Assembly (NCBI RefSeq): GCF_900114785.1
Contig: NZ_FOUG01000015.1
Span: 62,001-126,000 of the forward strand
Reading direction: 5' to 3'
Length of the DNA: 64,000 bases
Origin: Variovorax sp. OV329
Lineage (GTDB): Bacteria > Pseudomonadota > Gammaproteobacteria > Burkholderiales > Burkholderiaceae_C
A program made the translations under genes and the position numbers. The notes beneath the pieces were generated by a model. It did no database searches. It was not told where the DNA came from and saw only the letters and a program-made list of their open reading frames with translations. Below are positions 1 through 64,000 of the stretch, piece by piece. Within the stretch, counting starts at the first letter, position 1, and the number at the start of each line of letters is the position of its first letter.

Positions 1-1105
1 TCATCTCGATCAGCATTGCCGCGCCCACCACCATGATGGCCGAGGCCACGATCAGGCCCAGGTAGGGCTTGACCAGCCGCCTGAACTTGCCGAAGGCCGC
101 CACGCGGATGTTCATCATGATCAGGCTGGCCACGCCACCGGGCGCGAACATCACCATCAGCAGGAAGGCCAGGCCCAGGTACAGCAGCCAGGCCTTGGAC
201 AGCTCCGACAGCAGGATGGAGGCGAACACCAGCAGCACCGCGCCGATGATCGGCCCGAAGAAGAAGGTGGCGCCGCCCAGGAAGGTGAACAGCAGGTAGC
301 CGCCCGAGCGCAGCGCGTTCAGGCTGTCGGCCGCGTTCACGATCTCGAAGTTGATGGCCGCCAGCCCGCCGCCGATGCCGCCGAAGAAGCCGGCGATGAT
401 GAAGGCGATGTAGCGCACCCGCTGGGTGTTGTAGCCGATGAACTCCACGCGCTCCGGGTTGTCGCGCACCGCGTTGAGCATGCGGCCCAGCGGCGTGCCG
501 GTGAAGGCGAACATCAGCGCGGTGCAGATGAAGCAGTACACGGCAATCAGGTAGTAAACCTGGATCTGCGGGCCGAAGGTGATGCCCAGGAAGCCCTTGC
601 CGTACACGCGGTCGGTGGTGATGCCGCCCTCGCCGCCGAAGAAGCCGGGGAACATCAGCGCCATGGCCGCCACCAGCTCGCCGATGCCCAGCGTGATCAT
701 GGCGAAGGTGGTGCCCGACTTCTTGGTGGTCACGTAGCCGAAGAGCACCGCGAAGAAGGCGCCGCCCAGGCCACCCACGATCGGGATGAGCACCAGCGGC
801 ACCGGGATCGAGCCCTTGGAAGCCAGGTTCATCGCGTGGACGGCGATGAAGGAGCCCAGGCCCACGTAGACGGCATGGCCGAAGCTGAGCATGCCGCCCT
901 GCCCCAGCAGCATGTTGTAGCTCAGGCAGATGATGATCAGGTAGCCGATCTGCGAGAGCATGGTCAGCGCCAGGCTGCTCTTGAAGAACAGCGGCGCCAC
1001 GATCAAGGCGATGGCGAACAGCGACCAGATCAGGATCCGGCCGACGTTCAACGGCTTGAAGCGGTAGTAGGAAGGGGTGGCGGTCGAGGACATGGCGGTG
1101 CTCAT
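1..1105 (-). CDS. livM: Branched-chain amino-acid ABC transporter permease LivM (3' end outside window)
   Basis: Inner-membrane permease of a LIV/HAAT-type ABC importer. It starts at ATG 1105 behind a GAGG ribosome-binding site and stays open to the window edge, so about 368 N-terminal codons are visible and the stop lies outside. The translation is a run of hydrophobic segments. It carries the LivM-type cytoplasmic loop LGRMLNAVRDNPERVEFIGY at about residues 210-230, which contacts the ATPases. It begins 4 nt after the livH stop, so the two permeases are coupled. The ATPase genes livG/livF presumably follow beyond the left edge. The substrate cannot be read from sequence; the family also takes up amides, urea and aromatic acids. 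Confidence 0.9.
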   Translation of the reverse strand, partial: MSTAMSSTATPSYYRFKPLNVGRILIWSLFAIALIVAPLFFKSSLALTMLSQIGYLIIICLSYNMLLGQGGMLSFGHAVYVGLGSFIAVHAMNLASKGSIPVPLVLIPIVGGLGGAFFAVLFGYVTTKKSGTTFAMITLGIGELVAAMALMFPGFFGGEGGITTDRVYGKGFLGITFGPQIQVYYLIAVYCFICTALMFAFTGTPLGRMLNAVRDNPERVEFIGYNTQRVRYIAFIIAGFFGGIGGGLAAINFEIVNAADSLNALRSGGYLLFTFLGGATFFFGPIIGAVLLVFASILLSELSKAWLLYLGLAFLLMVMFAPGGVASLIMMNIRVAAFGKFRRLVKPYLGLIVASAIMVVGAAMLIEM

Positions 1106-1109
1106 GGCG

Positions 1110-2057
1110 TCAGTCCTCACGGGTGCCCAGCAGGCCCTTGGGCCTGAAGATCAGGATCAGCACGAGGAAGAGGTAGGGAAGGATGGGCGCCACCTGCGAG
1201 ATGGTGAGCGACAGCAGCGGATAGCCGAAGGATTCGCGGGTGATGTTCATGCCCAGCGCCTGCAGGGCCGTGGCACCGGAATAGTCGAGCGCCACCGCGA
1301 AGGTCTGCACGATGCCGATGAGCAGCGAGGCCAGGAAGGCACCGGCCAGCGAACCCATGCCGCCCACCACCACCACCACGAAGATGATCGAGCCCACCGA
1401 GGCGGCCATGGCCGGCTCGGTGACGTAGGTGTTGCCGCCGATCACGCCGGCCAGCCCTGCCAGCGCGGCGCCGCCGCCGAACACCAGCATGAAGACGCGC
1501 GGCACGTTGTGGCCCAGCGCCTCGACCATCTCGGGGTGCTTCAGGGCCGCCTGGATCACCAGGCCGATGCGGGTGCGGGTGAGCAGCAGCCACACCGAGA
1601 ACAGCATGAGCAGGGCCACCAGCATGATGAAGGAGCGCGACTTCGGGAACTGCGTGCCGAAGATCGTGAAGAGCGGGCCCTGCAGCTGCGTCGGCAGGCC
1701 GTAGGGCACGGTGGAGCGCCCCCACACCAGCTGCACGATCTCCAGGATCAGGTAGGACAGGCCGAAGGTCACCAGCAACTCGGGCACGTGGCCGAACTTG
1801 TGGACCCGGCGCAGGCTGTAGCGCTCGAACAGCGCGCCCAGGCCACCCACCAGCAGCGGCGCGATGAACAGCGCCGGCCAGAAGCCCACCACGCCCGACA
1901 GCGTGTAGGCGATGTAGGCACCCAGCATGTAGAAGCTGGTGTGCGCGAAATTGAGCACGCCCATCATGCTGAAGATGAGCGTCAGGCCCGAGCTCAGCAT
2001 GAACAGCAGCAACCCGTAGCTGACTCCGTTCAGCAACGAGATGACGAAGAATTCCAT
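1110..2057 (-). CDS. livH: Branched-chain amino-acid ABC transporter permease LivH
   Basis: Second permease of the LIV-type importer, 315 residues. An upstream TTG would lengthen it by nine residues, but ATG 2057 follows a GGGAG ribosome-binding site and gives the usual start MEFFVISLLNG. The N-terminal family signature is present (GLTLIFSMMGVLNFAHTSFY, about residues 24-43), followed by a permease loop near LTRTRIGLVIQAALKHPEMV and glycine-rich helices (VVVVVGGMGSLAGA). It lies between the binding-protein gene and livM. An intrinsic terminator at 2091-2114 separates it from the binding-protein gene, so permease mRNA should be less abundant than binding-protein mRNA. Confidence 0.92.
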   Translation of the reverse strand: MEFFVISLLNGVSYGLLLFMLSSGLTLIFSMMGVLNFAHTSFYMLGAYIAYTLSGVVGFWPALFIAPLLVGGLGALFERYSLRRVHKFGHVPELLVTFGLSYLILEIVQLVWGRSTVPYGLPTQLQGPLFTIFGTQFPKSRSFIMLVALLMLFSVWLLLTRTRIGLVIQAALKHPEMVEALGHNVPRVFMLVFGGGAALAGLAGVIGGNTYVTEPAMAASVGSIIFVVVVVGGMGSLAGAFLASLLIGIVQTFAVALDYSGATALQALGMNITRESFGYPLLSLTISQVAPILPYLFLVLILIFRPKGLLGTRED

Positions 2058-2086
2058 TTGGAAATCACTCCCTAGGCAGGACAAAA

Positions 2087-2116
2087 AGAAAGGGCCCGAA
2101 GCTGCTCGGGCCCTTC
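2087..2116 (-). terminator. Intrinsic terminator between livK-like gene and livH
   Basis: Reading the minus strand, AGGGCCCGA (2114-2106) pairs with TCGGGCCCT (2099-2091) around a 6-nt loop. A T-rich tract (TTTCTTTTT) follows at about 2092-2083. It lies downstream of the binding-protein stop and before livH. A partial terminator here would give the usual excess of binding protein over permease. Confidence 0.75.
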
Positions 2117-2153
2117 TCGATGGAGCCGCGTCCGTGCGGCCCCGCAGGCCGCG

Positions 2154-3395
2154 TCAGCCGTTCTGGCCGGGGCGCTTCATCTGGCAGGTGGTCGGGGTGC
2201 TGGCCACGTACGCGTCGTAGAACTTCACGGGCGCCAGGGTGTAGCCGGTGTTCTCCGGGCTGTAGGGGTACTTGGCGCTGGCCTTCTCCCAGCGGGTGAT
2301 GTACAGGCCCTGCTGCATCTGGTGGTCCGCCTTGCGCAGCTCGACGTCGCCGTTGTAGCTGGTGAAGCGCATGCCCTCCAGCGTGGAAGCGACCTTGAGC
2401 ACGTCGGTGGTCTTGGCCTTGGCCATGGCTTCGGACAGCGACAGCAGCACCGTGTAGAGCGAGGTGGTGTACATGTCGTCGTTGAAACGCTTCTTGTACT
2501 CGTCGGCCCACTTCTGCATCTGGCCGCCCATGTTGTAGTGGGCGTAGCCGACCTGGTAGACCTTGCCGTCGGAGGCCGCGCCCATGGCGGTGGGCGTGCC
2601 GGTGGTCACGGCGTAGTAGGTGTAGAACTTGACGTTCAGGCCGGCGTCGTTCGAGGCCTTGATGAGCAGCGCCAGGTCCGAGCCCCAGTTGCCGGTGATG
2701 ACCGTATCTGCACCCGACTGCTTGATCTTGGCGATGTAGGGCGCGAAGTCGCGCACCTGGGCCAGCGGGTGCAGGTCGTCGCCGACGATCTCGACGTCGG
2801 GGCGCTTGGCCTTGAGGTTTTCCTTGGCGTACTTGGAAACCTGCTGGCCGTGCGAGTAGTTCTGGTTGATCAGGTAGACCTTCTTGATGTCCGGCTGATC
2901 CTTCATGTAGGTGGTCAGCGCCTCCATCTTCATGGAGGTGTCCGCGTCATAGCGGAACTGCCAGTAGCTGCACTTGCTGTTCGTCAGGTCCGGGTCCACG
3001 GCGGCGTAGTTGAAGTACAGGACTTCCTTGCCGGGGTTGCGGGCGTTGTTCTTTTCCAGCGCGTCGATGATCGCCAGGGCCGGGCCGGAGCCGTTGCCCT
3101 GCAGCACGTAGCGCGCACCCTGGTCCATGGCCGAGCGCAGCGCGGCGGTAGTTTCCTGCGGGCTGAGCTTGTTGTCGATCGGGATGATCTCGAACTTCAC
3201 GCCGGCAGCGTTCTTCTCGTTGAACTTCTCGGCGAAGAACTGCAGGGTCTTCAGCTGGTTCGTGCCCACGGCCGCCATGAGGCCCGACAGCGGGTCGAGC
3301 CAGGCAACCTTCACCGTCTCGCCCTTCTGGGCGAAAGCGCCGGTCGCGGTCGCCGCGATGATGCTGGCGGTGACAAACTTCAATGCGAACTTCAT
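2154..3395 (-). CDS. Branched-chain amino-acid-type periplasmic substrate-binding protein
   Basis: Periplasmic ligand-binding component (Peripla_BP_6/LivK family), 413 residues. The start is ATG 3395, which follows GGAGACACGT and gives a clean Sec signal peptide (MKFALKFVTASIIAATATGAFA, cleavage before QKGE). The mature part opens with the family pattern VKVAWLDPLSGLMAAVGTNQ and has the two-lobe LivK layout with a hinge around FYTYYAVTTGTPTAMG. It lies upstream of livH/livM on the same strand. Its ligand is unknown. An acyl-CoA ligase gene lies 166 nt upstream, so an organic acid that needs CoA activation is possible, but this is inference from position only. Confidence 0.88.
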   Translation of the reverse strand: MKFALKFVTASIIAATATGAFAQKGETVKVAWLDPLSGLMAAVGTNQLKTLQFFAEKFNEKNAAGVKFEIIPIDNKLSPQETTAALRSAMDQGARYVLQGNGSGPALAIIDALEKNNARNPGKEVLYFNYAAVDPDLTNSKCSYWQFRYDADTSMKMEALTTYMKDQPDIKKVYLINQNYSHGQQVSKYAKENLKAKRPDVEIVGDDLHPLAQVRDFAPYIAKIKQSGADTVITGNWGSDLALLIKASNDAGLNVKFYTYYAVTTGTPTAMGAASDGKVYQVGYAHYNMGGQMQKWADEYKKRFNDDMYTTSLYTVLLSLSEAMAKAKTTDVLKVASTLEGMRFTSYNGDVELRKADHQMQQGLYITRWEKASAKYPYSPENTGYTLAPVKFYDAYVASTPTTCQMKRPGQNG

Positions 3396-3561
3396 ACGTG
3401 TCTCCAAGTTACTGTCAGTCATCAAAAGCCATTAGCCGACGGGATTACAAGCGCTTTCGTGAGGAGCATCTCACAGGGATAGTCCCTAAGAGAACCTCAT
3501 CCCTATCACACAGGTGACAGGGTGACGCCGCGATGCTACCCGCCGGTAGAAATTCCCGGAA

Positions 3562-5190
3562 TCAAAGCCCGGGCAACTTGTAGTCCTTGAGGGTTTCGCG
3601 CAGCTTCGTCTTCAGGATCTTTCCGGTCGCGCCCAAGGGAATCGCGTCGGCGAAGACGATGTCGTCGGGAATCTGCCACTTGGCTGTCTTGCCCTCGTAG
3701 AACTTCAGCAGTTCCTCGCGCGTCACCTCGGCGCCGGGCCGCTTGACCGCCACCAGAATCGGCCGCTCGTCCCACTTGGGGTGGTGCACGCCGATGCACG
3801 CCGCCATGGCGATGCCCGGGTGCGCCACCGCGATGTTCTCGATGTCGATGGAGCTGATCCATTCGCCGCCCGACTTGATCACGTCCTTGCTGCGGTCGGT
3901 GATCTGCAGGAAGCCATCAGCGTCGATGGTGGCCACGTCGCCGGTGGGGAACCAGCCGTTGACCAGCGGATCGCCGCCCTCCCCCTTGAAGTACTCGCGC
4001 ACCACCCAGGGGCCCTTGACGTGCAGGTCGCCGTAGGCCTTGCCGTCCCACGGCAGTTCCTGGCCGTCGCCGTCGACGATCTTCATGTCCACGCCGAAGA
4101 TGGCGCGGCCCTGCTTGAGGCGGATGGCCAGGCGGTCTTCCGGGCTCATCTCCATGTGCTTGTTCTTGAGCGTGCACAGGGTGCCCAGCGGTGACATCTC
4201 GGTCATGCCCCAGGCATGCAGCACCTCGACGCCGTAGTCGTCCTGGAAGGCGCGGATCATCGCCGGCGGGCAGGCCGAGCCGCCGATCACAGTGCGCTTG
4301 AGCGTGGAGAAGCGCAGGCCGCCCGGCTTCATGTGGCCCAGCATCATCTGCCACACGGTGGGCACGCCGGCAGCGAAACTGACCTTCTCGCTTTCGATCA
4401 GTTCGTACACCGACTTGCCGTCCAGCGCCGGGCCGGGGAACACCAGCTTGCAGCCCACCATGGCCGCCGAGTAGGGAATGCCCCAGGCGTTGACGTGGAA
4501 CATGGGCACCACCGGCAGCACCGAGTCGCGGGCCGACAGGCACATCACGTCCGGCAGCGCCGCCGCGTACGCATGCAGCACCGAGGACCGGTGGCTGTAG
4601 AGCGCGGCCTTGGGGTTGCCCGTGGTGCCGCTCGTGTAGCACATGCTCGAGGCCGAGTTCTCGTCGAAGGTGGGCCAGGTGTAGTCGGTGGACTGCTGGC
4701 CCATCCAGGCCTCGTAGCTCACCAGGTTGGGCACGCCCGAGTCCTGGGGCAGCTTGTCGGCGTCGCACAGCGCGATCCACTTGCGCACATTGGGGCAGCG
4801 CGCATGAACGGCCTGCACCAGCGGCAGGAAGCTTAGGTCGAAGGCCAGCATGCTGTCTTCGGCATGGTTGGCGATCCAGGCGATCTGGTCGGGATGCAGG
4901 CGCGGGTTGATGGTGTGCAGCACGCGGCCAGAACCGCTCACGCCGTAGTACATCTCGAGGTGGCGGTAGCCGTTCCAGGCCAGGGTGGCGATGCGGTCGG
5001 AAAAGGCTGCCCCGTCGGCGTCCAGCGCATTGGCCACCTGCCGGGCGCGGCGGGCCACGTCGGCCCAGGTGTAGCGGTGGATATCGCCCTCGACCCGCCG
5101 CGACACGATCTGGCCGTCGCCGTGGTGGTGCTCGGCGAATTCGAGCAGTGACGAGATCAACAGCGGGTGGTCTTGCATCAAACCCAACAT
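3562..5190 (-). CDS. AMP-forming fatty-acid/acyl-CoA ligase (AlkK-type)
   Basis: ANL-superfamily ligase that would make acyl-CoA from a free carboxylic acid, ATP and CoA; 542 residues. The chosen start is ATG 5190, eight bases after AAGGAG, giving [11 protein letters not shown] as in AlkK-type medium/long-chain ligases and 3-methylmercaptopropionyl-CoA (DmdB) ligases. The P-loop [10 protein letters not shown] lies at about residues 185-195. The downstream motifs [25 protein letters not shown] and [15 protein letters not shown] (A8 hinge plus adenylate lid) are all intact, as is the C-terminal lysine region [13 protein letters not shown]. It is monocistronic or upstream of the livK-like gene. 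A GCACAA-type dyad in the upstream region may be its operator. Confidence 0.88.
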
Positions 5191-5251
5191 CTGACTGGCT
5201 CCTTCTTTTTGCATACAGCGATATCAATGACAACGGCGATTCACGCAATCT

Positions 5252-5267
5252 TTGTGCGTTCGCACAA
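5252..5267. promoter_or_regulatory. Inverted repeat TTGTGC-n4-GCACAA upstream of acyl-CoA ligase
   Basis: A perfect 6-bp dyad with a 4-nt spacer lies 62-77 bp upstream of the ligase start codon, in the position of a transcription-factor site. The same half-site recurs in the longer palindrome at 23517-23536. The regulator is unknown. Confidence 0.4.
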
Positions 5268-5288
5268 TGTCAGAAACCCGCAGTATCC

Positions 5289-5325
5289 GGGCGCCGGGCT
5301 GTCGTTTCGAAGACACCCGGCGCCC
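5289..5325. other. Strong GC hairpin between esterase and acyl-CoA ligase genes
   Basis: GGGCGCCGGG (5289-5298) pairs perfectly with CCCGGCGCCC (5316-5325), and the inner TGTC/GACA can extend the stem. It lies just downstream of the esterase stop. There is no U-tract, so it is either a rho-assisted or 3'-stabilising structure rather than a classical terminator. Confidence 0.45.
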
Positions 5326-5332
5326 AGGCCAC

Positions 5333-7066
5333 TCAGGGCGCGCTGTTCTGCACCTGCGTCAGGCTGGCGTCGAACACGACCTGGCGCGGCCAGTTGGGCC
5401 AGCTCACGCCAAGGCCGGCATGGTTCGGGTCGCCGGTCCTGGCGAAGGCGGCCAGGCTGCCGACCATCGCGTCCGACAACGCCTCGCGCCCCTGCTTGTT
5501 CGCCGCGCCGTAGGCAAAGGAAAACACGTTGGTGCCGAAGTTGTGGAAGAAGAAGACCGTGTCCATCCCGTGGGTGGCGCCGTAGACGGTGTTGAAGGGC
5601 GCCGGCTCCTTGTTCCAGTCGAAGCGGTAGTACCAGGTCTTGGTGGGCAGTTGGGCAGCGATCGAGTCGATCTGCGCCGACAAGCCGGCGCCGGTCGTGA
5701 AGATGCCACTCGTCACCAGGTCCGACATCGCCTTCCACCCGGTCACCGGCGTGTTCACCGGCAGGTAGGCGGCGTTGATCAGGTCGCCCTCCGCCAGCGC
5801 GCCGGGCGCATCGGGGTTGAAGTTGAACTGCAGGCCGAAGCGGTCGTAGTCGTTCAGCTTGAAGCCGGAAATGCCCGTGCCGTTGTAGAGGCCGAACAGG
5901 CCGGCGAAGAGCGTGCCCTCGTCCTTGGTGTTGCCGATGATCATCGGCACCTTGTTGAAGTTGCCTGCGGCCACGGCGGCCTTCGAGTTCACCGGCAGGA
6001 TGTTGCCGTCCTCGATGGGCGCCGGCGCATTGCCCAGCTGCGGGTTGGCCAGCATGGTGGCCACCAGCTTGTTCGCCGGCAGGGCGCGCAGCCAGGCCGC
6101 CACCTGTGCGTTGGTCTGCGTCGCCAGCCAGGCGGTCGCCGACGCGGCGTCGGTCGCCTTGCCGTCGGCGATCGCGATGGCGTTGACCAGCCCCTTCGAA
6201 TAGTTCTGCGCGTTGGTGCGCGAGGCGAAGGCGATGCCGCCGCTCATGGCCACCGCCTTGTGCAGCAGGCCGGACGAGGCCGGCGAGGTGACCAGGGCCC
6301 AGGTGTTGACCGCACCCGCCGACTGGCCCATGACCGTGACGCTGCCCGCGTCGCCGCCGAAGTTGCCGATGTTGCCCTGGATGAACTTCAGCGCCTGCAT
6401 CTGGTCGAGCAGCGCGAAGTTGCCCGAATCGTTCTTGGGATCGCCGGTCTTGAGCGCCGGCAGGTCGAGCCAGCCCAGGAAGCCCAGCCGGTAGTTGACG
6501 GTGACGACCACCGCATTGGCCCGCTTGGCCAACTGGGCGCCGTCGTAGCTGGGGTCGGCGGTGTAGCCGGAGATGTTGCTGCCGCCGTAGATGAACACGA
6601 TCACCGGGAGCTTCTCGTCCTTGGTCGCCGGGCGCCAGATGTTGAGCGTCAGGCAGTCCTCATCGCCCACGGGCTTGCCGAAGCCTTCGCGCACGGCCAG
6701 GCCGAAAGGCGCGTCGTTGGGCGCGGGGCTGAAGTAGCGGCCGCCCTGCGCGCAGCCGTGGCCGAAAGCGCTGGTGGCGCGCACGCCGTCCCAGGCGACC
6801 GGGTCGGCCGGCGGCGCCCAGCGCAGGTTGCCCACCGGCGGCTGCGCGAAGGGCACGCCCTTCCAGGCGTAGGTGCCGGTGCCTGCGCTGTCGTCGACGC
6901 CCTCGATCTTGCCGGCCGTGGTCTTGCGCACCATCGGGCCGTCCTGCGCCACCGGGGGCGGGTTCTGAGTCGCTGGCGGTGGGCTGCTGGATCCACCGCC
7001 ACAGGCGGCGAGCGCGGCGCAGGCCGCGGTGGCGGCGAGCACCCGGGTGAGGGTCATGGTCTGCAT
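5333..7066 (-). CDS. Type-B carboxylesterase, probable lipoprotein
   Basis: Alpha/beta-hydrolase of the carboxylesterase/para-nitrobenzyl esterase family (COesterase), 577 residues. The start at ATG 7066 follows GGAG; an ATG nine bases further in is the alternative. The N-terminus has a signal peptide ending in LAAC (Cys at about 22) followed by GGGSSSPPP, a lipobox plus a low-complexity linker, so the enzyme is probably anchored on the outer membrane or periplasmic face. Family motifs are EDCLTLNIWRP, the oxyanion loop FIYGGSN, the nucleophile elbow GQSAG (Ser about 249), a glutamate in NTKDEGTLF and a histidine in GATHGMD. It is divergent from an AraC-type regulator that may control it. The ester substrate is unknown. 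Confidence 0.87.
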   Translation of the reverse strand: MQTMTLTRVLAATAACAALAACGGGSSSPPPATQNPPPVAQDGPMVRKTTAGKIEGVDDSAGTGTYAWKGVPFAQPPVGNLRWAPPADPVAWDGVRATSAFGHGCAQGGRYFSPAPNDAPFGLAVREGFGKPVGDEDCLTLNIWRPATKDEKLPVIVFIYGGSNISGYTADPSYDGAQLAKRANAVVVTVNYRLGFLGWLDLPALKTGDPKNDSGNFALLDQMQALKFIQGNIGNFGGDAGSVTVMGQSAGAVNTWALVTSPASSGLLHKAVAMSGGIAFASRTNAQNYSKGLVNAIAIADGKATDAASATAWLATQTNAQVAAWLRALPANKLVATMLANPQLGNAPAPIEDGNILPVNSKAAVAAGNFNKVPMIIGNTKDEGTLFAGLFGLYNGTGISGFKLNDYDRFGLQFNFNPDAPGALAEGDLINAAYLPVNTPVTGWKAMSDLVTSGIFTTGAGLSAQIDSIAAQLPTKTWYYRFDWNKEPAPFNTVYGATHGMDTVFFFHNFGTNVFSFAYGAANKQGREALSDAMVGSLAAFARTGDPNHAGLGVSWPNWPRQVVFDASLTQVQNSAP

Positions 7067-7203
7067 CTGCCTTGTCTCCATTTGGGGGTTTTTGGGAATT
7101 CCTGCATCCACGCCTCGGGCCATACTGGCGGCCACGTTCGGCGTCCCTGGAAAATTCTGGCGGCGCCTGCCGTTTCCACCGCTATCGCAAGCGAGCCAAT
7201 TCA

Positions 7204-8322
7204 ATGACTTTTGGAACCCTGAACACCCACCGACCGCGTCACCGCCCGGGCTGCATGCCGCAGCCCGAACTGCGCACCAGCTCGGCGGCCTGGCTCGAAG
7301 GGGTGCTCTCGGTGTTCGAGGACGAAGGGCTTGACGTGGCCTCGCTGCTGGGCGACGCCGGCTTCGATCCGGAATCGCTGCACCGGCAGAACGCGCGCAT
7401 CCCGGTCGACGAGATCACGCTGCTGTGGCAGCTGGCGGTGGCCCAGGCCGGCCGGCCGACGCTGGGCCTGTGCCGCGAGCTCGCGGCCAGCCACAGCAAG
7501 CTCGGCACGGTGGGCCATGCGATGGCCTGCTGCGCCGACCTGTCCATGGCCTACGGGCTGGTGACGCGCTACATGCCGGTGATCTCCGACGCCACCGTCT
7601 TCACGGTGCAGGGCGATCCGCGCGGGGCCTGGGTGGCCATCGAGCATGTGGGCGGCCGGCTGCCCATTCCGCGCCAGCGTGTGGAATACGCGCTGCTCAC
7701 GATCCTGATGCAGAGCAGCTGGCTGACCCGCCGCGAGCTGCAGCCGCTGGCCGTGGAATTCGCCTACCCCGCGCCCGCAGACGACCGCCTGCACCGCGAG
7801 GCCTTCGGCTGCGCCGTGCGCTTCGATGCGCCCGCCAACCGCATGCTGATGGCCAGCGCCGACCTGGCGCTGACCTTGCCCACCCACCATCCGGCCCTTG
7901 CGCAGATCCAGGCGCAACTGCTGGAAGACCAGCTCGACCAGCTCGGCCAGACCACCACCAGCACGCTGGTGTGCGCGGAGATCGCGCGCCGCCTGCCACA
8001 GGGCGAGCCGCGCCGGCAGGACGTGGCCTCGGGTCTGGGGCTGGCCGAGCGCACGCTCCAGCGGCGGCTGCAGGAGGAGTCGGTGTCCTTCCAGGCGCTG
8101 CTCGACCGCACGCGGCGCGAGCTGGCGCAGCGCTACCTCGCGCAGGAGCGCCACACGCTGACCGACGTGGCCGAACTGCTCGGCTTCGTGGACAGCAGCA
8201 ACTTCTTCCGTGCCTGCAAGCGCTGGTTCGGCCTGCCGCCGGCCCAGTACCGCTCGCAGCTGTGGCGCGAAGGCGACGCCGCCAATGCTCCGGCGCTACG
8301 CCCGGCGTTCGCCGCGGGCTGA
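7204..8322 (+). CDS. AraC-family transcriptional regulator
   Basis: DNA-binding regulator of 372 residues. The N-terminal two thirds resemble the arabinose-binding-like domain of OruR/ArgR-type AraC proteins (PF12625), with the motif GTVGHAMACCADLSMAYGLVTRY. The C-terminus is a double helix-turn-helix, with GLAERTLQRRLQEESVSFQ and the second-helix signature LLGFVDSSNFFRACKRWFG. The chosen ATG has only a weak ribosome-binding site; upstream in-frame ATGs would run through the divergent promoter. The gene shares a 137-bp intergenic region with the esterase gene at 5333-7066, so regulation of that neighbour is the simplest inference. Confidence 0.85.
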   Translation: MTFGTLNTHRPRHRPGCMPQPELRTSSAAWLEGVLSVFEDEGLDVASLLGDAGFDPESLHRQNARIPVDEITLLWQLAVAQAGRPTLGLCRELAASHSKLGTVGHAMACCADLSMAYGLVTRYMPVISDATVFTVQGDPRGAWVAIEHVGGRLPIPRQRVEYALLTILMQSSWLTRRELQPLAVEFAYPAPADDRLHREAFGCAVRFDAPANRMLMASADLALTLPTHHPALAQIQAQLLEDQLDQLGQTTTSTLVCAEIARRLPQGEPRRQDVASGLGLAERTLQRRLQEESVSFQALLDRTRRELAQRYLAQERHTLTDVAELLGFVDSSNFFRACKRWFGLPPAQYRSQLWREGDAANAPALRPAFAAG

Positions 8323-8388
8323 GGCGTCGACAAGCGCATCTCTTGCAGGGGCGATGCCCCCTGCGGCCAGGGGTCTAGGCGTCTGCCC

Positions 8389-8403
8389 GACAATCGACCC
8401 ATG
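8389..8403 (+). promoter_or_regulatory. Predicted leaderless promoter of selO (GACAAT, 6 nt, ATG)
   Basis: A -10-like hexamer GACAAT (8389-8394) is followed by exactly 6 nt (CGACCC) and then the ATG. There is no Shine-Dalgarno. Transcription starting the usual 6-7 nt after the -10 would begin at the start codon. Five other genes in the window share this geometry. Confidence 0.5.
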
Positions 8404-9915
8404 ACCCCAACGAGCCTGCTTGCTGCCCCACTAGAAGACACGGACACGGAAGGCACGGTCGACCTGGGCCTGCGCTGGACTCCTGGCTTCTCTGCACTGG
8501 GGCCGGGCTTCTACACCCGGCTTCGCCCCACCCCGCTGGGCGCGCCGCCCTACTGGGTCGGCAGCAGCGAGCCGGCCGCGCGCCTGCTGGGACTGCCCGC
8601 CGACTGGCGCAGCGAGGACGCCCTGCAGGCCTTCACCGGCAATGTGCTGCCGAGCGGAAGCCAGCCCTATGCCACCGTCTACAGCGGCCACCAGTTCGGC
8701 GTGTGGGCCGGCCAGCTGGGCGACGGCCGCGCGATCATGCTGGGCGAGACCGACACCGGCTGGGAAGTGCAGCTCAAGGGCAGCGGCCCGACGCCCTACT
8801 CGCGCATGGGCGACGGCCGCGCAGTGCTGCGCTCCAGCATCCGCGAGTTCCTGTGCAGCGAGGCGATGCACGCCCTGGGCATTCCCACCACGCGGGCGCT
8901 GTGCGTCACCGGCTCGGATTCCCCCGTGCGGCGCGAGGAGATCGAGACGGCGGCCGTCGTCGCGCGCCTGGCGCCCAGCTTCATCCGCTTCGGCCACTTC
9001 GAGCACTTCGCGGCCAACGAGCGCATCGACGAACTGCGCCAGCTGGCCGACTACGTCATCGACCGCTACTACCCGGACTGCCGCGAGACTTCGCTGTTCG
9101 GAGGCAATGCCTACGCCGCCTTCCTGCAGTCGGTGAGCGAGCGCACCGCGGCGCTGATGGCGCAGTGGCAGGCGGTGGGCTTCTGCCACGGCGTGATGAA
9201 CACCGACAACATGAGCATCCTGGGGCTCACCATCGACTACGGCCCCTTCCAGTTTTTGGACGGCTTCGATCCGCGCCACATCTGCAACCACAGCGACAGC
9301 GCGGGCCGCTATGCCTACAACCAGCAGCCCAACGTCGCCTACTGGAACCTGTTCTGCCTGGCTCAGGCCCTGCTGCCGCTGATCGGCGACCAGCAGGTGG
9401 CCGTAGCCGCGCTGGAGTCGTACAAGACGGTGTTCCCCAGCGAGTTCGAATCGCGGATGCGCGCCAAGCTGGGGCTGCAACAGCCCGCCGAGGGCGACCG
9501 TGAATTCGTCAACGACCTGCTGCGCGCCCTGGCCACCGAGAAGGTGGACTGGACCATCTTCTGGCGCCGCCTGTCGCACCACGTGGGCGGCGAAGCCGAA
9601 TCGACGGTGCGCGACCTGTTCATCGACCCCGCGCCCATCGAGGCCTGGCTGGCCGCCTATGCGGCCCGCCGCGCCGGACAATCCGCCAGCGCGCAGGAAG
9701 CGGCCGCCGGCATGCTGCGCGCCAACCCCAAGTTCGTGCTGCGGAACCACCTGGGCCAAATGGCGATCGACCAGGCCCGCCAGAAGGACTTCTCGGGCGT
9801 GGCCCGCTTGCAGGCGGTGCTCGAATCCCCATTTGAAGAGCATCCCGGCCATGAAGACCTGGCCGGCTTTCCGCCCGACTGGGCTTCCTCCATCGAAATC
9901 AGCTGCTCGTCATGA
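8401..9915 (+). CDS. selO: Protein adenylyltransferase SelO (YdiU/UPF0061 family)
   Basis: Pseudokinase-fold enzyme, known in E. coli and yeast to AMPylate proteins during oxidative stress; 504 residues, the typical bacterial length. Diagnostic blocks are [52 protein letters not shown] and the metal-binding stretch [20 protein letters not shown] (about 265-285). The protein ends in SCSS: cysteine occupies the place of the selenocysteine found third from the end in animal SelO. The stop overlaps the msrB start (ATGA), so selO and msrB form a translationally coupled redox pair. A leaderless promoter is predicted immediately upstream. Confidence 0.95.
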
Positions 9916-10325
9916 CCTACCCTGTTCAAAAGACCGACGCCGAATGGAAGGCGCTGCTGGCCGAGAAAGGCGCCGAGCGCCCGGCCTTCGAAGTCACCCG
10001 CCACGCCGCCACCGAGCGCCCCTTCACCGGCAAGTACGAAACCCATTGGGAGGACGGCAGTTACCATTGCATGTGCTGCGGCGCCAAGCTCTTCGACTCC
10101 GGCACCAAGTTCGACGCCGGCTGCGGCTGGCCCAGCTTCTCGCAGGAAGCCGTGCCGGGTGCCATCAAGAACGTGGTGGACCGCACCCACGGCATGGTCC
10201 GCACCGAGAACCTGTGCGCCAATTGCGGTGCCCACCTGGGCCACGTCTTCCCGGACGGCCCGACCGAAACCGGACTGCGCTACTGCATGAACTCGGCATC
10301 CCTGGACTTCCAGCCCAAGGATTGA
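9912..10325 (+). CDS. msrB: Peptide-methionine (R)-S-oxide reductase MsrB
   Basis: Reduces methionine-R-sulfoxide in oxidised proteins, in the cytosol because no signal peptide is present; 137 residues. Two zinc-binding CxxC pairs are visible (Cys53/Cys56 in CMCC and Cys102/Cys105 in CANC). The catalytic Cys125 lies in RYCMNSASL, and the GCGWPSF loop carries Cys71. The ATG overlaps the selO stop by 4 nt. The pairing with SelO, itself a redox-responsive AMP transferase, points to a shared oxidative-stress role. Confidence 0.96.
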
Positions 10326-10359
10326 CTCCGCACCGCCGCCCTCGCCTTCCGCCCCTCAC

Positions 10360-10899
10360 ATGAAACTGCTGCTCGACTTCCTGCCCATCCTGCTGTTCTT
10401 CGGCGCCTTCAAGCTCTACGGCATCTACGTGGCCACCGGCGTGCTGATGGCGGCCACCACCGTGCAGATGGCCTGGGTGTACTTCACCGAAGGCAAGCTG
10501 CAGCCCATGCAGAAGGCGACGCTGGCGCTAATCCTGGTCTTCGGCACGCTCACGCTGGTGCTGCACGACGACCGCTTCATCAAGTGGAAGCCCACGGTGC
10601 TCTACGCCGCCATGGGCATCGCGCTGGCGGTGGCCTACTGGGGCGTGAAGAAGAACTTCCTGAAGATGCTGCTGGGCGGCCAGCTGGCCCTGCCCGAGCG
10701 CATCTGGTCGCACCTGAACATCGCCTGGATCACCTACTGCCTGTTCATGTCGGCCATCAACGGCTGGGTGGCGGCCTACTACAGCACCGACGCCTGGGTG
10801 AACTTCAAGCTGTGGGGCTATGCCTTCCCCATCGCCTTCCTGGTGGCGCAGGGCCTGTACATCGCGCCGCACCTCAAGTCCGACGAGCCCAGCGCATGA
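10360..10899 (+). CDS. yciB: Inner-membrane protein YciB (septation protein A family)
   Basis: Polytopic membrane protein of 179 residues, the standard length of YciB/IspZ. In E. coli it is linked to septation and envelope synthesis; its biochemical role is not settled. The family N-terminus [19 protein letters not shown] and the conserved [18 protein letters not shown] block (about residues 67-84) are present, with five to six hydrophobic helices. Its stop overlaps the bolA ATG (ATGA), so these genes are co-translated. It lies 34 nt after msrB, consistent with one selO-msrB-yciB-bolA unit. Confidence 0.93.
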
Positions 10900-11171
10900 C
10901 CACCGTCCACCCCTTGCCGACCGCCGCCGCCCTGCAGGCCCGCCTGGTCGAGGTGCTGCAGCCGACGCAGCTCGAGGTCATCGACGAAAGCGCCGCCCAC
11001 GCGGGCCACGCCGGCGCCAATGCCCAGGGCTACGGCACCCATTTCCGGGTGCGCATCGCCAGCCCGCTCTTCGAGGGCAAGGGCCGGGTTGCGAGACACC
11101 GGCTTGTGTATGATGCGCTGGACGATTTCGTCGCCCAGGGCCTTCATGCGCTCGCCATCGAAGTGCTCTGA
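10896..11171 (+). CDS. bolA: BolA-family protein
   Basis: Small cytosolic protein of 91 residues with the BolA fold. BolA proteins bind monothiol glutaredoxins and [2Fe-2S] clusters and influence cell shape and iron homeostasis. Visible signatures are the ESAAHAGH block (His ligand region), [15 protein letters not shown] and the C-terminal [11 protein letters not shown]...IHALAIEVL-like end (here LHALAIEVL). The start codon overlaps the yciB stop. The parvulin gene follows after 62 nt. Confidence 0.92.
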
Positions 11172-11233
11172 GAACCACGCCGGATCGCGAACCTGCGCCC
11201 TTGCGGCGCAATGACAAACCTCCCTTGCCTCCC

Positions 11234-12019
11234 ATGAAAAAACAACTCTTGCAGGCCGCCGCGGCCGCAGCGCTGCTGGGCGCGATCTCCATGTCTGCCC
11301 AGGCGCAGAACATTGCCATCGTCAACGGCCAACCGGTGCCCAAGGCCCGCGTCGATCAACTGGCGCAGCAGCTGACCGCCGCCGGCCGACCGGTATCGCC
11401 CGAGATGGAGCCGCAGCTGAAGGAAGAAATCATCAGCCGCGAAGTCTTCATGCAGGAAGCGCGCAAGAAGGGCCTGGACGCCACCGACGACTACAAGGCG
11501 CAGATGGACCTGGCCCGCCAGGCGATCCTGATCCGCCAGCTCTTCGAGGACTACCGCAAGGCCAACCCGGTGACCGACGCCGAGGTGCAGGCCGAGTACG
11601 ACAAGTTCGTGGCCGCCAACAGCGGCAAGGAATTCAAGGCCCGCCACATCCTGGTGGAAACCGAGGACCAGGCCAAGAAGATCATTGCCGACCTGAAGAA
11701 GGGCGCCAAGTTCGAGGACATCGCCAAGAAGCAGAGCAAGGACCCGGGTTCGGGCGCCAACGGCGGCGACCTCGACTGGGCCAGCGCGGCCAGCTTCGTG
11801 CCCGAGTTCTCCGAGGCCATGATCAAGCTCAACAAGGGCGAGATGACCCAGGTGCCGGTCAAGTCGCAGTTCGGCTGGCACATCATCCGCGTGGACGACA
11901 TCCGTCAGGCGCAGCTGCCCAAGCTGGAAGAGGTCAAGCCGCAGATCGTGCAGCAGCTGTCGCAACAGCGCCTGCAGAAGTACCAGGAAGACCTGCGCGC
12001 CAAGGCCAAGATCGAGTAA
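11234..12019 (+). CDS. Periplasmic parvulin-type peptidyl-prolyl isomerase
   Basis: PpiC/PrsA-like foldase of 261 residues. ATG 11234 gives a Sec signal peptide ending AQA/QN at about residue 24, so it acts in the periplasm on outer-membrane or secreted proteins. An N-terminal helical SurA-like segment (about 25-120) precedes one parvulin domain (about 135-235) with KARHILVETEDQAKKI, FEDIAKKQSKDPGS, NGGDLDWAS and the C-terminal QFGWHIIRVDD. A strong bidirectional terminator follows the stop. The paralog group is common in Burkholderiales; I cannot assign a specific symbol. Confidence 0.92.
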   Translation: MKKQLLQAAAAAALLGAISMSAQAQNIAIVNGQPVPKARVDQLAQQLTAAGRPVSPEMEPQLKEEIISREVFMQEARKKGLDATDDYKAQMDLARQAILIRQLFEDYRKANPVTDAEVQAEYDKFVAANSGKEFKARHILVETEDQAKKIIADLKKGAKFEDIAKKQSKDPGSGANGGDLDWASAASFVPEFSEAMIKLNKGEMTQVPVKSQFGWHIIRVDDIRQAQLPKLEEVKPQIVQQLSQQRLQKYQEDLRAKAKIE

Positions 12020-12033
12020 GCGAACTCGCTTCC

Positions 12034-12066
12034 ATAAAAAAAAGCGGCCCATGGGCCGCTTTTTTC
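12034..12066. terminator. Bidirectional intrinsic terminator between parvulin and dioxygenase genes
   Basis: A perfect palindrome AGCGGCCCATGGGCCGCT (12043-12060) is flanked by an A-tract on the left and a T-tract on the right. It can terminate both converging units. Confidence 0.9.
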
Positions 12067-12084
12067 ATGGGCACATGGAGTGCC

Positions 12085-13032
12085 TCAGCTCCAAAGCACC
12101 GAGCGCATCGAGATCGACGCCGCCTGGAAGTCCTCGTTGAAAAAACGCGGCTGATCGCGCGACGGGTCGACGGCGCCGGCCGCGTAGAGCAGCGGCAGGT
12201 AGTGCTCGTAGGTGGGATGCGCCTGCACCGCCACCTGGCCCAGGCGCTGGAAGGTCGACAGCGCGTTCAGCTCCCCCTTGCGGATCTGGCCATCCACCAC
12301 CTTGTCGAACTCGATGGCCCAGTCGTAGGCCTGGCCCGGCTTGGCGTCGAAGCGGATGGCGCGCAGGTTGTGCACGATGTTGCCGCTGCCCACGATGAGC
12401 ACCCCGCGCTCGCGCAGATCGCGCAACTGCTGGCCCAGCAGGTAGTGCTCGGCGGGTGAGCGGCTGTAGTCCATGCTCAGCTGCACCACCGGGATTTCCG
12501 CCTTGGGGAACATGGGCTTGAGCACCGACCAGGTGCCGTGGTCCAGACCCCATTCGGCCTTGTCCAGTCCCAGCGCCGTGCCGCTGACGGGCTGGCGCAC
12601 GGCCTGGCTGATTTCCTCGACGGCCCGGGGCGCGCCCGGCGCCGGGTACTGCTGCGCGAACAGCTCCTGCGGGAAGCCGCCGAAGTCGTGGATGGTCTTG
12701 GGCTTGTCCATGGCCGTGAGCCACCAGCCGCCGCGTGTGAGCCAGTGCGCCGAGATGCACAGGATCATCTGCGGCTGCGCCCATTTGCTGCCGAACTCGG
12801 TGCCCAGCGCCTGCCAGCTGCGCCGGTAGGCGTTGTCCTCGATCGCGTTCATGGGGCTGCCATGGCCCAGGAAAAGCACCGGCAGGCGCGGCGAGCGCTT
12901 GAGGTGCTTGAAGGCGAAGGCGTCGGGCGACGCGGCTTCGGTGGGGGTCGACATCGAGAAAGCTCCAGTGGCCAGCAGTGTGCTGGCCCCGAGGATGTCA
13001 CGGCGCCGCGTTCCCTGCCCATGCAGGGGCAT
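12085..13032 (-). CDS. Class III extradiol dioxygenase (YgiD/4,5-DOPA dioxygenase family)
   Basis: LigB-type ring-opening dioxygenase of 315 residues. Conserved metal-ligand histidines lie in LFLGHGSPMNAIED, CISAHWLTRGG, HDFGGFPQELF and GSGNIVHNLRAI. The ATG overlaps the purL stop as TGATG, so translation may be coupled to purL. The first 35 residues look like a twin-arginine signal (TRRRDILGASTLLATGAF), which would export a folded metalloenzyme; E. coli YgiD has no such extension, and an internal Met at about residue 27 would remove it. Substrate unknown. Confidence 0.85.
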   Translation of the reverse strand: MPLHGQGTRRRDILGASTLLATGAFSMSTPTEAASPDAFAFKHLKRSPRLPVLFLGHGSPMNAIEDNAYRRSWQALGTEFGSKWAQPQMILCISAHWLTRGGWWLTAMDKPKTIHDFGGFPQELFAQQYPAPGAPRAVEEISQAVRQPVSGTALGLDKAEWGLDHGTWSVLKPMFPKAEIPVVQLSMDYSRSPAEHYLLGQQLRDLRERGVLIVGSGNIVHNLRAIRFDAKPGQAYDWAIEFDKVVDGQIRKGELNALSTFQRLGQVAVQAHPTYEHYLPLLYAAGAVDPSRDQPRFFNEDFQAASISMRSVLWS

Positions 13033-16000
13033 CAGCCCACCCATTTGCGGGCGTTGCGCCAGATCTGCATCCACGGGCTGAGCTGGCTCCTGTCGCCCGA
13101 GGTCCAGCTCATCTGGATGTTGCGGAACACGCGCTCGGGGTGCGGCATCAGCGCGGTGAAGCGGCCGTCGGCGGTGGTGACCGAGGTCAGGCCGCCGGCG
13201 CTGCCGTTGGGGTTGAAGGGATAGCGCTCGGTGGCCTGGCCCGCGTGGTCGACATAGCGCATGGCCGCGATCGCCTTGGACGCGTCGCCGCGGTGCTTGA
13301 AGTTGGCGTAGCCCTCGCCATGCGCCACCGCGATGGGAAGGCGCGCGCCGGCCATACCGGCGAAGAACAGGCTGGGCGACTCCAGCACTTCCACCAGCGA
13401 GAGGCGGGCCTCGAAGCGCTCGCTCTGGTTGGTGGTGAAGCGCGGCCAGTCCTGCGCACCGGGAATGATGTCGGCCAGCTCGGCGAACATCTGGCAGCCG
13501 TTGCAAACGCCCAGGCCGAAGGTGTCGCTGCGGCCGAAGAAGGCCTGGAACTGCTCCGACAGCCTCGGGTTGAAGGTGACGCTGCGCGCCCAGCCGATAC
13601 CCGCGCCCAGCGTGTCGCCGTAGCTGAAGCCGCCGCAGGCCACCACGCCCTTGAAGTCGGCCAGGTCGGCGCGGCCGGTCTGCAGGTCGGTCATGTGCAC
13701 GTCGAAGGCCTCGAAGCCGGCCTCGGTGAAGGCGTAGGCCATCTCCACGTGCGAGTTCACGCCCTGCTCGCGCAGGATCGCCACCTTGGGCCGGTTGCCG
13801 ACGATGACCGCCGGCGCAGCCAGGCTGGCCTTGAGCGAATCGGGCAGGAAGACGTGCAGGCCGGTGTCCGCCGGGTCGCCGGCCGCTGCGTGCTCCTGGT
13901 CTGCGCAGGCGGGGTTGTCGCGCTCCACGGCGATCTTCCAGCTGACCGAATCCCACACCTGGTGCAGGTCCTGCAGGCTGGCGCTGAACACCGACTTGGC
14001 GTCGCGCCAGATCTCCAGCCGGCCCTTGCCGGCTTCGATGATGGAGCTGTCGGGACGGGTCTTGCCCACGAAGTGGCTGCAGGCCGAAAGGCCGTGCGTG
14101 CGCAGCACCTGCATGACTTCGTTGCGCACGTCGGTGCGCACCTGCAGCAGCAGGCCCAGCTCTTCGTTGAACAGGGCCTTGAGCGTGAGTTCCTCGCGGC
14201 GCGCGCTGACCTGGGTCGCCCAGTTCTTGGCGTCGCCGTACTCGGCGCGGCTGTCGGAGATGCCGTCGCCTTCGGTGACCAGCATGTCCACGTTCAGGGC
14301 CACGCCCACGTGGCCGGCAAAAGCCATCTCGCAGGCAGCGGCGAAGAGGCCGCCGTCGCTTCGGTCGTGCATGGCCAGGATGCGCTTCTTCGCGCGCAAC
14401 TCGTTGACGGCATCGACCAGGCGCACCAGGTCCTTCGGATCGTCCAGGTCGGGCACCGCGTCGCCGCCCTGCCCCAGCGTCTGGGCCAGGATGCTGCCTG
14501 CCATGCGCTGCTTGCCGCGGCCCAGGTCGATCAGCACCAGCGTGGTGTCGGCTTCCTTGCCGTCCAGCTGCGGCGTGAGCGTGCCCCGCACGTCGTCGAC
14601 CGAGGCGAAGGCGCTGACGATGAGGCTCACCGGCGAAGTGACGCGCTTGTCTTCCCCGCCGTCGCGCCACTGGGTGCGCATCGACAGCGAATCCTTGCCG
14701 ACCGGAATGGAGATGCCCAGCGCGGGGCACAGCTCCAGGCCCACGGCCTTCACGGTCTCGTACAGCGCGGCGTCTTCGCCGGGCTCGCCGCAGGCGGCCA
14801 TCCAGTTGGCCGAGAGCTTCACGCGCGACAGCTCGATGGGGGCCGCCAGCAGGTTGGTGATGGCCTCGGCCACCGCCATGCGGCCGGACGCCGGCGCATC
14901 GTAGGAGGCCAGCGGCGTGCGCTCGCCCATGCTCATGGCTTCGCCCGCGAAGCCGGCGTAGTCGGCCAGGGTCACGGCGCAGTCGGCCACCGGCACCTGC
15001 CAGGGGCCGACCATCTGGTCGCGGTGGCTCAGGCCGCCCACCGTGCGGTCGCCGATGGTGACCAGGAAGCGCTTGGACGCCACCGTGGGGTTGGCCAGCA
15101 CCGCGATGGCGGACTTCGTCAGGTCCACGCCGGTCAGGTCGAGCGGCTTGAAGCTGCGCGCCACCGACTTCACGTCGCGGTGCATCTTCGGCGGCTTGCC
15201 CAGGAGCACGTCCATGGGCATGTGCACCGCCTTGTCTTCTTCCGGCGCATCGGCGTCGGCCAGCAGCAGCTCGCGGGCCTCGGTGGCCACGCCGACCACT
15301 GCGAAGGGGCAGCGCTCGCGCTCGCAGAAGGCCTGGAACACCGGCAGCGACTCGGGCGCGATGGCCAGCACGTAGCGCTCCTGGCTTTCGTTGCACCAGA
15401 TTTCCTTGGGCGCGAGGCCCGACTCTTCCAGCGGCACGGCCGAGAGGTCGAAGCGCGCGCCACGGCCGGCGTCGTTGGTCAGCTCGGGGAAGGCGTTGGA
15501 CAGGCCGCCCGCGCCCACGTCATGGATGGCCAGGATCGGGTTGGCGTCGCCCTGCAGCCAGCAGTGGTTGATGACCTCCTGCGCACGGCGCTCGATCTCG
15601 GGATTGCCGCGCTGCACCGAGTCGAAGTCCAGCTCGGCCGCGTTGGCGCCGGTGGCCATGGAACTCGCGGCGCTGCCGCCCATGCCGATGCGCATGCCGG
15701 GGCCGCCCAGCTGGATCAGCAGCGCGCCGGCCGGGAACAGGATCTTCCGGGTCTGGGTCGCGTCGATCTGGCCCAGGCCGCCGGCGATCATGATCGGCTT
15801 GTGGTAGCCGCGCTGCACGGTATCGGTGTCGCTGGCCACCGCCTGCTCGTACTCGCGGAAGTAGCCCAGCAGGTTGGGCCGGCCGAACTCGTTGTTGAAG
15901 GCGGCGCCGCCCAGGGGACCCTCGGTCATGATCTGCAGCGGGCTGGCGATGTGCTCGGGCTTGCCGTAGCTGCCCTCTTCCGGCCACAGCCTGGACACGG

Positions 16001-17081
16001 TGAAGCCGGTCAGGCCCGCCTTGGGACGCGAGCCGCGCCCGGTGGCGCCTTCGTCGCGGATCTCGCCGCCGGCGCCGGTGGAAGCACCCGGGAAGGGCGA
16101 AATGGCCGTCGGGTGGTTGTGCGTCTCCACCTTCATCAGCACATGGTTCAGGGCCTGGCTCTTTCCGTAGCCGGGCGAGCCGCTGCCCGCCTCCATGCGG
16201 GCGGCGAAGCGCTCCACCTGGTGGCCTTCCATGATGGAGGCGTTGTCGGAATAGGCCACCACGGTGTGCTGCGGATTCGCGCGCTCGGTGTGGCGGATCA
16301 TCGAGAACAGGCTCTGCGGCTGCTTCTGCCCGTCGATGGTGAACTCGGCGTTGAAGATCTTGTGCCGGCAGTGCTCGCTGTTGGCCTGCGCGAACATCAT
16401 CAGCTCGACGTCGGTGGGATTGCGGCCCAGCTTCGTGAAGGCGTCCACCAGGTAATCGATCTCGTCCTCGGCCAGTGCCAGGCCAAAGGTCTTGTTGGCG
16501 TCCACCAGCGCGCCGCGGCCGCCGCCCAGCACGTCGACGTGGGCCATGGGCGTGGCGGGCAGTTCGGCGAACAGGGCCTGGGCCTGGTCCACCGAGGGCA
16601 GGACCGATTCGGTCATGCGGTCGTGCAGCACTGCGGCAACCGCCGCGCGCTGGGCCTCGTCCAGCTGCGGCGCCTTGCCGATCAGCGGCGCCTTCAGGCC
16701 GACGTGGAACTCGGTCACCCGCTCGACGCGGCGCACCGACAGGCCGCAGTTGTGGGCGATGTCCGTGGCCTTGGAAGCCCAGGGCGACACCGTGCCCAGG
16801 CGCGGCGCCACCACGATGGCGGCATGGCCCTTGGGCGGCTCGACGGCCGGCTCGCCGTAGCTGAGCAGCGCACCGAACTGGGCCTGCTGCGCGTCGGACA
16901 GGGGCGCGTCGGTGGCCACCAGGTGCACGAAGCGGGCGCCCAGAGAGGCGATTCGCGGCTCGATGGCCTGCAGCCGGGGCAGCAGCTGGCGGGCACGGAA
17001 GTCGCTCAGGGCACTGGCGCCGGCGAAGCGCGTCACGATGGGGGCGGTGTGGGGCCGGTTGGAGGTCACGGGCAGCGTCAC
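13032..17081 (-). CDS. purL: Phosphoribosylformylglycinamidine synthase PurL
   Basis: Large single-chain FGAM synthase of purine biosynthesis, 1349 residues. It carries an N-terminal PurS-like domain, two AIRS-type ATPase halves and a C-terminal glutamine amidotransferase domain. Motifs include [31 protein letters not shown] with the [15 protein letters not shown] loop, [37 protein letters not shown] and, in the glutaminase, the nucleophile cysteine in GVCNGCQMF with the catalytic His/Glu in AHGEGY. The start is GTG 17081 without a good ribosome-binding site; a GTG 15 codons further in is an alternative. It is divergent from map, and its stop overlaps the dioxygenase start. Confidence 0.97.
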
Positions 17082-17164
17082 TGTCGTTGAGGGCCTGGCG
17101 GCCGGGATTGTTGGGCGAAAGCTCCGGGGTGCGGCCGGCCGCTGACTGGGGCCATCCGCGAAAA

Positions 17165-17179
17165 CCCTGAATTTTAGGG
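17165..17179 (-). promoter_or_regulatory. Possible purL promoter -10 within CCCTAAAATTCAGGG
   Basis: On the minus strand TAAAAT (17176-17171) matches the -10 consensus at 5 of 6 positions and sits inside an imperfect dyad CCCTAAAATTCAGGG. No good -35 is visible. A nearly identical block precedes the small-protein gene at 22535-22678. Confidence 0.35.
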
Positions 17180-17323
17180 CAAGGCAGCCGGGCTTTCCGG
17201 GCGCGGGGCACCAATCGCCGCATGAATCAGCGGGTGCGAACTGCGGCCTTCGGGACGGGAATCTGCCGCACGCGGGTGCGCCGGGTCGTCGAAGGGGCCG
17301 GGCCAGCGTTGTCTTCGGACGAA

Positions 17324-17341
17324 TGGGATAATTGCCGGATG
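17324..17341 (+). promoter_or_regulatory. Predicted leaderless extended -10 promoter of map
   Basis: TGG-GATAAT (17324-17332) is an extended -10. It is followed by exactly 6 nt and the map ATG at 17339, with no Shine-Dalgarno. The transcript would begin at or next to the start codon. Confidence 0.55.
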
Positions 17342-18169
17342 AGCATCACCTACAAAGACGCCGAAGGCGTGGCCGGCATGCGCGTGGCCTGCCGCCTCGC
17401 CTCCGAAGTGCTGGACTACCTCACCCCGCACGTGAAGCCCGGCGTCACCACCAACGAACTCGACAAGCTCGCGCACGACTACATCACCCAGGTGCAGGGG
17501 GCCGTCCCGGCGCCCCTCAACTACATGGGCGGCGGCTCGGTGCCCTACCCCAAGTCGATCTGCACCTCGGTCAACCACGTGGTGTGCCACGGCATCCCGA
17601 ACGACAAGGCCCTGAAGAAGGGCGACATCATCAACCTCGACATCACCGTCATCAAGGATGGCTGGCACGGCGACACCAGCCGGATGTTCATCGTGGGCGA
17701 TGGCTCCATCGCCGCCAAGCGGCTGGTCAGCTTCACCTACGATGCCATGTGGCACGGCATCATGAAGGTCAAGCCCGGCGCACGCCTGGGCGACATCGGC
17801 TTTGCCATCCAGCGTTTTGCCGAGAGCAACGGCTTCTCGGTGGTGCGCGAGTTCTGCGGCCACGGCATCGGCCGCGGCTTCCATGAGGAACCGCAGGTGC
17901 TGCACTACGGCCGCCCGGGCACGCTGGAAGAACTCAAGCCGGGCATGACCTTCACCATCGAGCCCATGATCAACGCCGGCAAGCGCGACATCAAGGAATG
18001 GGGCAACGACGGCTGGACCATCGTCACCCGCGACCATTCCCTGTCGGCCCAGTGGGAGCACACCGTGCTGGTCACCGAGACCGGCTACGAGGTGCTGACG
18101 CTCTCGGCCGGCAGCCCGCCGACGCCCGCTTTCGTGAACGCCGCGACACCCGCACCCGCCACCGCTTGA
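17339..18169 (+). CDS. map: Type I methionine aminopeptidase
   Basis: Removes the initiator methionine from new proteins; 276 residues. All five metal ligands are visible in context: the two aspartates in [20 protein letters not shown], the histidine in [13 protein letters not shown], and glutamates in FTIEPMIN and WEHTVLVTE. The substrate-binding histidine lies in VCHGIPND. The longer in-frame start at 17222 was rejected because ATG 17339 gives the family N-terminus. The upstream bases are a -10 element rather than a ribosome-binding site. A 20-residue Ala/Pro-rich tail extends past the catalytic domain. glnD follows after 47 nt, as in many proteobacteria. Confidence 0.96.
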
Positions 18170-18216
18170 GCCGCCAGGGGCGCCGGCGGCTCGTACCGCA
18201 GAGCTGGACAGCAGAC

Positions 18217-20805
18217 ATGGTCGACCTCTCCATGCTGCGCGATGCCTATCGCGCGCACAAATCTTCTGTCTTCGACACGCTGCGCAATGCGCATGCGCCG
18301 GCGCGCGGTGTGCATGCGGTGCTCAAGCAGCTCTCTTCCCTGGCCGACGAGGCGCTTCGCGCCCTCTGGAACGACGCCAGCTTCGGCAACCAGTTCGCGC
18401 TGGTGGCGGTGGGCGGCTTCGGGCGCGGCGAGCTCTTTCCCTACTCCGACGTCGACGTGCTCCTGCTGCTGCCGGACGGCCAGGCGGCCGACGCCATCGA
18501 GTCGGCCAAGCTGGAGGCCTTCATCGGCCAGTGCTGGGACGCGGGCCTCGAGATAGGCTCCAGCGTGCGCAACGTCGAGGAATGCCTGGCCGAGGCAGAG
18601 AAGGACGTCACCGTCCAGACCTCGCTGCTCGAGTCGCGCCTGGTGGCCGGCGACAAGAAGCTCTACGCCGCCTTTCGCCAGCGCTTCCTGGCCTCGGTGA
18701 ACCCGAGCGAGTTCTTCGCCGCCAAGACGCAGGAGATGCGGCACCGGCATCAGAAGTACGAGAACACGCCCTACGCGCTGGAACCCAACTGCAAGGAATC
18801 GCCCGGCGGCCTGCGCGACCTGCAGATCATCCTGTGGGTGGCCAAGGCGGCCGGCTTCGGCCACAAGTGGGACGACCTGGCCAAGAACGGCCTGGCCACC
18901 GCCTTCGAGATCCAGCAGATCAAGCGCAACGAGGCGCTGCTCTCGCTGATCCGCGCCCGCCTGCACGTGATCGCCAACCGACGCGAGGACCGGCTGGTGT
19001 TCGACCTGCAGACCGCCGTGTCGGCCAGCTTCGGCTACGAGGGCGAGTCGCAGCGCAAGGCCAGCGAGGCGCTGATGCGCCGCTACTACTGGGCCGCCAA
19101 GGCGGTGACACAGCTCAGTGAGATCCTGCTGCTGAACATCAGCGAGCGGCTGCAGCCGCAGGCCGACGTGCCCACCCGGATCAACGAGCGCTTCTTCGAC
19201 AAGGGCGGCACCATCGAAGTGGCCAGCGACGACCTGTACCTGCGCGAGCCGCACGCCATCCTGGAAACCTTCTGGCTCTTCGAGAAGACGGTGGGCGTGA
19301 AGGGCCTGTCGGCACGCACGCTGCGCGCGCTCTACAACGCGCGGCACGTGATGGACAGCAAGTTCCGCAACGACCCGGCCAACCACGAGATGTTCATGCG
19401 CATCCTGAAGGAGCCGCGCGGCATCACGCACGCCTTCAGGCTGATGAACCAGACCTCGGTGCTGGGGCGCTACCTGCGGGTGTTCCGCAGCATCGTCGGC
19501 CAGATGCAGCATGACCTGTTCCACGTCTACACGGTGGACCAGCACATCCTGATGGTGCTGCGGAACATGCGACGCTTCTTCATCGTCGAGCACGCGCACG
19601 AGTACCCCTTCTGCTCGCAGCTGGCGGGCGGTTGGGACAAGCCGTGGATCCTGTACGTGGCCGCCCTCTTCCACGACATCGCCAAGGGCCGGGGCGGCGA
19701 CCACTCGGTGCTGGGCGCGCGCGACGTTCAGCGCTTCTGCAAGCAGCACGGCATCGATCGTGAAGACACGAAGCTCATCGAGTTCCTCGTGGCCTCGCAC
19801 CTGGTAATGAGCCACATCGCGCAGAAGCAGGACCTGAGCGACCCGGTCGTCATCGGCAACTTCGCCAAGCTGGTGGGCAACGAGCGCTACCTCACGGCCC
19901 TGTACCTGCTCACCGTGGCCGACATCCGCGGCACCTCGCCGCGCGTGTGGAATGCCTGGAAGGGCAAGCTGCTGGAAGACCTCTACCGCGCGACCGCCCG
20001 CGCGCTCGGGGGGCGCATGCCCGACCCCGGCGCCGAGATCGAGGCACGCAAGCGCGAGGCGCTGGCCCTGCTGGCGCCGCACGCCCTGCCCTTCGAGGCG
20101 CACAAGTCGCTGTGGGACACGCTGGACGTGGGCTACTTCATGCGCCACGACGCGGCCGAAATCGCCTGGCATGCGCGCCAGCTCTCGCGCCACGTGCCGC
20201 TGGCTGGTACGCCCATCGACCCGCGTGCGCCCGTCATCGTGCGCGCCCGCCTGTCACCGGTGGGCGAAGGACTGCAGGTGCTGGTCTACACACCCGACCA
20301 GCCCGACCTGTTCGCGCGCATCTGCGGCTACTTCGACCATGCCTCCTTCAGCATTCTGGATGCCAAGGTGCACACGGCCAGCAACGGCTACGCGCTGGAC
20401 ACCTTCCAGGTGGTGACCACCTTCCTGCCCGACCATTACCGCGAGCTCATCAGCATGGTCGAGACCGACCTTGCCCATGCGCTCACCGATCCGGGCGAGC
20501 TGCCCGCGCCCAGCCGCGGCCGCGTGTCGCGCCGGGTGAAGAGCTTTCCGATCAAGACCCGCGTCACGCTGGTGCCCGACGAGAAGGCGCAGCGCTGGGT
20601 GCTCAACATCTCGGCCAGCGACCGCGTGGGCCTGCTCTACTCGGTGGCGCGCGTGCTGGCACGGCATCACCTCAACCTTCAACTGGCCAAGGTCACGACG
20701 CTGGGCGAGCGGGTGGAAGACACCTTCCTCATCAGCGGGCCCGAGTTGCAGGGGCACCGGTCTCAGATGGACATCGAAACCGAGCTCGTCGAAGCCTTGA
20801 ACTGA
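18217..20805 (+). CDS. glnD: Bifunctional [protein-PII] uridylyltransferase/uridylyl-removing enzyme GlnD
   Basis: Glutamine sensor of the nitrogen-regulation cascade; it adds or removes UMP on PII proteins. It is 862 residues, full length. The nucleotidyltransferase motif GGFGRGELFPYSDVDVLLL lies at about residues 67-85. A GlnD-specific helical region (ESPGGLRDLQ) and the HD hydrolase motif ALFHDIAKGRGGDHS (about 485-500) follow. Two C-terminal ACT domains are visible (VYTPDQPDLFARICGYFD and ISASDRVGLLYSVARVLA). The start is ATG 18217, which begins MVDLSMLRDAYR; longer frames enter map. A terminator hairpin lies 12 nt after the stop. Confidence 0.96.
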   Translation: MVDLSMLRDAYRAHKSSVFDTLRNAHAPARGVHAVLKQLSSLADEALRALWNDASFGNQFALVAVGGFGRGELFPYSDVDVLLLLPDGQAADAIESAKLEAFIGQCWDAGLEIGSSVRNVEECLAEAEKDVTVQTSLLESRLVAGDKKLYAAFRQRFLASVNPSEFFAAKTQEMRHRHQKYENTPYALEPNCKESPGGLRDLQIILWVAKAAGFGHKWDDLAKNGLATAFEIQQIKRNEALLSLIRARLHVIANRREDRLVFDLQTAVSASFGYEGESQRKASEALMRRYYWAAKAVTQLSEILLLNISERLQPQADVPTRINERFFDKGGTIEVASDDLYLREPHAILETFWLFEKTVGVKGLSARTLRALYNARHVMDSKFRNDPANHEMFMRILKEPRGITHAFRLMNQTSVLGRYLRVFRSIVGQMQHDLFHVYTVDQHILMVLRNMRRFFIVEHAHEYPFCSQLAGGWDKPWILYVAALFHDIAKGRGGDHSVLGARDVQRFCKQHGIDREDTKLIEFLVASHLVMSHIAQKQDLSDPVVIGNFAKLVGNERYLTALYLLTVADIRGTSPRVWNAWKGKLLEDLYRATARALGGRMPDPGAEIEARKREALALLAPHALPFEAHKSLWDTLDVGYFMRHDAAEIAWHARQLSRHVPLAGTPIDPRAPVIVRARLSPVGEGLQVLVYTPDQPDLFARICGYFDHASFSILDAKVHTASNGYALDTFQVVTTFLPDHYRELISMVETDLAHALTDPGELPAPSRGRVSRRVKSFPIKTRVTLVPDEKAQRWVLNISASDRVGLLYSVARVLARHHLNLQLAKVTTLGERVEDTFLISGPELQGHRSQMDIETELVEALN

Positions 20806-20816
20806 GGCAATGCAAG

Positions 20817-20845
20817 ACGGGGCCGCAAGCGGCCCCGTTTGTTCT
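20817..20845. terminator. Terminator hairpin after glnD
   Basis: ACGGGGCCGC (20817-20826) and GCGGCCCCGT (20829-20838) form a tight stem followed by TTGTTCTTC. It lies between the converging glnD and MFS genes. Confidence 0.75.
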
Positions 20846-20851
20846 TCATCG

Positions 20852-22201
20852 TCAGTGCGCGAGTACCGGAGCGCCTTCCGACGAAGCCTCGTGGTTCACC
20901 GTGTTGTTCGCCGCCTCGATGTGCGCGCGCCGCATTGGCCGCAGGACGAACCAGGCCATCAGCGCGGCCAATGCATTGAGCGAGCTCGCCACGATGAACA
21001 CCGCATGCCAGCTGCCCGTCATGGTCGCCAGCACGCTGGACAGCGGCACCAGCAGCGATGCCGTGCCCTTGGCGGTGTAGAGCATGCCGGCGTTGGCCGC
21101 CGCGAAACGCGAACCGAAGGTGTCGGCGCAGGTCGAGGGGAACAGGCTGTAGATCTCGCCCCAGGCGAAGAACACCAGGCCCGTCAGGATCACGAAGGCC
21201 ACGGGGTTCTGGCCGTAGTGGTAGAGCGCCAGGATGCCGAAGGCTTCCATGCCGAAGGCGAAGAACATGGTCGGCTCGCGGCCGATGCGGTCCGACACCC
21301 AGCCGAAGAAGGGCCGCGTGATGCCGTTGAGCACGCGGTCGATGGCCAGCGCGAAGGTCAGCGCCGGCAATGCCAGGCCCATGATGCTCACCGGCGTGTC
21401 GCTGATGTGGAAGTCCTTGGCAATGGGGCCCAGCTGTGCGGTGGCCATGAGGCCGCCTGCGGCCACCACCACGAACATGAAGTACATGATCCAGAACACC
21501 GGCGTGCGCACCACCTCGGAAGGCTTGAAGTCGCGTCGCGACTGGGGCACCGCAGAATGGGCCGATGCGCGGGCCGCCTTGGCCCTGAGCGCGGGGCTGA
21601 TCACGTGGCGCGGGTCGGTCAGAAGAAGCGCCATCAGCACCACCACGATGCCCTGCCCGATACCGAAGTACAGGAAGGCTGCTTCGTAGCCGCTGGTCTT
21701 GATCATCGCGGAGATCGGAAGGATGGTCAGCGCAGAACCGGCACCGAAGCCCGCGGCCGTGAGGCCTGCTGCGAGGCCGCGCCGGTCAGGGAACCACTTG
21801 AGCGCATTGCCCACGCAGGTGCCATAGACCGCGCCCGCACCGATGCCGCTCACGGCCGCCGCGATGTACAGCATCGTGAGCGTGTCGGCGAATGAATTGA
21901 GTACCCAGCCGATGCCGCACAGCAGGCCGCCGACGAGCACGACGGGACGCGGACCGAAGCGGTCCACCAGGTAGCCTTCGATGGGAACGAGCCATGTCTC
22001 GGCGAGCACGAAGATGGTGAATGCCACCTGGATCGAGGCGCGTGACCACCCGTGCTTGTCGGCGATCGGATTGACGAAGAGCGTCCATCCGTACTGCAGG
22101 TTCGCAATCATCGCCATGCAGATGATGCCCATCAGCAACTGCATCCATCGGTACGAAGCGGGTTTGGTCGCCATCGTCGCCAACGTGTTGTCTCTAGTCA
22201 T
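20852..22201 (-). CDS. MFS transporter, oxalate/formate antiporter-like
   Basis: Twelve-helix major facilitator of 449 residues, resembling the OxlT/oxalate:formate antiporter group. Supporting features are the N-terminal MQLLMGIICMAMIANLQYGWT segment, the GYLVDRFGPRPVV loop between helices 2 and 3, GIGAGAVYGTCVGNALKWFPDRRGLAAGL in the helix 4-5 region, and GWVSDRIGREPTMF between the two halves. ATG 22201 follows GGAG at 9 nt; an upstream TTG was rejected. It is monocistronic and converges on glnD. The substrate is inferred from family resemblance only; other small carboxylates are possible. Confidence 0.82.
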   Translation of the reverse strand: MTRDNTLATMATKPASYRWMQLLMGIICMAMIANLQYGWTLFVNPIADKHGWSRASIQVAFTIFVLAETWLVPIEGYLVDRFGPRPVVLVGGLLCGIGWVLNSFADTLTMLYIAAAVSGIGAGAVYGTCVGNALKWFPDRRGLAAGLTAAGFGAGSALTILPISAMIKTSGYEAAFLYFGIGQGIVVVLMALLLTDPRHVISPALRAKAARASAHSAVPQSRRDFKPSEVVRTPVFWIMYFMFVVVAAGGLMATAQLGPIAKDFHISDTPVSIMGLALPALTFALAIDRVLNGITRPFFGWVSDRIGREPTMFFAFGMEAFGILALYHYGQNPVAFVILTGLVFFAWGEIYSLFPSTCADTFGSRFAAANAGMLYTAKGTASLLVPLSSVLATMTGSWHAVFIVASSLNALAALMAWFVLRPMRRAHIEAANNTVNHEASSEGAPVLAH

Positions 22202-22534
22202 TGTGTTGGTCTCCAAAGGGAAGTGAACTCACCGTGTCGCCGAGGCGAGCTCATGAGACCGCCTGGACTTCGCTTTCTTTGCGCGAGGCCATTTTGAGAA
22301 CGCGGTGCGGCGCGAGCGATTGACTGCGATCAAGATTTGGCGGAACTGCTGCAGTCCATCTGTAAAGATTTCTCAGCGATGCGTTGTCGCCTCTCGCAAG
22401 CGCGCGATGCGCGCATGCACTCATCCGTCACTTGTACGCGTGTGCGTGCGCGCGGGAAGTGATACTGAAAGCAGATTGAAAGCGAACAAAAAAAGCCCGG
22501 AATGATCCGGGCTTGGTGTCGGGGTTGGGCTACT
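22202..22534. other. 333-bp region without a protein gene upstream of the MFS gene
   Basis: It holds the presumed MFS promoter on its left and the small-protein terminator (22493-22514) on its right. The middle is less GC-rich than the coding DNA and contains no ORF with a credible ribosome-binding site. I see no RNA gene signature, although a small RNA cannot be excluded by eye. Confidence 0.5.
22488..22514 (-). terminator. Intrinsic terminator of the 47-residue small-protein gene
   Basis: On the minus strand AAGCCCGG (22514-22507) pairs with CCGGGCTT (22500-22493) around a 6-nt loop and runs into a T-tract of seven to eight residues. It lies 21 nt past the small gene's stop codon. Confidence 0.85.
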
Positions 22535-22678
22535 TCAGCGCGTTGCGAATGCGGCGCGAATCGCCTTGAAGAGAACAACGATGGGCATCGCGGCCACCAG
22601 TTCGCGCAGCATGTTGGATGCCGACGCAGCGCCTTCGACAGGCGAACGCGAGGTGTAGGAAGTGGTGGCTTGGTTCAT
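22535..22678 (-). CDS. Small protein of unknown function (47 residues)
   Basis: A short gene with a complete transcription unit: a promoter (TTGCCT, 17 nt, TAAAAT), an AAGGA ribosome-binding site 9 nt before ATG 22678, a TGA stop at 22537-22535 and a terminator 21 nt later. The product starts MNQATTSYTSRSPVEGAA, a Ser/Thr-rich polar half. A hydrophobic, basic amphipathic helix follows (LRELVAAMPIVVLFKAIRAA), suggesting membrane association. I recognise no family. The self-contained signals argue strongly that it is expressed. Confidence 0.7.
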   Translation of the reverse strand: MNQATTSYTSRSPVEGAASASNMLRELVAAMPIVVLFKAIRAAFATR

Positions 22679-22705
22679 GGTCGATGTCCTTGAGGTGTTA
22701 CCCTG

Positions 22706-22734
22706 ATTTTAGGGTTTTCCCTAGCTCAAGGCAA
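22706..22734 (-). promoter_or_regulatory. Sigma-70 promoter of the small-protein gene
   Basis: On the minus strand TTGCCT (22734-22729) and TAAAAT (22711-22706) are separated by 17 nt. The spacer/-10 region holds the dyad TAGGG-AAAA-CCCTA, and the -10 lies in CCCTAAAATCAGGG, similar to the block upstream of purL. Confidence 0.55.
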
Positions 22735-22741
22735 GTACCCC

Positions 22742-23389
22742 TCAGGACCCCACCAGGTATTCGAAGTCGTAGATGCTGCGATAGCGCGAGTGCCGACGGG
22801 GCCGTCCGGGCGGCACCTCCAGATGGCGCAGAAGGCCGGGCTGCTCGCGAAGCTGCTTGCGCGCTACCGTCGGGTTGGCCACGGCCCACGCGCGCAGGCC
22901 ACTCCAGGCGCGCGAGAGCATGAAGCACTCCGAGGCCAGCAGCGACTCGGACTCCATGTCCCCGTCGCCATGGATCAGCAGGCCGAACTCACAGGCCAGC
23001 GCGCGCCGGCCTTCGGGCGTGAGGTCGTCAACAGCAATGCGCTGTTGCGTGCGGTATTTGCTCACCGCCCAATGCGGCGTGCCCTGCGGATTCAGGAAAT
23101 CGGCGCCGAAGCTGATCGAGGCGCAGGTGAGCAGGCATTCCTCATCGCCCACCACGAGTTGCGGGCCCTTGCGCACCTGGCCCTTGAAGCGGCGGCCCTC
23201 GATGCTGATGTCCACGAAAGTCCGTCCGCGGAGGGCATGCCGCTGGACTGCCGCCAGCCCTTGGGCCCGCAGGCCATCGAAGTAGGCGCCGGCCTGTGCC
23301 TGCATGTTCAGCCGCCACTCGGTGATGGCGGTTTGCGCCGTGTTGGCGAGGTCTTGCGCCGGTTCGGCGCCGCTGGAATCTTTGTCCAT
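22742..23389 (-). CDS. Hypothetical protein, 215 residues
   Basis: I do not recognise this protein. ATG 23389 follows GGAAGAGAGAA, giving a product that starts MDKDSSGAEPAQDLANTAQ. The centre contains a charged, beta-rich block (TFVDISIEGRRFKGQVRKGP followed by QLVVGDEECLLTCASISFG). The C-terminus is basic (RPRRHSRYRSIYDFEYLVGS). No signal peptide or transmembrane helix is evident, so it is probably cytosolic. Base composition and codon use match the neighbours. A 20-bp palindrome lies about 130 bp upstream and may be its operator. The longer frame starting at 23464 lacks a ribosome-binding site. Confidence 0.65.
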   Translation of the reverse strand: MDKDSSGAEPAQDLANTAQTAITEWRLNMQAQAGAYFDGLRAQGLAAVQRHALRGRTFVDISIEGRRFKGQVRKGPQLVVGDEECLLTCASISFGADFLNPQGTPHWAVSKYRTQQRIAVDDLTPEGRRALACEFGLLIHGDGDMESESLLASECFMLSRAWSGLRAWAVANPTVARKQLREQPGLLRHLEVPPGRPRRHSRYRSIYDFEYLVGS

Positions 23390-23516
23390 TTCTCTCTTCC
23401 TCCACTGATGCCGCAGAAGAAGATTGACGCAGCTGTCACAGCCGCTTGCCATGTCTTCCCGCAACAGGCAAGAAGCTACACCTGCTCACGAATATTGCGC
23501 GTTTCGAATTCGGCGG

Positions 23517-23536
23517 TTTGTGCACTAGTGCACAAA
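23517..23536. promoter_or_regulatory. Perfect 20-bp palindrome (operator candidate)
   Basis: TTTGTGCACT is followed directly by its reverse complement AGTGCACAAA. It lies in the 228-bp gap between the unknown gene (start 23389) and the end of the MHS transporter gene. The half-site TTGTGC/GCACAA also occurs at 5252-5267. It has the shape of a dimeric repressor site. Confidence 0.5.
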
Positions 23537-23559
23537 AAACCGTCGCATTCATGCACCAC

Positions 23560-23597
23560 AAAAGCCAAAAAGGCGGCCGGGTGTCCCCGGCCGCCCT
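23560..23597 (-). terminator. Intrinsic terminator after the MHS transporter gene
   Basis: A 10-bp perfect stem (GGCGGCCGGG 23572-23581 with CCCGGCCGCC 23586-23595) has a TGTC loop. On the minus strand it is followed by TTTTTGGCTTTTG. It lies 20 nt downstream of the transporter stop. Confidence 0.85.
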
Positions 23598-23617
23598 TCG
23601 AGAGGCTGTAAAGACGC

Positions 23618-25036
23618 TCAGGCGGCAGTGCCGGCGACCTGGCCGTGCCCGTGGCTCATGGCTGCCCGGCGCTGGCGCTCGTACTCGGCTTCCGGCACCG
23701 GCTGGGCATTGGGGTCGCCCAGGTCTTCCATGCGGACGCGGAAGGTTTCACGGGCACTGGCGCAGGCCAGCGCAGCCAGGATGGTGATCGCAAAGCTGAT
23801 CGCACCCACGGTGAACCAGATGTTGGTCGAGCCGGGAGGCGCCACGGCGGCGAACAGGGCCGGCAGCATCGCGGTGGCGGCCGTGCCCAGGTTCTGGGAG
23901 ATGGCCATGGCCGACACGCGGCTACGGGTGCGGAACAGTTCCGGATAGAAGCTGGGGAACACCGCGTTGTAGCCCTGGTAGACCACGCCCCACATCAGCA
24001 GCGACAGCAGGATGGCCAGCGGCACGTTGCGGGTGCTGATGGCGTACAGGTAGCCGAAGGACAGCAGGCCCGAGGCGATGGCGCCGACGATGATCGGCGG
24101 CTTGCGGCCGATGCGGTCCGACAGGTTGCCCACCAGGGGGATCACGATCACCGCCAGCATGTTGCCCAGCACCGGGATCCACAGGTAGATGTCCTTCTTG
24201 AAGCCGATGCCGTAGGCCGCCTGCACCGCGTAGGCGGCGCCGAACACCGTGGCCACCACCGGGATCACGTTCATCAGCGACATGCACACCACGCGCAGCA
24301 TGTCGCGCCAGCTGTCCTGGAAGGCCATGACGATGGGCGACTTGGGCACTTCGTTGTGGGCCGTCTCCTCGGTGAAGGCGGGGGTCTCCTCGACTTCGCG
24401 GCGGATGATGTAGCCGGCCACGATCACCACGAAGGACAGCAGGAAGGGAATGCGCCAGCCCCAGGAATTGAACTGGTCCTCGGGCATGTAGTGGGCCAGC
24501 GGCAGGAACACCGCGGCAGCCAGGATCTGGCCGGCCTGCACGCCCTGCAGCGTGAAGCTGGCGAAGAAGCCGCGGCGACCGAAGGGCGCGTGCTCCAAAA
24601 TCATCGAGCTCGCGCCCGAGATCTCGCCGGCTACCGCGAAGCCCTGGATCAGGCGCATGAGCACCAGCAGCGCCGGCGCCCACAGGCCCACTTGCGCGTA
24701 GGTGGGCAGCAAGCCCACTGCAATGGTCGAGAAGCCCATCAGGAACATGCAGATCAGCAGTACGTTCTTGCGGCCGTGCGTGTCGCCCAGGTGGCCCAGC
24801 ACGAAAGCGCCGATGGGCCGCGCGACGTAGCCCACGCCGTACGTCGCCAACGAGGCGATGATGGCGATCCTCGGGTTGCCGGAGGGAAAGAAGATCTGCG
24901 GAAAGATCAGCGACGCCGCCGTGGCGTAGATGAAGAAGTCGTAGTACTCGAGCGCCGAACCGATCCAGCCGCTGGCGGCGGCCTTCTTCGATTGCTGGTG
25001 GTCGTGCGCCTGCGGCGCGGTTTGCGCATTGGCCAT
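23618..25036 (-). CDS. MHS-family MFS transporter (metabolite:H+ symporter), probable quinate/shikimate-type uptake
   Basis: Proton symporter of the ShiA/ProP-like metabolite:H+ symporter branch of the MFS, 472 residues. Signatures are the first helix GWIGSALEYYDFFIYATAASLIFPQ, the loop RPIGAFVLGHLGDTHGRKNVL, LIQGFAVAGEISGASSMILEHAP and the central GNLSDRIGRKPPIIVG. ATG 25036 follows GGAG. It lies 58 nt downstream of the QuiC-like gene on the same strand. The most economical reading is uptake of quinate, shikimate, dehydroshikimate or protocatechuate for that enzyme. The family alone does not fix the substrate. Confidence 0.85.
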   Translation of the reverse strand: MANAQTAPQAHDHQQSKKAAASGWIGSALEYYDFFIYATAASLIFPQIFFPSGNPRIAIIASLATYGVGYVARPIGAFVLGHLGDTHGRKNVLLICMFLMGFSTIAVGLLPTYAQVGLWAPALLVLMRLIQGFAVAGEISGASSMILEHAPFGRRGFFASFTLQGVQAGQILAAAVFLPLAHYMPEDQFNSWGWRIPFLLSFVVIVAGYIIRREVEETPAFTEETAHNEVPKSPIVMAFQDSWRDMLRVVCMSLMNVIPVVATVFGAAYAVQAAYGIGFKKDIYLWIPVLGNMLAVIVIPLVGNLSDRIGRKPPIIVGAIASGLLSFGYLYAISTRNVPLAILLSLLMWGVVYQGYNAVFPSFYPELFRTRSRVSAMAISQNLGTAATAMLPALFAAVAPPGSTNIWFTVGAISFAITILAALACASARETFRVRMEDLGDPNAQPVPEAEYERQRRAAMSHGHGQVAGTAA

Positions 25037-25094
25037 CGTTCAGTCTCCAGGTAGGTGTGTGTGACAGCGGGAGGGCGAGAAAAGCAGGTGGGCG

Positions 25095-26981
25095 TCAGCT
25101 CGCCTGCTGCGCCTGGGAAGCCAGGCGCGCTGGTGCATTGGCGGCGCCGTAGCCGTCGTATTCGGCGTCGCGCTGCACCAGCTCGAAAAAGAAGCCACCA
25201 GCCAGCGGCGGCGTGTAGGCATGCAGATAGTCGCCGCCGCTCGAGCGGTCCAGCAGCACGCCGTGCGCACGCAGGCGCGCCAGCAGGCCGGGCGCCAGGT
25301 CCAGGCGCGTCGGCAAGTCGTCGTAGTAGTTGTCCGAGATCGGCACGAAAGGCAGGCCGCGCTCGCGCAGTGCCGCCACGGCGCCGAAGATGTCGGCCGT
25401 GGCCAGCGCGATGTGATGCACCGCCCCGCCCCCGCGCGCCGACACGCCGCGGGCCAGCTGCGTGCTCTGGCTGGTGGAGGCGTTGAGCACCAGGCGCACG
25501 CTGCGGTCGGCATTGGCCAGGCCGCGGCTTTGCACCAGGCCGAAGGGGTCGGCCAGCTCCAGGCTCTCGCCGGCCTCCAGGCCGAGTACCGATCGGGCGA
25601 AGAGCATCCAGGTGTGCAGCTGGTCGGGCGCCAGGCCCAATGCGACGTGGTCCACGCGGGCGAGGCCAACCCCTTGCGCGTCGGTCTTCGGGTCAGCCGG
25701 CTCGGGCACGAAGTCGGCCTTGAACAGCGCCTCGACGCCTTCCACCGTGTCGACGAAATGCATGAGGTTGCCGCCCGGCATCACGGTGGCGGGCACGCGC
25801 ATCTCGCCGGGTCCCACGGGGCTGTCGTGCCAGCGCGAGAGCAGCTGCGTCGCCCGCGCCACGGCCGACATCGGATCAGGGCTGCCGATGCCCAGGGCGC
25901 ACACGGTGCAGTCCTTGGCCAGCTCGAAGCGCTCGCGCGCGTGGGAGCCGGGCTGCGCGTTGACGATGAAGTGGATGTCGCCCTGCCGGTATAGCTTCAC
26001 GGCCTTCGAACGGTGCTGGCCGGCTTGCGAGAAGCCCATCGTGGTGAACAGCCCGTCCAGGTCGGCAGCCGCCTTCTCGTCGGCCGCGAACTCGATGAAG
26101 CGGATGCCGTCCAGCGTCGGCGCGGGCGGCGGGTCGAACAGGCCCAGCGCGGGCGACGCCTCGGGCACGCGAACGCGCATTTCGCTCTCGAGGAAGAGCA
26201 GCGAACGCATCGCGTCCACCGCGGTGCGGCGGTTGGGCGTCTCGCGGAAGATGTCGTTGAAGATCTCCAGCGAGAGGTTGCCCTGGTAGCCACTCCTGAG
26301 CACCTGCTCGAAGAAGTCGAACACCGGCAGCTCGCCCTGGCCAGGGAAGCAGCGGTGATGGCGCGCCCACTGCAGCACGTCCATGGCCAGCAGCGGTGCG
26401 TCGGCCATCTGCACGAAGAAGATACGGTCGCCGGGCAGCTGCGCGATGCCCGCGAAGTCGTCGCGCAGCGAGAGCGTGTGGAAGCTGTCCAGGATCAGGC
26501 CCAGGGCCGGATGGCCGGCGCGCTGCACGATGTCCCAGGCCTGGCTCCAGCGGGAGGTGACGCGGCCCCAGGCCAGCGCCTCGAAACCCACCCGCAGGCC
26601 ACGGCGGGCGGCGCGCTCGGCCAGCTCGCGCAGCTGCGCGGCGGCAAGTTCGGCGTCGTCGATGACCAAGGGCGAGGTGCTGGAGCAAACCAGCAGCAGC
26701 TCGGCGCCCATTTCCTGCATCAGGTCGAACTTGCGCTCCGCACGCTCCAGGTTGCGCTGGAACTGCGCGGGGGGCATGGCTTCGAAGTCGCGCAGGGGCT
26801 GGAACAGGTCCAGCGTCAGCCCGAGGTCGCTCCCGATCTGGCGCAGTTCCTTGGCGGAGCCCTGGAACTGGATGAAGTCCGGCTCGAAAAGCTCATAGCC
26901 CTCGAAGCCGGCAGCCGCGATGGCTTCCAGCTTTTGACGGAGGGTTCCGCTGAGGGACACGGTGGCGATGGATCGGCGCAT
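25095..26981 (-). CDS. quiC: QuiC-like 3-dehydroshikimate dehydratase fused to a 4-hydroxyphenylpyruvate-dioxygenase-like domain
   Basis: Bifunctional-looking protein of 628 residues. The N-terminal half (about 1-280) is a TIM-barrel of the sugar-phosphate isomerase/AP-endonuclease-2 class, the fold of QuiC dehydratases that make protocatechuate from 3-dehydroshikimate. Its metal-site carboxylates and histidines lie in VGFEALAWG, GLILDSFHTL and the SLEIFNDIF end. The C-terminal half is a duplicated VOC/HPPD-like domain with ligands in VDHVALGL, VHHIALATAD and FFELVQRD. This fused architecture is known for Pseudomonas QuiC-type enzymes. ATG 26981 has no ribosome-binding site but a -10 motif 6 nt upstream. 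The MHS transporter gene follows. Confidence 0.85.
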   Translation of the reverse strand: MRRSIATVSLSGTLRQKLEAIAAAGFEGYELFEPDFIQFQGSAKELRQIGSDLGLTLDLFQPLRDFEAMPPAQFQRNLERAERKFDLMQEMGAELLLVCSSTSPLVIDDAELAAAQLRELAERAARRGLRVGFEALAWGRVTSRWSQAWDIVQRAGHPALGLILDSFHTLSLRDDFAGIAQLPGDRIFFVQMADAPLLAMDVLQWARHHRCFPGQGELPVFDFFEQVLRSGYQGNLSLEIFNDIFRETPNRRTAVDAMRSLLFLESEMRVRVPEASPALGLFDPPPAPTLDGIRFIEFAADEKAAADLDGLFTTMGFSQAGQHRSKAVKLYRQGDIHFIVNAQPGSHARERFELAKDCTVCALGIGSPDPMSAVARATQLLSRWHDSPVGPGEMRVPATVMPGGNLMHFVDTVEGVEALFKADFVPEPADPKTDAQGVGLARVDHVALGLAPDQLHTWMLFARSVLGLEAGESLELADPFGLVQSRGLANADRSVRLVLNASTSQSTQLARGVSARGGGAVHHIALATADIFGAVAALRERGLPFVPISDNYYDDLPTRLDLAPGLLARLRAHGVLLDRSSGGDYLHAYTPPLAGGFFFELVQRDAEYDGYGAANAPARLASQAQQAS

Positions 26982-26993
26982 GGAGGCACTGTA
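26979..26993 (-). promoter_or_regulatory. Predicted leaderless promoter of quiC (TACAGT, 6 nt, ATG)
   Basis: On the minus strand TACAGT (26993-26988) is followed by exactly 6 nt (GCCTCC) and the ATG. There is no Shine-Dalgarno. The hexamer matches the -10 consensus at 4 of 6 positions. The geometry is identical to selO, map, def, the ICMT-like gene and the PLD gene. Confidence 0.45.
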
Positions 26994-27161
26994 GGTGGGC
27001 ACCACCCTGCCCCACAACGGCGCTGGACCATGGAGCGTTCGATTATCGATCGCGAGAGATCGCCATGCGCGCGCATCAGGGGCTTGTCCCTACTCATGTT
27101 GCTGCCGCCGCAGCACTGCCACCAACCGTTCAAGAACGGCGATCGAACGCGCCCTTGCGTG

Positions 27162-28535
27162 TCAGCGACCGCGCAGGAGCGGGTTCAGCGGCCCCAGATG
27201 GCGTCCTCGCGCACCGCGGGTCGCGTGGCCGCCGGATTGCGCCTGCCAATGCAGATGCGCCTGACCCAGGGCCTGAGCGCATTCCTCGCCTCGCCACCGC
27301 TCGACATCGCCCGGCCCGGCGCGATAAAGCTGGCGACCCAGCCGCTCCACCTGCGCAGCCAGCTCGCCGTCGCCCAGTTGCGCCGCCCAAGCCTGCGGCG
27401 TGGCCTGGACATGCGCCCGGCACCAGTCCAGCAGGGCCGTGTGCGCGGCGCGCGCATCGCCGGCGCGGCAGGCTACCAGCAGGTGCTCGAACATGGCATC
27501 GTCGGATCGGGCGTGCGCCGCCTGCGCCTCGGCCCGCCGCTGCCGCCAGCGCGGCAGGCGCGAGCGCACCCACCACCCCGTGGCCAGCAGAAGCGCCACG
27601 CCCGCCACCGCGAGAGCGATCCACGACCAGTGCACAGGCTTGCGAGCGGGCGAGGAGGACGCACCTGCCGGCAACGCCGGCGCGATCCGATCACCCAGAT
27701 GCGCACTTGCCTTGACCTGCACCATGACGGCAGGCGCCTGGGCGGTGGCAGGCTTTTGCGTTTGCGGGTCCAGCCACTGCAGCTCGACGGCAGGCAAGGT
27801 GTAGCTGCCCGACTTCTCGAACACATAGGTCACCCGCTCCAGCCGCTGCCCGCCGGCAAAGCCGCCGTCGCGCCCGTCGCCGTTGCTCAGCACCGGATCG
27901 GCCTGGAACATCTGCACGCCCGAAGGCGCTTCGAATTTCGGCGGGGGGATCAGCATGGCCGGCGTGTTCGCGGCCTGGATCTGCACGGTGCGTACCAGCG
28001 CATCGCCGGCCGACAGCTGGCTCGCATCCCGGTCCAGGCTCTGCTGGATCAGAAGGCGCGTGGCCGGCATCAACGCCGCGCCTGCCGCCGCCGCTGCCGT
28101 CGTGCCGGCCGGGAGCTGCACGCCGATGCGCGTGGACGGCAGCGTCAGGTTCGCCTGCTGCGGCTTGCCGTCATCGCCCTGGTAGCTGAAGTCGATCCTC
28201 ACCGGCGGCAGCTCGAAATCGCCGGCCTGCTGCGCGGTAAACACGTAGGTCTTCTGGATGCTGGCCAGGGTCTGTCCGTCCACCGTGTCCACGCCGTGGA
28301 TGCTGCGGTCGTCGGGCATGGTGACGATGGCGCCCTGCAGCACCAGGTCGGGAAAGGGTGGTGCAGAGAGAAAGTAGTTGGGCGCAACGACGGTCACCTC
28401 GACCGGCACCTGCTGGCCGACCAGCACCGGCTGCTTTCCCTGCACCTGCACACGCACGCCGGGCCCTTGGGCTGCATGCGCCACACCCCCTGTCAGCAGC
28501 GCGGCCAGCGCCATCCAGCGACACCATGCGCGCAT
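27162..28535 (-). CDS. batD: BatD-like protein (oxygen-tolerance/Bat family)
   Basis: Exported membrane-anchored protein of 457 residues. A signal peptide (MRAWCRWMALAALLTGGVAHA) is followed by beta-sandwich segments with the BatD hallmarks VLVGQQVPVEVTVVAPNYF and YTLPAVELQWLDPQTQ. A single C-terminal transmembrane helix (about 330-350, WSWIALAVAGVALLLATGWW) and a cytosolic helical tail follow. It is the last gene of the MoxR/Bat run; its ATG overlaps the BatB/C stop as TGATG. Bat proteins were first linked to aerotolerance in Bacteroides. The molecular role is not established. Confidence 0.82.
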   Translation of the reverse strand: MRAWCRWMALAALLTGGVAHAAQGPGVRVQVQGKQPVLVGQQVPVEVTVVAPNYFLSAPPFPDLVLQGAIVTMPDDRSIHGVDTVDGQTLASIQKTYVFTAQQAGDFELPPVRIDFSYQGDDGKPQQANLTLPSTRIGVQLPAGTTAAAAAGAALMPATRLLIQQSLDRDASQLSAGDALVRTVQIQAANTPAMLIPPPKFEAPSGVQMFQADPVLSNGDGRDGGFAGGQRLERVTYVFEKSGSYTLPAVELQWLDPQTQKPATAQAPAVMVQVKASAHLGDRIAPALPAGASSSPARKPVHWSWIALAVAGVALLLATGWWVRSRLPRWRQRRAEAQAAHARSDDAMFEHLLVACRAGDARAAHTALLDWCRAHVQATPQAWAAQLGDGELAAQVERLGRQLYRAGPGDVERWRGEECAQALGQAHLHWQAQSGGHATRGARGRHLGPLNPLLRGR

Positions 28536-30217
28536 CACGGCTTCGCTCCTGCGGCCGATGGCGCCGAGGATGCACCCGGCGCCGGCTGCTGGGCCTGAAG
28601 CATGAACTTGCGCGCCAGCAATTCGGTGGGCGAGGTCTGGATGTTGCGCATCCAGGTCTCGGCATTCTGCGCGGCCAGCACCTGCTCCTCCTTGCCGCCC
28701 TTGGGGAGCTTGCGCTTGTCGAACTGCAACTTGTCGGGCTTGAGGTCGGGCGCTTCCTCGCCTTCGTCCTTGTCCTGCTGCGCGAGCATGGCCTGCACCA
28801 GGGCCAGGTTGGCCTTGGCCTCCTTCCAGTCCGGCCTGCGCTCCAGTGCCAGCGTGTACATCTGCGCGGCATCCGGAAAGCGGCGCTGCCAAGCGAGCGC
28901 GTTCCCCTGATTGAAATCGCTTTCGGGCGAATCGACCTGCGCGAAGGCCTGCTGCGCAGCTTCGTAGCGCCCAAGGCGGTAGAGGGCCATGCCGCGCCAC
29001 GTCGGATCCTGGAACTGCGCGGCGGCTGCTTCGAAATCGCCGCTTTCGAAGGCGCGGCGGCCCTGCTGATCAGGTGTGAGCCAGAGGTCGATGAAGCGCC
29101 ACTGACGCGCCGGCGTTGGCGCATCGGCGGCAGCAGCCGGCTCGTCGGCCGTGCGGGGCACAAGTTGCGCCACCCCGTCGCGCGGCATGCCGGCACCGGC
29201 GACGAACACCGCCACCAGCCAGGCACCGACCCAGCGCACCGTCCATCCCTTGCGGAACCACAGGGCCGACAGCAGCGCGATGGGAATCAGCAGCCACCAG
29301 CCAGCCTCTTTCCAGCGTGCATCGGATTCGGATTCCTTCTGCGCCAGGTGCGACTGCACGCGGTGCTGCACCCATTGCACGTCCTCGTCGCTGTCGGGCG
29401 TGACGGTGGCCACGGGCACGTCGGCCTCGCGGCCCAGGCGCTTGAGCGCGTCCACGTCCAGGCGGGCGAAGCGCGGCCGTCCGGCCTCTGGCGCCCCACC
29501 CTCCTGCGCCTTGATCGGCCCGCCCTGCGCGGTGCCGAAGCCCAGCACCACCGGCAGGCTGCGGCCGCTGTCCACCTGCGCCTTGAAGGCCTCGGTGGCG
29601 CCGGGCTCCACACCGTCGGTGAAGAAGACGATGGTGCCGGGCGTGTCTTCCTTGGCCATGTCGGCGTCGATGGTGCGCAGCGCAAGGACCGTGTTCCGGC
29701 CGGGCCTGGGCATGATGCCGGTCTGCAGCGCGTCGACGAAGGTCTGGATGAGCCGCGCGTCGTCGGTGAGCGGCAGCACCAGGTGCGTGCTGCCGGCGTA
29801 GGCATAGATGGCGGTGCGCGCGCCCTGCCGCAAGGCCAGCAGCGCCTTCACCTTGAGCTTGGCACGCTCCAGCCGCGTGGGGCTGAGGTCGCTCGCATCC
29901 ATGGTCGGCGAGAGATCGATGGCGATGGCCAGCGGCGCCTTCTCCTCCAGGAAAGGCGGTCGCTCGCGCTCCCAGGCCGGGCCCGCCATGGCCAGGGCGC
30001 CCAGGGCCATCAGCGCCGAGGTGAGGTGCACCGGCCGCAGCCGCCAGCCGCTGCGCCGCTCCACCACCAGCGCATCGAGCAGGTGCGGTGCGATGCTGCG
30101 CCCCCAGCGCTTGCGCACGTCGTCGCGCCGGCCGATGGCCCACAGCAGCAGCGCGGCCGGCAGCAGGGCCAGCAGCCACCAGGGCCGCAGGAAGTGGAAC
30201 TGCGCCAGCGTGTCCAT
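28535..30217 (-). CDS. BatB/BatC fusion: VWA domain plus TPR membrane protein
   Basis: A 560-residue protein combining two Bat components. Two N-terminal transmembrane helices flank a cytosolic basic loop. A von Willebrand A domain (about 90-300) carries the metal-site motif DLSPTMDAS, where Thr replaces the last Ser of the usual DxSxS. A further helix pair (about 305-345) is followed by TPR-like repeats (about 385-470, GDFEAAAAQFQDPTWRGMAL and YEAAQQAFAQ). The tail is acidic then Pro/Ala-rich. Separate batB and batC genes are usual elsewhere, so this is a fusion. It overlaps BatA by one base (TGATG). Confidence 0.83.
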   Translation of the reverse strand: MDTLAQFHFLRPWWLLALLPAALLLWAIGRRDDVRKRWGRSIAPHLLDALVVERRSGWRLRPVHLTSALMALGALAMAGPAWERERPPFLEEKAPLAIAIDLSPTMDASDLSPTRLERAKLKVKALLALRQGARTAIYAYAGSTHLVLPLTDDARLIQTFVDALQTGIMPRPGRNTVLALRTIDADMAKEDTPGTIVFFTDGVEPGATEAFKAQVDSGRSLPVVLGFGTAQGGPIKAQEGGAPEAGRPRFARLDVDALKRLGREADVPVATVTPDSDEDVQWVQHRVQSHLAQKESESDARWKEAGWWLLIPIALLSALWFRKGWTVRWVGAWLVAVFVAGAGMPRDGVAQLVPRTADEPAAAADAPTPARQWRFIDLWLTPDQQGRRAFESGDFEAAAAQFQDPTWRGMALYRLGRYEAAQQAFAQVDSPESDFNQGNALAWQRRFPDAAQMYTLALERRPDWKEAKANLALVQAMLAQQDKDEGEEAPDLKPDKLQFDKRKLPKGGKEEQVLAAQNAETWMRNIQTSPTELLARKFMLQAQQPAPGASSAPSAAGAKP

Positions 30218-31257
30218 CAGGCCGTGCCTCCGGCCGCCTTGCGCGCCTGCGCATCGGCTTCATCCGAGCGCGACGCCGAGGCCCGGCGCGCCATGGCCAG
30301 CGAAGCCATCAGCAACTGGTAGGCGATGACGATGAGCACTGCCGCGCCCAGCGGCCACATGAAGAGCTCGCGCCGCGGGCGCCAGGACAGGGTCTTCTGG
30401 TTCTGCGGCGTGATGCGGTCCAGCGTGGCGTATATCTGCTCCAGCTCGCCCTGGTTGCCTGCGAAGAAGAAGCGCCCGCCGGTGGTCGCGGCCAGCGAGC
30501 GCAGCAGGTCCAAGTCCACCTTTTCCTCGCCGGTCGCGCCGGGGTCGCCGATGCCCACGGTGTGCACCGTCACGCCGCGCTCCTTGGCGATGCCGGCGGC
30601 GCGCGGCGGCGGCATCTTGCTGGCGGTGTCGTTGCCGTCGGTCAGCAGGATCATCACCTTCTGCGGCGCTTCGCTGTGCTCGAACATCTTGATGCCCAGC
30701 CCGATGGCGTCGCCCATCGCCGTGCTCGGGCCGGCCATGCCGGGCAGCATCTCGCCGATCATGGCCTGCACCAGCGGGTGGTCCATGGTGAAGGGCACCT
30801 GCGGATATGGCGCGTCCCCGAATACCACCAGCCCGATGCGGTCGCCCGTGCGCCGGCCGACGAAGTCGCGCACCACCTGGCGCACCGCGTCCACGCGGGC
30901 GATGACGGTGCCGTCCGGGCGCTTGTAGTCGCGCGTGTCCATGGATTGCGAGAGGTCCAGAGCCAGCAGCAGGTCGCGTGCCGGCTGGATCTTCTCGATG
31001 GGCGGCTCCACGAACTGCGGCCGCGCCAGCGCCAGCACCACCAGCGCCCAGGCGATGGGCGCCAGCACCTTCTGCAGCCAGTGGCTGCGCGGCACTACCG
31101 CGCCGGGGGCCGGCTTCAGTCCTGCGGCGCTGGCCACCTCGCCAAAGAAAGGCAGGCGCACCGAGGCGCTCTCCTCCCGGTACGGCGGCATGAGCCACCA
31201 CACGAGCACGGGCAGCGGCAGCAGGGCCAGCAGCCAGGGGTATTCAAGTTGATACAT
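30217..31257 (-). CDS. batA: BatA-like VWA-domain membrane protein
   Basis: Membrane protein of 346 residues with the Bat N-terminus (MYQLEYPWLLALLPLPVLVWWLMPPYR). A second helix near 60-75, a VWA domain (about 85-285) with an intact MIDAS motif DLSQSMD and the later TDGNDT, and a C-terminal helix (about 305-325) follow. In Bat systems the VWA domain is thought to face the periplasm and act with the MoxR ATPase and BatB-D. Its start overlaps the end of the DUF4381 gene by 14 nt and its stop overlaps batB/C, so the complex is translated as a tightly linked series. Confidence 0.87.
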   Translation of the reverse strand: MYQLEYPWLLALLPLPVLVWWLMPPYREESASVRLPFFGEVASAAGLKPAPGAVVPRSHWLQKVLAPIAWALVVLALARPQFVEPPIEKIQPARDLLLALDLSQSMDTRDYKRPDGTVIARVDAVRQVVRDFVGRRTGDRIGLVVFGDAPYPQVPFTMDHPLVQAMIGEMLPGMAGPSTAMGDAIGLGIKMFEHSEAPQKVMILLTDGNDTASKMPPPRAAGIAKERGVTVHTVGIGDPGATGEEKVDLDLLRSLAATTGGRFFFAGNQGELEQIYATLDRITPQNQKTLSWRPRRELFMWPLGAAVLIVIAYQLLMASLAMARRASASRSDEADAQARKAAGGTA

Positions 31258-31750
31258 GGCCCTGGATCCATTGGCGCGAGGCCTCGATGAGCACCTGCAC
31301 GTCGTGCGGCGAGATGCGCGCGAGCGCCTGCGCGTCGTGGTACTGGATCTCGCGCACCAGCGGCGCCAGTGCCTGCGCGCCGTGCTGCGCATGGCCCGCG
31401 TTGCGCACCAGGAACTGCGCCCACTCCGCCCCGCTGCTGCCCGCCACGTGCTCGCGCGGCCAGGCGGCGAGCGCACAGCGCTTGATGAGCGCCGGCAATG
31501 CGGTCAGCACCGCGGGCCCCGTGTCGGGCTCGGCCTGCCAGCGCATCTCCAGTGCGCGAAGCTCCGCGAGCGCATCGCGCCTGTACCGGTTGCGGAACCA
31601 CCAGCGGATGCCGCGCCAAGCCAGCCACAAGGCGACCAGCACCAGCAGCGCGCCCAGCACCTCCCAGCCCACGGTCTGCGGCCGCCACGACACCGGCGCG
31701 GGCTGCACCACGTCGGCCAGCTGCGTGAGCGAAGGCCGCGCATCGCTCAC
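31244..31750 (-). CDS. DUF4381-family membrane protein of the MoxR/Bat cluster
   Basis: Protein of 168 residues with one central transmembrane helix (about 30-48, WEVLGALLVLVALWLAWRGI) followed by a basic segment and a helical cytosolic domain (EMRWQAEPDTGPAVLTALPA onward). The start is GTG 31750, overlapping the DUF58 stop as GTGA. No ATG is available in frame before the conserved region. DUF4381 proteins are found between DUF58 and BatA genes in many MoxR clusters. Their function is unknown, and a scaffold role in the membrane complex is the usual guess. Confidence 0.8.
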   Translation of the reverse strand: MSDARPSLTQLADVVQPAPVSWRPQTVGWEVLGALLVLVALWLAWRGIRWWFRNRYRRDALAELRALEMRWQAEPDTGPAVLTALPALIKRCALAAWPREHVAGSSGAEWAQFLVRNAGHAQHGAQALAPLVREIQYHDAQALARISPHDVQVLIEASRQWIQGHVST

Positions 31751-32805
31751 CGCACCCTCCCGCGCCGCGCCTGCGGGTTGTCCTGGCCCAGCAGGCGGCG
31801 CAGTTGCGGGGCCGTCTCCTCGGCCGCCGACAGGGGCAGCACCGGCACGCCGATGAGATGGCGCCACTCGAAGAGCTCGCGGCTGCGCGCGTCGACGAAG
31901 CTGGCGATGCCCTTCCGCACCGCATCGCGGCCCAGGCCCAGTTCCACCTGCAGTTCGCCGTCGCTCACCACCAGCTCGCCCGAAGGTGGCAGCTCGCTCA
32001 TGAAAGGGTCGTGCACGATCACCGCCAGCAGGTCGTTGCGCGCGGCGATGCGGGTGAGCAGGTCGCGCGTCAGTGCGTCATGCCCGTCGAAGTCGCTCAC
32101 CACCACCACCAGGTGGTCGTGATGCGCCAGGCGCGCCGCCTGCTGCAGGGCCTGGTTGAGCTGGCTCGCACCCCGGCCCGCCGGTGCGTCGGCGCGCAGC
32201 CGCTGGTTGCGCCGCGCGATCTCGCCCAGCAGCTGCAGCACGGCATCGCGGCTGCGCTGCGGTCGCAGCTGCGTGAGGTTCTCGTCGCCGAACACCACGC
32301 CGCCCACGCGGTCGCCGTCCATCAGCACGCGCCAGGCCACCAGCGCAGCCGCCTCCGCGGCGCTCACCGACTTCATCGCGCGGCGGGTGCCGAAGAACAT
32401 GTTCATGCGCTGGTCCACCAGCAGCAGCACCGGGCGGTCCTTCTCCTCGGAATAGACGCGCACATGCGGCACGCCGCTGCGGGCGGTGACGCGCCAATCC
32501 ATGCTGCGGATGTCGTCGCCGGGCAGGTAGGGCCGCAGCTCCTCGAAGTCCAGCCCGCGCCCTCGCACGCGCGAGGCATGGCGGCCGGCCAGCACGCTGT
32601 GCACCGGCTGGCGCGGCATGAAGTGGAACTCGCGCGCCGCCATCTCCAGGCTCGCGAGGCCGGCGGTGTTCACGTGCACGCCGCTGACGACCTGCGCGTC
32701 CTCGCCGGCGTGCAGGGCCGAATGCGCCGCGTCCGCGGCACGCTCCGGCACGGCCCGGCCTGCGCGCGCCAGGCCGGCCAGGTGCAGACGCTTGCCGTCG
32801 AACAT
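31747..32805 (-). CDS. DUF58-domain protein of the MoxR/Bat cluster
   Basis: Cytosolic protein of 352 residues, the standard partner of MoxR ATPases. The DUF58 signature RGLDFEELRPYLPGDDIRSM followed by DWRVTARSG is at about residues 83-112, with a VWA-like fold after it (VRVYSEEKDRPVLLLVDQR, VVVVSDFDGHDAL). ATG 32805 is preceded by AGGG; a GTG two codons upstream is the alternative. It lies 24 nt after moxR and overlaps the DUF4381 start. DUF58 proteins are thought to bind clients or connect the ATPase to the membrane VWA subunits. Confidence 0.86.
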   Translation of the reverse strand: MFDGKRLHLAGLARAGRAVPERAADAAHSALHAGEDAQVVSGVHVNTAGLASLEMAAREFHFMPRQPVHSVLAGRHASRVRGRGLDFEELRPYLPGDDIRSMDWRVTARSGVPHVRVYSEEKDRPVLLLVDQRMNMFFGTRRAMKSVSAAEAAALVAWRVLMDGDRVGGVVFGDENLTQLRPQRSRDAVLQLLGEIARRNQRLRADAPAGRGASQLNQALQQAARLAHHDHLVVVVSDFDGHDALTRDLLTRIAARNDLLAVIVHDPFMSELPPSGELVVSDGELQVELGLGRDAVRKGIASFVDARSRELFEWRHLIGVPVLPLSAAEETAPQLRRLLGQDNPQARRGRVR

Positions 32806-32829
32806 GCGCACCCTGCCCTTCGGCCGTGC

Positions 32830-33807
32830 TCAGGCCACCGCCACCTTCTGCACCAGCCGGTCGATGGCGGCATCGGCCGTGATGCGCGCGGCATGCGCCT
32901 CGTACGACAGGATCAGCCGGTGGCGGAACACTTCATGCACCACCGACTGCACGTCCTCGGGCACCACGTAGTCGCGGCCCTGCAGCCACGCGAAGGCGCG
33001 CGCCACCTTGTCCAGGCCGATGGAGCCGCGCGGGCTCACGCCCACCTGGATCCACTGGCCCAGTTCCGCATCGATGGGCGCGGGCTCGCGCGTGGCCTGC
33101 ACCAGCGCGACGATGTACTGCTCCACGGCCGTGCTTACCTGCACCGCATGGATCTCGGAGCGGGCAGCGAAGATGCTGTCCTGCCCCAGGCGCTCGGTGC
33201 CGGACACGCCGGCTGCCTGCGGCGTGGACGCTTCCTCGGAACGCGCAAGGCGCACGATCTCGGCTTCCGCACCGCCCTCGGGGTAGCCCACGCTCAGGTG
33301 CATCAGGAAACGGTCCATCTGCGCCTCGGGCAGCGGATAGGTGCCTTCCTGCTCGATGGGGTTCTGCGTGGCCATCACCAGGAACAGCGGCGGCAGCGGA
33401 TGCGTCTTGCCGCCCACGGTGATCTGCCGCTCCTCCATGGCTTCGAGCAGCGCCGCCTGCACCTTGGCGGGCGAGCGGTTCACTTCGTCGGCCAGCACCA
33501 GGTTGGCGAAGAGCGGCCCCTCCTGGAAACGGAACTCGCCCTTGCCGCCCTCGCTGAAGTAGATTTCCGAGCCGGTGATGTCCGCAGGCAGCAGGTCGGG
33601 CGTGAACTGCACGCGCGAGAAGCGGGCCTCCAGGTGCTTTGCCAGGCTCTTGATGGCGCGCGTCTTCGCCAGGCCAGGAAGGCCCTCGACCAGCAGGTGG
33701 CCGTCCGCCAACAGGCCCAGGAGCAGTCGCTCGATCATGCGTTCCTGGCCGATCACCGAAGTCATCATGGCCGCCTTCAGGGCTTGAACGTCCGACAGGG
33801 CACTCAT
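32830..33807 (-). CDS. moxR: MoxR-type AAA+ ATPase
   Basis: AAA+ chaperone of the MoxR subfamily, 325 residues. The Walker A-like motif GLPGLAKTRAIKSL is at about residues 38-51. Here the final GK(S/T) is AKT with Ala instead of Gly, as in many MoxR proteins. Walker B LVLADEVNRSPAKVQAALLEAMEE, sensor 1 VMATQNPIEQEGTYPLPEAQMDRF and the sensor 2 region SPRGSIGLDKVARAFA follow. MoxR ATPases help to assemble or metallate specific enzymes. The ATG overlaps the stop of the upstream spermidine-synthase-like gene (ATGA), which is unusual for this module. Confidence 0.93.
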   Translation of the reverse strand: MSALSDVQALKAAMMTSVIGQERMIERLLLGLLADGHLLVEGLPGLAKTRAIKSLAKHLEARFSRVQFTPDLLPADITGSEIYFSEGGKGEFRFQEGPLFANLVLADEVNRSPAKVQAALLEAMEERQITVGGKTHPLPPLFLVMATQNPIEQEGTYPLPEAQMDRFLMHLSVGYPEGGAEAEIVRLARSEEASTPQAAGVSGTERLGQDSIFAARSEIHAVQVSTAVEQYIVALVQATREPAPIDAELGQWIQVGVSPRGSIGLDKVARAFAWLQGRDYVVPEDVQSVVHEVFRHRLILSYEAHAARITADAAIDRLVQKVAVA

Positions 33808-36446
33808 CGCTGCGTTCCTGCCGTGGAATTGCCCTGACCCTCGGCCTGCGCCGCGGCCCCGCCGACGAACCAGCGGTAGTAGGGGTTGCCTCCATCCTCG
33901 CGCATCAGCTGGCGCATGTCTTGCGCCCAGGCGGCCTCATCGCGGCGATAGGCCGAAAGCCCCGCGCGGTAGAAGCCGCGCAGGCGCCGCTGCTCGGCCG
34001 CGAGTTCGGCCTTGAACTGCGCATCCTCGCCGCGCAAAACCGGCATATCGGCCAGCTGGTAGAGCGTGGGCAGCACGCGGGTGAATTCGCCGGGTCGCAC
34101 CCAGTCGGCGTATTCGATGCGCGGCCGGTCATCAGTCACCGGCAACGCGTCACCCGCGAACTGCTCCAGGCCTTCGCGCCCCATCACCCAGGTGGCCAGC
34201 AGGGCCGCCGGCGAGGCCACGCCCACTTCGCCAAGACTCGCGGCCACGGTCGGCTGGTTGAAGCGCTGCGTGATGCGCGGCACATCCAGCTCGATGGGAT
34301 CGAAGGAGCCCACCAGCAGCATCTCATGCAACTCGGTGCTCCACAAGGTGGCATGCGGGAACGCATCGAGGAAGCTCTTCACCAGCGCGCGGCTGTCCTC
34401 CTCGTTCTGCGTAGGCAGCGGCAGCCATTGCGCGAACAGGCCGCCCTTGGCCAGGCGCGATGCCGCCAGGCGATAGAAGTCGCTGGAGTACAGGTTGACC
34501 ACGCCGACGGCAGAGGGCGGCGGCGGCTCCAGGGTGATGAGGTCGTAGGCCTGGGTGCTGCCCAGCAGCTCGCGCCGGCCGTCGCGCAGGCGGATCTGCA
34601 CCCTCGGATCACTGGCCACCGACTGGTTGCCGCTGAATTGCGTCGTGGCCCGTGCCACGGCCGGCAGCAGTTCGGCGACCACGCGGTCCTGCAGCGTCGG
34701 ATAGGCAAGCAGGGCGCCCGCCGTGATGCCAGTGCCCAACCCGATCACCAGCGCGGAGCGCGGCTCCCCCCTGGCGATGATGAGCGGCAGCAAGGCCTGC
34801 AGCCGCATGTAGCGCTGCGAGGTCATGGCATCGCCCGAGTTGGACACGCCCTGGATGTACAGGCGCTTGAAGGCGTGGCTGCCCGAGCGCTGCGCGACCA
34901 CCGCCACGGTGCCGCCGCGGCTTTCCTCGTAGAACACCAGCTCGCCGCCGCGCGCCTTGGTCAGCAGTTGCGCGAGCCGATCGGGGGGCGTCAGCACCGC
35001 CGCGATGACCGAGGCGAGAGCCACTGCCGACACAACCGGCCAGGCCCAGCGCGCACGGCCGGGCGCGCGCCACACCGCAACGAGGCCGACCGCGGCAGCC
35101 ACGAGGGCCAGCAGCCCCAATGCACGCACCAGCCCCAGCAGCGGCACCAGAACGAAGCCGGCGAGCAGCGTGCCGACGATGCCGCCCAGCGTGTTCAGCG
35201 CCACCACGCGACCCAGGCCACGGCCCACCTGCCGCGCATCCACCACCAGCCGCAGCGCCACCGGAAAGGCCGCGCCGAGCAGCACCGTGGGCAGGAAGAC
35301 GACGGCCAGACCCGCGACCGCAAAGCGCAGGCTCATGGAAGCCAGCCGGTCGTCCGGCCCCGGCAGCAGCGAGCCTGCGGCGGATTGCCACTGCAGCAGC
35401 CAGGGGCCCAGCAAGGCGAACTCCAGCAGCGCGACCAGACCCGCGCCGGCCACCAGCAATCCGAACACGCCCCAGGGATCGCGGATGCGGTCGGCCCAGC
35501 GCGCCTGCAATGCGCTGCCCAGCATCAGCCCTGCGAGATAGGTGGCCAGCAGCACCGAGAAGGCGAAGGCGCGCGTGCTCATGAACTGCACCAGCGCCTG
35601 CGACCAGACCACCTCGTAGCCCAGCGCTACGCCGCCCGCGGCGGCGTAGAGCCACAGGGCGGCGCGTGCGGAAGCAGGCATGGGTTCAATGGCCGCCGGA
35701 GCCGCGGCGGCTGCCGCGTCATCCTCTGCCACGGCCAGGCCACCCCGGTCCATCAGCCATGCCACCAATGCCACGACGAGGTTCAGGCCAGCGGCCGCCA
35801 GCGCTGCACGTCGAATCCCCAGCGCGGGGATGAGCAGGAAGGACGCGAGCAAGGCTCCCGCAATCGCACCCGCCGTGTTGGCTGCATAAAGCCCGCCGCC
35901 GGCGCGGCCCACGCGACCTTCGGACGGCGCCACCGCGCGCATCAGCACCGGCAGCGTCGCTCCCATCAGCAAGGCCGGCAGCATCACCAGCGCCATGGGC
36001 AGCAGCCAGGCCAGGGGCCCTGCATGCGTTTCCAGCCAGACGAAGGGTGCGGCGGTGCGCGCCAGCGCCAAGGTGGCGAGGACGGCCAGCACCGCGATGC
36101 CGGCCTCCACGGCGGCATACAGGCGCAGAGGCCGCGCCTGGCGATCGGCCAGCGGACCGGCCCGCCAGCCGCCCAGCGCCAGGCCGGCGAAGAAGGCACC
36201 GACGCCCAGCGCGACGGCATGGACTTCCACGCCCACCACCAGGCCCAGCTGCTTGACCCACAGCACCTGGAACACCAGGGCCGAGAGTCCGGAAAAGAAC
36301 AGCAAGGAGCCGGCCAGCACCGTGGCGATGCCGATGCGCCCTTCCCTTGCCGTCGTGTCGTGCGCCGGCTGCGAGCCGGCAGGCGCCGGACTGGACCCCA
36401 AACCCTGCAACGGGCTTTCAGGTCCGCGCCGGCGCGACCTGCGCAT
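33804..36446 (-). CDS. Fused MFS-like membrane domain and spermidine-synthase-like protein
   Basis: An 880-residue protein. The first 530 residues hold two blocks of hydrophobic helices (about 30-240 and 255-520) resembling an MFS-like membrane module with small-residue packing. The C-terminal 350 residues are a spermidine synthase/methyltransferase-like Rossmann domain with LVIGLGTGITAGALLAYPTL as the nucleotide loop, VQIRLRDGRRELLGS and YDLITLEPPPPSAVGVVNLYS. These fused proteins are common but uncharacterised; polyamine synthesis is not proven. ATG 36446 starts 12 nt after the sulfatase stop. The preceding TTG is less likely. Its stop overlaps moxR. Confidence 0.82.
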   Translation of the reverse strand: MRRSRRRGPESPLQGLGSSPAPAGSQPAHDTTAREGRIGIATVLAGSLLFFSGLSALVFQVLWVKQLGLVVGVEVHAVALGVGAFFAGLALGGWRAGPLADRQARPLRLYAAVEAGIAVLAVLATLALARTAAPFVWLETHAGPLAWLLPMALVMLPALLMGATLPVLMRAVAPSEGRVGRAGGGLYAANTAGAIAGALLASFLLIPALGIRRAALAAAGLNLVVALVAWLMDRGGLAVAEDDAAAAAAPAAIEPMPASARAALWLYAAAGGVALGYEVVWSQALVQFMSTRAFAFSVLLATYLAGLMLGSALQARWADRIRDPWGVFGLLVAGAGLVALLEFALLGPWLLQWQSAAGSLLPGPDDRLASMSLRFAVAGLAVVFLPTVLLGAAFPVALRLVVDARQVGRGLGRVVALNTLGGIVGTLLAGFVLVPLLGLVRALGLLALVAAAVGLVAVWRAPGRARWAWPVVSAVALASVIAAVLTPPDRLAQLLTKARGGELVFYEESRGGTVAVVAQRSGSHAFKRLYIQGVSNSGDAMTSQRYMRLQALLPLIIARGEPRSALVIGLGTGITAGALLAYPTLQDRVVAELLPAVARATTQFSGNQSVASDPRVQIRLRDGRRELLGSTQAYDLITLEPPPPSAVGVVNLYSSDFYRLAASRLAKGGLFAQWLPLPTQNEEDSRALVKSFLDAFPHATLWSTELHEMLLVGSFDPIELDVPRITQRFNQPTVAASLGEVGVASPAALLATWVMGREGLEQFAGDALPVTDDRPRIEYADWVRPGEFTRVLPTLYQLADMPVLRGEDAQFKAELAAEQRRLRGFYRAGLSAYRRDEAAWAQDMRQLMREDGGNPYYRWFVGGAAAQAEGQGNSTAGTQR

Positions 36447-36458
36447 GGCGTGCAACGA

Positions 36459-38177
36459 CTACTTCTTCTGTTGCTGCGGTTGCGACTGCTGCTTCTGGCG
36501 CTCGATCTGCGCCTGGACCTTGCGCTTGATGTCCGCGCTCACCTGGTCGATGGTGAAGCTGGCCGCAACCTGGCTCGGCGGATAGTCGAGGAAGGTCTGC
36601 AGGAAGTTGCCGGCCCGGCGCCCGCCTTCGAACAGGACGAAGGCGTTCTCCGTCTGCACCTGCTCGTACAGATTGGTCGGCCCGACGTCCGCCCGCTCGT
36701 ACGGATCCAGCCGCAGGTTGTAGAACTTCGGCGTTCGCAGACAGACGAAGGGTTCCTTCCAGATGCTCATGCCACCCGGCGCCCGCTGCTCGCAGAACAC
36801 CACCTTGAAGGCCGTCGGGTTGGTCGCCCCCGGCAGCGCGGTGTCGAAGCGCATCGCCACCAATTCGCCGTCGTCGTTGAAGTAGAAATACTCCTCGCGC
36901 GCACTCTTCTCGGTCTGGCCGGTCAGCATGGGCAGTTGATTGAAGCCGTCCAGGTGGACCTTGAAGTTCTTGCCGCCGATGCCGGTGCCCTTGAGCAGCC
37001 GATCCTTGACGTTGTTGTCGCCCGCAGCGGCCAGCAAGGTGGGGAACCAGTCCATTCCGGAGATCAGGCCATTGCTGGTGGTGCCCGGCTTGATCTTGCC
37101 CGGCCACTTCACCATGGCAGGCACGCGGAAGGCACCCTCCCAGTTCGAGTCCTTCTCGCTGCGGAAGGGCGTGTTCGCCGCATCGGGCCAGGTGAAGAAG
37201 TTGGGCCCGTTGTCGGTGGTGAAGACCACGATCGTGTCGTCGCTGATCTTGGCGTCGTCCAGCGTCTTGAGCAGCTTGCCCACGTTCTGGTCCATCTCCC
37301 ACATGCCGTCGGCGTATTCGTGGCCCATGCCCAGGCCGGCCTTGCCGCGGTACTCGGGGCGCACGTGGGTGAAGATGTGCATGCGGGTGAAGTTCATCCA
37401 CACGAAGAAGGGCTTCTTCGCGTCGGCCTGCTTCTTGATGTAGTCGATGGCCGCGCCCGTGGTCTCGTCATCGATGGTTTCCATGCGCTTGCGCGTCAGC
37501 GGGCCGGAGTCCTGGATCTTGCCGTCGGAGCTCGACTTGATCACACCGCGCGGGTTGTACGACTTCAGGAATTCAGGGCTGTTCTTGAACCAGTAGGGCC
37601 GCTCGGGCTCCTCTTCCGCATTCAGGTGGTAGAGGTTGCCGAAGAACTCGTCGAAGCCATGCTTGGTGGGCAGGAAGCGGTCCTGGTCGCCCAGGTGGTT
37701 CTTGCCGAACTGGGCGGTGGCGTAGCCCAGGGGCTTGAGCGCCTGGGCGATGGTGATGTCGCGGTCCTGCAGGCCGACAGACGAGCCAGGAACGCCGACT
37801 TTCGACAGGCCGGTGCGGAACACGCTTTGTCCGGTCAGGAAGCTGGAGCGTCCCGCGGTGCAGCTGTTCTCGGCGTAGTAATCAGTGAACTTCATGCCCT
37901 CGTTGGCGATGCGATCGATGTTGGGCGTGCGGTAGCCCACCATGCCGTTGCCGAAGGCGCTGATGTTGGTCTGGCCGACGTCGTCTCCGAAGATGACGAG
38001 GATGTTGGGCTTCTTGCCGCCATTGGCCGGCGGCTGGTTCTGGGTCTGGCCTTGTGCCTGCGGCGGCTTGGCCTGCGCACCCGCGCTGGTGGCGCCGAAC
38101 GCGGCGCCCAGCGCCATGCCCGCCGCCACCAGAGCGCGCGCCAGGCGCAATCGATGGTTTGCTGTCTTCCACATCAT
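36459..38177 (-). CDS. Exported arylsulfatase-family protein
   Basis: Type I sulfatase of 572 residues that would cleave sulfate esters in the periplasm. ATG 38177 follows GGAGAGCAGG, and a signal peptide ends in SAGA/QAK at about residue 35. A Pro/Gln-rich linker follows. The metal-site start is KPNILVIFGDDVGQTNISAF. The modified-residue motif is CTAGR (Cys about 104), a Cys-x-Ala-x-Arg formylglycine site. Further sites include KNHLGDQDRFLPTKHGFDEF and VVFTTDNGPN. The C-terminus ends in Gln/Lys repeats. No formylglycine-generating enzyme is encoded in the window. It lies 21 nt after the HAD gene and 12 nt before the spermidine-synthase-like gene. Confidence 0.9.
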   Translation of the reverse strand: MMWKTANHRLRLARALVAAGMALGAAFGATSAGAQAKPPQAQGQTQNQPPANGGKKPNILVIFGDDVGQTNISAFGNGMVGYRTPNIDRIANEGMKFTDYYAENSCTAGRSSFLTGQSVFRTGLSKVGVPGSSVGLQDRDITIAQALKPLGYATAQFGKNHLGDQDRFLPTKHGFDEFFGNLYHLNAEEEPERPYWFKNSPEFLKSYNPRGVIKSSSDGKIQDSGPLTRKRMETIDDETTGAAIDYIKKQADAKKPFFVWMNFTRMHIFTHVRPEYRGKAGLGMGHEYADGMWEMDQNVGKLLKTLDDAKISDDTIVVFTTDNGPNFFTWPDAANTPFRSEKDSNWEGAFRVPAMVKWPGKIKPGTTSNGLISGMDWFPTLLAAAGDNNVKDRLLKGTGIGGKNFKVHLDGFNQLPMLTGQTEKSAREEYFYFNDDGELVAMRFDTALPGATNPTAFKVVFCEQRAPGGMSIWKEPFVCLRTPKFYNLRLDPYERADVGPTNLYEQVQTENAFVLFEGGRRAGNFLQTFLDYPPSQVAASFTIDQVSADIKRKVQAQIERQKQQSQPQQQKK

Positions 38178-38198
38178 CCTGCTCTCCTTTCGGTTCAA

Positions 38199-39218
38199 TC
38201 AGGGCTTGCCTGGAAAAATCTGCTTCCAATCCTTTTTCATGCTCACGACCACCCAGTTGCGCCGCGGGGCCTCGTCCAGCGCCTTGTCCAGCTTGCCGAA
38301 AGGCGACTGGCGGTCATAGGCGAACTCGCGCTCGGCATCGTCGTGGTGCACCAGCAGGCCCAGGCGGCGCCCGCTTCCGCTGGTCGTGTACTGCAGCATC
38401 TGCAGGTCGCCGTCCGAGTTGCCGAAAGCCAGAATCGGCTGTTGCCCGATCTGCATGTAGATGCCCACCGGCTTGCCCGGGCCATCGTTGATGAAGTTCA
38501 TGGTCGGCTGGCGCATGAGCACCCTGCCGTCGAACACGATGCCCTGCGAGGAGCCCACGACCTGTTCCGGCGGGATGCCGTAGATCTCCTGCGTCCAGGG
38601 CCGCATCACTTCCATGGTGCCGCCCGAGACGATGAAGGTCTTGAAGCCCTTGGAACGCAGGTACTTCATCAGCTCCAGCTGCGGCTGGTAGACGGTCTCG
38701 GTGTAGGGGCGCTTGAGCGTGGGATGGCGCGCGGTGGCAAACCACTGGCGTACGGTCTTGTCGTAGTCTTCCACCGACATGCCGCTGTTGGCCTGGATGA
38801 GCAGTTCCAGCAGCGGCTTCTCGCCCTGGGCCAAGGCGCCCTTCAGGTCATTGGCGGCCAGTGCCTTGTAGACCGGGTTGTCCGCCCATTGCGGATTGCG
38901 CGGCGCCGCCGCCTTGACCTGGTCGATCATGAAGGCGAACTGCGTGTACATGGGCTGCTCGACCCACAGCGTGCCGTCGTTGTCGAAGGTGGCGATGCGC
39001 TGGGCCGGCGCCACGTAGTTGGGCGAGCCGTCGCGGGTGACGTCGTCGACGAAATCGAGGATCGCCTTGCGCGCCGGACCGTCGGCCCAGGACGGTAATG
39101 GATCGGTGCCTGAGAAGCTGGCGCAGCCCGAAGCCGCCACGGCCACGAAGCCTGCCAACAACCATTGCGCAGCAGTTCGCCACCACGCCCCCCTGCCGAC
39201 TGCGGATAGATACGCCAT
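38199..39218 (-). CDS. HAD-superfamily phosphatase-like lipoprotein
   Basis: Haloacid-dehalogenase-fold protein of 339 residues, probably an exported phosphatase. HAD motif I is FDNDGTLWV (about residue 75), motif II-like FIVSGG and motif III/IV AFGNSDGDLQML. ATG 39218 sits 8 nt after AGGAGGTGA, the strongest ribosome-binding site I noticed in the window. It yields a signal peptide with lipobox ASGCAS. A longer frame from 39269 lacks these features. It is the first gene of the nine-gene minus-strand run. Its close pairing with the sulfatase suggests that the two act on related exported substrates. Confidence 0.84.
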   Translation of the reverse strand: MAYLSAVGRGAWWRTAAQWLLAGFVAVAASGCASFSGTDPLPSWADGPARKAILDFVDDVTRDGSPNYVAPAQRIATFDNDGTLWVEQPMYTQFAFMIDQVKAAAPRNPQWADNPVYKALAANDLKGALAQGEKPLLELLIQANSGMSVEDYDKTVRQWFATARHPTLKRPYTETVYQPQLELMKYLRSKGFKTFIVSGGTMEVMRPWTQEIYGIPPEQVVGSSQGIVFDGRVLMRQPTMNFINDGPGKPVGIYMQIGQQPILAFGNSDGDLQMLQYTTSGSGRRLGLLVHHDDAEREFAYDRQSPFGKLDKALDEAPRRNWVVVSMKKDWKQIFPGKP

Positions 39219-39444
39219 CGCCCCTGTCACCTCCTGCCGGACCGAAAGGCGTTTTACCTTTCGAGACATTTAACCCGGGTCGCGGCGAGCGTAACCGGCT
39301 TGGGTGTCGGACGCAATCGCAAACCTGATAGCTAAGGTCCTGCAAACGCGGCCGCTGTGCGCGATCGCGGCCGCCGTCACAGACTTGAACCACAATGGCG
39401 CTTTTTTTCGTCAACCCAAATCAAGAGAGAAAGTGGCAACTGCA

Positions 39445-39849
39445 ATGATCCGTTCCGACGACACCGGCAAGCTCGTACTTCGCGTGGCACTGGGTGTGCT
39501 CATCCTGCTGCATGGCATCGCCAAGATCAGCTCCGGCGTGAGTGGCATCGCCGGCGGCCTTTCCGCCCAGGGCCTGCCGGGCGCGCTGGCCTACTTCGTC
39601 TACGTGGGCGAGGTGCTGGCCCCGGTGCTGCTGATCGCCGGCATCTACACCCGGCCGGCGGCGTGGGTGGTGGTCATCAACATGCTGGTCGCCATCTGGC
39701 TTGTTCACACCAAGGACCTGGCGGCGCTGAACAAGCAAGGCGGCTGGGCGCTGGAACTGCAGGGCATGTTCCTGTTCGCCGCCGCGGCCGTGGGCTTCAT
39801 GGGTGCAGGCCGCTTCAGCGTGGGCGGCACCGGCGGGCGCTACAACTGA
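39445..39849 (+). CDS. DoxX-family membrane protein
   Basis: Small integral membrane protein of 134 residues with four hydrophobic helices. The DoxX pattern begins LRVALGVLILLHGIAKISSG and continues with VGEVLAPVLLIAGIYTRPAAWVVV and a final glycine-rich GRFSVGG. Members of the family are linked to redox/thiol stress or quinone chemistry, but most are uncharacterised. ATG 39445 is preceded by an AGAGAGAA ribosome-binding site; a GTG four codons upstream is possible. Its TGA directly abuts the stop of the convergent def gene. Confidence 0.85.
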   Translation: MIRSDDTGKLVLRVALGVLILLHGIAKISSGVSGIAGGLSAQGLPGALAYFVYVGEVLAPVLLIAGIYTRPAAWVVVINMLVAIWLVHTKDLAALNKQGGWALELQGMFLFAAAAVGFMGAGRFSVGGTGGRYN

Positions 39850-40389
39850 TCAGTCGTCTTCGCTGGCATCGAGGCCTGGAAACAGGACCTCGGTGAAGCC
39901 GAAGCGCGTGAAGTCGCGCACCCGCATCGGGTAGAGCTTGCCCAGCAGGTGGTCCACCTCGTGCTGGACCACGCGCGCATGAAAGCCGCTCACCGTCCGG
40001 TCGATCGGGTCGCCGTAGGGATCGAAGCCGGTGTAGCGGATGTGCGCGAAGCGCGGCACCACGCCGCGCAGGCCGGGCACCGAAAGGCAGCCTTCCCAGC
40101 CCTCCTCTTCCTCCTCGCCGATGGGCGTGATTACCGGATTGATCAGCACCGTGCGCGGCACCACGGGCGCGTCCGGATAGCGGGGATTCGGTGCATTGGT
40201 GCCGAAGATCACCAGTTGCTGGTCCACGCCGATCTGCGGCGCCGCCAGGCCCGCGCCATTGACCGCAGCCATGGTCTCGAACATGTCGCGCACCAACAGG
40301 TGCAGCGCGTCGCTGTCGAACTCGGCCACGGGCTGGGCGATGCGCAAGAGCCGCGGGTCGCCCATCTTCAGAATGTCTAGCACTGCCAT
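39850..40389 (-). CDS. def: Peptide deformylase
   Basis: Removes the formyl group from nascent proteins; 179 residues. All three catalytic motifs are intact: [10 protein letters not shown] (about 45-54), EGCLSVPG with the metal cysteine (about 98-105) and QHEVDHLLG with the two metal histidines and the catalytic glutamate (about 141-149). An acidic insertion (GEEEEEGW) precedes motif 2. This may be a second, non-fmt-linked deformylase paralog, because fmt is not adjacent. There is no ribosome-binding site; a CATAAT -10 motif ends 6 nt before the ATG. Confidence 0.94.
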
Positions 40390-40401
40390 GCGCCGATTAT
40401 G
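40387..40401 (-). promoter_or_regulatory. Predicted leaderless promoter of def (CATAAT, 6 nt, ATG)
   Basis: On the minus strand CATAAT (40401-40396), matching 5 of 6 consensus bases, is followed by exactly 6 nt (CGGCGC) and the ATG. No Shine-Dalgarno is present. Confidence 0.55.
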
Positions 40402-40434
40402 TGGCGCCCGCGCATGGCAGCGGCGGCGGGTGCG

Positions 40435-40677
40435 TCAGCGCCAGTAGCCGCGACCCCAGTACCCGCGCCCACCGTAGTAGCCGGGGCGCCCGTAGTACCC
40501 GCCCCCGCCGCCGTAGTAGCCGCCGCCCACGCCGATGCCCACGCTCACGGGCGGCGCCACCACCACGGGGGCGGCACCGTAGGAGCCATAGGCGGGCGGC
40601 GCGACCACGCAGCCGCCCAGCAGGAACACGGCCGCGCCGGCGCTGCCGGCCAGGGCCAATCGTCGAAATGTCTTCAT
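40435..40677 (-). CDS. Small Gly/Tyr-rich lipoprotein
   Basis: An 80-residue predicted lipoprotein. ATG 40677 follows AGGAGAACGCCC. The signal peptide MKTFRRLALAGSAGAAVFLLGGC ends in a lipobox (LGGC, Cys about 23). The mature part is a low-complexity Val/Pro then Gly-Tyr-Arg-Trp repeat region (GGYYGGGGGYYGRPGYYGGR). Such proteins are common in Burkholderiales as envelope components without known function. It lies 45 nt downstream of the def start on the same strand, as a separate unit. Confidence 0.75.
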   Translation of the reverse strand: MKTFRRLALAGSAGAAVFLLGGCVVAPPAYGSYGAAPVVVAPPVSVGIGVGGGYYGGGGGYYGRPGYYGGRGYWGRGYWR

Positions 40678-40771
40678 GGGCGTTCTCCTGAATGTGCGTT
40701 CATCTCTGCCCATTCAACGCCCCGTCCAATGCCCTGTTGACCCCGGCGTGTGAAGCCTGGGTAAAGCGCAT

Positions 40772-42910
<2,139 letters not shown>

Positions 42911-42975
42911 TCAGGCGGCCTCGGCCGATTGGACGACGGCAACACCCGCCAGACAGGCTGGCCGAACGCAATGGA

Positions 42976-44082
42976 TCAGCTGAACAGCCGGCGCGCCAGC
43001 ACGGAGCCGGCGGCGAGGTCGCGCGAATCGAGGGTGTCGTAGAGCTGCTCGAGGTCGGCGCCGATGATGTCCATGGTGTCCTCGCGAAGCAGCTGGCTGT
43101 CGCCGTCGGTCACCACGCCATCCATCTCGCGGGCCAGCGCAGTGGCAACCTCGCGCATGCGGTTGAAGGGCTGCTCGCCGCGGTCCACCTGCGGCACGTC
43201 CAGGCTCAGCACCAGCTCGCGGATTGCCGACTGCGTGGGGTCGTCCGCCAGCGCAGCCTGGGTGTCGAAGGCCAGGCCGAGGATGGGCGGCAGGCCGTTC
43301 TCGCTGGCCGGCAGCACCATGCGGCCGGGCAGCAGGCCGGCCACGAAGCCCAGGCGCGCCGCGTTCTGCTGCACGTAGCCGGGGCTCCAGGCCGCGTGGC
43401 GGGCGCGCAGCACGAAGCTCAGCTGCGCGTCGTGCGAGCTGGCGAACTGGTCGAGCTCGCGCGCCCGGCCCACCTCGTCCAGCATCTCGGGGAATTGCGG
43501 CGTGCCGTTGACCGCATCGGCGAAGGCCGAGGCCTTGACGGTGAATTCGGAGAACTCGATCTCGTTGAGCGCACCGGTGCGATTGGCCATCTGCACACCA
43601 GCCTGGAAGGCGCGGTAGCGTTGGCCGGGCGCCGGCTGCTCCCACTGGCCGCTCGCATGGTTCAGGCCCTCGATGGCCACCGGCTTGCTGCCCGCGCGGC
43701 GCGTGGCCGGCATGGCGGCCAGGGCCGCCTCGCCCGACACGACGCCGTCCAGAGCGATGGGCGCGATCACGTCGATGAGCGCGTCGAGGGCACCGCGGCG
43801 TTCCACCGCGCCCGCACCCAGCGCCGTTGGTGCCGGCAGGTCCGGATCGAAAAGCGGCTCGTGCCGGTCGGCCCCCGGGTCCGTCGGCGGGTCCACATGC
43901 AGCACGGGTTCCTCGCTATCTTCGCGCCGCAGCGGCTGGGGTGCGGACGCCGCGGCCTCTTCGGGCGAGAGCTGGGTTGGCTGGCGCGGCGTGTTGCGAC
44001 GCGAGGTCCAGGCGTTGTAGCCAATGACGGCAGCAAGCACCAGGCCGCCGAGGATCGCGAGCGCGACGGTGAGGTTGCTCAT
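42976..44082 (-). CDS. zipA: Cell-division protein ZipA homolog (FtsZ-binding C-terminal domain)
   Basis: Inner-membrane division protein of 368 residues. One N-terminal transmembrane helix (MSNLTVALAILGGLVLAAVIGY) is followed by an acidic Pro-rich linker (about 30-120) and a C-terminal ZipA-like domain with GRMVLPASENGLPPILGLAF and the VDRGEQPFNRMREVATALAREM block. The start has a GGAG ribosome-binding site. It sits between smc and ligA, a standard order. Its ATG overlaps the stop of an upstream 18-codon micro-ORF, the second of two tandem units derived from a duplicated leader. Confidence 0.85.
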   Translation of the reverse strand: MSNLTVALAILGGLVLAAVIGYNAWTSRRNTPRQPTQLSPEEAAASAPQPLRREDSEEPVLHVDPPTDPGADRHEPLFDPDLPAPTALGAGAVERRGALDALIDVIAPIALDGVVSGEAALAAMPATRRAGSKPVAIEGLNHASGQWEQPAPGQRYRAFQAGVQMANRTGALNEIEFSEFTVKASAFADAVNGTPQFPEMLDEVGRARELDQFASSHDAQLSFVLRARHAAWSPGYVQQNAARLGFVAGLLPGRMVLPASENGLPPILGLAFDTQAALADDPTQSAIRELVLSLDVPQVDRGEQPFNRMREVATALAREMDGVVTDGDSQLLREDTMDIIGADLEQLYDTLDSRDLAAGSVLARRLFS

Positions 44083-44135
44083 TCGGAAAGCTCCGTGCTG
44101 CGCACTGCGGTGCGCGCGGCCGTGTGCGGGCTCAT
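44079..44135 (-). CDS. Micro-ORF 2 upstream of zipA (18 codons)
   Basis: ATG 44135 overlaps the stop of micro-ORF 1 (ATGA) and is preceded by CGGAGGTTTTCG. The peptide is MSPHTAARTAVRSTELSE. Its TGA overlaps the zipA ATG (44082) as ATGA. Its own last codons contain the CGGAG that serves zipA. The arrangement fits a translational-coupling leader rather than a functional peptide. Confidence 0.5.
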   Translation of the reverse strand: MSPHTAARTAVRSTELSE

Positions 44136-44200
44136 TCGAAAACCTCCGTGCTGCGCACTGCGGTGCGAGCCCCCTTCGGAGCGGCCGTGCGGGGGCTCAT
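44132..44200 (-). CDS. Micro-ORF 1 between smc and zipA (22 codons)
   Basis: ATG 44200 overlaps the smc stop as ATGA. The peptide begins MSPRTAAPKGA and ends RTAVRSTEVFE, so it is a paralog of micro-ORF 2 with a four-residue insert. Its TGA overlaps the micro-ORF 2 ATG. It contains the ribosome-binding site for micro-ORF 2. Confidence 0.5.
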   Translation of the reverse strand: MSPRTAAPKGARTAVRSTEVFE

Positions 44201-47200
44201 GCCGCCTCGGCCATCGAGGCTGCGGCTTCCATGTCCACCGCGACGATGCGCGAGACGCCCTGCTCCTGCATGGTCACGCCGATCAGTTGCTCGGCCATCT
44301 CCATGGCGATCTTGTTGTGGCTGATGAAGAGGAACTGGGTCTCTTTGCTCATGGCGGTCACGAGTTTGGCATAGCGCTCGGTGTTGGCGTCGTCCAGCGG
44401 CGCGTCCACCTCGTCCAGCAGGCAGAAGGGCGCGGGGTTGAGCTGGAAGATGGCGAAGACCAGCGCGATGGCGGTCAGCGCCTTCTCGCCGCCCGAGAGC
44501 AGGTGGATGGTCTGGTTCTTCTTGCCCGGTGGCTGCGCCAACACCTGCACGCCCGAATCCAGGATCTCGTCGCCCGTCATCACCAGCTTGGCGTTGCCGC
44601 CGCCGAAGAGCTCGGGGAACATGCGGCTGAAGTGGTCGTTGACGATCTTGAAGGTACCGCCCAGCAGCTCGCGCGTCTCGCCGTCGATCTTGCGGATGGC
44701 GTCCTCCAGCGTGCCGATGGCTTCGTTCAGGTCGGCGGACTGCGCATCCAGGAAGGTCTTGCGCTCGCTGGCCACGTTCAGCTCGTCCAGGGCAGCCAGG
44801 TTGACCGCGCCCAGTGCAGCGACTTCGCGGTGCAGGCGGTCGATCTCGGTCTGCAGGCCCGTCAGGCGCACCTTGTCGGACTCGATGGAAGCGGCCACTG
44901 CCTCCAGGTCGGCCTGCGCGTCGGTGAGCAGCTGCGAGTACTGCTCGAAGCCCAGGCGCGCCGCCTGTTCCTTGAGCTGGAACTCCGTGATGCGCTGGCG
45001 AAGCGGGTCGAGCGCGCGCTCGATCTGCAGGCGGCGCTCGTCGCTGGCGCGCAGCTTGATGGTCAGGTCGTCGTACTGGCTGCGGGTGGCGCCCAGGGCC
45101 GCCTCGCGCTCCATCTTCAGCGACAGCGCGTTCTGCAGGCCGGCCTGCGCCGCTGCGTCTGACAGCCGCTCCAGCTCGGCGCGGGCACGCCGGTCTTCGT
45201 CGGCGAGCGACACGGACTGCTGCTCGGCCGTCTGGATGGCGCGCTGCAGCTCGGCGCGCCGCGCGTCGAGGGTGCGCTGTGCGAAGGTTGCCTCCTGCGC
45301 CTGGCGCTCCAGGCTGCGGTGCTGCTCGCGGCTGTCGGCCAGGCGGCGCTGCGCCTCGATGACCTTCTCGTCGAGCTGGGCGTGGCGCTCCTGGCTATCG
45401 GCCAGCTGCATGTCCAGTTCCTCGAAGCGGGCCTCGGCGGCGACGCGGCGCTCCTGCAGCTCTTCGAGTTGCGCGTTGACCTCGCCCAGGTCGGAATTGA
45501 GCTGCGCGCTGCGGGCGCGGGTCTGCTCGGCCAGCTGCGTCAGGCGCAGCGTCTCCACCTGCAGCTCGTGCGAGCGCGACTGGGTGTCGGCGGCTTCGCG
45601 CCGGGCGGTGACCAGGCGCGAGGCAGAGTCGGTGTAGGCGGCCTCGGCTCGCACCAGCGCGCTGCGGGCCTCTTCGCTGAGCAGGGCCTGGGCACGCAGC
45701 TGGCGCTCGAGGTTCTCCATCTCCTGCTGGCGGGCCAGCAGGCCGGCCTGCTCGGAATCCTGCGCGTAGAAGTTGACGCCGTGGGCCGACACGGCATGGC
45801 CGCTCTTCACATAGATCACGCCGCCCGGGGGCAGCTTGTCGCGCAATGACAGCGCCTCTTCGAAACTCTGGGCGGTGAAGCTGTCATGCAGCCAGTCGGA
45901 CAGCAGGGCCTGCAAGCCGGCGTCGTTCAGGCGCAGCAGGTCTGCCAGGCGCGGCAGGCTGCCGGCGGCTGCGGGCTGCGCGGCACTGGGCGGGCTGTAG
46001 AAGGCCAGCTTTGCGGGCGGCGCGTCCTTGCCCTCGGCACCGAGGAAGCCGCGCACCATGTCCAGGCGGCTGATCTCCAGCGCGCCCATGCGCTCGCGCA
46101 AGGCGGCTTCCAGTGCGTTCTCCCAGCCCTGCTCGATGTGGATCCTGGTCCACAGGCCCTGCAGGCCTTCCAGGCCGTGCCTGGCGAGCCAGGGCGCGAG
46201 CTTGCCGTCGGTCTTGACCTTCTCCTGCAGGGCGCGCAGCGCCTCCAGGCGGGCGGACAGCTCGGCATGGCGGGCGCTCTCGGTGTTGACCTGCTGCTGC
46301 TTCTCGCGCCGCGACTCGTCCAGCAGCGGCACCGATTCCTGCAGCTCGTGCAGGCGGGCATCGGATTCGCTCGCGGCTTCCTGCGCGGCGGCCAACTGCT
46401 CCTGCATGTCGGCGAGCTTGGCCTCGTCGGGCGCGGCCAGGGCGCGCTTGTCGGTTTCGAGCCGCTCGGCGCGGACGCTGAGCTGGCGCACCTGGTCGTC
46501 GATGTTGCGCTGGTCCGCCGCCAGCACCTGGATCTGCTGCTGCACCTGCGTGACTGCCACCCGCTGCGAGTTGGCCTCGTCCTGGGCGCGCTGCTGCGCT
46601 TCTTCCAGCTCGGGCATGCGGGCGTCGTGCTCCTCGAGCTGCGCGGCCAGGAGGATCGCTTGCTCCTCGGCGTCCACGCCCTGCCCGGCCAGCGTCTCGA
46701 TCTCGGCCTGGGCTTCCTCGCGACGGGTGCCCCACTGCGCGATCTGCTCCTTGAGCTGGACCAGGCGCTGCTCGACGCGCTGGCGGCCCTCGACCACGAA
46801 GCGGATCTCGCCTTCGAGCCGGCCGACCTCGGCGCTGGCCTCGTACAGCTTGCCCTGCGACTGGTTGACCTGGTCGCCGGCCGCGTAGTGGGCCTGGCGC
46901 ACGGTTTCGAGCTCAGCCTCGACATGGCGCAGCTCGGCGGTGCGGGCTTCAAGGTCGTTGATGGACTTTTCGGCGTCCATCTTGATCTTGGCCTGATCCG
47001 CCTCGCTCTCGCCGCGCTTGAGGAACCACAGCTGGTGCTGCTTGCGCGTGGCATCGCCCTGCAGCGTGTTGTAGCGCGCCGCCACCTCGGCCTGCTTCTC
47101 CAGCTTCTCGAGGTTGGCGTTGAGCTCGCGCAGGATGTCTTCCACGCGCGTCAGGTTCTCGCGCGTGTCCGAGAGGCGGTTCTCGGTCTCGCGGCGGCGC

Positions 47201-47724
47201 TCCTTGTACTTGGAGACGCCGGCGGCCTCTTCGAGGAACAGGCGCAACTCTTCCGGCTTGGATTCGATGATCCGGCTGATCGTGCCCTGGCCGATGATGG
47301 CGTAGGCCCGCGGGCCCAGGCCGGTGCCAAGGAACACGTCCTGAACGTCGCGCCGGCGCACGGGCTGGTTGTTGATGTAGTAGCTGCTGGTGCCGTCGCG
47401 GGTGAGCACGCGCCGCACCGCGATCTCGGTGAACTGGCTCCACTGGCCGCCGGCGCGATGGTCCGCGTTGTCGAACACCAGTTCCACGCTGGAGCGGCTG
47501 GACTGCTTGCGGCTGGTGGTGCCGTTGAAGATCACGTCCTGCATGGACTCGCCGCGCAGTTCCGAGGCGCGCGATTCGCCCAGCACCCAGCGCACCGCGT
47601 CCATGATGTTCGACTTGCCGCATCCGTTGGGGCCGACCACGCCCACCAGCTGCCCGGGCAGCATGAAGTTGGTCGGCTCAGCGAAGGATTTGAAGCCGGA
47701 AAGCTTGATCGAGTTGAGGCGCAC
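44197..47724 (-). CDS. smc: Chromosome segregation ATPase SMC
   Basis: Condensin-type SMC of 1175 residues that organises and segregates the nucleoid. The Walker A head motif is VVGPNGCGKSNIMDAVRWVLGE (about 30-50). Long coiled coils (about 165-495 and 665-1000) flank a hinge (about 505-640, LARHGLEGLQGLWTRIHIEQ to VIYVKSGHAVSAHG). The C-terminal head has signature LLSGGEKALTAIALVFAIF and Walker B CLLDEVDAPLDDAN. GTG 47724 gives the universal start VRLNSIKLSGFKSF; a TTG 18 codons upstream was rejected. Its stop overlaps the first of two micro-ORFs leading to zipA. Confidence 0.96.
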   Translation of the reverse strand: MRLNSIKLSGFKSFAEPTNFMLPGQLVGVVGPNGCGKSNIMDAVRWVLGESRASELRGESMQDVIFNGTTSRKQSSRSSVELVFDNADHRAGGQWSQFTEIAVRRVLTRDGTSSYYINNQPVRRRDVQDVFLGTGLGPRAYAIIGQGTISRIIESKPEELRLFLEEAAGVSKYKERRRETENRLSDTRENLTRVEDILRELNANLEKLEKQAEVAARYNTLQGDATRKQHQLWFLKRGESEADQAKIKMDAEKSINDLEARTAELRHVEAELETVRQAHYAAGDQVNQSQGKLYEASAEVGRLEGEIRFVVEGRQRVEQRLVQLKEQIAQWGTRREEAQAEIETLAGQGVDAEEQAILLAAQLEEHDARMPELEEAQQRAQDEANSQRVAVTQVQQQIQVLAADQRNIDDQVRQLSVRAERLETDKRALAAPDEAKLADMQEQLAAAQEAASESDARLHELQESVPLLDESRREKQQQVNTESARHAELSARLEALRALQEKVKTDGKLAPWLARHGLEGLQGLWTRIHIEQGWENALEAALRERMGALEISRLDMVRGFLGAEGKDAPPAKLAFYSPPSAAQPAAAGSLPRLADLLRLNDAGLQALLSDWLHDSFTAQSFEEALSLRDKLPPGGVIYVKSGHAVSAHGVNFYAQDSEQAGLLARQQEMENLERQLRAQALLSEEARSALVRAEAAYTDSASRLVTARREAADTQSRSHELQVETLRLTQLAEQTRARSAQLNSDLGEVNAQLEELQERRVAAEARFEELDMQLADSQERHAQLDEKVIEAQRRLADSREQHRSLERQAQEATFAQRTLDARRAELQRAIQTAEQQSVSLADEDRRARAELERLSDAAAQAGLQNALSLKMEREAALGATRSQYDDLTIKLRASDERRLQIERALDPLRQRITEFQLKEQAARLGFEQYSQLLTDAQADLEAVAASIESDKVRLTGLQTEIDRLHREVAALGAVNLAALDELNVASERKTFLDAQSADLNEAIGTLEDAIRKIDGETRELLGGTFKIVNDHFSRMFPELFGGGNAKLVMTGDEILDSGVQVLAQPPGKKNQTIHLLSGGEKALTAIALVFAIFQLNPAPFCLLDEVDAPLDDANTERYAKLVTAMSKETQFLFISHNKIAMEMAEQLIGVTMQEQGVSRIVAVDMEAAASMAEAA

Positions 47725-47921
47725 GAGCTCTTGCCCTGCCTGGCCGGGTTCTGCCTGTATGGCAGGACTTCGATCCAAGCTGTTGATTTACAAGGAATTT
47801 GATCGCAGGGGGAACTGCGGGTCGAGGCGAGGATGATAACTTGCGGTGCCTCATCCCGACGTCCTGGGAGTCCCCAAGTGACCAATGTCAACGACGCATG
47901 CAGCGCCGCCGCGTCTGCGTG

Positions 47922-47936
47922 TAGATTTCCCGCATG
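47922..47936 (+). promoter_or_regulatory. Predicted leaderless promoter (TAGATT, 6 nt, ATG) of the ICMT-like gene
   Basis: TAGATT (47922-47927) is followed by exactly 6 nt (TCCCGC) and ATG 47934, with no Shine-Dalgarno. The same hexamer and spacing precede the PLD gene at 56043. Confidence 0.5.
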
Positions 47937-48500
47937 CTTCTGCCCCTGCAGGCCTACCCCGCAACTTTCGTCATCGTGAGTTCGGTCTTGCTCTACATCT
48001 CGCGCAGGTCGATCACGCGGCCGCGCTCGCACGGTTTCTACCGATTCTTCGCGGTCGAGTGCATCTTCGGCCTGATCTGGATCAACCTGCCGGTCTGGGG
48101 CGACGATCCCGCGCTGTCACCCAGCCAGTTCGCGGCGCTGCTGCTACTGGCCACGTCGGTCTGGCTGCCGCTGCATGCGGCGCGCCGCCTGAGACGGTGG
48201 GGCCAGCCGAACAGCACCCGCCGTGACGAGGCACTGCTCGGCTTCGAGAAGACTACCCGGCTCGTGACCACGGGCGCCTTCCGATACATCCGCCACCCCA
48301 TGTACACGGCGCTGATCTGCCTGGCCTGGGGCGTCTTCCTGCAGCGCTTCACCTGGCTGGGCCTGCTGCTGGTGCTGGCGGCGACCGCGCTGATGTTCAT
48401 CACCGCCTGGCGCGAGGAGAAGGAGTGCCTCGCACATTTCGGCGACGCCTACCGCGACTACATGCGCCGCACGCACCGCTTCGTGCCCTACCTGGTCTAG
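47934..48500 (+). CDS. Isoprenylcysteine methyltransferase-like/PEMT-type membrane protein
   Basis: Integral membrane protein of 188 residues with four to five hydrophobic helices. The C-terminal S-adenosylmethionine-binding signature of the ICMT/PEMT group is present: TTGAFRYIRHPMYTALICLA (about 120-140) and EEKECLAHFGDAYRDYMRRT (about 162-181). Bacterial members probably methylate lipids or small molecules; the acceptor is unknown. It is divergent from smc and precedes a ParA-like gene 78 nt downstream. No ribosome-binding site is present, and a leaderless promoter is predicted. Confidence 0.82.
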   Translation: MLLPLQAYPATFVIVSSVLLYISRRSITRPRSHGFYRFFAVECIFGLIWINLPVWGDDPALSPSQFAALLLLATSVWLPLHAARRLRRWGQPNSTRRDEALLGFEKTTRLVTTGAFRYIRHPMYTALICLAWGVFLQRFTWLGLLLVLAATALMFITAWREEKECLAHFGDAYRDYMRRTHRFVPYLV

Positions 48501-48531
48501 CGGCGCAGCATGTGCGGGCGGGTGCACCCTA

Positions 48532-48578
48532 GAATGCCTCGCAACCCCGGCAACCAACCTCAAAGGCAAGGCAGGTTC
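48532..48578 (+). promoter_or_regulatory. -10 element and leader of the ParA-like gene
   Basis: TAGAAT (48532-48537), 5 of 6 consensus bases, lies about 41 nt before ATG 48579. The leader carries AAGGCAGG as ribosome-binding site. This contrasts with the leaderless pattern of the gene just upstream. Confidence 0.4.
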
Positions 48579-49271
48579 ATGAGCTCCCTCAATTTCATCG
48601 GTGGCGAAAAAGGCGGCGTGGGCAAGTCGGTGACTTCGCGTCTTCTGGCGCAGTACTTCATCGACCGCAGCCGGCCTTTCGTGGGCTTCGACACGGACCG
48701 CTCGCACAGCTCCTTCACGCGCTTCTACCAGGGCTTCGCGTCCCCGGTGGTCGTCGACAGCTTCGAAGGGCTGGACACGGTGGTCAACGGCTTCGAGAAC
48801 AACCCAGAGCAGAGCGTGATCGTCGACCTGGCGGCACAGACGCTGGCGCCGCTGTCGCGGTGGATCAAGGAGTCGGACCTGTTCTCGGTCTTCGACGATC
48901 TGGGGGTGAAGGTCAATTTCTGGCACGTGCTGGACGACGGCCGAGACTCCACCGACCTGCTGGGCACGCTGATCGACACCTTCGGTGACAAGCCCAACTA
49001 CATCGTGGTGCAGAACTACGGCCGCGGCAGCGACTTCGGGCTGCTGCTGGGCTCGCAATCGCTGGCCAAGGCGACGCGGGCGGGTGCCAAGGTCATCGCC
49101 CTGCCCCGCCTGCACGATGCGAGCATGCGCAAGATCGATGCGCAGAACACCAGCTTCTGGAAGGCGGTGAACGACCGCGAGGGCCCCTCGGCCCTCGGCC
49201 TGCTCGAACGCCAGCGCGTGAAGAGCTGGCTGGCGACTTCCTACGCTGCCTTCGACACCTTGCCGCTGTAG
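48579..49271 (+). CDS. ParA/MinD-like P-loop ATPase (orphan)
   Basis: Cytosolic nucleotide-binding protein of 230 residues. The deviant Walker A motif GGEKGGVGKSVTSR lies at residues 8-21, and a switch-like DTDRSHSSF at about 39-47. VIVDLAAQTLAPLSRWI is in the Walker B position. No ParB-like gene or parS-type repeat is nearby, so plasmid-style partitioning is unlikely. Relatives are usually annotated as mobilisation-like or hypothetical ParA proteins. ATG 48579 is chosen over an upstream start at 48510 because it has a ribosome-binding site and a motif at the correct distance. It overlaps the 3' end of dsbB by 31 nt on the opposite strand. Confidence 0.75.
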   Translation: MSSLNFIGGEKGGVGKSVTSRLLAQYFIDRSRPFVGFDTDRSHSSFTRFYQGFASPVVVDSFEGLDTVVNGFENNPEQSVIVDLAAQTLAPLSRWIKESDLFSVFDDLGVKVNFWHVLDDGRDSTDLLGTLIDTFGDKPNYIVVQNYGRGSDFGLLLGSQSLAKATRAGAKVIALPRLHDASMRKIDAQNTSFWKAVNDREGPSALGLLERQRVKSWLATSYAAFDTLPL

Positions 49272-49783
49272 CCCCCGCCCGTGCGGCCTCGCCCGCCGGC
49301 AATCAGAAGGCCGACGATGAGCAGGCCGAACACGGTGAAGGCGACGAAGGACCAGTTGGCGATCGACAGGCCCAGGAAGGTCCAGTCGATCTTGGAGCAG
49401 TCGCCGCTGCCGCGGAAGATCATCGGCAGGGCGCGCTGCAGCGGGAAGGTCTCGATCATCCCGTAGATGTCGCGGCCGCAGCTGGTGAACTCAGGCGGAT
49501 GCCACTGCAGCCAGCTCTGGCGCGCCGCCGTGAAGGCGCCGCCCACGCAGGCCACCAGCCCCAGCACCGCCCAGGCCACGCGGCCCCCTCGGCCGCGCAC
49601 CGCCGAGGCCAGGCCGGCGAACACCGCCACCGCCACCAGCGCGTAGCGCTGCACCACGCACATCGGGCAGGGCTCGAGCCCGACCACGTGCTGCAGGTAC
49701 AGGCCGAAGGCCAGCATGGCCACGCAAGCCAGGCCGATCAGGCCGAACGCACGGCGCGGCGCGCCAAAAAACCAATGGATCAA
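49241..49783 (-). CDS. dsbB: Disulfide bond formation protein DsbB
   Basis: Inner-membrane quinone reductase that reoxidises DsbA; 180 residues with four helices. The first cysteine pair is CPMC (about 39-42) after the second helix start. The second pair is Cys102 (TSCGRD) and Cys128 (SGDCSK) in the second periplasmic loop, with the essential Arg region AARQSWLQW between. The start is an inferred TTG at 49783 overlapping the cysA stop (TTGA); no ATG exists before the first helix. Co-translation with sulfate-uptake genes is unusual. The 3' end overlaps the convergent ParA-like gene. Confidence 0.92.
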
Positions 49784-50877
49784 GGTGACACCCAGTCTTC
49801 TTCGACGAACACCCGGGCCTTGCGGGGCGTGGCAACCACTTTGGCGCCTTCCTTCAGACCCAGGTCGCGGAACTGTTGCGCAGGGATTTGCGCTTCGATG
49901 ATGGTTCCGCTGCCTGGATTATCAGGATTCGATTCGACCGGCTCGAGTTCCAGCCGCGCGATGGGTCCGACCACGATGGCGCGGCCGATGCTCGCCACGA
50001 TGCCGCTGGCACCCTCGACATAGGGGCGCACCTCCAGGTCGTGCGGGCGCACATAGGCCAGGGCCTTGGCGTCGCGCGCGCCGCCGTGCTCGGGGGCCTC
50101 GAAGCGCACGCCCTGCACCTCGACCTCGCCCTCGTGGGCGCGGCCGTGGAACAGGTTCACGTCACCCAGGAAGCCGTAGACGAAGGGGCTGGCCGGGTGG
50201 TCCCACACCTGCTGGGGCGAGCCCACCTGCTCGATGCGGCCGCTGTTCATCAGCACCACGCGGTCGGCCACTTCGAGCGCCTCTTCCTGGTCGTGGGTGA
50301 CGAAGATGGAGGTGACGTGCAGTTCGTCGTGCAGCCGGCGCAGCCAGCGGCGCAGTTCCTTGCGCACCTTGGCGTCCAGCGCGCCGAAAGGCTCGTCCAG
50401 CAGCAGCACCTTGGGCTCGACCGCCAGGGCACGCGCCAGGGCGATGCGCTGGCGCTGGCCGCCCGAGAGCTGCGAGGGATAGCGGTCGGCCAGCCAGTCG
50501 AGCTGCACCAGCTTGAGCAGGTCCGTCACCTTGGCCTTGATCTGGGCTTCGCTGGGCCGCGTGGCGCGGGGCTTCACCCGCAGGCCGAAGGCCACGTTCT
50601 CGAACACCGACATGTGGCGGAACAGCGCGTAGTGCTGGAACACGAAGCCCACCTGGCGCTCGCGCACGTGCACCGCGGTGGTGTCCTCGCCGGCGAACAG
50701 GATGCTCCCGGCGTCGGCCGTCTCCAGGCCGGCAATGATGCGCAGCAGCGTGGTCTTGCCGCAGCCCGAGGGGCCCAGCAGGGCCACCAGCTCGCCGGAC
50801 TCGACGTCCAGGTTGACGTTGCGCAGCGCGTGGAAGTCGCCGAACTGCTTGCTGACGTTGCGGATCTCGATGCTCAT
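49780..50877 (-). CDS. cysA: Sulfate/thiosulfate ABC transporter ATP-binding protein CysA
   Basis: ATPase of the sulfate importer, 365 residues. Walker A is [20 protein letters not shown] (about 34-53), the signature [15 protein letters not shown] (about 136-150) and Walker [21 protein letters not shown] (about 156-175), with the H-loop [14 protein letters not shown]-type C-terminal domain (about 240-365) contains [12 protein letters not shown], typical of CysA. It lies 24 nt after cysW. Its stop overlaps the dsbB TTG. Confidence 0.96.
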
Positions 50878-50901
50878 TTCTTGTTCCTCTCGCTCACTCT
50901 G

Positions 50902-51816
50902 TCATGCCGCGGCCGCGTCCTGCGGCGGGCGCTCCGGCGGCAGGTCGGCCAGGGCCTTCATCTCACGCTCGTGCCGCCATTCGATGAAGGACTTGATCAC
51001 CAGCGTGACCAGGGCCAGGATGGCCAGCAGCGAGGCCACGGCGAAGGCCGCGACGGACTGGTACTCGTTGTAGAGCACCTCCACGTGCAGCGGCATGGTG
51101 TTGGTCTGGCCGCGGATGTGGCCCGAGACGACCGACACCGCGCCGAACTCGCCCATGGCCCGCGCATTGCACAGGATCACGCCATACAGCAGGCCCCACT
51201 TGATGTTGGGCAGCGTCACGCGCCAGAAGGTCTGCCAGCCGGTGGCGCCCAGCACGATGGCCGCCTGCTCCTCGTCCGTGCCCTGCGCCTGCATCAGCGG
51301 AATGAGTTCGCGCGCAATGAAGGGGAAGGTCACGAAGATCGTCGCCAGCACGATCCCGGGCACGGCGAAGATGATCTTGATGTCGTGCGCGGCCAGCCAG
51401 GGGCCGAACCAGCCCTGGGCACCGAACACGAGCACGTAGATCAGGCCCGCCACCACGGGCGACACCGCGAACGGCAGGTCCACCAGCGTGGTCAGGATCG
51501 CCTTGCCACGGAACTCGAACTTCGCGATGGCCCAGGCCGCCGCAACGCCAAACACCAGGTTCAACGGCACCGTGATGGCAGCGACGATCAGCGTCAGGCG
51601 GATGGCCGCCCACGCATCGGGCTCGCGCAGCGCTTCGAGGTAGGCGTCCAGGCCCTTGCGCAGCGCCTCGGTTGCCACCGCCGCCAGCGGCAGTACCAGG
51701 AACAGGCCCATGAAGGCCAGCGCAAGGCCGATGAGCAGCACGCGCACCAGCGGCGACTCCGTGGTGCCCGCCTGCGCGCGGCGCACGCTGCCGCGCAATG
51801 CCGGTCCTCCGCTCAT
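50902..51816 (-). CDS. cysW: Sulfate ABC transporter permease CysW
   Basis: Membrane permease of 304 residues with six helices. The EAA loop is [24 protein letters not shown], and the CysW-like [25 protein letters not shown] stretch follows. ATG 51816 overlaps the cysT stop by 4 nt (ATGA). An upstream ATG at 51846 was rejected because it lies inside cysT. It pairs with CysT to form the sulfate channel. Confidence 0.95.
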
Positions 51817-52715
51817 GACGTGCCTCCCGAGCGCTTGCGCTGCCACCCTTGCAGTCCGTTGATGACCAGCAGCATCACGAAGGAGATGACCAGCATCACC
51901 AGCGCCACCGCGGTCGCGCCGGCAAAGTCGTACTGCTCCAGCTTGCCGATGATGATCAGCGGCGTGATCTCCGAGATCATGGGCATGTTGCCGGCGATGA
52001 AGATCACCGAGCCGTACTCACCGATGGCACGTGCGAAGGCCATGGCGAAGCCGGTCATCAGCGCCGGCATGATCGCGGGAAGGATCACGCGCCAGAAGGT
52101 CTGAAGCCGGGTGGCACCCAGCGAGGTCGCGGCCTCTTCCAGTTCCTTCTCGGTGTCTTCCAGCACCGGCTGCACCGTGCGCACCACGAAGGGCAGCCCG
52201 ATGAAGATGAGCGCGATCACCACGCCGGCCGGCGTGAAGGCCAGCTTGATGCCGTGCGGCTCCAGGTACTGGCCGATCCAGCCATTGCCGGCCAGCAGCG
52301 CCGTGAGCGAAATGCCCGCCACCGCGGTGGGCAACGCGAAGGGCAGGTCCACCAGCGCGTCGATGATGCGCTTGCCGGGAAACTGGTAGCGCACCAGCAC
52401 CCACGCCACCAGCAGGCCGCCGAAGAGGTTGACCAGCGCCGCCAGGAAGGAGGCGCCGAAGGTCAGGCGGTAGGAGGCCAGCACGCGCGGCGAGCTGACG
52501 GCCGTCCAGAAATGGTCCCAGCTCAGCGTGAAGGTCTTGAAGACCAGCGCCGACAGCGGAATCAAAACGATCAGGCACAGGTAGAACAGCGCGTAGCCCA
52601 GCGTCAGGTTGAAGCCGGGCAGCACCCGCTTGGCCTTGCCGCTGCGGGGGCCCTTGCCACGCGAAACCGGCGCTGCCGGTTTGGATGGCAGCGCCGGGGA
52701 AATCGAAGCGCTCAT
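51813..52715 (-). CDS. cysT: Sulfate ABC transporter permease CysT (CysU)
   Basis: Second sulfate permease, 300 residues. A short Pro/Lys-rich N-terminus (ending [20 protein letters not shown]) precedes six helices. The EAA loop is [24 protein letters not shown], and the family [19 protein letters not shown] motif is present. It starts 8 nt after the sulfate-binding-protein stop. Its own stop overlaps cysW. Confidence 0.95.
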
Positions 52716-52722
52716 GGCCTGC

Positions 52723-53736
52723 CTACTTGGCGCCCGGGGTGTAGATCTTGTCGAACTGGCCGCCGTCGTTGAAGTGCACCTTCTGCGCTTCGCTCAGGCT
52801 GCCGAACAGTTCCTGCACGGTGAACAGCTGCACCGGCTTGAAGGTGTCGGCGTGCTTCTTCAGGATGGCCTGCGAGCGCGGACGCAGCGCGTGCTTGGCG
52901 GCGATCTCCTGGCCTTCGTCCGAATACAGGTAGTCGAGGTAGGCCTTGGCCAGCTCGCCGGTGCCCTTCTTGGCCGTGGTGCGCTCGACCACCGCCACCG
53001 GGTTCTCGGCCACGATGCTGATCGACGGATACACGGAGTCCACCTTGCCGGCGCCGAACTCGCGATCGATGGAGACCACTTCGGATTCGAAGGTGATCAG
53101 CACGTCGCCGATGTTGCGCTGCAGGAAGGCGGTGGTGGCATCGCGGCCGCCGCGTGCCAGCACCGGCACGTTCTTGAACAGCTTGCCGACGAACTCGGCG
53201 GCCTGGGCGTCGCTGCCGCCCTTCTTCTTCACGTAGCCCCAGGCAGCCAGGTAGGCGTAGCGGCCATTGCCGCCGGTCTTGGGGTTGACGACCACGACCT
53301 GCACGCCGGGCTTGATCAGGTCGTCCCAGTCCTTGATGGCCTTGGGGTTGCCGTTGCGCACCAGGAACAGCATGGTCGAGGTGGTGGGCGCCGCGTTGTC
53401 GGGGAATTTCTTGGCCCAGTCCTTGGCGACCACGCCCTTGTCGGCCAGGAACTCGATGTCGGTGCTGGTGTTCATGGTCACCACGTCGGCCTCCAGGCCA
53501 TCGGCCACCGAACGCGCCTGCGCGCTGGAGCCGGCGTGCGACTGGTCGATCTTGACGTCCTTGCCGGTGGTCTTCTTGTAGTGGGCGACGAAGGCGGCGT
53601 TGTAGTCCTTGTAGAACTCACGGGCCACGTCGTAGGACACGTTCAGCAGGCTGTTCCCTTGTTGCGCGAAGGCAGGCGCCACGGCGGCGGAGGCCAGGGC
53701 AAGAGCGGCGAGGATTTTTATGGTTCTGGTGGTCAT
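52723..53736 (-). CDS. sbp: Periplasmic sulfate-binding protein
   Basis: Sulfate receptor of the CysTWA importer, 337 residues. A signal peptide (MTTRTIKILAALALASAAVAPAFA) is cleaved before QQGNSLLNVSYD. Sulfate-binding contacts match the family: NVSYDVAREFYKDYN, HAGSSAQARSVADGLEADVV and NPKTGGNGRYAYLAAWG. ATG 53736 overlaps the stop of the upstream hydrolase gene (ATGA), and translation is probably coupled because the free-standing ribosome-binding site is weak. Confidence 0.95.
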   Translation of the reverse strand: MTTRTIKILAALALASAAVAPAFAQQGNSLLNVSYDVAREFYKDYNAAFVAHYKKTTGKDVKIDQSHAGSSAQARSVADGLEADVVTMNTSTDIEFLADKGVVAKDWAKKFPDNAAPTTSTMLFLVRNGNPKAIKDWDDLIKPGVQVVVVNPKTGGNGRYAYLAAWGYVKKKGGSDAQAAEFVGKLFKNVPVLARGGRDATTAFLQRNIGDVLITFESEVVSIDREFGAGKVDSVYPSISIVAENPVAVVERTTAKKGTGELAKAYLDYLYSDEGQEIAAKHALRPRSQAILKKHADTFKPVQLFTVQELFGSLSEAQKVHFNDGGQFDKIYTPGAK

Positions 53737-54326
53737 GGTTGAGCCAATCGTTCTGCTGTGAAACTGGAATCTGGTGGTTGCGCGGCGGCAGGCACGTCGC
53801 CGTCGGTGAGGGACTGGAACAGCGCCCGGCCCAGTGGCCAGGGACCGTGTCCCGATGCGTGGTCGATGTGCCCCGCATTCTGCATACGGACGAATTCGCT
53901 GCCCCAGGCGCGGGCATAGGCGCCGGCGAGGCGCACCGGGCAATGGGGATCGTTGCTGCTGGCCACCATCACGCTGCGGTAGGGCAGCGGATCGTGCGGC
54001 ACGGGAGCGAAGCTGGAGATCTGGGCGCGGCGCTCGGGGTCGCAGGGCGCCACCAGCAGCGCGCCGCGCACGTGCAGGGCCACCCGCATGCTCAGATGCG
54101 ACACCGCGACGCAACCCAGGCCGTGCGCTACCAGCAGCACGGGGTCCTTCGCCGCCAGCACCTGGGCTTCCAGCGCGGCCAGCCACACGTCGCGGTGGGG
54201 GGTGCTTTCGTCCGGCGGGGTGAACCACTGGCCGTCCTGCCCCTCGGCCGCCCACAGGCGCTGCCAGTGGCCGGCGTCTGCGGCGCCATGCCAGTCGGGC
54301 ACGAAGATGGTGTGGAAACGGCTCAC
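53733..54326 (-). CDS. RBBP9/YdeN-type serine hydrolase
   Basis: Small alpha/beta-hydrolase of 197 residues. The family start is FVPDWHGAADAGHWQRLW. The nucleophile elbow is degenerate, AHGLGC with Gly in place of the usual Ser (G-x-S-x-G reads AHGLG, with the normal S replaced). The aspartate region ASSNDPHCP and the histidine GHIDHASGHGPW are present. GTG 54326 is preferred because the longer TTG frame (54386) would place a palindromic operator inside the gene. It is the first gene of the sulfate-uptake operon, overlapping sbp. The missing serine suggests loss of classical esterase activity, or binding only. Confidence 0.7.
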   Translation of the reverse strand: MSRFHTIFVPDWHGAADAGHWQRLWAAEGQDGQWFTPPDESTPHRDVWLAALEAQVLAAKDPVLLVAHGLGCVAVSHLSMRVALHVRGALLVAPCDPERRAQISSFAPVPHDPLPYRSVMVASSNDPHCPVRLAGAYARAWGSEFVRMQNAGHIDHASGHGPWPLGRALFQSLTDGDVPAAAQPPDSSFTAERLAQP

Positions 54327-54354
54327 GAGGCTCTGGAAGTGGTCGGAGCCTGCG

Positions 54355-54401
54355 ATTGTGCGAAGCCTGCCTCGGATAACAAACAAATATCTATTTGTTT
54401 G
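54355..54401 (-). promoter_or_regulatory. Sulfate-operon promoter with AT-rich palindromic operator
   Basis: A 22-bp inverted repeat (arms CAAACAAATA 54380-54389 and TATTTGTTTG 54392-54401, 2-nt centre) overlaps a possible -35 TTGTTA (54382-54377). A -10-like CACAAT (54360-54355) follows after 16 nt, 28 nt before the GTG. Its AT-richness stands out in this GC-rich DNA. A sulfur regulator such as a CysB-type LysR protein is a reasonable candidate. Confidence 0.5.
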
Positions 54402-54471
54402 AATATAGGGAAATTGGCATAAAGAGAATTCCGAAGAGATCTAAGGCGGAGCGGACCGCCGCCGCGGCCGC

Positions 54472-56043
54472 CTAGAGCAGTTCTTCGTCGATCACCGCAG
54501 ACAGCACCGACAGCCGCATCCGCCGGCCCCAGTTCAGCGAAGGCTCGGTGGCGTGCACCACCTGGCGGTCGCCGTCCCGCGCCACCCACTGCAGGCGCGT
54601 GCGGCCGGCGCCCCCGGCGCGCAGCTGGTAGCTACGCGGCAGCCGTTGCGCATGCAGCAGCGCCGAGGCCTGGGCCGCCAGTACGGGGCTGTCGATGATC
54701 AGCGCCATCTCCGTGTTCGAGTGGGCCGAGCGCCGGTCCATGTTCATCGAGCCGATGGACAGCCAGCGCCCGTCCACCACCGCCACCTTCGCATGCAGCC
54801 TGCCCAGTGAAGGGCCGCGGTCCTCCGATTCATGGACGGCAGCGTCGGGCGGCATCAGCTCGTACAGGTTCACGCCCATGTCCAGCAACGCCACGCGGTA
54901 GCGCGCATAGCCGAAGTGGGCCAGCGGCTCGTCGGTGGTGCCCAATGAATTCGTGACCACCGACACGCGCACCCGCGCGGCTGCATTTCGCATGGCCAGC
55001 AAGCCGCGCTCGCCGGGCACGAAGTACGGCGAGGCAACGAAGATCTCGCTGGATGCCGACTGCAGGAAGTCGAGATTCGCCTGCATCACGGCGCCGTCTT
55101 CCATCGCGACGCCCGTCACCTTGTCCGGCGAGTCCGCCACAACGCGCACCGGGGCCAGCGCCATCTCGACGCGGCCCAGCCGCAACTGCGCGCCAAGCGG
55201 AAGCTGGCCGAGGTCGTCCAGGTCGCCGGCTGGCAGCGGCGCCGCCATCGCCTGTGCCTGCACGCGCCGGTCGAAGGCCAGGCGCGCGGGCTCGCCCTGC
55301 GCCTCGGGTGCCGCCAAGCTTTGGACGGGGTAGGCCTGCTCGCTGTTCCAGTAGCTGTCGAACACCGCCGACATGCGCGCCACCACCGGGCCGGCCGAGA
55401 GCAGGTCCAGGTCGATGAAGTTGGCCGGTTCGCTGCGCTCGAAATAGGCATCGGCCACGTTGCGGCCGCCGCTGACTGCGAAGGCGTTGTCCGCCACCAG
55501 CAGCTTGTTGTGCATGCGGCGGTTGATGCGCGAGAACTCATGCAGCGACAGCAGGGTGCGCGCTGCCACGCCGCCATCGCGCACCGGCAGGGGGTTGAAC
55601 AGGCGCACTTCCACATTGGGCTGTTCCGCCAGGCCGGCCAGCAGCGCGTCTTCGCCGCCGGCGTAGAGGTCATCCACCAGCAGGCGCACGCGCACGCCAC
55701 GTGCACCGGCGTCACGCAGCTCGCGCAGGAACTGGCGGCCCGAGCTGTCGTCGGCGATCTGGTAGTACTGCGCGTCGACGCTCCGGCTGGCCATGCGGAC
55801 CAGCGCGATGCGCGCCTCCAGCGCGTGGTCGCCGGCCGGCAGCAGGCGCAGGCCGGAGCGCGCCGTGCCGCCCTCTTCCACCGGGCCCAGCGAGGCGGCG
55901 GCGACCGTGGCCAGCGTCGTGTCGTCCGTGTCGGCAAAGGCCTGGGAGTGCGCGCGTTCCACCCCTTGCGGCAAGCCGGCGCAGCCTGCCAGCACGGCGA
56001 GCAGCATCGGCAGGAGCCAGCGGCAAAAGGCAAGGGATTCCAT
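54472..56043 (-). CDS. Phospholipase D-family lipoprotein (cardiolipin-synthase-C-like)
   Basis: Exported PLD-superfamily enzyme of 523 residues. A signal peptide with lipobox LAGCAG (Cys about 21) anchors it. Two HKD motifs are complete: MHNKLLVADNAFAVSGGRN (about 177-195) and LHAKVAVVDGRWLSIGSMNM (about 417-436), each followed by the usual Gly-Gly/Ser and Asn. The double-HKD layout matches ClsC/YmdC-type cardiolipin synthases, which condense phospholipids; hydrolysis is the alternative. ATG 56043 has no ribosome-binding site but TAGATT ends 6 nt upstream. It is monocistronic, between the sulfate operon and the Crp-family gene. Confidence 0.87.
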   Translation of the reverse strand: MESLAFCRWLLPMLLAVLAGCAGLPQGVERAHSQAFADTDDTTLATVAAASLGPVEEGGTARSGLRLLPAGDHALEARIALVRMASRSVDAQYYQIADDSSGRQFLRELRDAGARGVRVRLLVDDLYAGGEDALLAGLAEQPNVEVRLFNPLPVRDGGVAARTLLSLHEFSRINRRMHNKLLVADNAFAVSGGRNVADAYFERSEPANFIDLDLLSAGPVVARMSAVFDSYWNSEQAYPVQSLAAPEAQGEPARLAFDRRVQAQAMAAPLPAGDLDDLGQLPLGAQLRLGRVEMALAPVRVVADSPDKVTGVAMEDGAVMQANLDFLQSASSEIFVASPYFVPGERGLLAMRNAAARVRVSVVTNSLGTTDEPLAHFGYARYRVALLDMGVNLYELMPPDAAVHESEDRGPSLGRLHAKVAVVDGRWLSIGSMNMDRRSAHSNTEMALIIDSPVLAAQASALLHAQRLPRSYQLRAGGAGRTRLQWVARDGDRQVVHATEPSLNWGRRMRLSVLSAVIDEELL

Positions 56044-56055
56044 GCACGGAATCTA
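56041..56055 (-). promoter_or_regulatory. Predicted leaderless promoter of the PLD gene (TAGATT, 6 nt, ATG)
   Basis: On the minus strand TAGATT (56055-56050) is followed by exactly 6 nt (CCGTGC) and ATG 56043. No Shine-Dalgarno is present. The hexamer is identical to that of the ICMT-like gene. Confidence 0.5.
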
Positions 56056-56100
56056 GGCATTCGCGAGCTGACCCACGAGTCAGCAATGCGCCAGGAGCGA

Positions 56101-56114
56101 GTGAAATAGTTCAC
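56101..56114. promoter_or_regulatory. Dyad GTGAA-n4-TTCAC upstream of the Crp/Fnr gene
   Basis: The inverted repeat GTGAAATAGTTCAC lies 34 bp before ATG 56148 and about 60 bp upstream of the divergent PLD start. The spacing resembles Crp/Fnr-class sites, so autoregulation or control of the PLD gene is possible. Confidence 0.45.
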
Positions 56115-56147
56115 ACTCGACATGCAACCCACCCCGGTTTTCCCCCC

Positions 56148-56795
56148 ATGAACGCCGCCGACGAACAGGACGACTCCAGCCAGTTGCCGCAGGCGCTCTT
56201 CGATGCCGTGGCCCGGCGCGGGCAGTCGCGCAGCTTCCCGGCCCATGCGATCCTCATCAACGAGGGCGACAGCACGGATTCGCTCTACATCGTGCTAAGC
56301 GGCCGGGTGAAGGCCTATGCCAGCTCGGAGGACGGCCGCGAGGTGGTGCTGACCGAGTACGGCCCCGGCGAATACTTCGGCGAGCTGTCGCTGGACGGCG
56401 CGCGGCGTTCCGCCTCGGTGAAAGCGCTGGAGCCCTGCGTGTGCCGCGTTGTGCAGGGCCCGGAGCTGCACGACTTCCTGGCCGAGCACCCGGCCTTCGC
56501 CATGCACCTCACGCACAAGCTGACCCGCATGGTGCGCCGCCTCACGGAGCAGGTGCGCAGCCTCGCGCTGCAGGACGTCTACAGCCGTGTCGTCCGGCTG
56601 CTGCACGAGAGCTCCGACCCCGTGGGCGACGAGCGCGTGGTGCGCCGCAAGCTCACGCAGCAGGACATTGCCGACCGCGTAGGCTCATCGCGGGAGATGG
56701 TGAACCGCGTGATGCGCGAGCTGAGCGCCGGCGGCTACGTGGTGCAGCGCGAAGGGCGCATCGTGGTGCTGCGCAAGCCACCGTCCTCCTGGTAG
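56148..56795 (+). CDS. Crp/Fnr-family transcriptional regulator
   Basis: Regulator of 215 residues. A cyclic-nucleotide-binding-like beta roll (about 15-135) carries DSLYIVLSGRVKAYASSEDG and GPGEYFGELSLDGARRSASV. The GELSL stretch resembles the phosphate-binding cassette of cAMP receptors, so a nucleotide ligand is possible. No N-terminal Fnr cysteine cluster is present. The C-terminal winged helix has KLTQQDIADRVGSSREMVNR followed by VMREL. ATG 56148 is chosen; the upstream bases are poor in Shine-Dalgarno signal. It ends 9 nt from the convergent LysR gene. Confidence 0.88.
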   Translation: MNAADEQDDSSQLPQALFDAVARRGQSRSFPAHAILINEGDSTDSLYIVLSGRVKAYASSEDGREVVLTEYGPGEYFGELSLDGARRSASVKALEPCVCRVVQGPELHDFLAEHPAFAMHLTHKLTRMVRRLTEQVRSLALQDVYSRVVRLLHESSDPVGDERVVRRKLTQQDIADRVGSSREMVNRVMRELSAGGYVVQREGRIVVLRKPPSSW

Positions 56796-56804
56796 CGCGA
56801 GGGT

Positions 56805-57725
56805 TCAGATCGCGTAGTCGTGCGGCTCCACGCCGGTCATGTTCTCCGCCAGGAAGTCGATGAGCTTTCGCACTGCGGGCACCAGCGCGCGCCGTTGCGG
56901 AAACACCGCATGGCAAATGCCCGGCCGCGGCCCCCAGCCCGGCAGCACCTCGACGAGCAGGCCGTTGCGGATGTGTTCGCGGCACATGTAGTCGGGCAAC
57001 ACGCCGGCGCCGGTGCCCGCCAGCACGGCGAACTGCAGCGTGGCCAGGTCGTCCGCCAGGTACCGAGGTGCGTGGTGCCACAGGTGCTCGGCTCCGTCCG
57101 GCCCCTCCAGCCGCATGCTCACGCGGCCGTCGCCCGCTGCGGACATTGCGACCGTGTCCAGCTTGTCCAGGTCCAAGGGCGTCTTCACTGGACCCTGGCG
57201 CCGCAGCAGTTCGGGGCTGGCCACCAGCAGCCCGCCGCTCTCGCCGAAATTCTTGGCCACCAGCGTGGCGCTGTCCTCGATGGTGGGCCGCACGCGCAGG
57301 GCGATGTCCACGCCCTCCTCCACCGGGTCCACCGGCCGGTTGAGCACCATCATCTCCACCCGCACGGCCGGATAGCGCTGCATGAAGCGCGGCAGCAGGG
57401 GCCCGAGGCTGCTTTGCGCCAGGGTCACCGGGCAACTGATGCGGATGGTGCCGCGCGGCTCGGTCTGTACCTGCGCCACCGCCTCGGCGGCCGCCTGCGC
57501 CGCGTCCCGCATCGCCAGGCAGTGGCGCAGGTAAAGCTCGCCGGCCGGCGTCAGCGAGAGGCTGCGGGTGCTCCGCTGCAGCAGCTGCACGCCCAGCTGC
57601 CCCTCCAGGTCGGCCACTCGCCGCGACAGCCGCGACTTCGGGATGCCCAGGGCGCGCCCGGCGGCGGCGAAGCCGCCCCGCTCCGCCACCTCGGCGAAAT
57701 AGACCATGTCGTTGAGATCCTGCAT
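56805..57725 (-). CDS. LysR-family transcriptional regulator
   Basis: Regulator of 306 residues with the LysR N-terminal winged helix (MVYFAEVAERGGFAAAGRAL, GIPKSRLSRRVADLEGQLGV). The C-terminal co-inducer domain has the pattern of the PecT/DsdC-like CrgA branch (RGTIRISCPVTLAQSSLGPL, LPDYMCREHIRNGLLVEVLP). ATG 57725 follows GAGAGGG. It is divergent from azoR across a 137-bp region that contains two dyads, the usual layout for a LysR protein and its target. The inducer is probably a quinone or other redox-active compound, inferred from azoR. Confidence 0.9.
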   Translation of the reverse strand: MQDLNDMVYFAEVAERGGFAAAGRALGIPKSRLSRRVADLEGQLGVQLLQRSTRSLSLTPAGELYLRHCLAMRDAAQAAAEAVAQVQTEPRGTIRISCPVTLAQSSLGPLLPRFMQRYPAVRVEMMVLNRPVDPVEEGVDIALRVRPTIEDSATLVAKNFGESGGLLVASPELLRRQGPVKTPLDLDKLDTVAMSAAGDGRVSMRLEGPDGAEHLWHHAPRYLADDLATLQFAVLAGTGAGVLPDYMCREHIRNGLLVEVLPGWGPRPGICHAVFPQRRALVPAVRKLIDFLAENMTGVEPHDYAI

Positions 57726-57740
57726 GTCGTCGGCCCTCTC

Positions 57741-57780
57741 GTTCTATTTTTGGAACAATCTAAGTCATTTTTGCCGACTT
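57741..57780. promoter_or_regulatory. Two LysR-type dyads in the lysR-azoR divergent region
   Basis: GTTC-n8-GAAC (57741-57756) and AAGTC-n9-GACTT (57762-57780) lie between the divergent genes in an AT-rich patch. Their sizes fit T-n11-A LysR sites, one for recognition and one for activation. Confidence 0.45.
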
Positions 57781-57862
57781 ATCAATCAATCGACTCACAA
57801 ATAGACTTCATACCCATGCCGGCACACCGCCGGCGCCAACTGACACAGAAAGAGAGCAAGTC

Positions 57863-58510
57863 ATGAAGCTGCTGCAAGTCGATTCGAGCGTTCTGGGCGC
57901 CAATTCCGTTTCGCGCCGACTCACCGCCAACGCGGTGGCTGACTGGGTTGCCACGCATCCCGGCACCGAAGTGGACTACCTGGACCTGGCCACCGACGCA
58001 CCCGGCCACTTCGACGCCGACGTGCTGGGCGTCCGCCTGCCCGAAGGCACGGTGCTGAGCGATGCCCAGAAGCGCGAGAAGGAAACCACCGAAAAGCTGA
58101 TCAGCCAATTCCTGGCCGCCGACGTGGTGGTGGTGGGTGCGCCGCTGTACAACTTCTCCGTGCCGAGCCAGCTCAAGGCCTGGATCGACCGCCTGGCCCA
58201 GCCCGGCCGCACCTTCCAGTACACCGAGAAGGGCCCGGTCGGCCTGGCCACCGGCAAGACGGTGATCGTGGTCTCCACGCGTGGCGGCATCTACTCCACC
58301 ACCGACGCCGGCCAGGCGGCCGAGCACCAGGAGAGCTACCTGAAGGTGGTGTTCGGTTTCTTCGGCATCACCGACGTGCGCTTCGTGCGTGCCGAAGGCC
58401 TGGCGATGGGCGAGCAGGTGAAGGCCCAGGCCCTGGAGTCGGCCGCTGGCGACATCCGCCGCGCCGCGGCCGAGGCAGCCAACCAGGCCCAAGCCGCAGC
58501 CGCCGCCTGA
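57863..58510 (+). CDS. azoR: FMN-dependent NADH-azoreductase
   Basis: Flavodoxin-fold quinone/azo reductase of 215 residues that reduces quinones and azo compounds by two-electron transfer. Family motifs are the FMN-phosphate loop [19 protein letters not shown] (about 7-25), [20 protein letters not shown] (about 94-113) and STRGGIYST (about 137-145). ATG 57863 follows AAAGAGAG. An Ala/Gln-rich tail extends past the usual C-terminus. It is divergent from a LysR gene. A terminator follows, shared with the convergent FMN-reductase gene. Confidence 0.95.
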
Positions 58511-58536
58511 TCAGCTCGCGCTGAAAGCCGGAAGAC

Positions 58537-58570
58537 AGAGCCGGGTCCCGCAAGGGCCCGGCTCTTTTCA
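58537..58570. terminator. Terminator between azoR and the FMN-reductase gene
   Basis: AGAGCCGGG-T-CCC pairs with GGGCCCGGCTCT (58537-58565) around a GCAA tetraloop with one bulged base, followed by TTTTC. It serves azoR and possibly the convergent gene. Confidence 0.8.
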
Positions 58571-58581
58571 TTGGCGAGGTC

Positions 58582-59133
58582 TTACTTGCCGTGCGCCTTC
58601 ACCCAGGCCACGTACTTCTCGATCCAGCCCTTGACGAACTCGCGGCTGGCTTCGCCCACGTGGCCCTTGTCGTCGAACAGGCCTTCCTTGTTCTGGATGA
58701 AGGCCTCGGGCTGGCCCAGGGTGGGCATGTCCAGGTAGGCCAGCACGTTGCGCAGGTGCTGCTGCGCCAGCGCCGTGCCGATGGGGCCGACCGAGACACC
58801 GATCACCCCCGCAGGCTTGCCGGCCCAGGCGCTCTGGCCGTAGGGGCGCGAGGCGTTGTCGATGGCGTTCTTCAGCACGCCGGGAATCGAGCGGTTGTAC
58901 TCGGCCGTGACGAAGAGCACGCCGTCCGCGGCGGAGATCTCGTTCTTCAGGCGGCGCACCTCGGGGGCCTGGTTGCCGTCCTGGTCCTGGTTGTAGTGCG
59001 GCAGGTCGTCGATGCGCACGTGCTCGAAGGTGACGCCCGAGGGCGCCAGGTTGGCCAGCGCCAGGGCCAGCTTGCGGTTGAGCGAATCCTTGCGCAGGCT
59101 GCCGACGACGACGGCGATTTTCAGTTGGCTCAT
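58582..59133 (-). CDS. NAD(P)H-dependent FMN reductase (chromate/quinone-reductase type)
   Basis: Flavodoxin-like reductase of 183 residues (PF03358). The phosphate-binding loop GSLRKDSLNRKLALAL lies at about 11-26, and the flavin-contact region TAEYNRSIPGVLKNAIDNAS at about 74-93 with GVSVGPIGTALAQQHLRNVL following. ATG 59133 follows GGAG. It could recycle FMNH2 for the nearby alkanesulfonate monooxygenase SsuD, although a serine acetyltransferase gene lies between. The family equally fits quinone, azo or chromate reduction. Confidence 0.9.
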   Translation of the reverse strand: MSQLKIAVVVGSLRKDSLNRKLALALANLAPSGVTFEHVRIDDLPHYNQDQDGNQAPEVRRLKNEISAADGVLFVTAEYNRSIPGVLKNAIDNASRPYGQSAWAGKPAGVIGVSVGPIGTALAQQHLRNVLAYLDMPTLGQPEAFIQNKEGLFDDKGHVGEASREFVKGWIEKYVAWVKAHGK

Positions 59134-59212
59134 CGATGAATCTCCACGGTTGCTTGGGTTGACGTGAGCGGCGCCGCGGAGGTGCCGCGGGCCGATGGAA
59201 TGCGGCCTGCCC

Positions 59213-60121
59213 TCAAGGCACCGGCCGCGCGTTCTGCAGGCTCGCCTGGGTGACGCTGGCGCCCGGCGGCACGTCGGCGGTGATCCACACATTGCCGCCG
59301 ATGGTCGCGCCGCGGCCGATGGTCACGCGGCCCAGGATGGTGGCGCCCGCGTAAATCACCACGTCATCTTCCACCACCGGATGGCGTGGCAGCCCCTTCT
59401 GAAGATTGCCTTCCTGATCGGTCGGAAAGCGCTTGGCGCCCAGCGTCACCGCCTGGTACAGGCGCACCCGCTTGCCGATGACAGCGGTCTCGCCGATCAC
59501 CACGCCGGTGCCGTGGTCCATGAAGAAGCCCGCGTCGATGCTCGCGCCGGGGTGGATGTCGATGCCGGTCTGGCTGTGCGCCAGTTCGGCCACGATGCGC
59601 GACAGAAGCGGCAGCCCCAGTGCATACAGCTGGTGCGCGATGCGGTGATGGATGAGCGCCAGCACGCCCGGATAGCACAGCAGCACCTCGTCCACGCTGC
59701 GCGCCGCCGGGTCGCCGGTGAAGGCGGCAAGCACGTCGCTGTCGAGCAGGCGGCGGATGGCGGGCAGCTCGGCCGCGAAGGTGCGGATCGCCTCCGATGC
59801 CTTCCCCTCCAGCTCTTCCGCCGGCGCGCCGGTGTGCCGCGCCATGTAGGAAAGCTCCAGCCGGGCCTGCGCCTCCAGCGTGTGCAGCGCCGAGATCAAC
59901 GTGTGGCCGACGTAGAAATCCTCGCTCTCGTGGCGCAGGTCCACCGGCCCCAGGCGCATCGGGAAGAGCGCGCCCTTGAGCTGCTCGATCGCCTGCGCCA
60001 GCGCCTCGCGCGAGGGCAGCTCGCGCCCGCCGGGGTCCCGCGCGCGCTTTTGCGAGTCGCGCCACTCGCTGCGCACCTGGCGCAGTGCCGACACGATTTC
60101 GCCCACTTCGAATTGCGACAT
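59213..60121 (-). CDS. epsC: Serine O-acetyltransferase (EpsC/CysE type)
   Basis: Makes O-acetylserine, the carbon skeleton for cysteine; 302 residues. A long N-terminal helical domain (about 1-170) is followed by the left-handed beta helix of hexapeptide repeats (about 195-295: GIDIHPGASIDAGFFMDHGT, GVVIGETAVIGKRVRLYQAV, IGRGATIGGNVWITADVPPG). Catalytic residues fall in DIHPGA and MDHGTGVVIGE. ATG 60121 follows GGAGAGCATGGG. It lies between the FMN reductase and the ssu cluster, so sulfur uptake and cysteine synthesis are physically linked. Confidence 0.93.
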   Translation of the reverse strand: MSQFEVGEIVSALRQVRSEWRDSQKRARDPGGRELPSREALAQAIEQLKGALFPMRLGPVDLRHESEDFYVGHTLISALHTLEAQARLELSYMARHTGAPAEELEGKASEAIRTFAAELPAIRRLLDSDVLAAFTGDPAARSVDEVLLCYPGVLALIHHRIAHQLYALGLPLLSRIVAELAHSQTGIDIHPGASIDAGFFMDHGTGVVIGETAVIGKRVRLYQAVTLGAKRFPTDQEGNLQKGLPRHPVVEDDVVIYAGATILGRVTIGRGATIGGNVWITADVPPGASVTQASLQNARPVP

Positions 60122-60209
60122 CCCATGCTCTCCGGACGCGTCAGGGGCGCCCCGGCGCACATGGTAGGCCGGATTGCAAGGCGGCGTCGCCGGACGAGGA
60201 GCGCCGCCC

Positions 60210-60425
60210 TCAGAGCTTGGCGATCGACACTTCGGTGGACTTGACCAGCGCCACCACCTCGGAGCCGACGCGCAGCTGCAGCTCGTCGACGGAACGCGTG
60301 GTGATGACCGAGGTGACGGTGCCCCAGGGCGTCTCGACGTCGATCTCGGAGACCACGTCGCCGCGGATGATCTCGCGCACGCGGCCCTTGAACTGGTTGC
60401 GGACGTTGATGGCTTGGATGGACAT
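60210..60425 (-). CDS. Mop/TOBE-domain molybdate-binding-like protein
   Basis: A 71-residue single TOBE/molbindin domain (MSIQAINVRNQFKGRVREII, ETPWGTVTSVITTRSVDELQ, LRVGSEVVALVKSTEVSIAKL). The family binds oxyanions such as molybdate or tungstate at subunit interfaces. ATG 60425 follows AAAGGAAC. It follows ssuB after 38 nt, in the same direction. Molybdate genes are absent here, so a role in oxyanion handling within a sulfur operon is inferred from position. Confidence 0.88.
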   Translation of the reverse strand: MSIQAINVRNQFKGRVREIIRGDVVSEIDVETPWGTVTSVITTRSVDELQLRVGSEVVALVKSTEVSIAKL

Positions 60426-60463
60426 GGATGTTCCTTTGCTGATTGCTTGCTTGATTCGGTGAT

Positions 60464-61276
60464 TCAGACGGCCCAGCGCAGCGCGTGCGCCGCGGGCTGC
60501 GGCCAGGGGGTGCTTTGCGCAGGTGCCGCATCGGGCTTCTGCAGCACGCGGTCGAGGATGCGTTTCTCCAGCGCCGCGAAGGCCGGGTCGCCCTGCGAGC
60601 GCGGACGCGCCAGGGTGATGGCTTCGTCCAGCGCGATGCGGCCGTCCTCGATGAGGATCACGCGGTCGGCCAGCGCCACCGCCTCCTGCACGTCGTGCGT
60701 CACCAGCAGCGCGGTGAAGCGGTGCCGCTGCCACAGCGACTCGATGAGGCGGTGCATCTCGATGCGGGTGAGCGCATCCAGCGCGCCCAGGGGTTCGTCG
60801 AGCAGCAGCAGGCGCGGCTGGTGGACCAGCGCACGCGCCAGGGCCACGCGCTGGCGCTGGCCGCCGGACAGGCGCGCCGGCCATTCGCCCTCGCGCTCGG
60901 CCAGGCCGACCTGCGCCAGCACCTCCTTCGCACGCGGACGGTCCTTGGGCGGCAGGCCCAGCGTGACGTTGTCCAGCACGCGGCGCCAGGGCAGCAGGCG
61001 CGCCTCCTGGAACATGATGCGCACCTCGTCGCGCAGCCCGTCGATGGACTCGCCATCGGCCAGCAGCTGGCCTTCGCTTGTGTGTTCCAGTCCCGCGACC
61101 AGGCGCAGCAGCGTGCTCTTGCCGCAGCCGCTGCGCCCCACGATGGCGATGAACTGCCCGGGCTCGATGGACAGCTTGAGCTGCCGCAGCACCTCGCGCT
61201 GTCCGTAGCGCTTGCTCAGGTTGCGGGCCTGCAGGCGCACGCCCTGCCCTTGCCCTTCGGCTTCTCGTTCGCTCAT
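60464..61276 (-). CDS. ssuB: Aliphatic sulfonate ABC transporter ATP-binding protein SsuB
   Basis: ATPase of the sulfonate importer, 270 residues. Walker A is [20 protein letters not shown] (about 45-64), the Q-loop [20 protein letters not shown] is typical of SsuB/TauB, the signature [19 protein letters not shown] lies at about 137-155, and Walker B is [20 protein letters not shown]. The ATG overlaps the ssuC stop by 4 nt. Confidence 0.95.
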
Positions 61277-62121
61277 GACTTCTTCCCCTGGTAGCCCGGA
61301 TGCCAGCGCAGCCAGCCGCGTTCCAGCGCGCGTGCGAACACGTCGGCCAGCTTGCCCAGCAGCGCATAGAGCAGGATGCCCACCAGCACCACGTCGGTCC
61401 GAAGGAACTCGCGGGCGTTCATCGTGAGGTAGCCGATGCCCGACTGCGCCGAGATGGTCTCGGCCACGATCAGGATCACCCACATGAGGCCCAGCGAGAA
61501 GCGCAGCCCCACCAGGATCGACGACATCGCGCCGGGCAGGATCACCTCCTTGTAGAGCTGCCAGCGCGAGAGGCCGTAGCTGCGCCCCATCTCGATGAGC
61601 TGCGGGTCCACGTTGCGGATGCCGTGGAAGGTGTTGAGGTAGATCGGGAAGAAGACCGAGATCGAGATCAGGAAGATCTTGGCCGTCTCCTCGATGCCGA
61701 ACCACAGGATCACCAGCGGGATGAGCGCCAGCGCCGGCACGTTGCGCACCATCTGCACGGTGGAATCGAGCAGGGTTTCGAGAAAGCGTACCGAGCCGGT
61801 CAAGAGGCCCAGCAGCAGGCCCGCGCCACCGCCGATGGCCAGGCCCAGCAGGGCGCGGCCGGCGCTGATCTTCAGGTGTTCCCACAGTTCGCCGGAAAGC
61901 GTGAGCTCCCAGGCGCTGCGCAGCATGTCCAGCGGCGCCGGCAGCACCCGCGCAGACAGCCAGCCGGCCGAGGACGACACCTGCCACGCGATCACCAGCG
62001 CCAGCGGCACCAGCCAGGGCACCAGCCGCTTCGCCACGGCGCGCGCCAGGTTGCGCAACGCGCCGAACGAGGGCGGCGATGGCACTTCCGGCACGGAAAG
62101 GGTCGAGAGTTGTTCGCTCAT
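61273..62121 (-). CDS. ssuC: Aliphatic sulfonate ABC transporter permease SsuC
   Basis: Membrane permease of 282 residues with six helices. The EAA-type loop is [20 protein letters not shown], and the SsuC/TauC-like [23 protein letters not shown] segment follows. ATG 62121 lies at the better distance from AGGA than the ATG three codons upstream (62130). It starts 18 nt after ssuD and overlaps ssuB. Confidence 0.94.
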
Positions 62122-62139
62122 GGATGCCATTCCTGCGCT

Positions 62140-63309
62140 TCAGCTTTGCGAGGCCAGACGCGAAGGCGCGTCCAGGTTCGCCACCACCTCGCCGAAGGGG
62201 CCGGTCTGCGTCTGGCCGCCCAGCTTCGCCTTCACCTTGCGCGACAGCAGCGGGAACACCAGCTCCGCGAAGCGGTAGGCCTCCTCCAGGTGCGGGTAGC
62301 CCGAGAAGATGAAGCGGTCGATGCCCAGCGCGGCGTATTCCTCGATGCGCGCTGCCACCGTCTTCGCATCGCCCACCAGCGCGGTGCCGGCACCGCCGCG
62401 CACCAGGCCGACGCCGGCCCACAGGTTGGGGCTGATCTCCAGGTCGGCGCGGCTTCGCTTGCTGCCGCCTTGATGCAGGGCCGCCATGCGGCGCTGGCCT
62501 TCGGAATCCATGCGCGCGAAAGCAGCCTGCGCACGGGCCACGGTGGCGTCGTCCACGCGGCTGATCAGTTCGTCGGCCGCGCGCCATGCGGCTTCTTCCG
62601 TCTCGCGGACGATCACGTGCAGGCGAATGCCGAAGCTCAGCTTGCGGCCGTGCTTCGCGGCGCGCTCGCGCACGTCGGCCAGCTTGCGCGCCACGTCCAG
62701 GGGCGGTTCGCCCCAGGTCAGGTAGGCATCGACCTGCTCGGCCGCCAGGTCGTGCGCCGCCGCGGACGAACCGCCGAACCACACCGGCGGATGGGGCTGC
62801 TGCACGCTGGGAAACAGAAGCCGCGCGCCCTTCACGCTCAGGTGCTTGCCCTCGAAGTCGTAGGTCTCGCTGCCGTGGCTGCGCGTGATGATCTCGCGCC
62901 AGATGCGGATGAACTCGGCCGACTGCTCGTAGCGCGCCGCATGGTCGAGATACACGCCGTCGCCCTCCAGCTCGGCCTGGTCGCCGCCGGTGACCAGGTT
63001 CACCAGCAGCCGCCCGCCCGAGAGCCGGTCGAAGGTCGCGGCCATGCGCGCCGCCAGGCTGGGCTGGTGCAAGCCGGGCCGCACCGCGACCAGGAACTTC
63101 AGCTGCCGCGTGGCGCCGATCAGGCTGGAAGCAATGACCCACGGGTCCTCGCAGGAGCGGCCCGTGGGAATGAGCACGCCCTCGTATCCCAGGCTGTCGG
63201 CGGCGCCGGCGACCTGTCGCAGGTAGTCGAGGTCCACCTGGCGCGCGCCCTCGGCGCTGCCCAGGTAGCGGCTGTCGCCGTGGGTCGGAAGAAACCAGAA
63301 GATCTGCAT
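62140..63309 (-). CDS. ssuD: FMNH2-dependent alkanesulfonate monooxygenase SsuD
   Basis: Releases sulfite from alkanesulfonates using reduced flavin supplied by a separate reductase; 389 residues. The family start [18 protein letters not shown], the flavin/substrate region [20 protein letters not shown] and the loop [14 protein letters not shown] are intact. So are the arginine-containing lid ([20 protein letters not shown]) and [20 protein letters not shown] near the end. The adjacent gene order ssuA-(small ORF)-ssuD-ssuC-ssuB is standard apart from the small ORF. The FMN reductase at 58582-59133 is a candidate partner. Confidence 0.96.
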
Positions 63310-63333
63310 GGGTTGGTGTCTCGATGGGTGATT

Positions 63334-63450
63334 TCAGACGGCGAAGAGAAGCAGGGCCGGCGCGCGGAAGGGCCGTGTCGGCAGGCCCCAGGCGCAGGCG
63401 GTGACGCGCACCACCTGGGCGATGCGCCGGCGCAGGTCGTCGCTTGGCAT
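63334..63450 (-). CDS. Small ORF between ssuA and ssuD (38 residues)
   Basis: ATG 63450 is preceded by AAGGAGG at 5 nt, a near-perfect ribosome-binding site just 14 nt after the ssuA stop. The product begins [16 protein letters not shown], a basic amphipathic start, and ends [13 protein letters not shown]. The strong initiation signal and its place between two structural genes support translation. Function is unknown; it may only couple ssuA and ssuD translation. Confidence 0.55.
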
Positions 63451-63464
63451 CCCGGCCTCCTTCT

Positions 63465-64000
63465 TCAAGCGATGCCGGACGCCGCGGCCTCGAGCACGTT
63501 GATCTTTTTCGGGATCAGCTTGAGCGCGAGGAAGGTGTCGGCGATCACCTGCTGCTCGGCCAGGATGGCCTTGGTGATCGGGCCCACGCCGAAGGCGGTG
63601 CGCCCGATGCTCGCCTCGCCCACCGAGCGCGGCAGGCCCCACAGCTGCGCCAGCTCGGTCCCCAGTGCGTTGGGGTTGGCCGCGCCCCAGACGTCGATCT
63701 GGTTGATCTCCTCGATCAGCACCTTGATCACATCCTGGTTCTTCTCGGCGTAGTTCAGCGACGAGAAGTAGTAAGCCCGGTTGTTCACCACGCCCGTGGC
63801 ATCGGCCAGCCGGAACGCTTCCAGCGCCTGCTCGGCGGCGGCGCTGAAGGGGTCCCAGATCACCCAGGCATCGACCGCGTTCTTCTCGAAGGCGGCACGC
63901 GCATCGGCCGGCGGCAGGAAGACGACGTTGACGTCGCCATAGCCCAGGCCGTGCTTCTCCAGTAGCTTCACGAGGAAGTAGTGGACGTTGCTGCCCTTGT
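63465..64000 (-). CDS. ssuA: Aliphatic sulfonate-binding protein SsuA (N-terminus outside window)
   Basis: C-terminal 178 codons of the periplasmic sulfonate receptor; the frame stays open to the right edge. Visible family features are [19 protein letters not shown], a segment typical of the hinge region, [20 protein letters not shown] with [10 protein letters not shown] (ligand-facing tryptophans) and [20 protein letters not shown] near the end. An in-frame ATG at 63971 is internal, not a start. It is the first visible gene of the ssu operon. Confidence 0.92.

Follow-up and report, generated by a model that had tools for sequence, protein, structure and literature searches.

Palindromic elements of Rickettsia are insertions within genes that keep the reading frame. 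The repeat units described here resemble them as small, very probably mobile repeats tolerated in a coding context, but whereas the Rickettsia elements lie inside genes and in frame, the units occupy the space between genes, where they reset the frame. With MITEs the units share a short length, a dispersed distribution and non-autonomy; however, the two ends of a unit (GCGCC... and ...GGTnnTCC) are not terminal inverted repeats when compared by eye. The ATGA found at both ends of a unit could represent a target duplication, but no right-hand copy was seen at one of the sites, between tig and clpP. REP sequences are likewise short, present in many copies and endowed with covarying hairpins, and encode no mover of their own. 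They differ in being extragenic and in flanking RAYT genes, whereas the units occupy start/stop junctions, leave a frame open and have no RAYT beside them; PMC2817692 describes RAYTs as always flanked by their own REPs. The remaining comparison is with translationally coupled genes that overlap in ATGA, and for these PMC6728339 reports tests of termination-reinitiation in E. coli and H. volcanii, in which Shine-Dalgarno motifs were often but not always important. The 4-nt ATGA overlap and a preceding Shine-Dalgarno sequence recur at each junction studied here, but in the systems of PMC6728339 the overlaps join ordinary gene ends, while here a dispersed repeat splits one overlap into two or more. 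On the best reading, the units belong to a small, non-autonomous mobile repeat with the ATGA junction as its niche.

The window, which is the whole 64,000-nt stretch of Variovorax sp. OV329 DNA that was analysed, includes a minus-strand segment in which smc is followed by two micro-ORFs and a zipA-like gene (Table 1). Three same-strand 4-nt stop/start overlaps are present. In the first, the smc stop overlaps the ATG (44200-44198) of micro-ORF 1 (MSPRTAAPKGARTAVRSTEVFE); in the second, the micro-ORF 1 TGA (44134-44132) overlaps the ATG at 44135 of micro-ORF 2 (MSPHTAARTAVRSTELSE); and in the third, the micro-ORF 2 TGA (44081-44079) overlaps the zipA ATG (44082-44080). This layout had been described in the first-pass annotation, and re-reading of the sequence found it exact to the base. 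The identity of smc is firm (NCBIfam TIGR02168, 1056 bits). The zipA-like product scores 21.1 bits against the ZipA model TIGR02205, below the cut-off of 119.65, and the name is thus likely rather than proven.

Table 1. Features of the smc-zipA junction, with positions counted from the first base of the window.
Feature	Positions	Strand	Basis or remark
smc, upstream gene	44197..47778	-	stop TGA 44199-44197, part of first ATGA
micro-ORF 1, 22 codons + stop	44132..44200	-	inside repeat unit 1, type B-long
micro-ORF 2, 18 codons + stop	44079..44135	-	inside repeat unit 2, core match
zipA-like gene, downstream	42976..44082	-	weak match to TIGR02205
24-bp core, unit 1	44144..44167	-	core search
24-bp core, unit 2	44091..44114	-	core search
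stem-loop 1, unit 1, GAGCCCCC...GGGGGCTC	44167..44198	-	covariation in B subfamilies; folded
triloop hairpin GTGC-GCA-GCAC, unit 1	44148..44158	-	family covariation
triloop hairpin GTGC-GCA-GCAC, unit 2	44095..44105	-	sequence and family covariation
Shine-Dalgarno-like GGAGGT, precedes micro-ORF 2 start	44142..44147	-	sequence
Shine-Dalgarno-like GGAG, precedes zipA ATG	44091..44094	-	sequence

Each micro-ORF is contained in a repeat unit. Unit 1, counted from the ATG at 44200 to the base preceding the ATG at 44135, is 65 nt long, and unit 2 is 53 nt long, having lost stem-loop 1 in a net loss of 12 nt that leaves its length at 2 mod 3. The 24-bp core is the same letter for letter in both, with two matches in the window and none in 100 shuffles. 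The two units are 85% alike over 53 nt and may have arisen by local tandem duplication. The first-pass annotation had already suggested a tandem duplication, specifically of the zipA leader; the leader origin is unsupported, since the unit belongs to a family-wide repeat, and it is the local duplication that may stand. Unit 1 corresponds to the family-model match G000:C14:106132-106203 (E 1.9e-16), though it belonged to the training set of that covariance model.

Reading the copies together with their flanks distinguished three main types, A (65 nt), B-long (65 nt) and B-short (62 nt), alongside some others; the units of the window are of the B-long kind. The usual order within a copy is NTGA, one or two hairpins, an AGCACGRAGGT-like segment with a Shine-Dalgarno sequence, about 6 free bases, and ATGA. 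The left-end NTGA was found in 244 of 247 copies (E under 1e-3), the start codon there being ATG in 230, GTG in 10, and CTG and TTG in 2 each. The micro-ORF, usually of 21 or 22 codons, ends in a stop that overlaps a start codon in 205 of these 244 copies, continues in frame beyond the unit in 33 and stops near the end without an overlap in 6; an early stop inside the unit was found in none of the 244. Long in-frame read-through was observed at L040, L117, L104, L263, L167, L241, L257 and L192, apparently giving N-terminal extensions of the downstream protein, and the annotated starts of genes downstream of read-through units may be wrong.

Overlap-ending units measure 53, 59, 62, 65, 68, 71 or 92 nt, all 2 mod 3 as the stop/start overlap requires. 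Where no following unit was recognised (198 copies), the distance was 65 nt in 149 copies, 62 nt in 20 and some other value in 29, and these 29, several of which depend on untrustworthy automatic start calls, are distributed as 8 in phase 2, 13 in phase 0 (fusion) and 8 in phase 1. Free variation in frame and length had been named in advance as the observation that would speak against a relay from smc to zipA, and the outcome is mixed, with a single phase in the overlap-ending units and all three phases among the odd-length copies. L003, L201 and L222, three copies that were inspected by hand, are in a phase that gives neither overlap nor fusion, with the micro-ORF stop at most 11 nt from the start, and in a fourth (L211) the overlap with the downstream gene extends over 109 nt. 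Tandem arrays consist of neighbouring units joined head to tail via a common ATGA; one array in the Variovorax genome from which the window derives, on contig C33, has 4 units at 66-nt spacing, and the array at L209 has 5 copies of the core.

The hairpins are kept by compensatory change, as in REP palindromes, weakly so in the case of stem-loop 1 of type A. In B-long copies 311 of 341 cells of stem-loop 1 are paired (at most 297 with shuffled arms) and in B-short copies 243 of 250 (at most 233), while in type A 708 of 756 are paired and 39 of 2000 shuffles reach as high. The triloop hairpin GTGC-GNA-GCAC, which adjoins the Shine-Dalgarno sequence, has 215 of its 224 cells paired over 56 distinct segments, including 7 double-changed cells, and none of 2000 shuffles is as high; these shuffle tests all ignore relatedness among the copies. 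The loop is GNA in 45 of the 56 segments. A hairpin drawn from the consensus, CGCAC-CGCA-GTGCG, was rejected for lack of covariation support (609 of 2000 shuffles as high) in favour of the overlapping GTGC-GNA-GCAC form. Folding energies are ordinary, with z of -1.20 for the pair in the window and -0.64 to 0.86 for the other five. Hairpins of the d(GCGNAGC) kind are unusually stable as DNA, and the GNA triloop may hint at a function for DNA in single-stranded form. That movement would take place as a folded single strand is suggested by three features together: the hairpins, a left end that stays constant, and the lack of terminal inverted repeats.

The repeat is dispersed. In its own Variovorax genome the core occurs at 19 places at 3 or fewer mismatches, and the reversed pattern at none. 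A covariance model built from 19 units of that genome gave at least 34 matches there below an E of 0.01 and at least 37 when E was allowed up to 1, with the best family E-values reaching 1e-23; the counts are a lower bound because unit 2 of the window is not among the matches listed. The model has matches in all 37 Variovorax genomes searched and, across the GTDB family, in 116 of 250 genomes representing 80 of 141 genera (E up to 0.001). In other families of the order (24 genomes from 24 families), one match was marginal (E 0.007) and 23 genomes were without a match. The exact core was found in at least 117 stretches across genomes, 80 of which are listed, and the named genomes among those listed are of Xenophilus, Hydrogenophaga, Rhodoferax, Acidovorax, Ramlibacter, Xylophilus, Curvibacter, Giesbergeria, Pseudorhodoferax, Aquabacterium, Methylibium and Rubrivivax. 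Metagenome bins also appear among them, two being labelled Gammaproteobacteria and Hydrogenophilales. The core search in the genome and its relatives that the first-pass annotation had called for thus returned dispersed matches, and its suggestion of a dispersed linker compatible with coding is supported by the own genome, the 37 genomes of the genus, the 80 genera and the filled and bare dapE-prmB sites described below.

Four plasmid records carry units, three from Variovorax and one from Diaphorobacter. In the latter, pDCB2 (IncP, typed conjugative; L440), a unit lies between genes for an ABC transporter and a lysophospholipid acyltransferase, and the pDCB2 unit represents a possible route of transfer between genera. 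Phages gave no match to the repeat and viral contigs none to the exact core, and carriage by phages or viruses was rejected on these searches. Rfam returned no match at gathering score in 4 loci and none at E up to 1 for window positions 43900-44400, and no apparent description of the repeat was found in open-licence PMC literature as judged by title and the start of the abstract.

Sites that are bare in some Variovorax and filled in others define the unit. Of the 30 dapE-prmB loci of the genus, 23 show the ATGA overlap bare, 6 contain a single unit and in 1 a different insert is present. In the 6 filled sites a 65-nt unit is placed exactly at the ATGA, dapE keeps its end and prmB its start, and ATGA is found on both sides, as opposed to once when the site is bare. 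At sites with bare relatives, the unit is seen to be a precise insertion with no loss on either side, and precise insertion of about 65 bp into ATGA overlaps is well supported by these comparisons. The two nearest relatives of the own genome (L351 and L352) are bare at dapE-prmB, and its unit is without a compensatory double change (GCGC/GCGC) common to the other five copies; hence it represents a separate gain. On the dapE tree the filled or bare state requires 4 changes, at least 3 of them forced by well-supported branches, so that units must also have been lost precisely or exchanged between species. At prfA-prmC, units (two) were found only in the own genome among 30 loci, with a bare ATGAgc at L381, L386 and L391. 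Other inserts, of a CTCCCTCCC..GGGGAGGG type and of another GC-rich sequence, were seen at L363 (dapE-prmB) and L397 (prfA-prmC), indicating that both junctions accept several kinds of insert.

At smc-zipA itself, no unit is present in 26 of 30 loci of the genus (the 30 include the own locus), and the spacers there measure -4 to 19 nt. In the closest relative (L295) the insert is diverged and contains a single 39-codon frame, which still terminates at the zipA ATGA; L299 has a single unit of 22 codons with matching ends, and L297 has a related repeat, type C, in reversed orientation.

The units are copies of a dispersed repeat of 62-65 bp, and it is highly likely that this repeat is a non-autonomous mobile element that occupies ATGA junctions and brings a Shine-Dalgarno sequence and a start codon with it. 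Where bare relatives are known, the insertion target is an ATGA that is a start codon and usually also the stop of the preceding gene. After insertion the old ATG is the start of the micro-ORF, while the far end of the unit supplies the Shine-Dalgarno sequence and a second ATGA combining the micro-ORF stop with the downstream start, and further copies chain head to tail through the ATGA into arrays. Given the usual lengths of 2 mod 3 and a stop-free frame, any ribosome that initiates at the original ATG would terminate precisely on the second one, where it could reinitiate; the ATGA junction may be a safe site for a non-autonomous mobile element. In the window, smc and zipA are separated by one full and one shortened unit, and changes in the SMC:ZipA ratio, if any, would be a by-product. 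A wider proposal, of which we are slightly less than half persuaded, is that the units represent a class of non-autonomous mobile DNA adapted to translational junctions, which inserts at ATGA with its own stop-free frame, Shine-Dalgarno sequence and start, rebuilds the junction, can form arrays within operons while leaving both genes intact, and has reached at least 80 genera of one bacterial family, probably moving via single-strand hairpins with the GNA triloop.

The neighbours of units are many unrelated gene pairs. A codon-phase GC test was applied to the 236 copies that had sufficient flank. In these the left TGA is a gene end in 166, the end of a previous unit in 29 and neither in 41, and the right end is a gene start in 178, another unit in 33 and a failure in 25; genes at both ends pass in 126 and both ends fail in 7. 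In several of the 41 left-end failures the upstream stop is a few bases earlier (e.g. L141 and L152). The target is better described as an ATGA at a start codon, usually a stop too, because these 41 copies are without an exact upstream gene end. An upstream frame open for at least 60 codons, found in 203 of 244 copies, was dropped as evidence of a gene end, as it is inflated by high GC content (shifted frames 63 and 160). In two annotated plasmid records the CDS of the neighbours stop and start at the ATGAs of the unit, and the micro-ORF is unannotated. Two sites other than coupled junctions were also observed. At tig-clpP the unit lies directly 3' of the tig stop and has no right-hand NTGA, and among 30 loci a full unit is present in 3 and apparent deletion remnants, judged by eye, in 4; the remnants (L445, L447, L450 and L453) appear to be internal deletions, which suggests decay where a start codon need not be kept. 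The other site is convergent, with a unit at L103, L184, L213 and L250.

Translation of the micro-ORFs is predicted from their layout. The main lengths of 65, 65 and 62 nt, with a stop-free frame ending on the next start, favour it, as do the diverged smc-zipA inserts of L295 and L299 that still end at the zipA start, and termination-reinitiation across a unit is plausible. The stepwise hand-over of ribosomes from smc to zipA proposed in the first-pass annotation would fit this anatomy. Two further arguments for translation were rejected. Stop avoidance is not confined to the coding frame, with 0 observed against 5.9 expected in frame 0, 1 against 10.6 in frame 1 and 8 against 8.2 in frame 2, and the unusual lengths (8, 13 and 8 over the three phases) show no clear skew.

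Whether the smc-zipA pair is a dedicated device, in which translated micro-ORFs set the SMC:ZipA ratio or sense translation, is a separate matter. Its three perfect ATGA overlaps, the Shine-Dalgarno sequences in both units and the matching ends of the inserts in L295 (39 codons) and L299 (22 codons) are what such a relay would predict, but the absence of any unit from 26 of 30 loci and the presence of the same repeat between many unrelated gene pairs leave it unsupported and make a dedicated relay improbable, and the earlier proposal of a ratio device or of a link between nucleoid organisation and division was not upheld. A family of functional small peptides (RTAVRST-K/E) is more doubtful still. 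A core peptide is common to the subfamilies, and synonymous changes slightly exceed the roughly 30% expected, in type A (137 of 360, 38% against 29% expected), B-long (56 of 143) and B-short (39 of 86). However, the bases of the conserved stretch are those of the hairpin and the Shine-Dalgarno sequence, compensating indels in the 5' half separate types A and B when the two are compared by eye, base-pair covariation affects positions at which a change alters the peptide, and in 33 of 244 copies the frame stays open beyond the end of the unit, in several of them as an extension of the downstream protein. The peptide appears to bear little sign of selection. Chance or convergent similarity of GC-rich gene ends can draw on the high GC content and on the abundance of ATGA overlaps in prokaryotes, as stated in PMC6728339, but is refuted by the lack of matches in shuffles and to the reversed pattern, by E-values to 1e-23 and by the bare sites in relatives, and its probability is negligible.

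The mover, by comparison with REPs, might be a RAYT. Covarying hairpins, many copies and a lack of terminal inverted repeats are features of a REP-like element moved by a RAYT (TnpA-REP) transposase, and exactly one Y1_Tnp match was found in 21 of 23 genomes of the genus (none in 2). Yet no unit was found within about 2 kb of the RAYT-like Y1 gene at 20 loci (19 from the genus and 1 other; best E-value 2), and a different repeat lies in its downstream flank, while RAYTs are described in PMC2817692 as always flanked by their REPs. The single-copy RAYT-like gene was rejected as the mover for want of units beside it, and the RAYT reading as a whole is unlikely. The Y1 loci of the genus are L330-L348 (e.g. 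G000:C33:274962-275285). The repeat downstream of the gene is of the form tgtcccc...gaatctgacccc. The gene that follows in Variovorax is presumably gltB.

If the preferred reading, a mobile repeat that lands on and rebuilds the stop/start overlap, is correct, it would explain how elements can build up in tight bacterial operons, where mobile DNA finds little space. Sister species with an overlap bare in one and filled in another would provide many natural before-and-after pairs for the effect of an additional termination-reinitiation on protein ratios. Such a repeat also counsels caution, as conserved micro-ORFs between operon genes can be repeats and not peptides.

Type C (CCCCCTCGGGGGGCAGCG..GTGGGGGC) is a related, longer repeat that has its 5' half in common with the unit. 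Its pattern was found at 45 places, spread over 11 of the 13 genomes searched within the genus; 8 other genomes had none. In the 27 readable of 30 loci the left NTGA is absent from 16 and present in 11, and 7 of these 11 were read as junction copies, the frame running up to a start codon that is followed by a long frame. These counts indicate that the ATGA habit is in part common to type C and far stronger in types A and B. Examples are L173:6381-6480, L172, L164, L238 and L410-L439. The copy at L173 has a frame of 29 codons that is joined by an ATGA overlap at either end, and is located after an ftsW-like and before a murG-like gene, named from reading of the sequence; at other loci type C is often plain intergenic.
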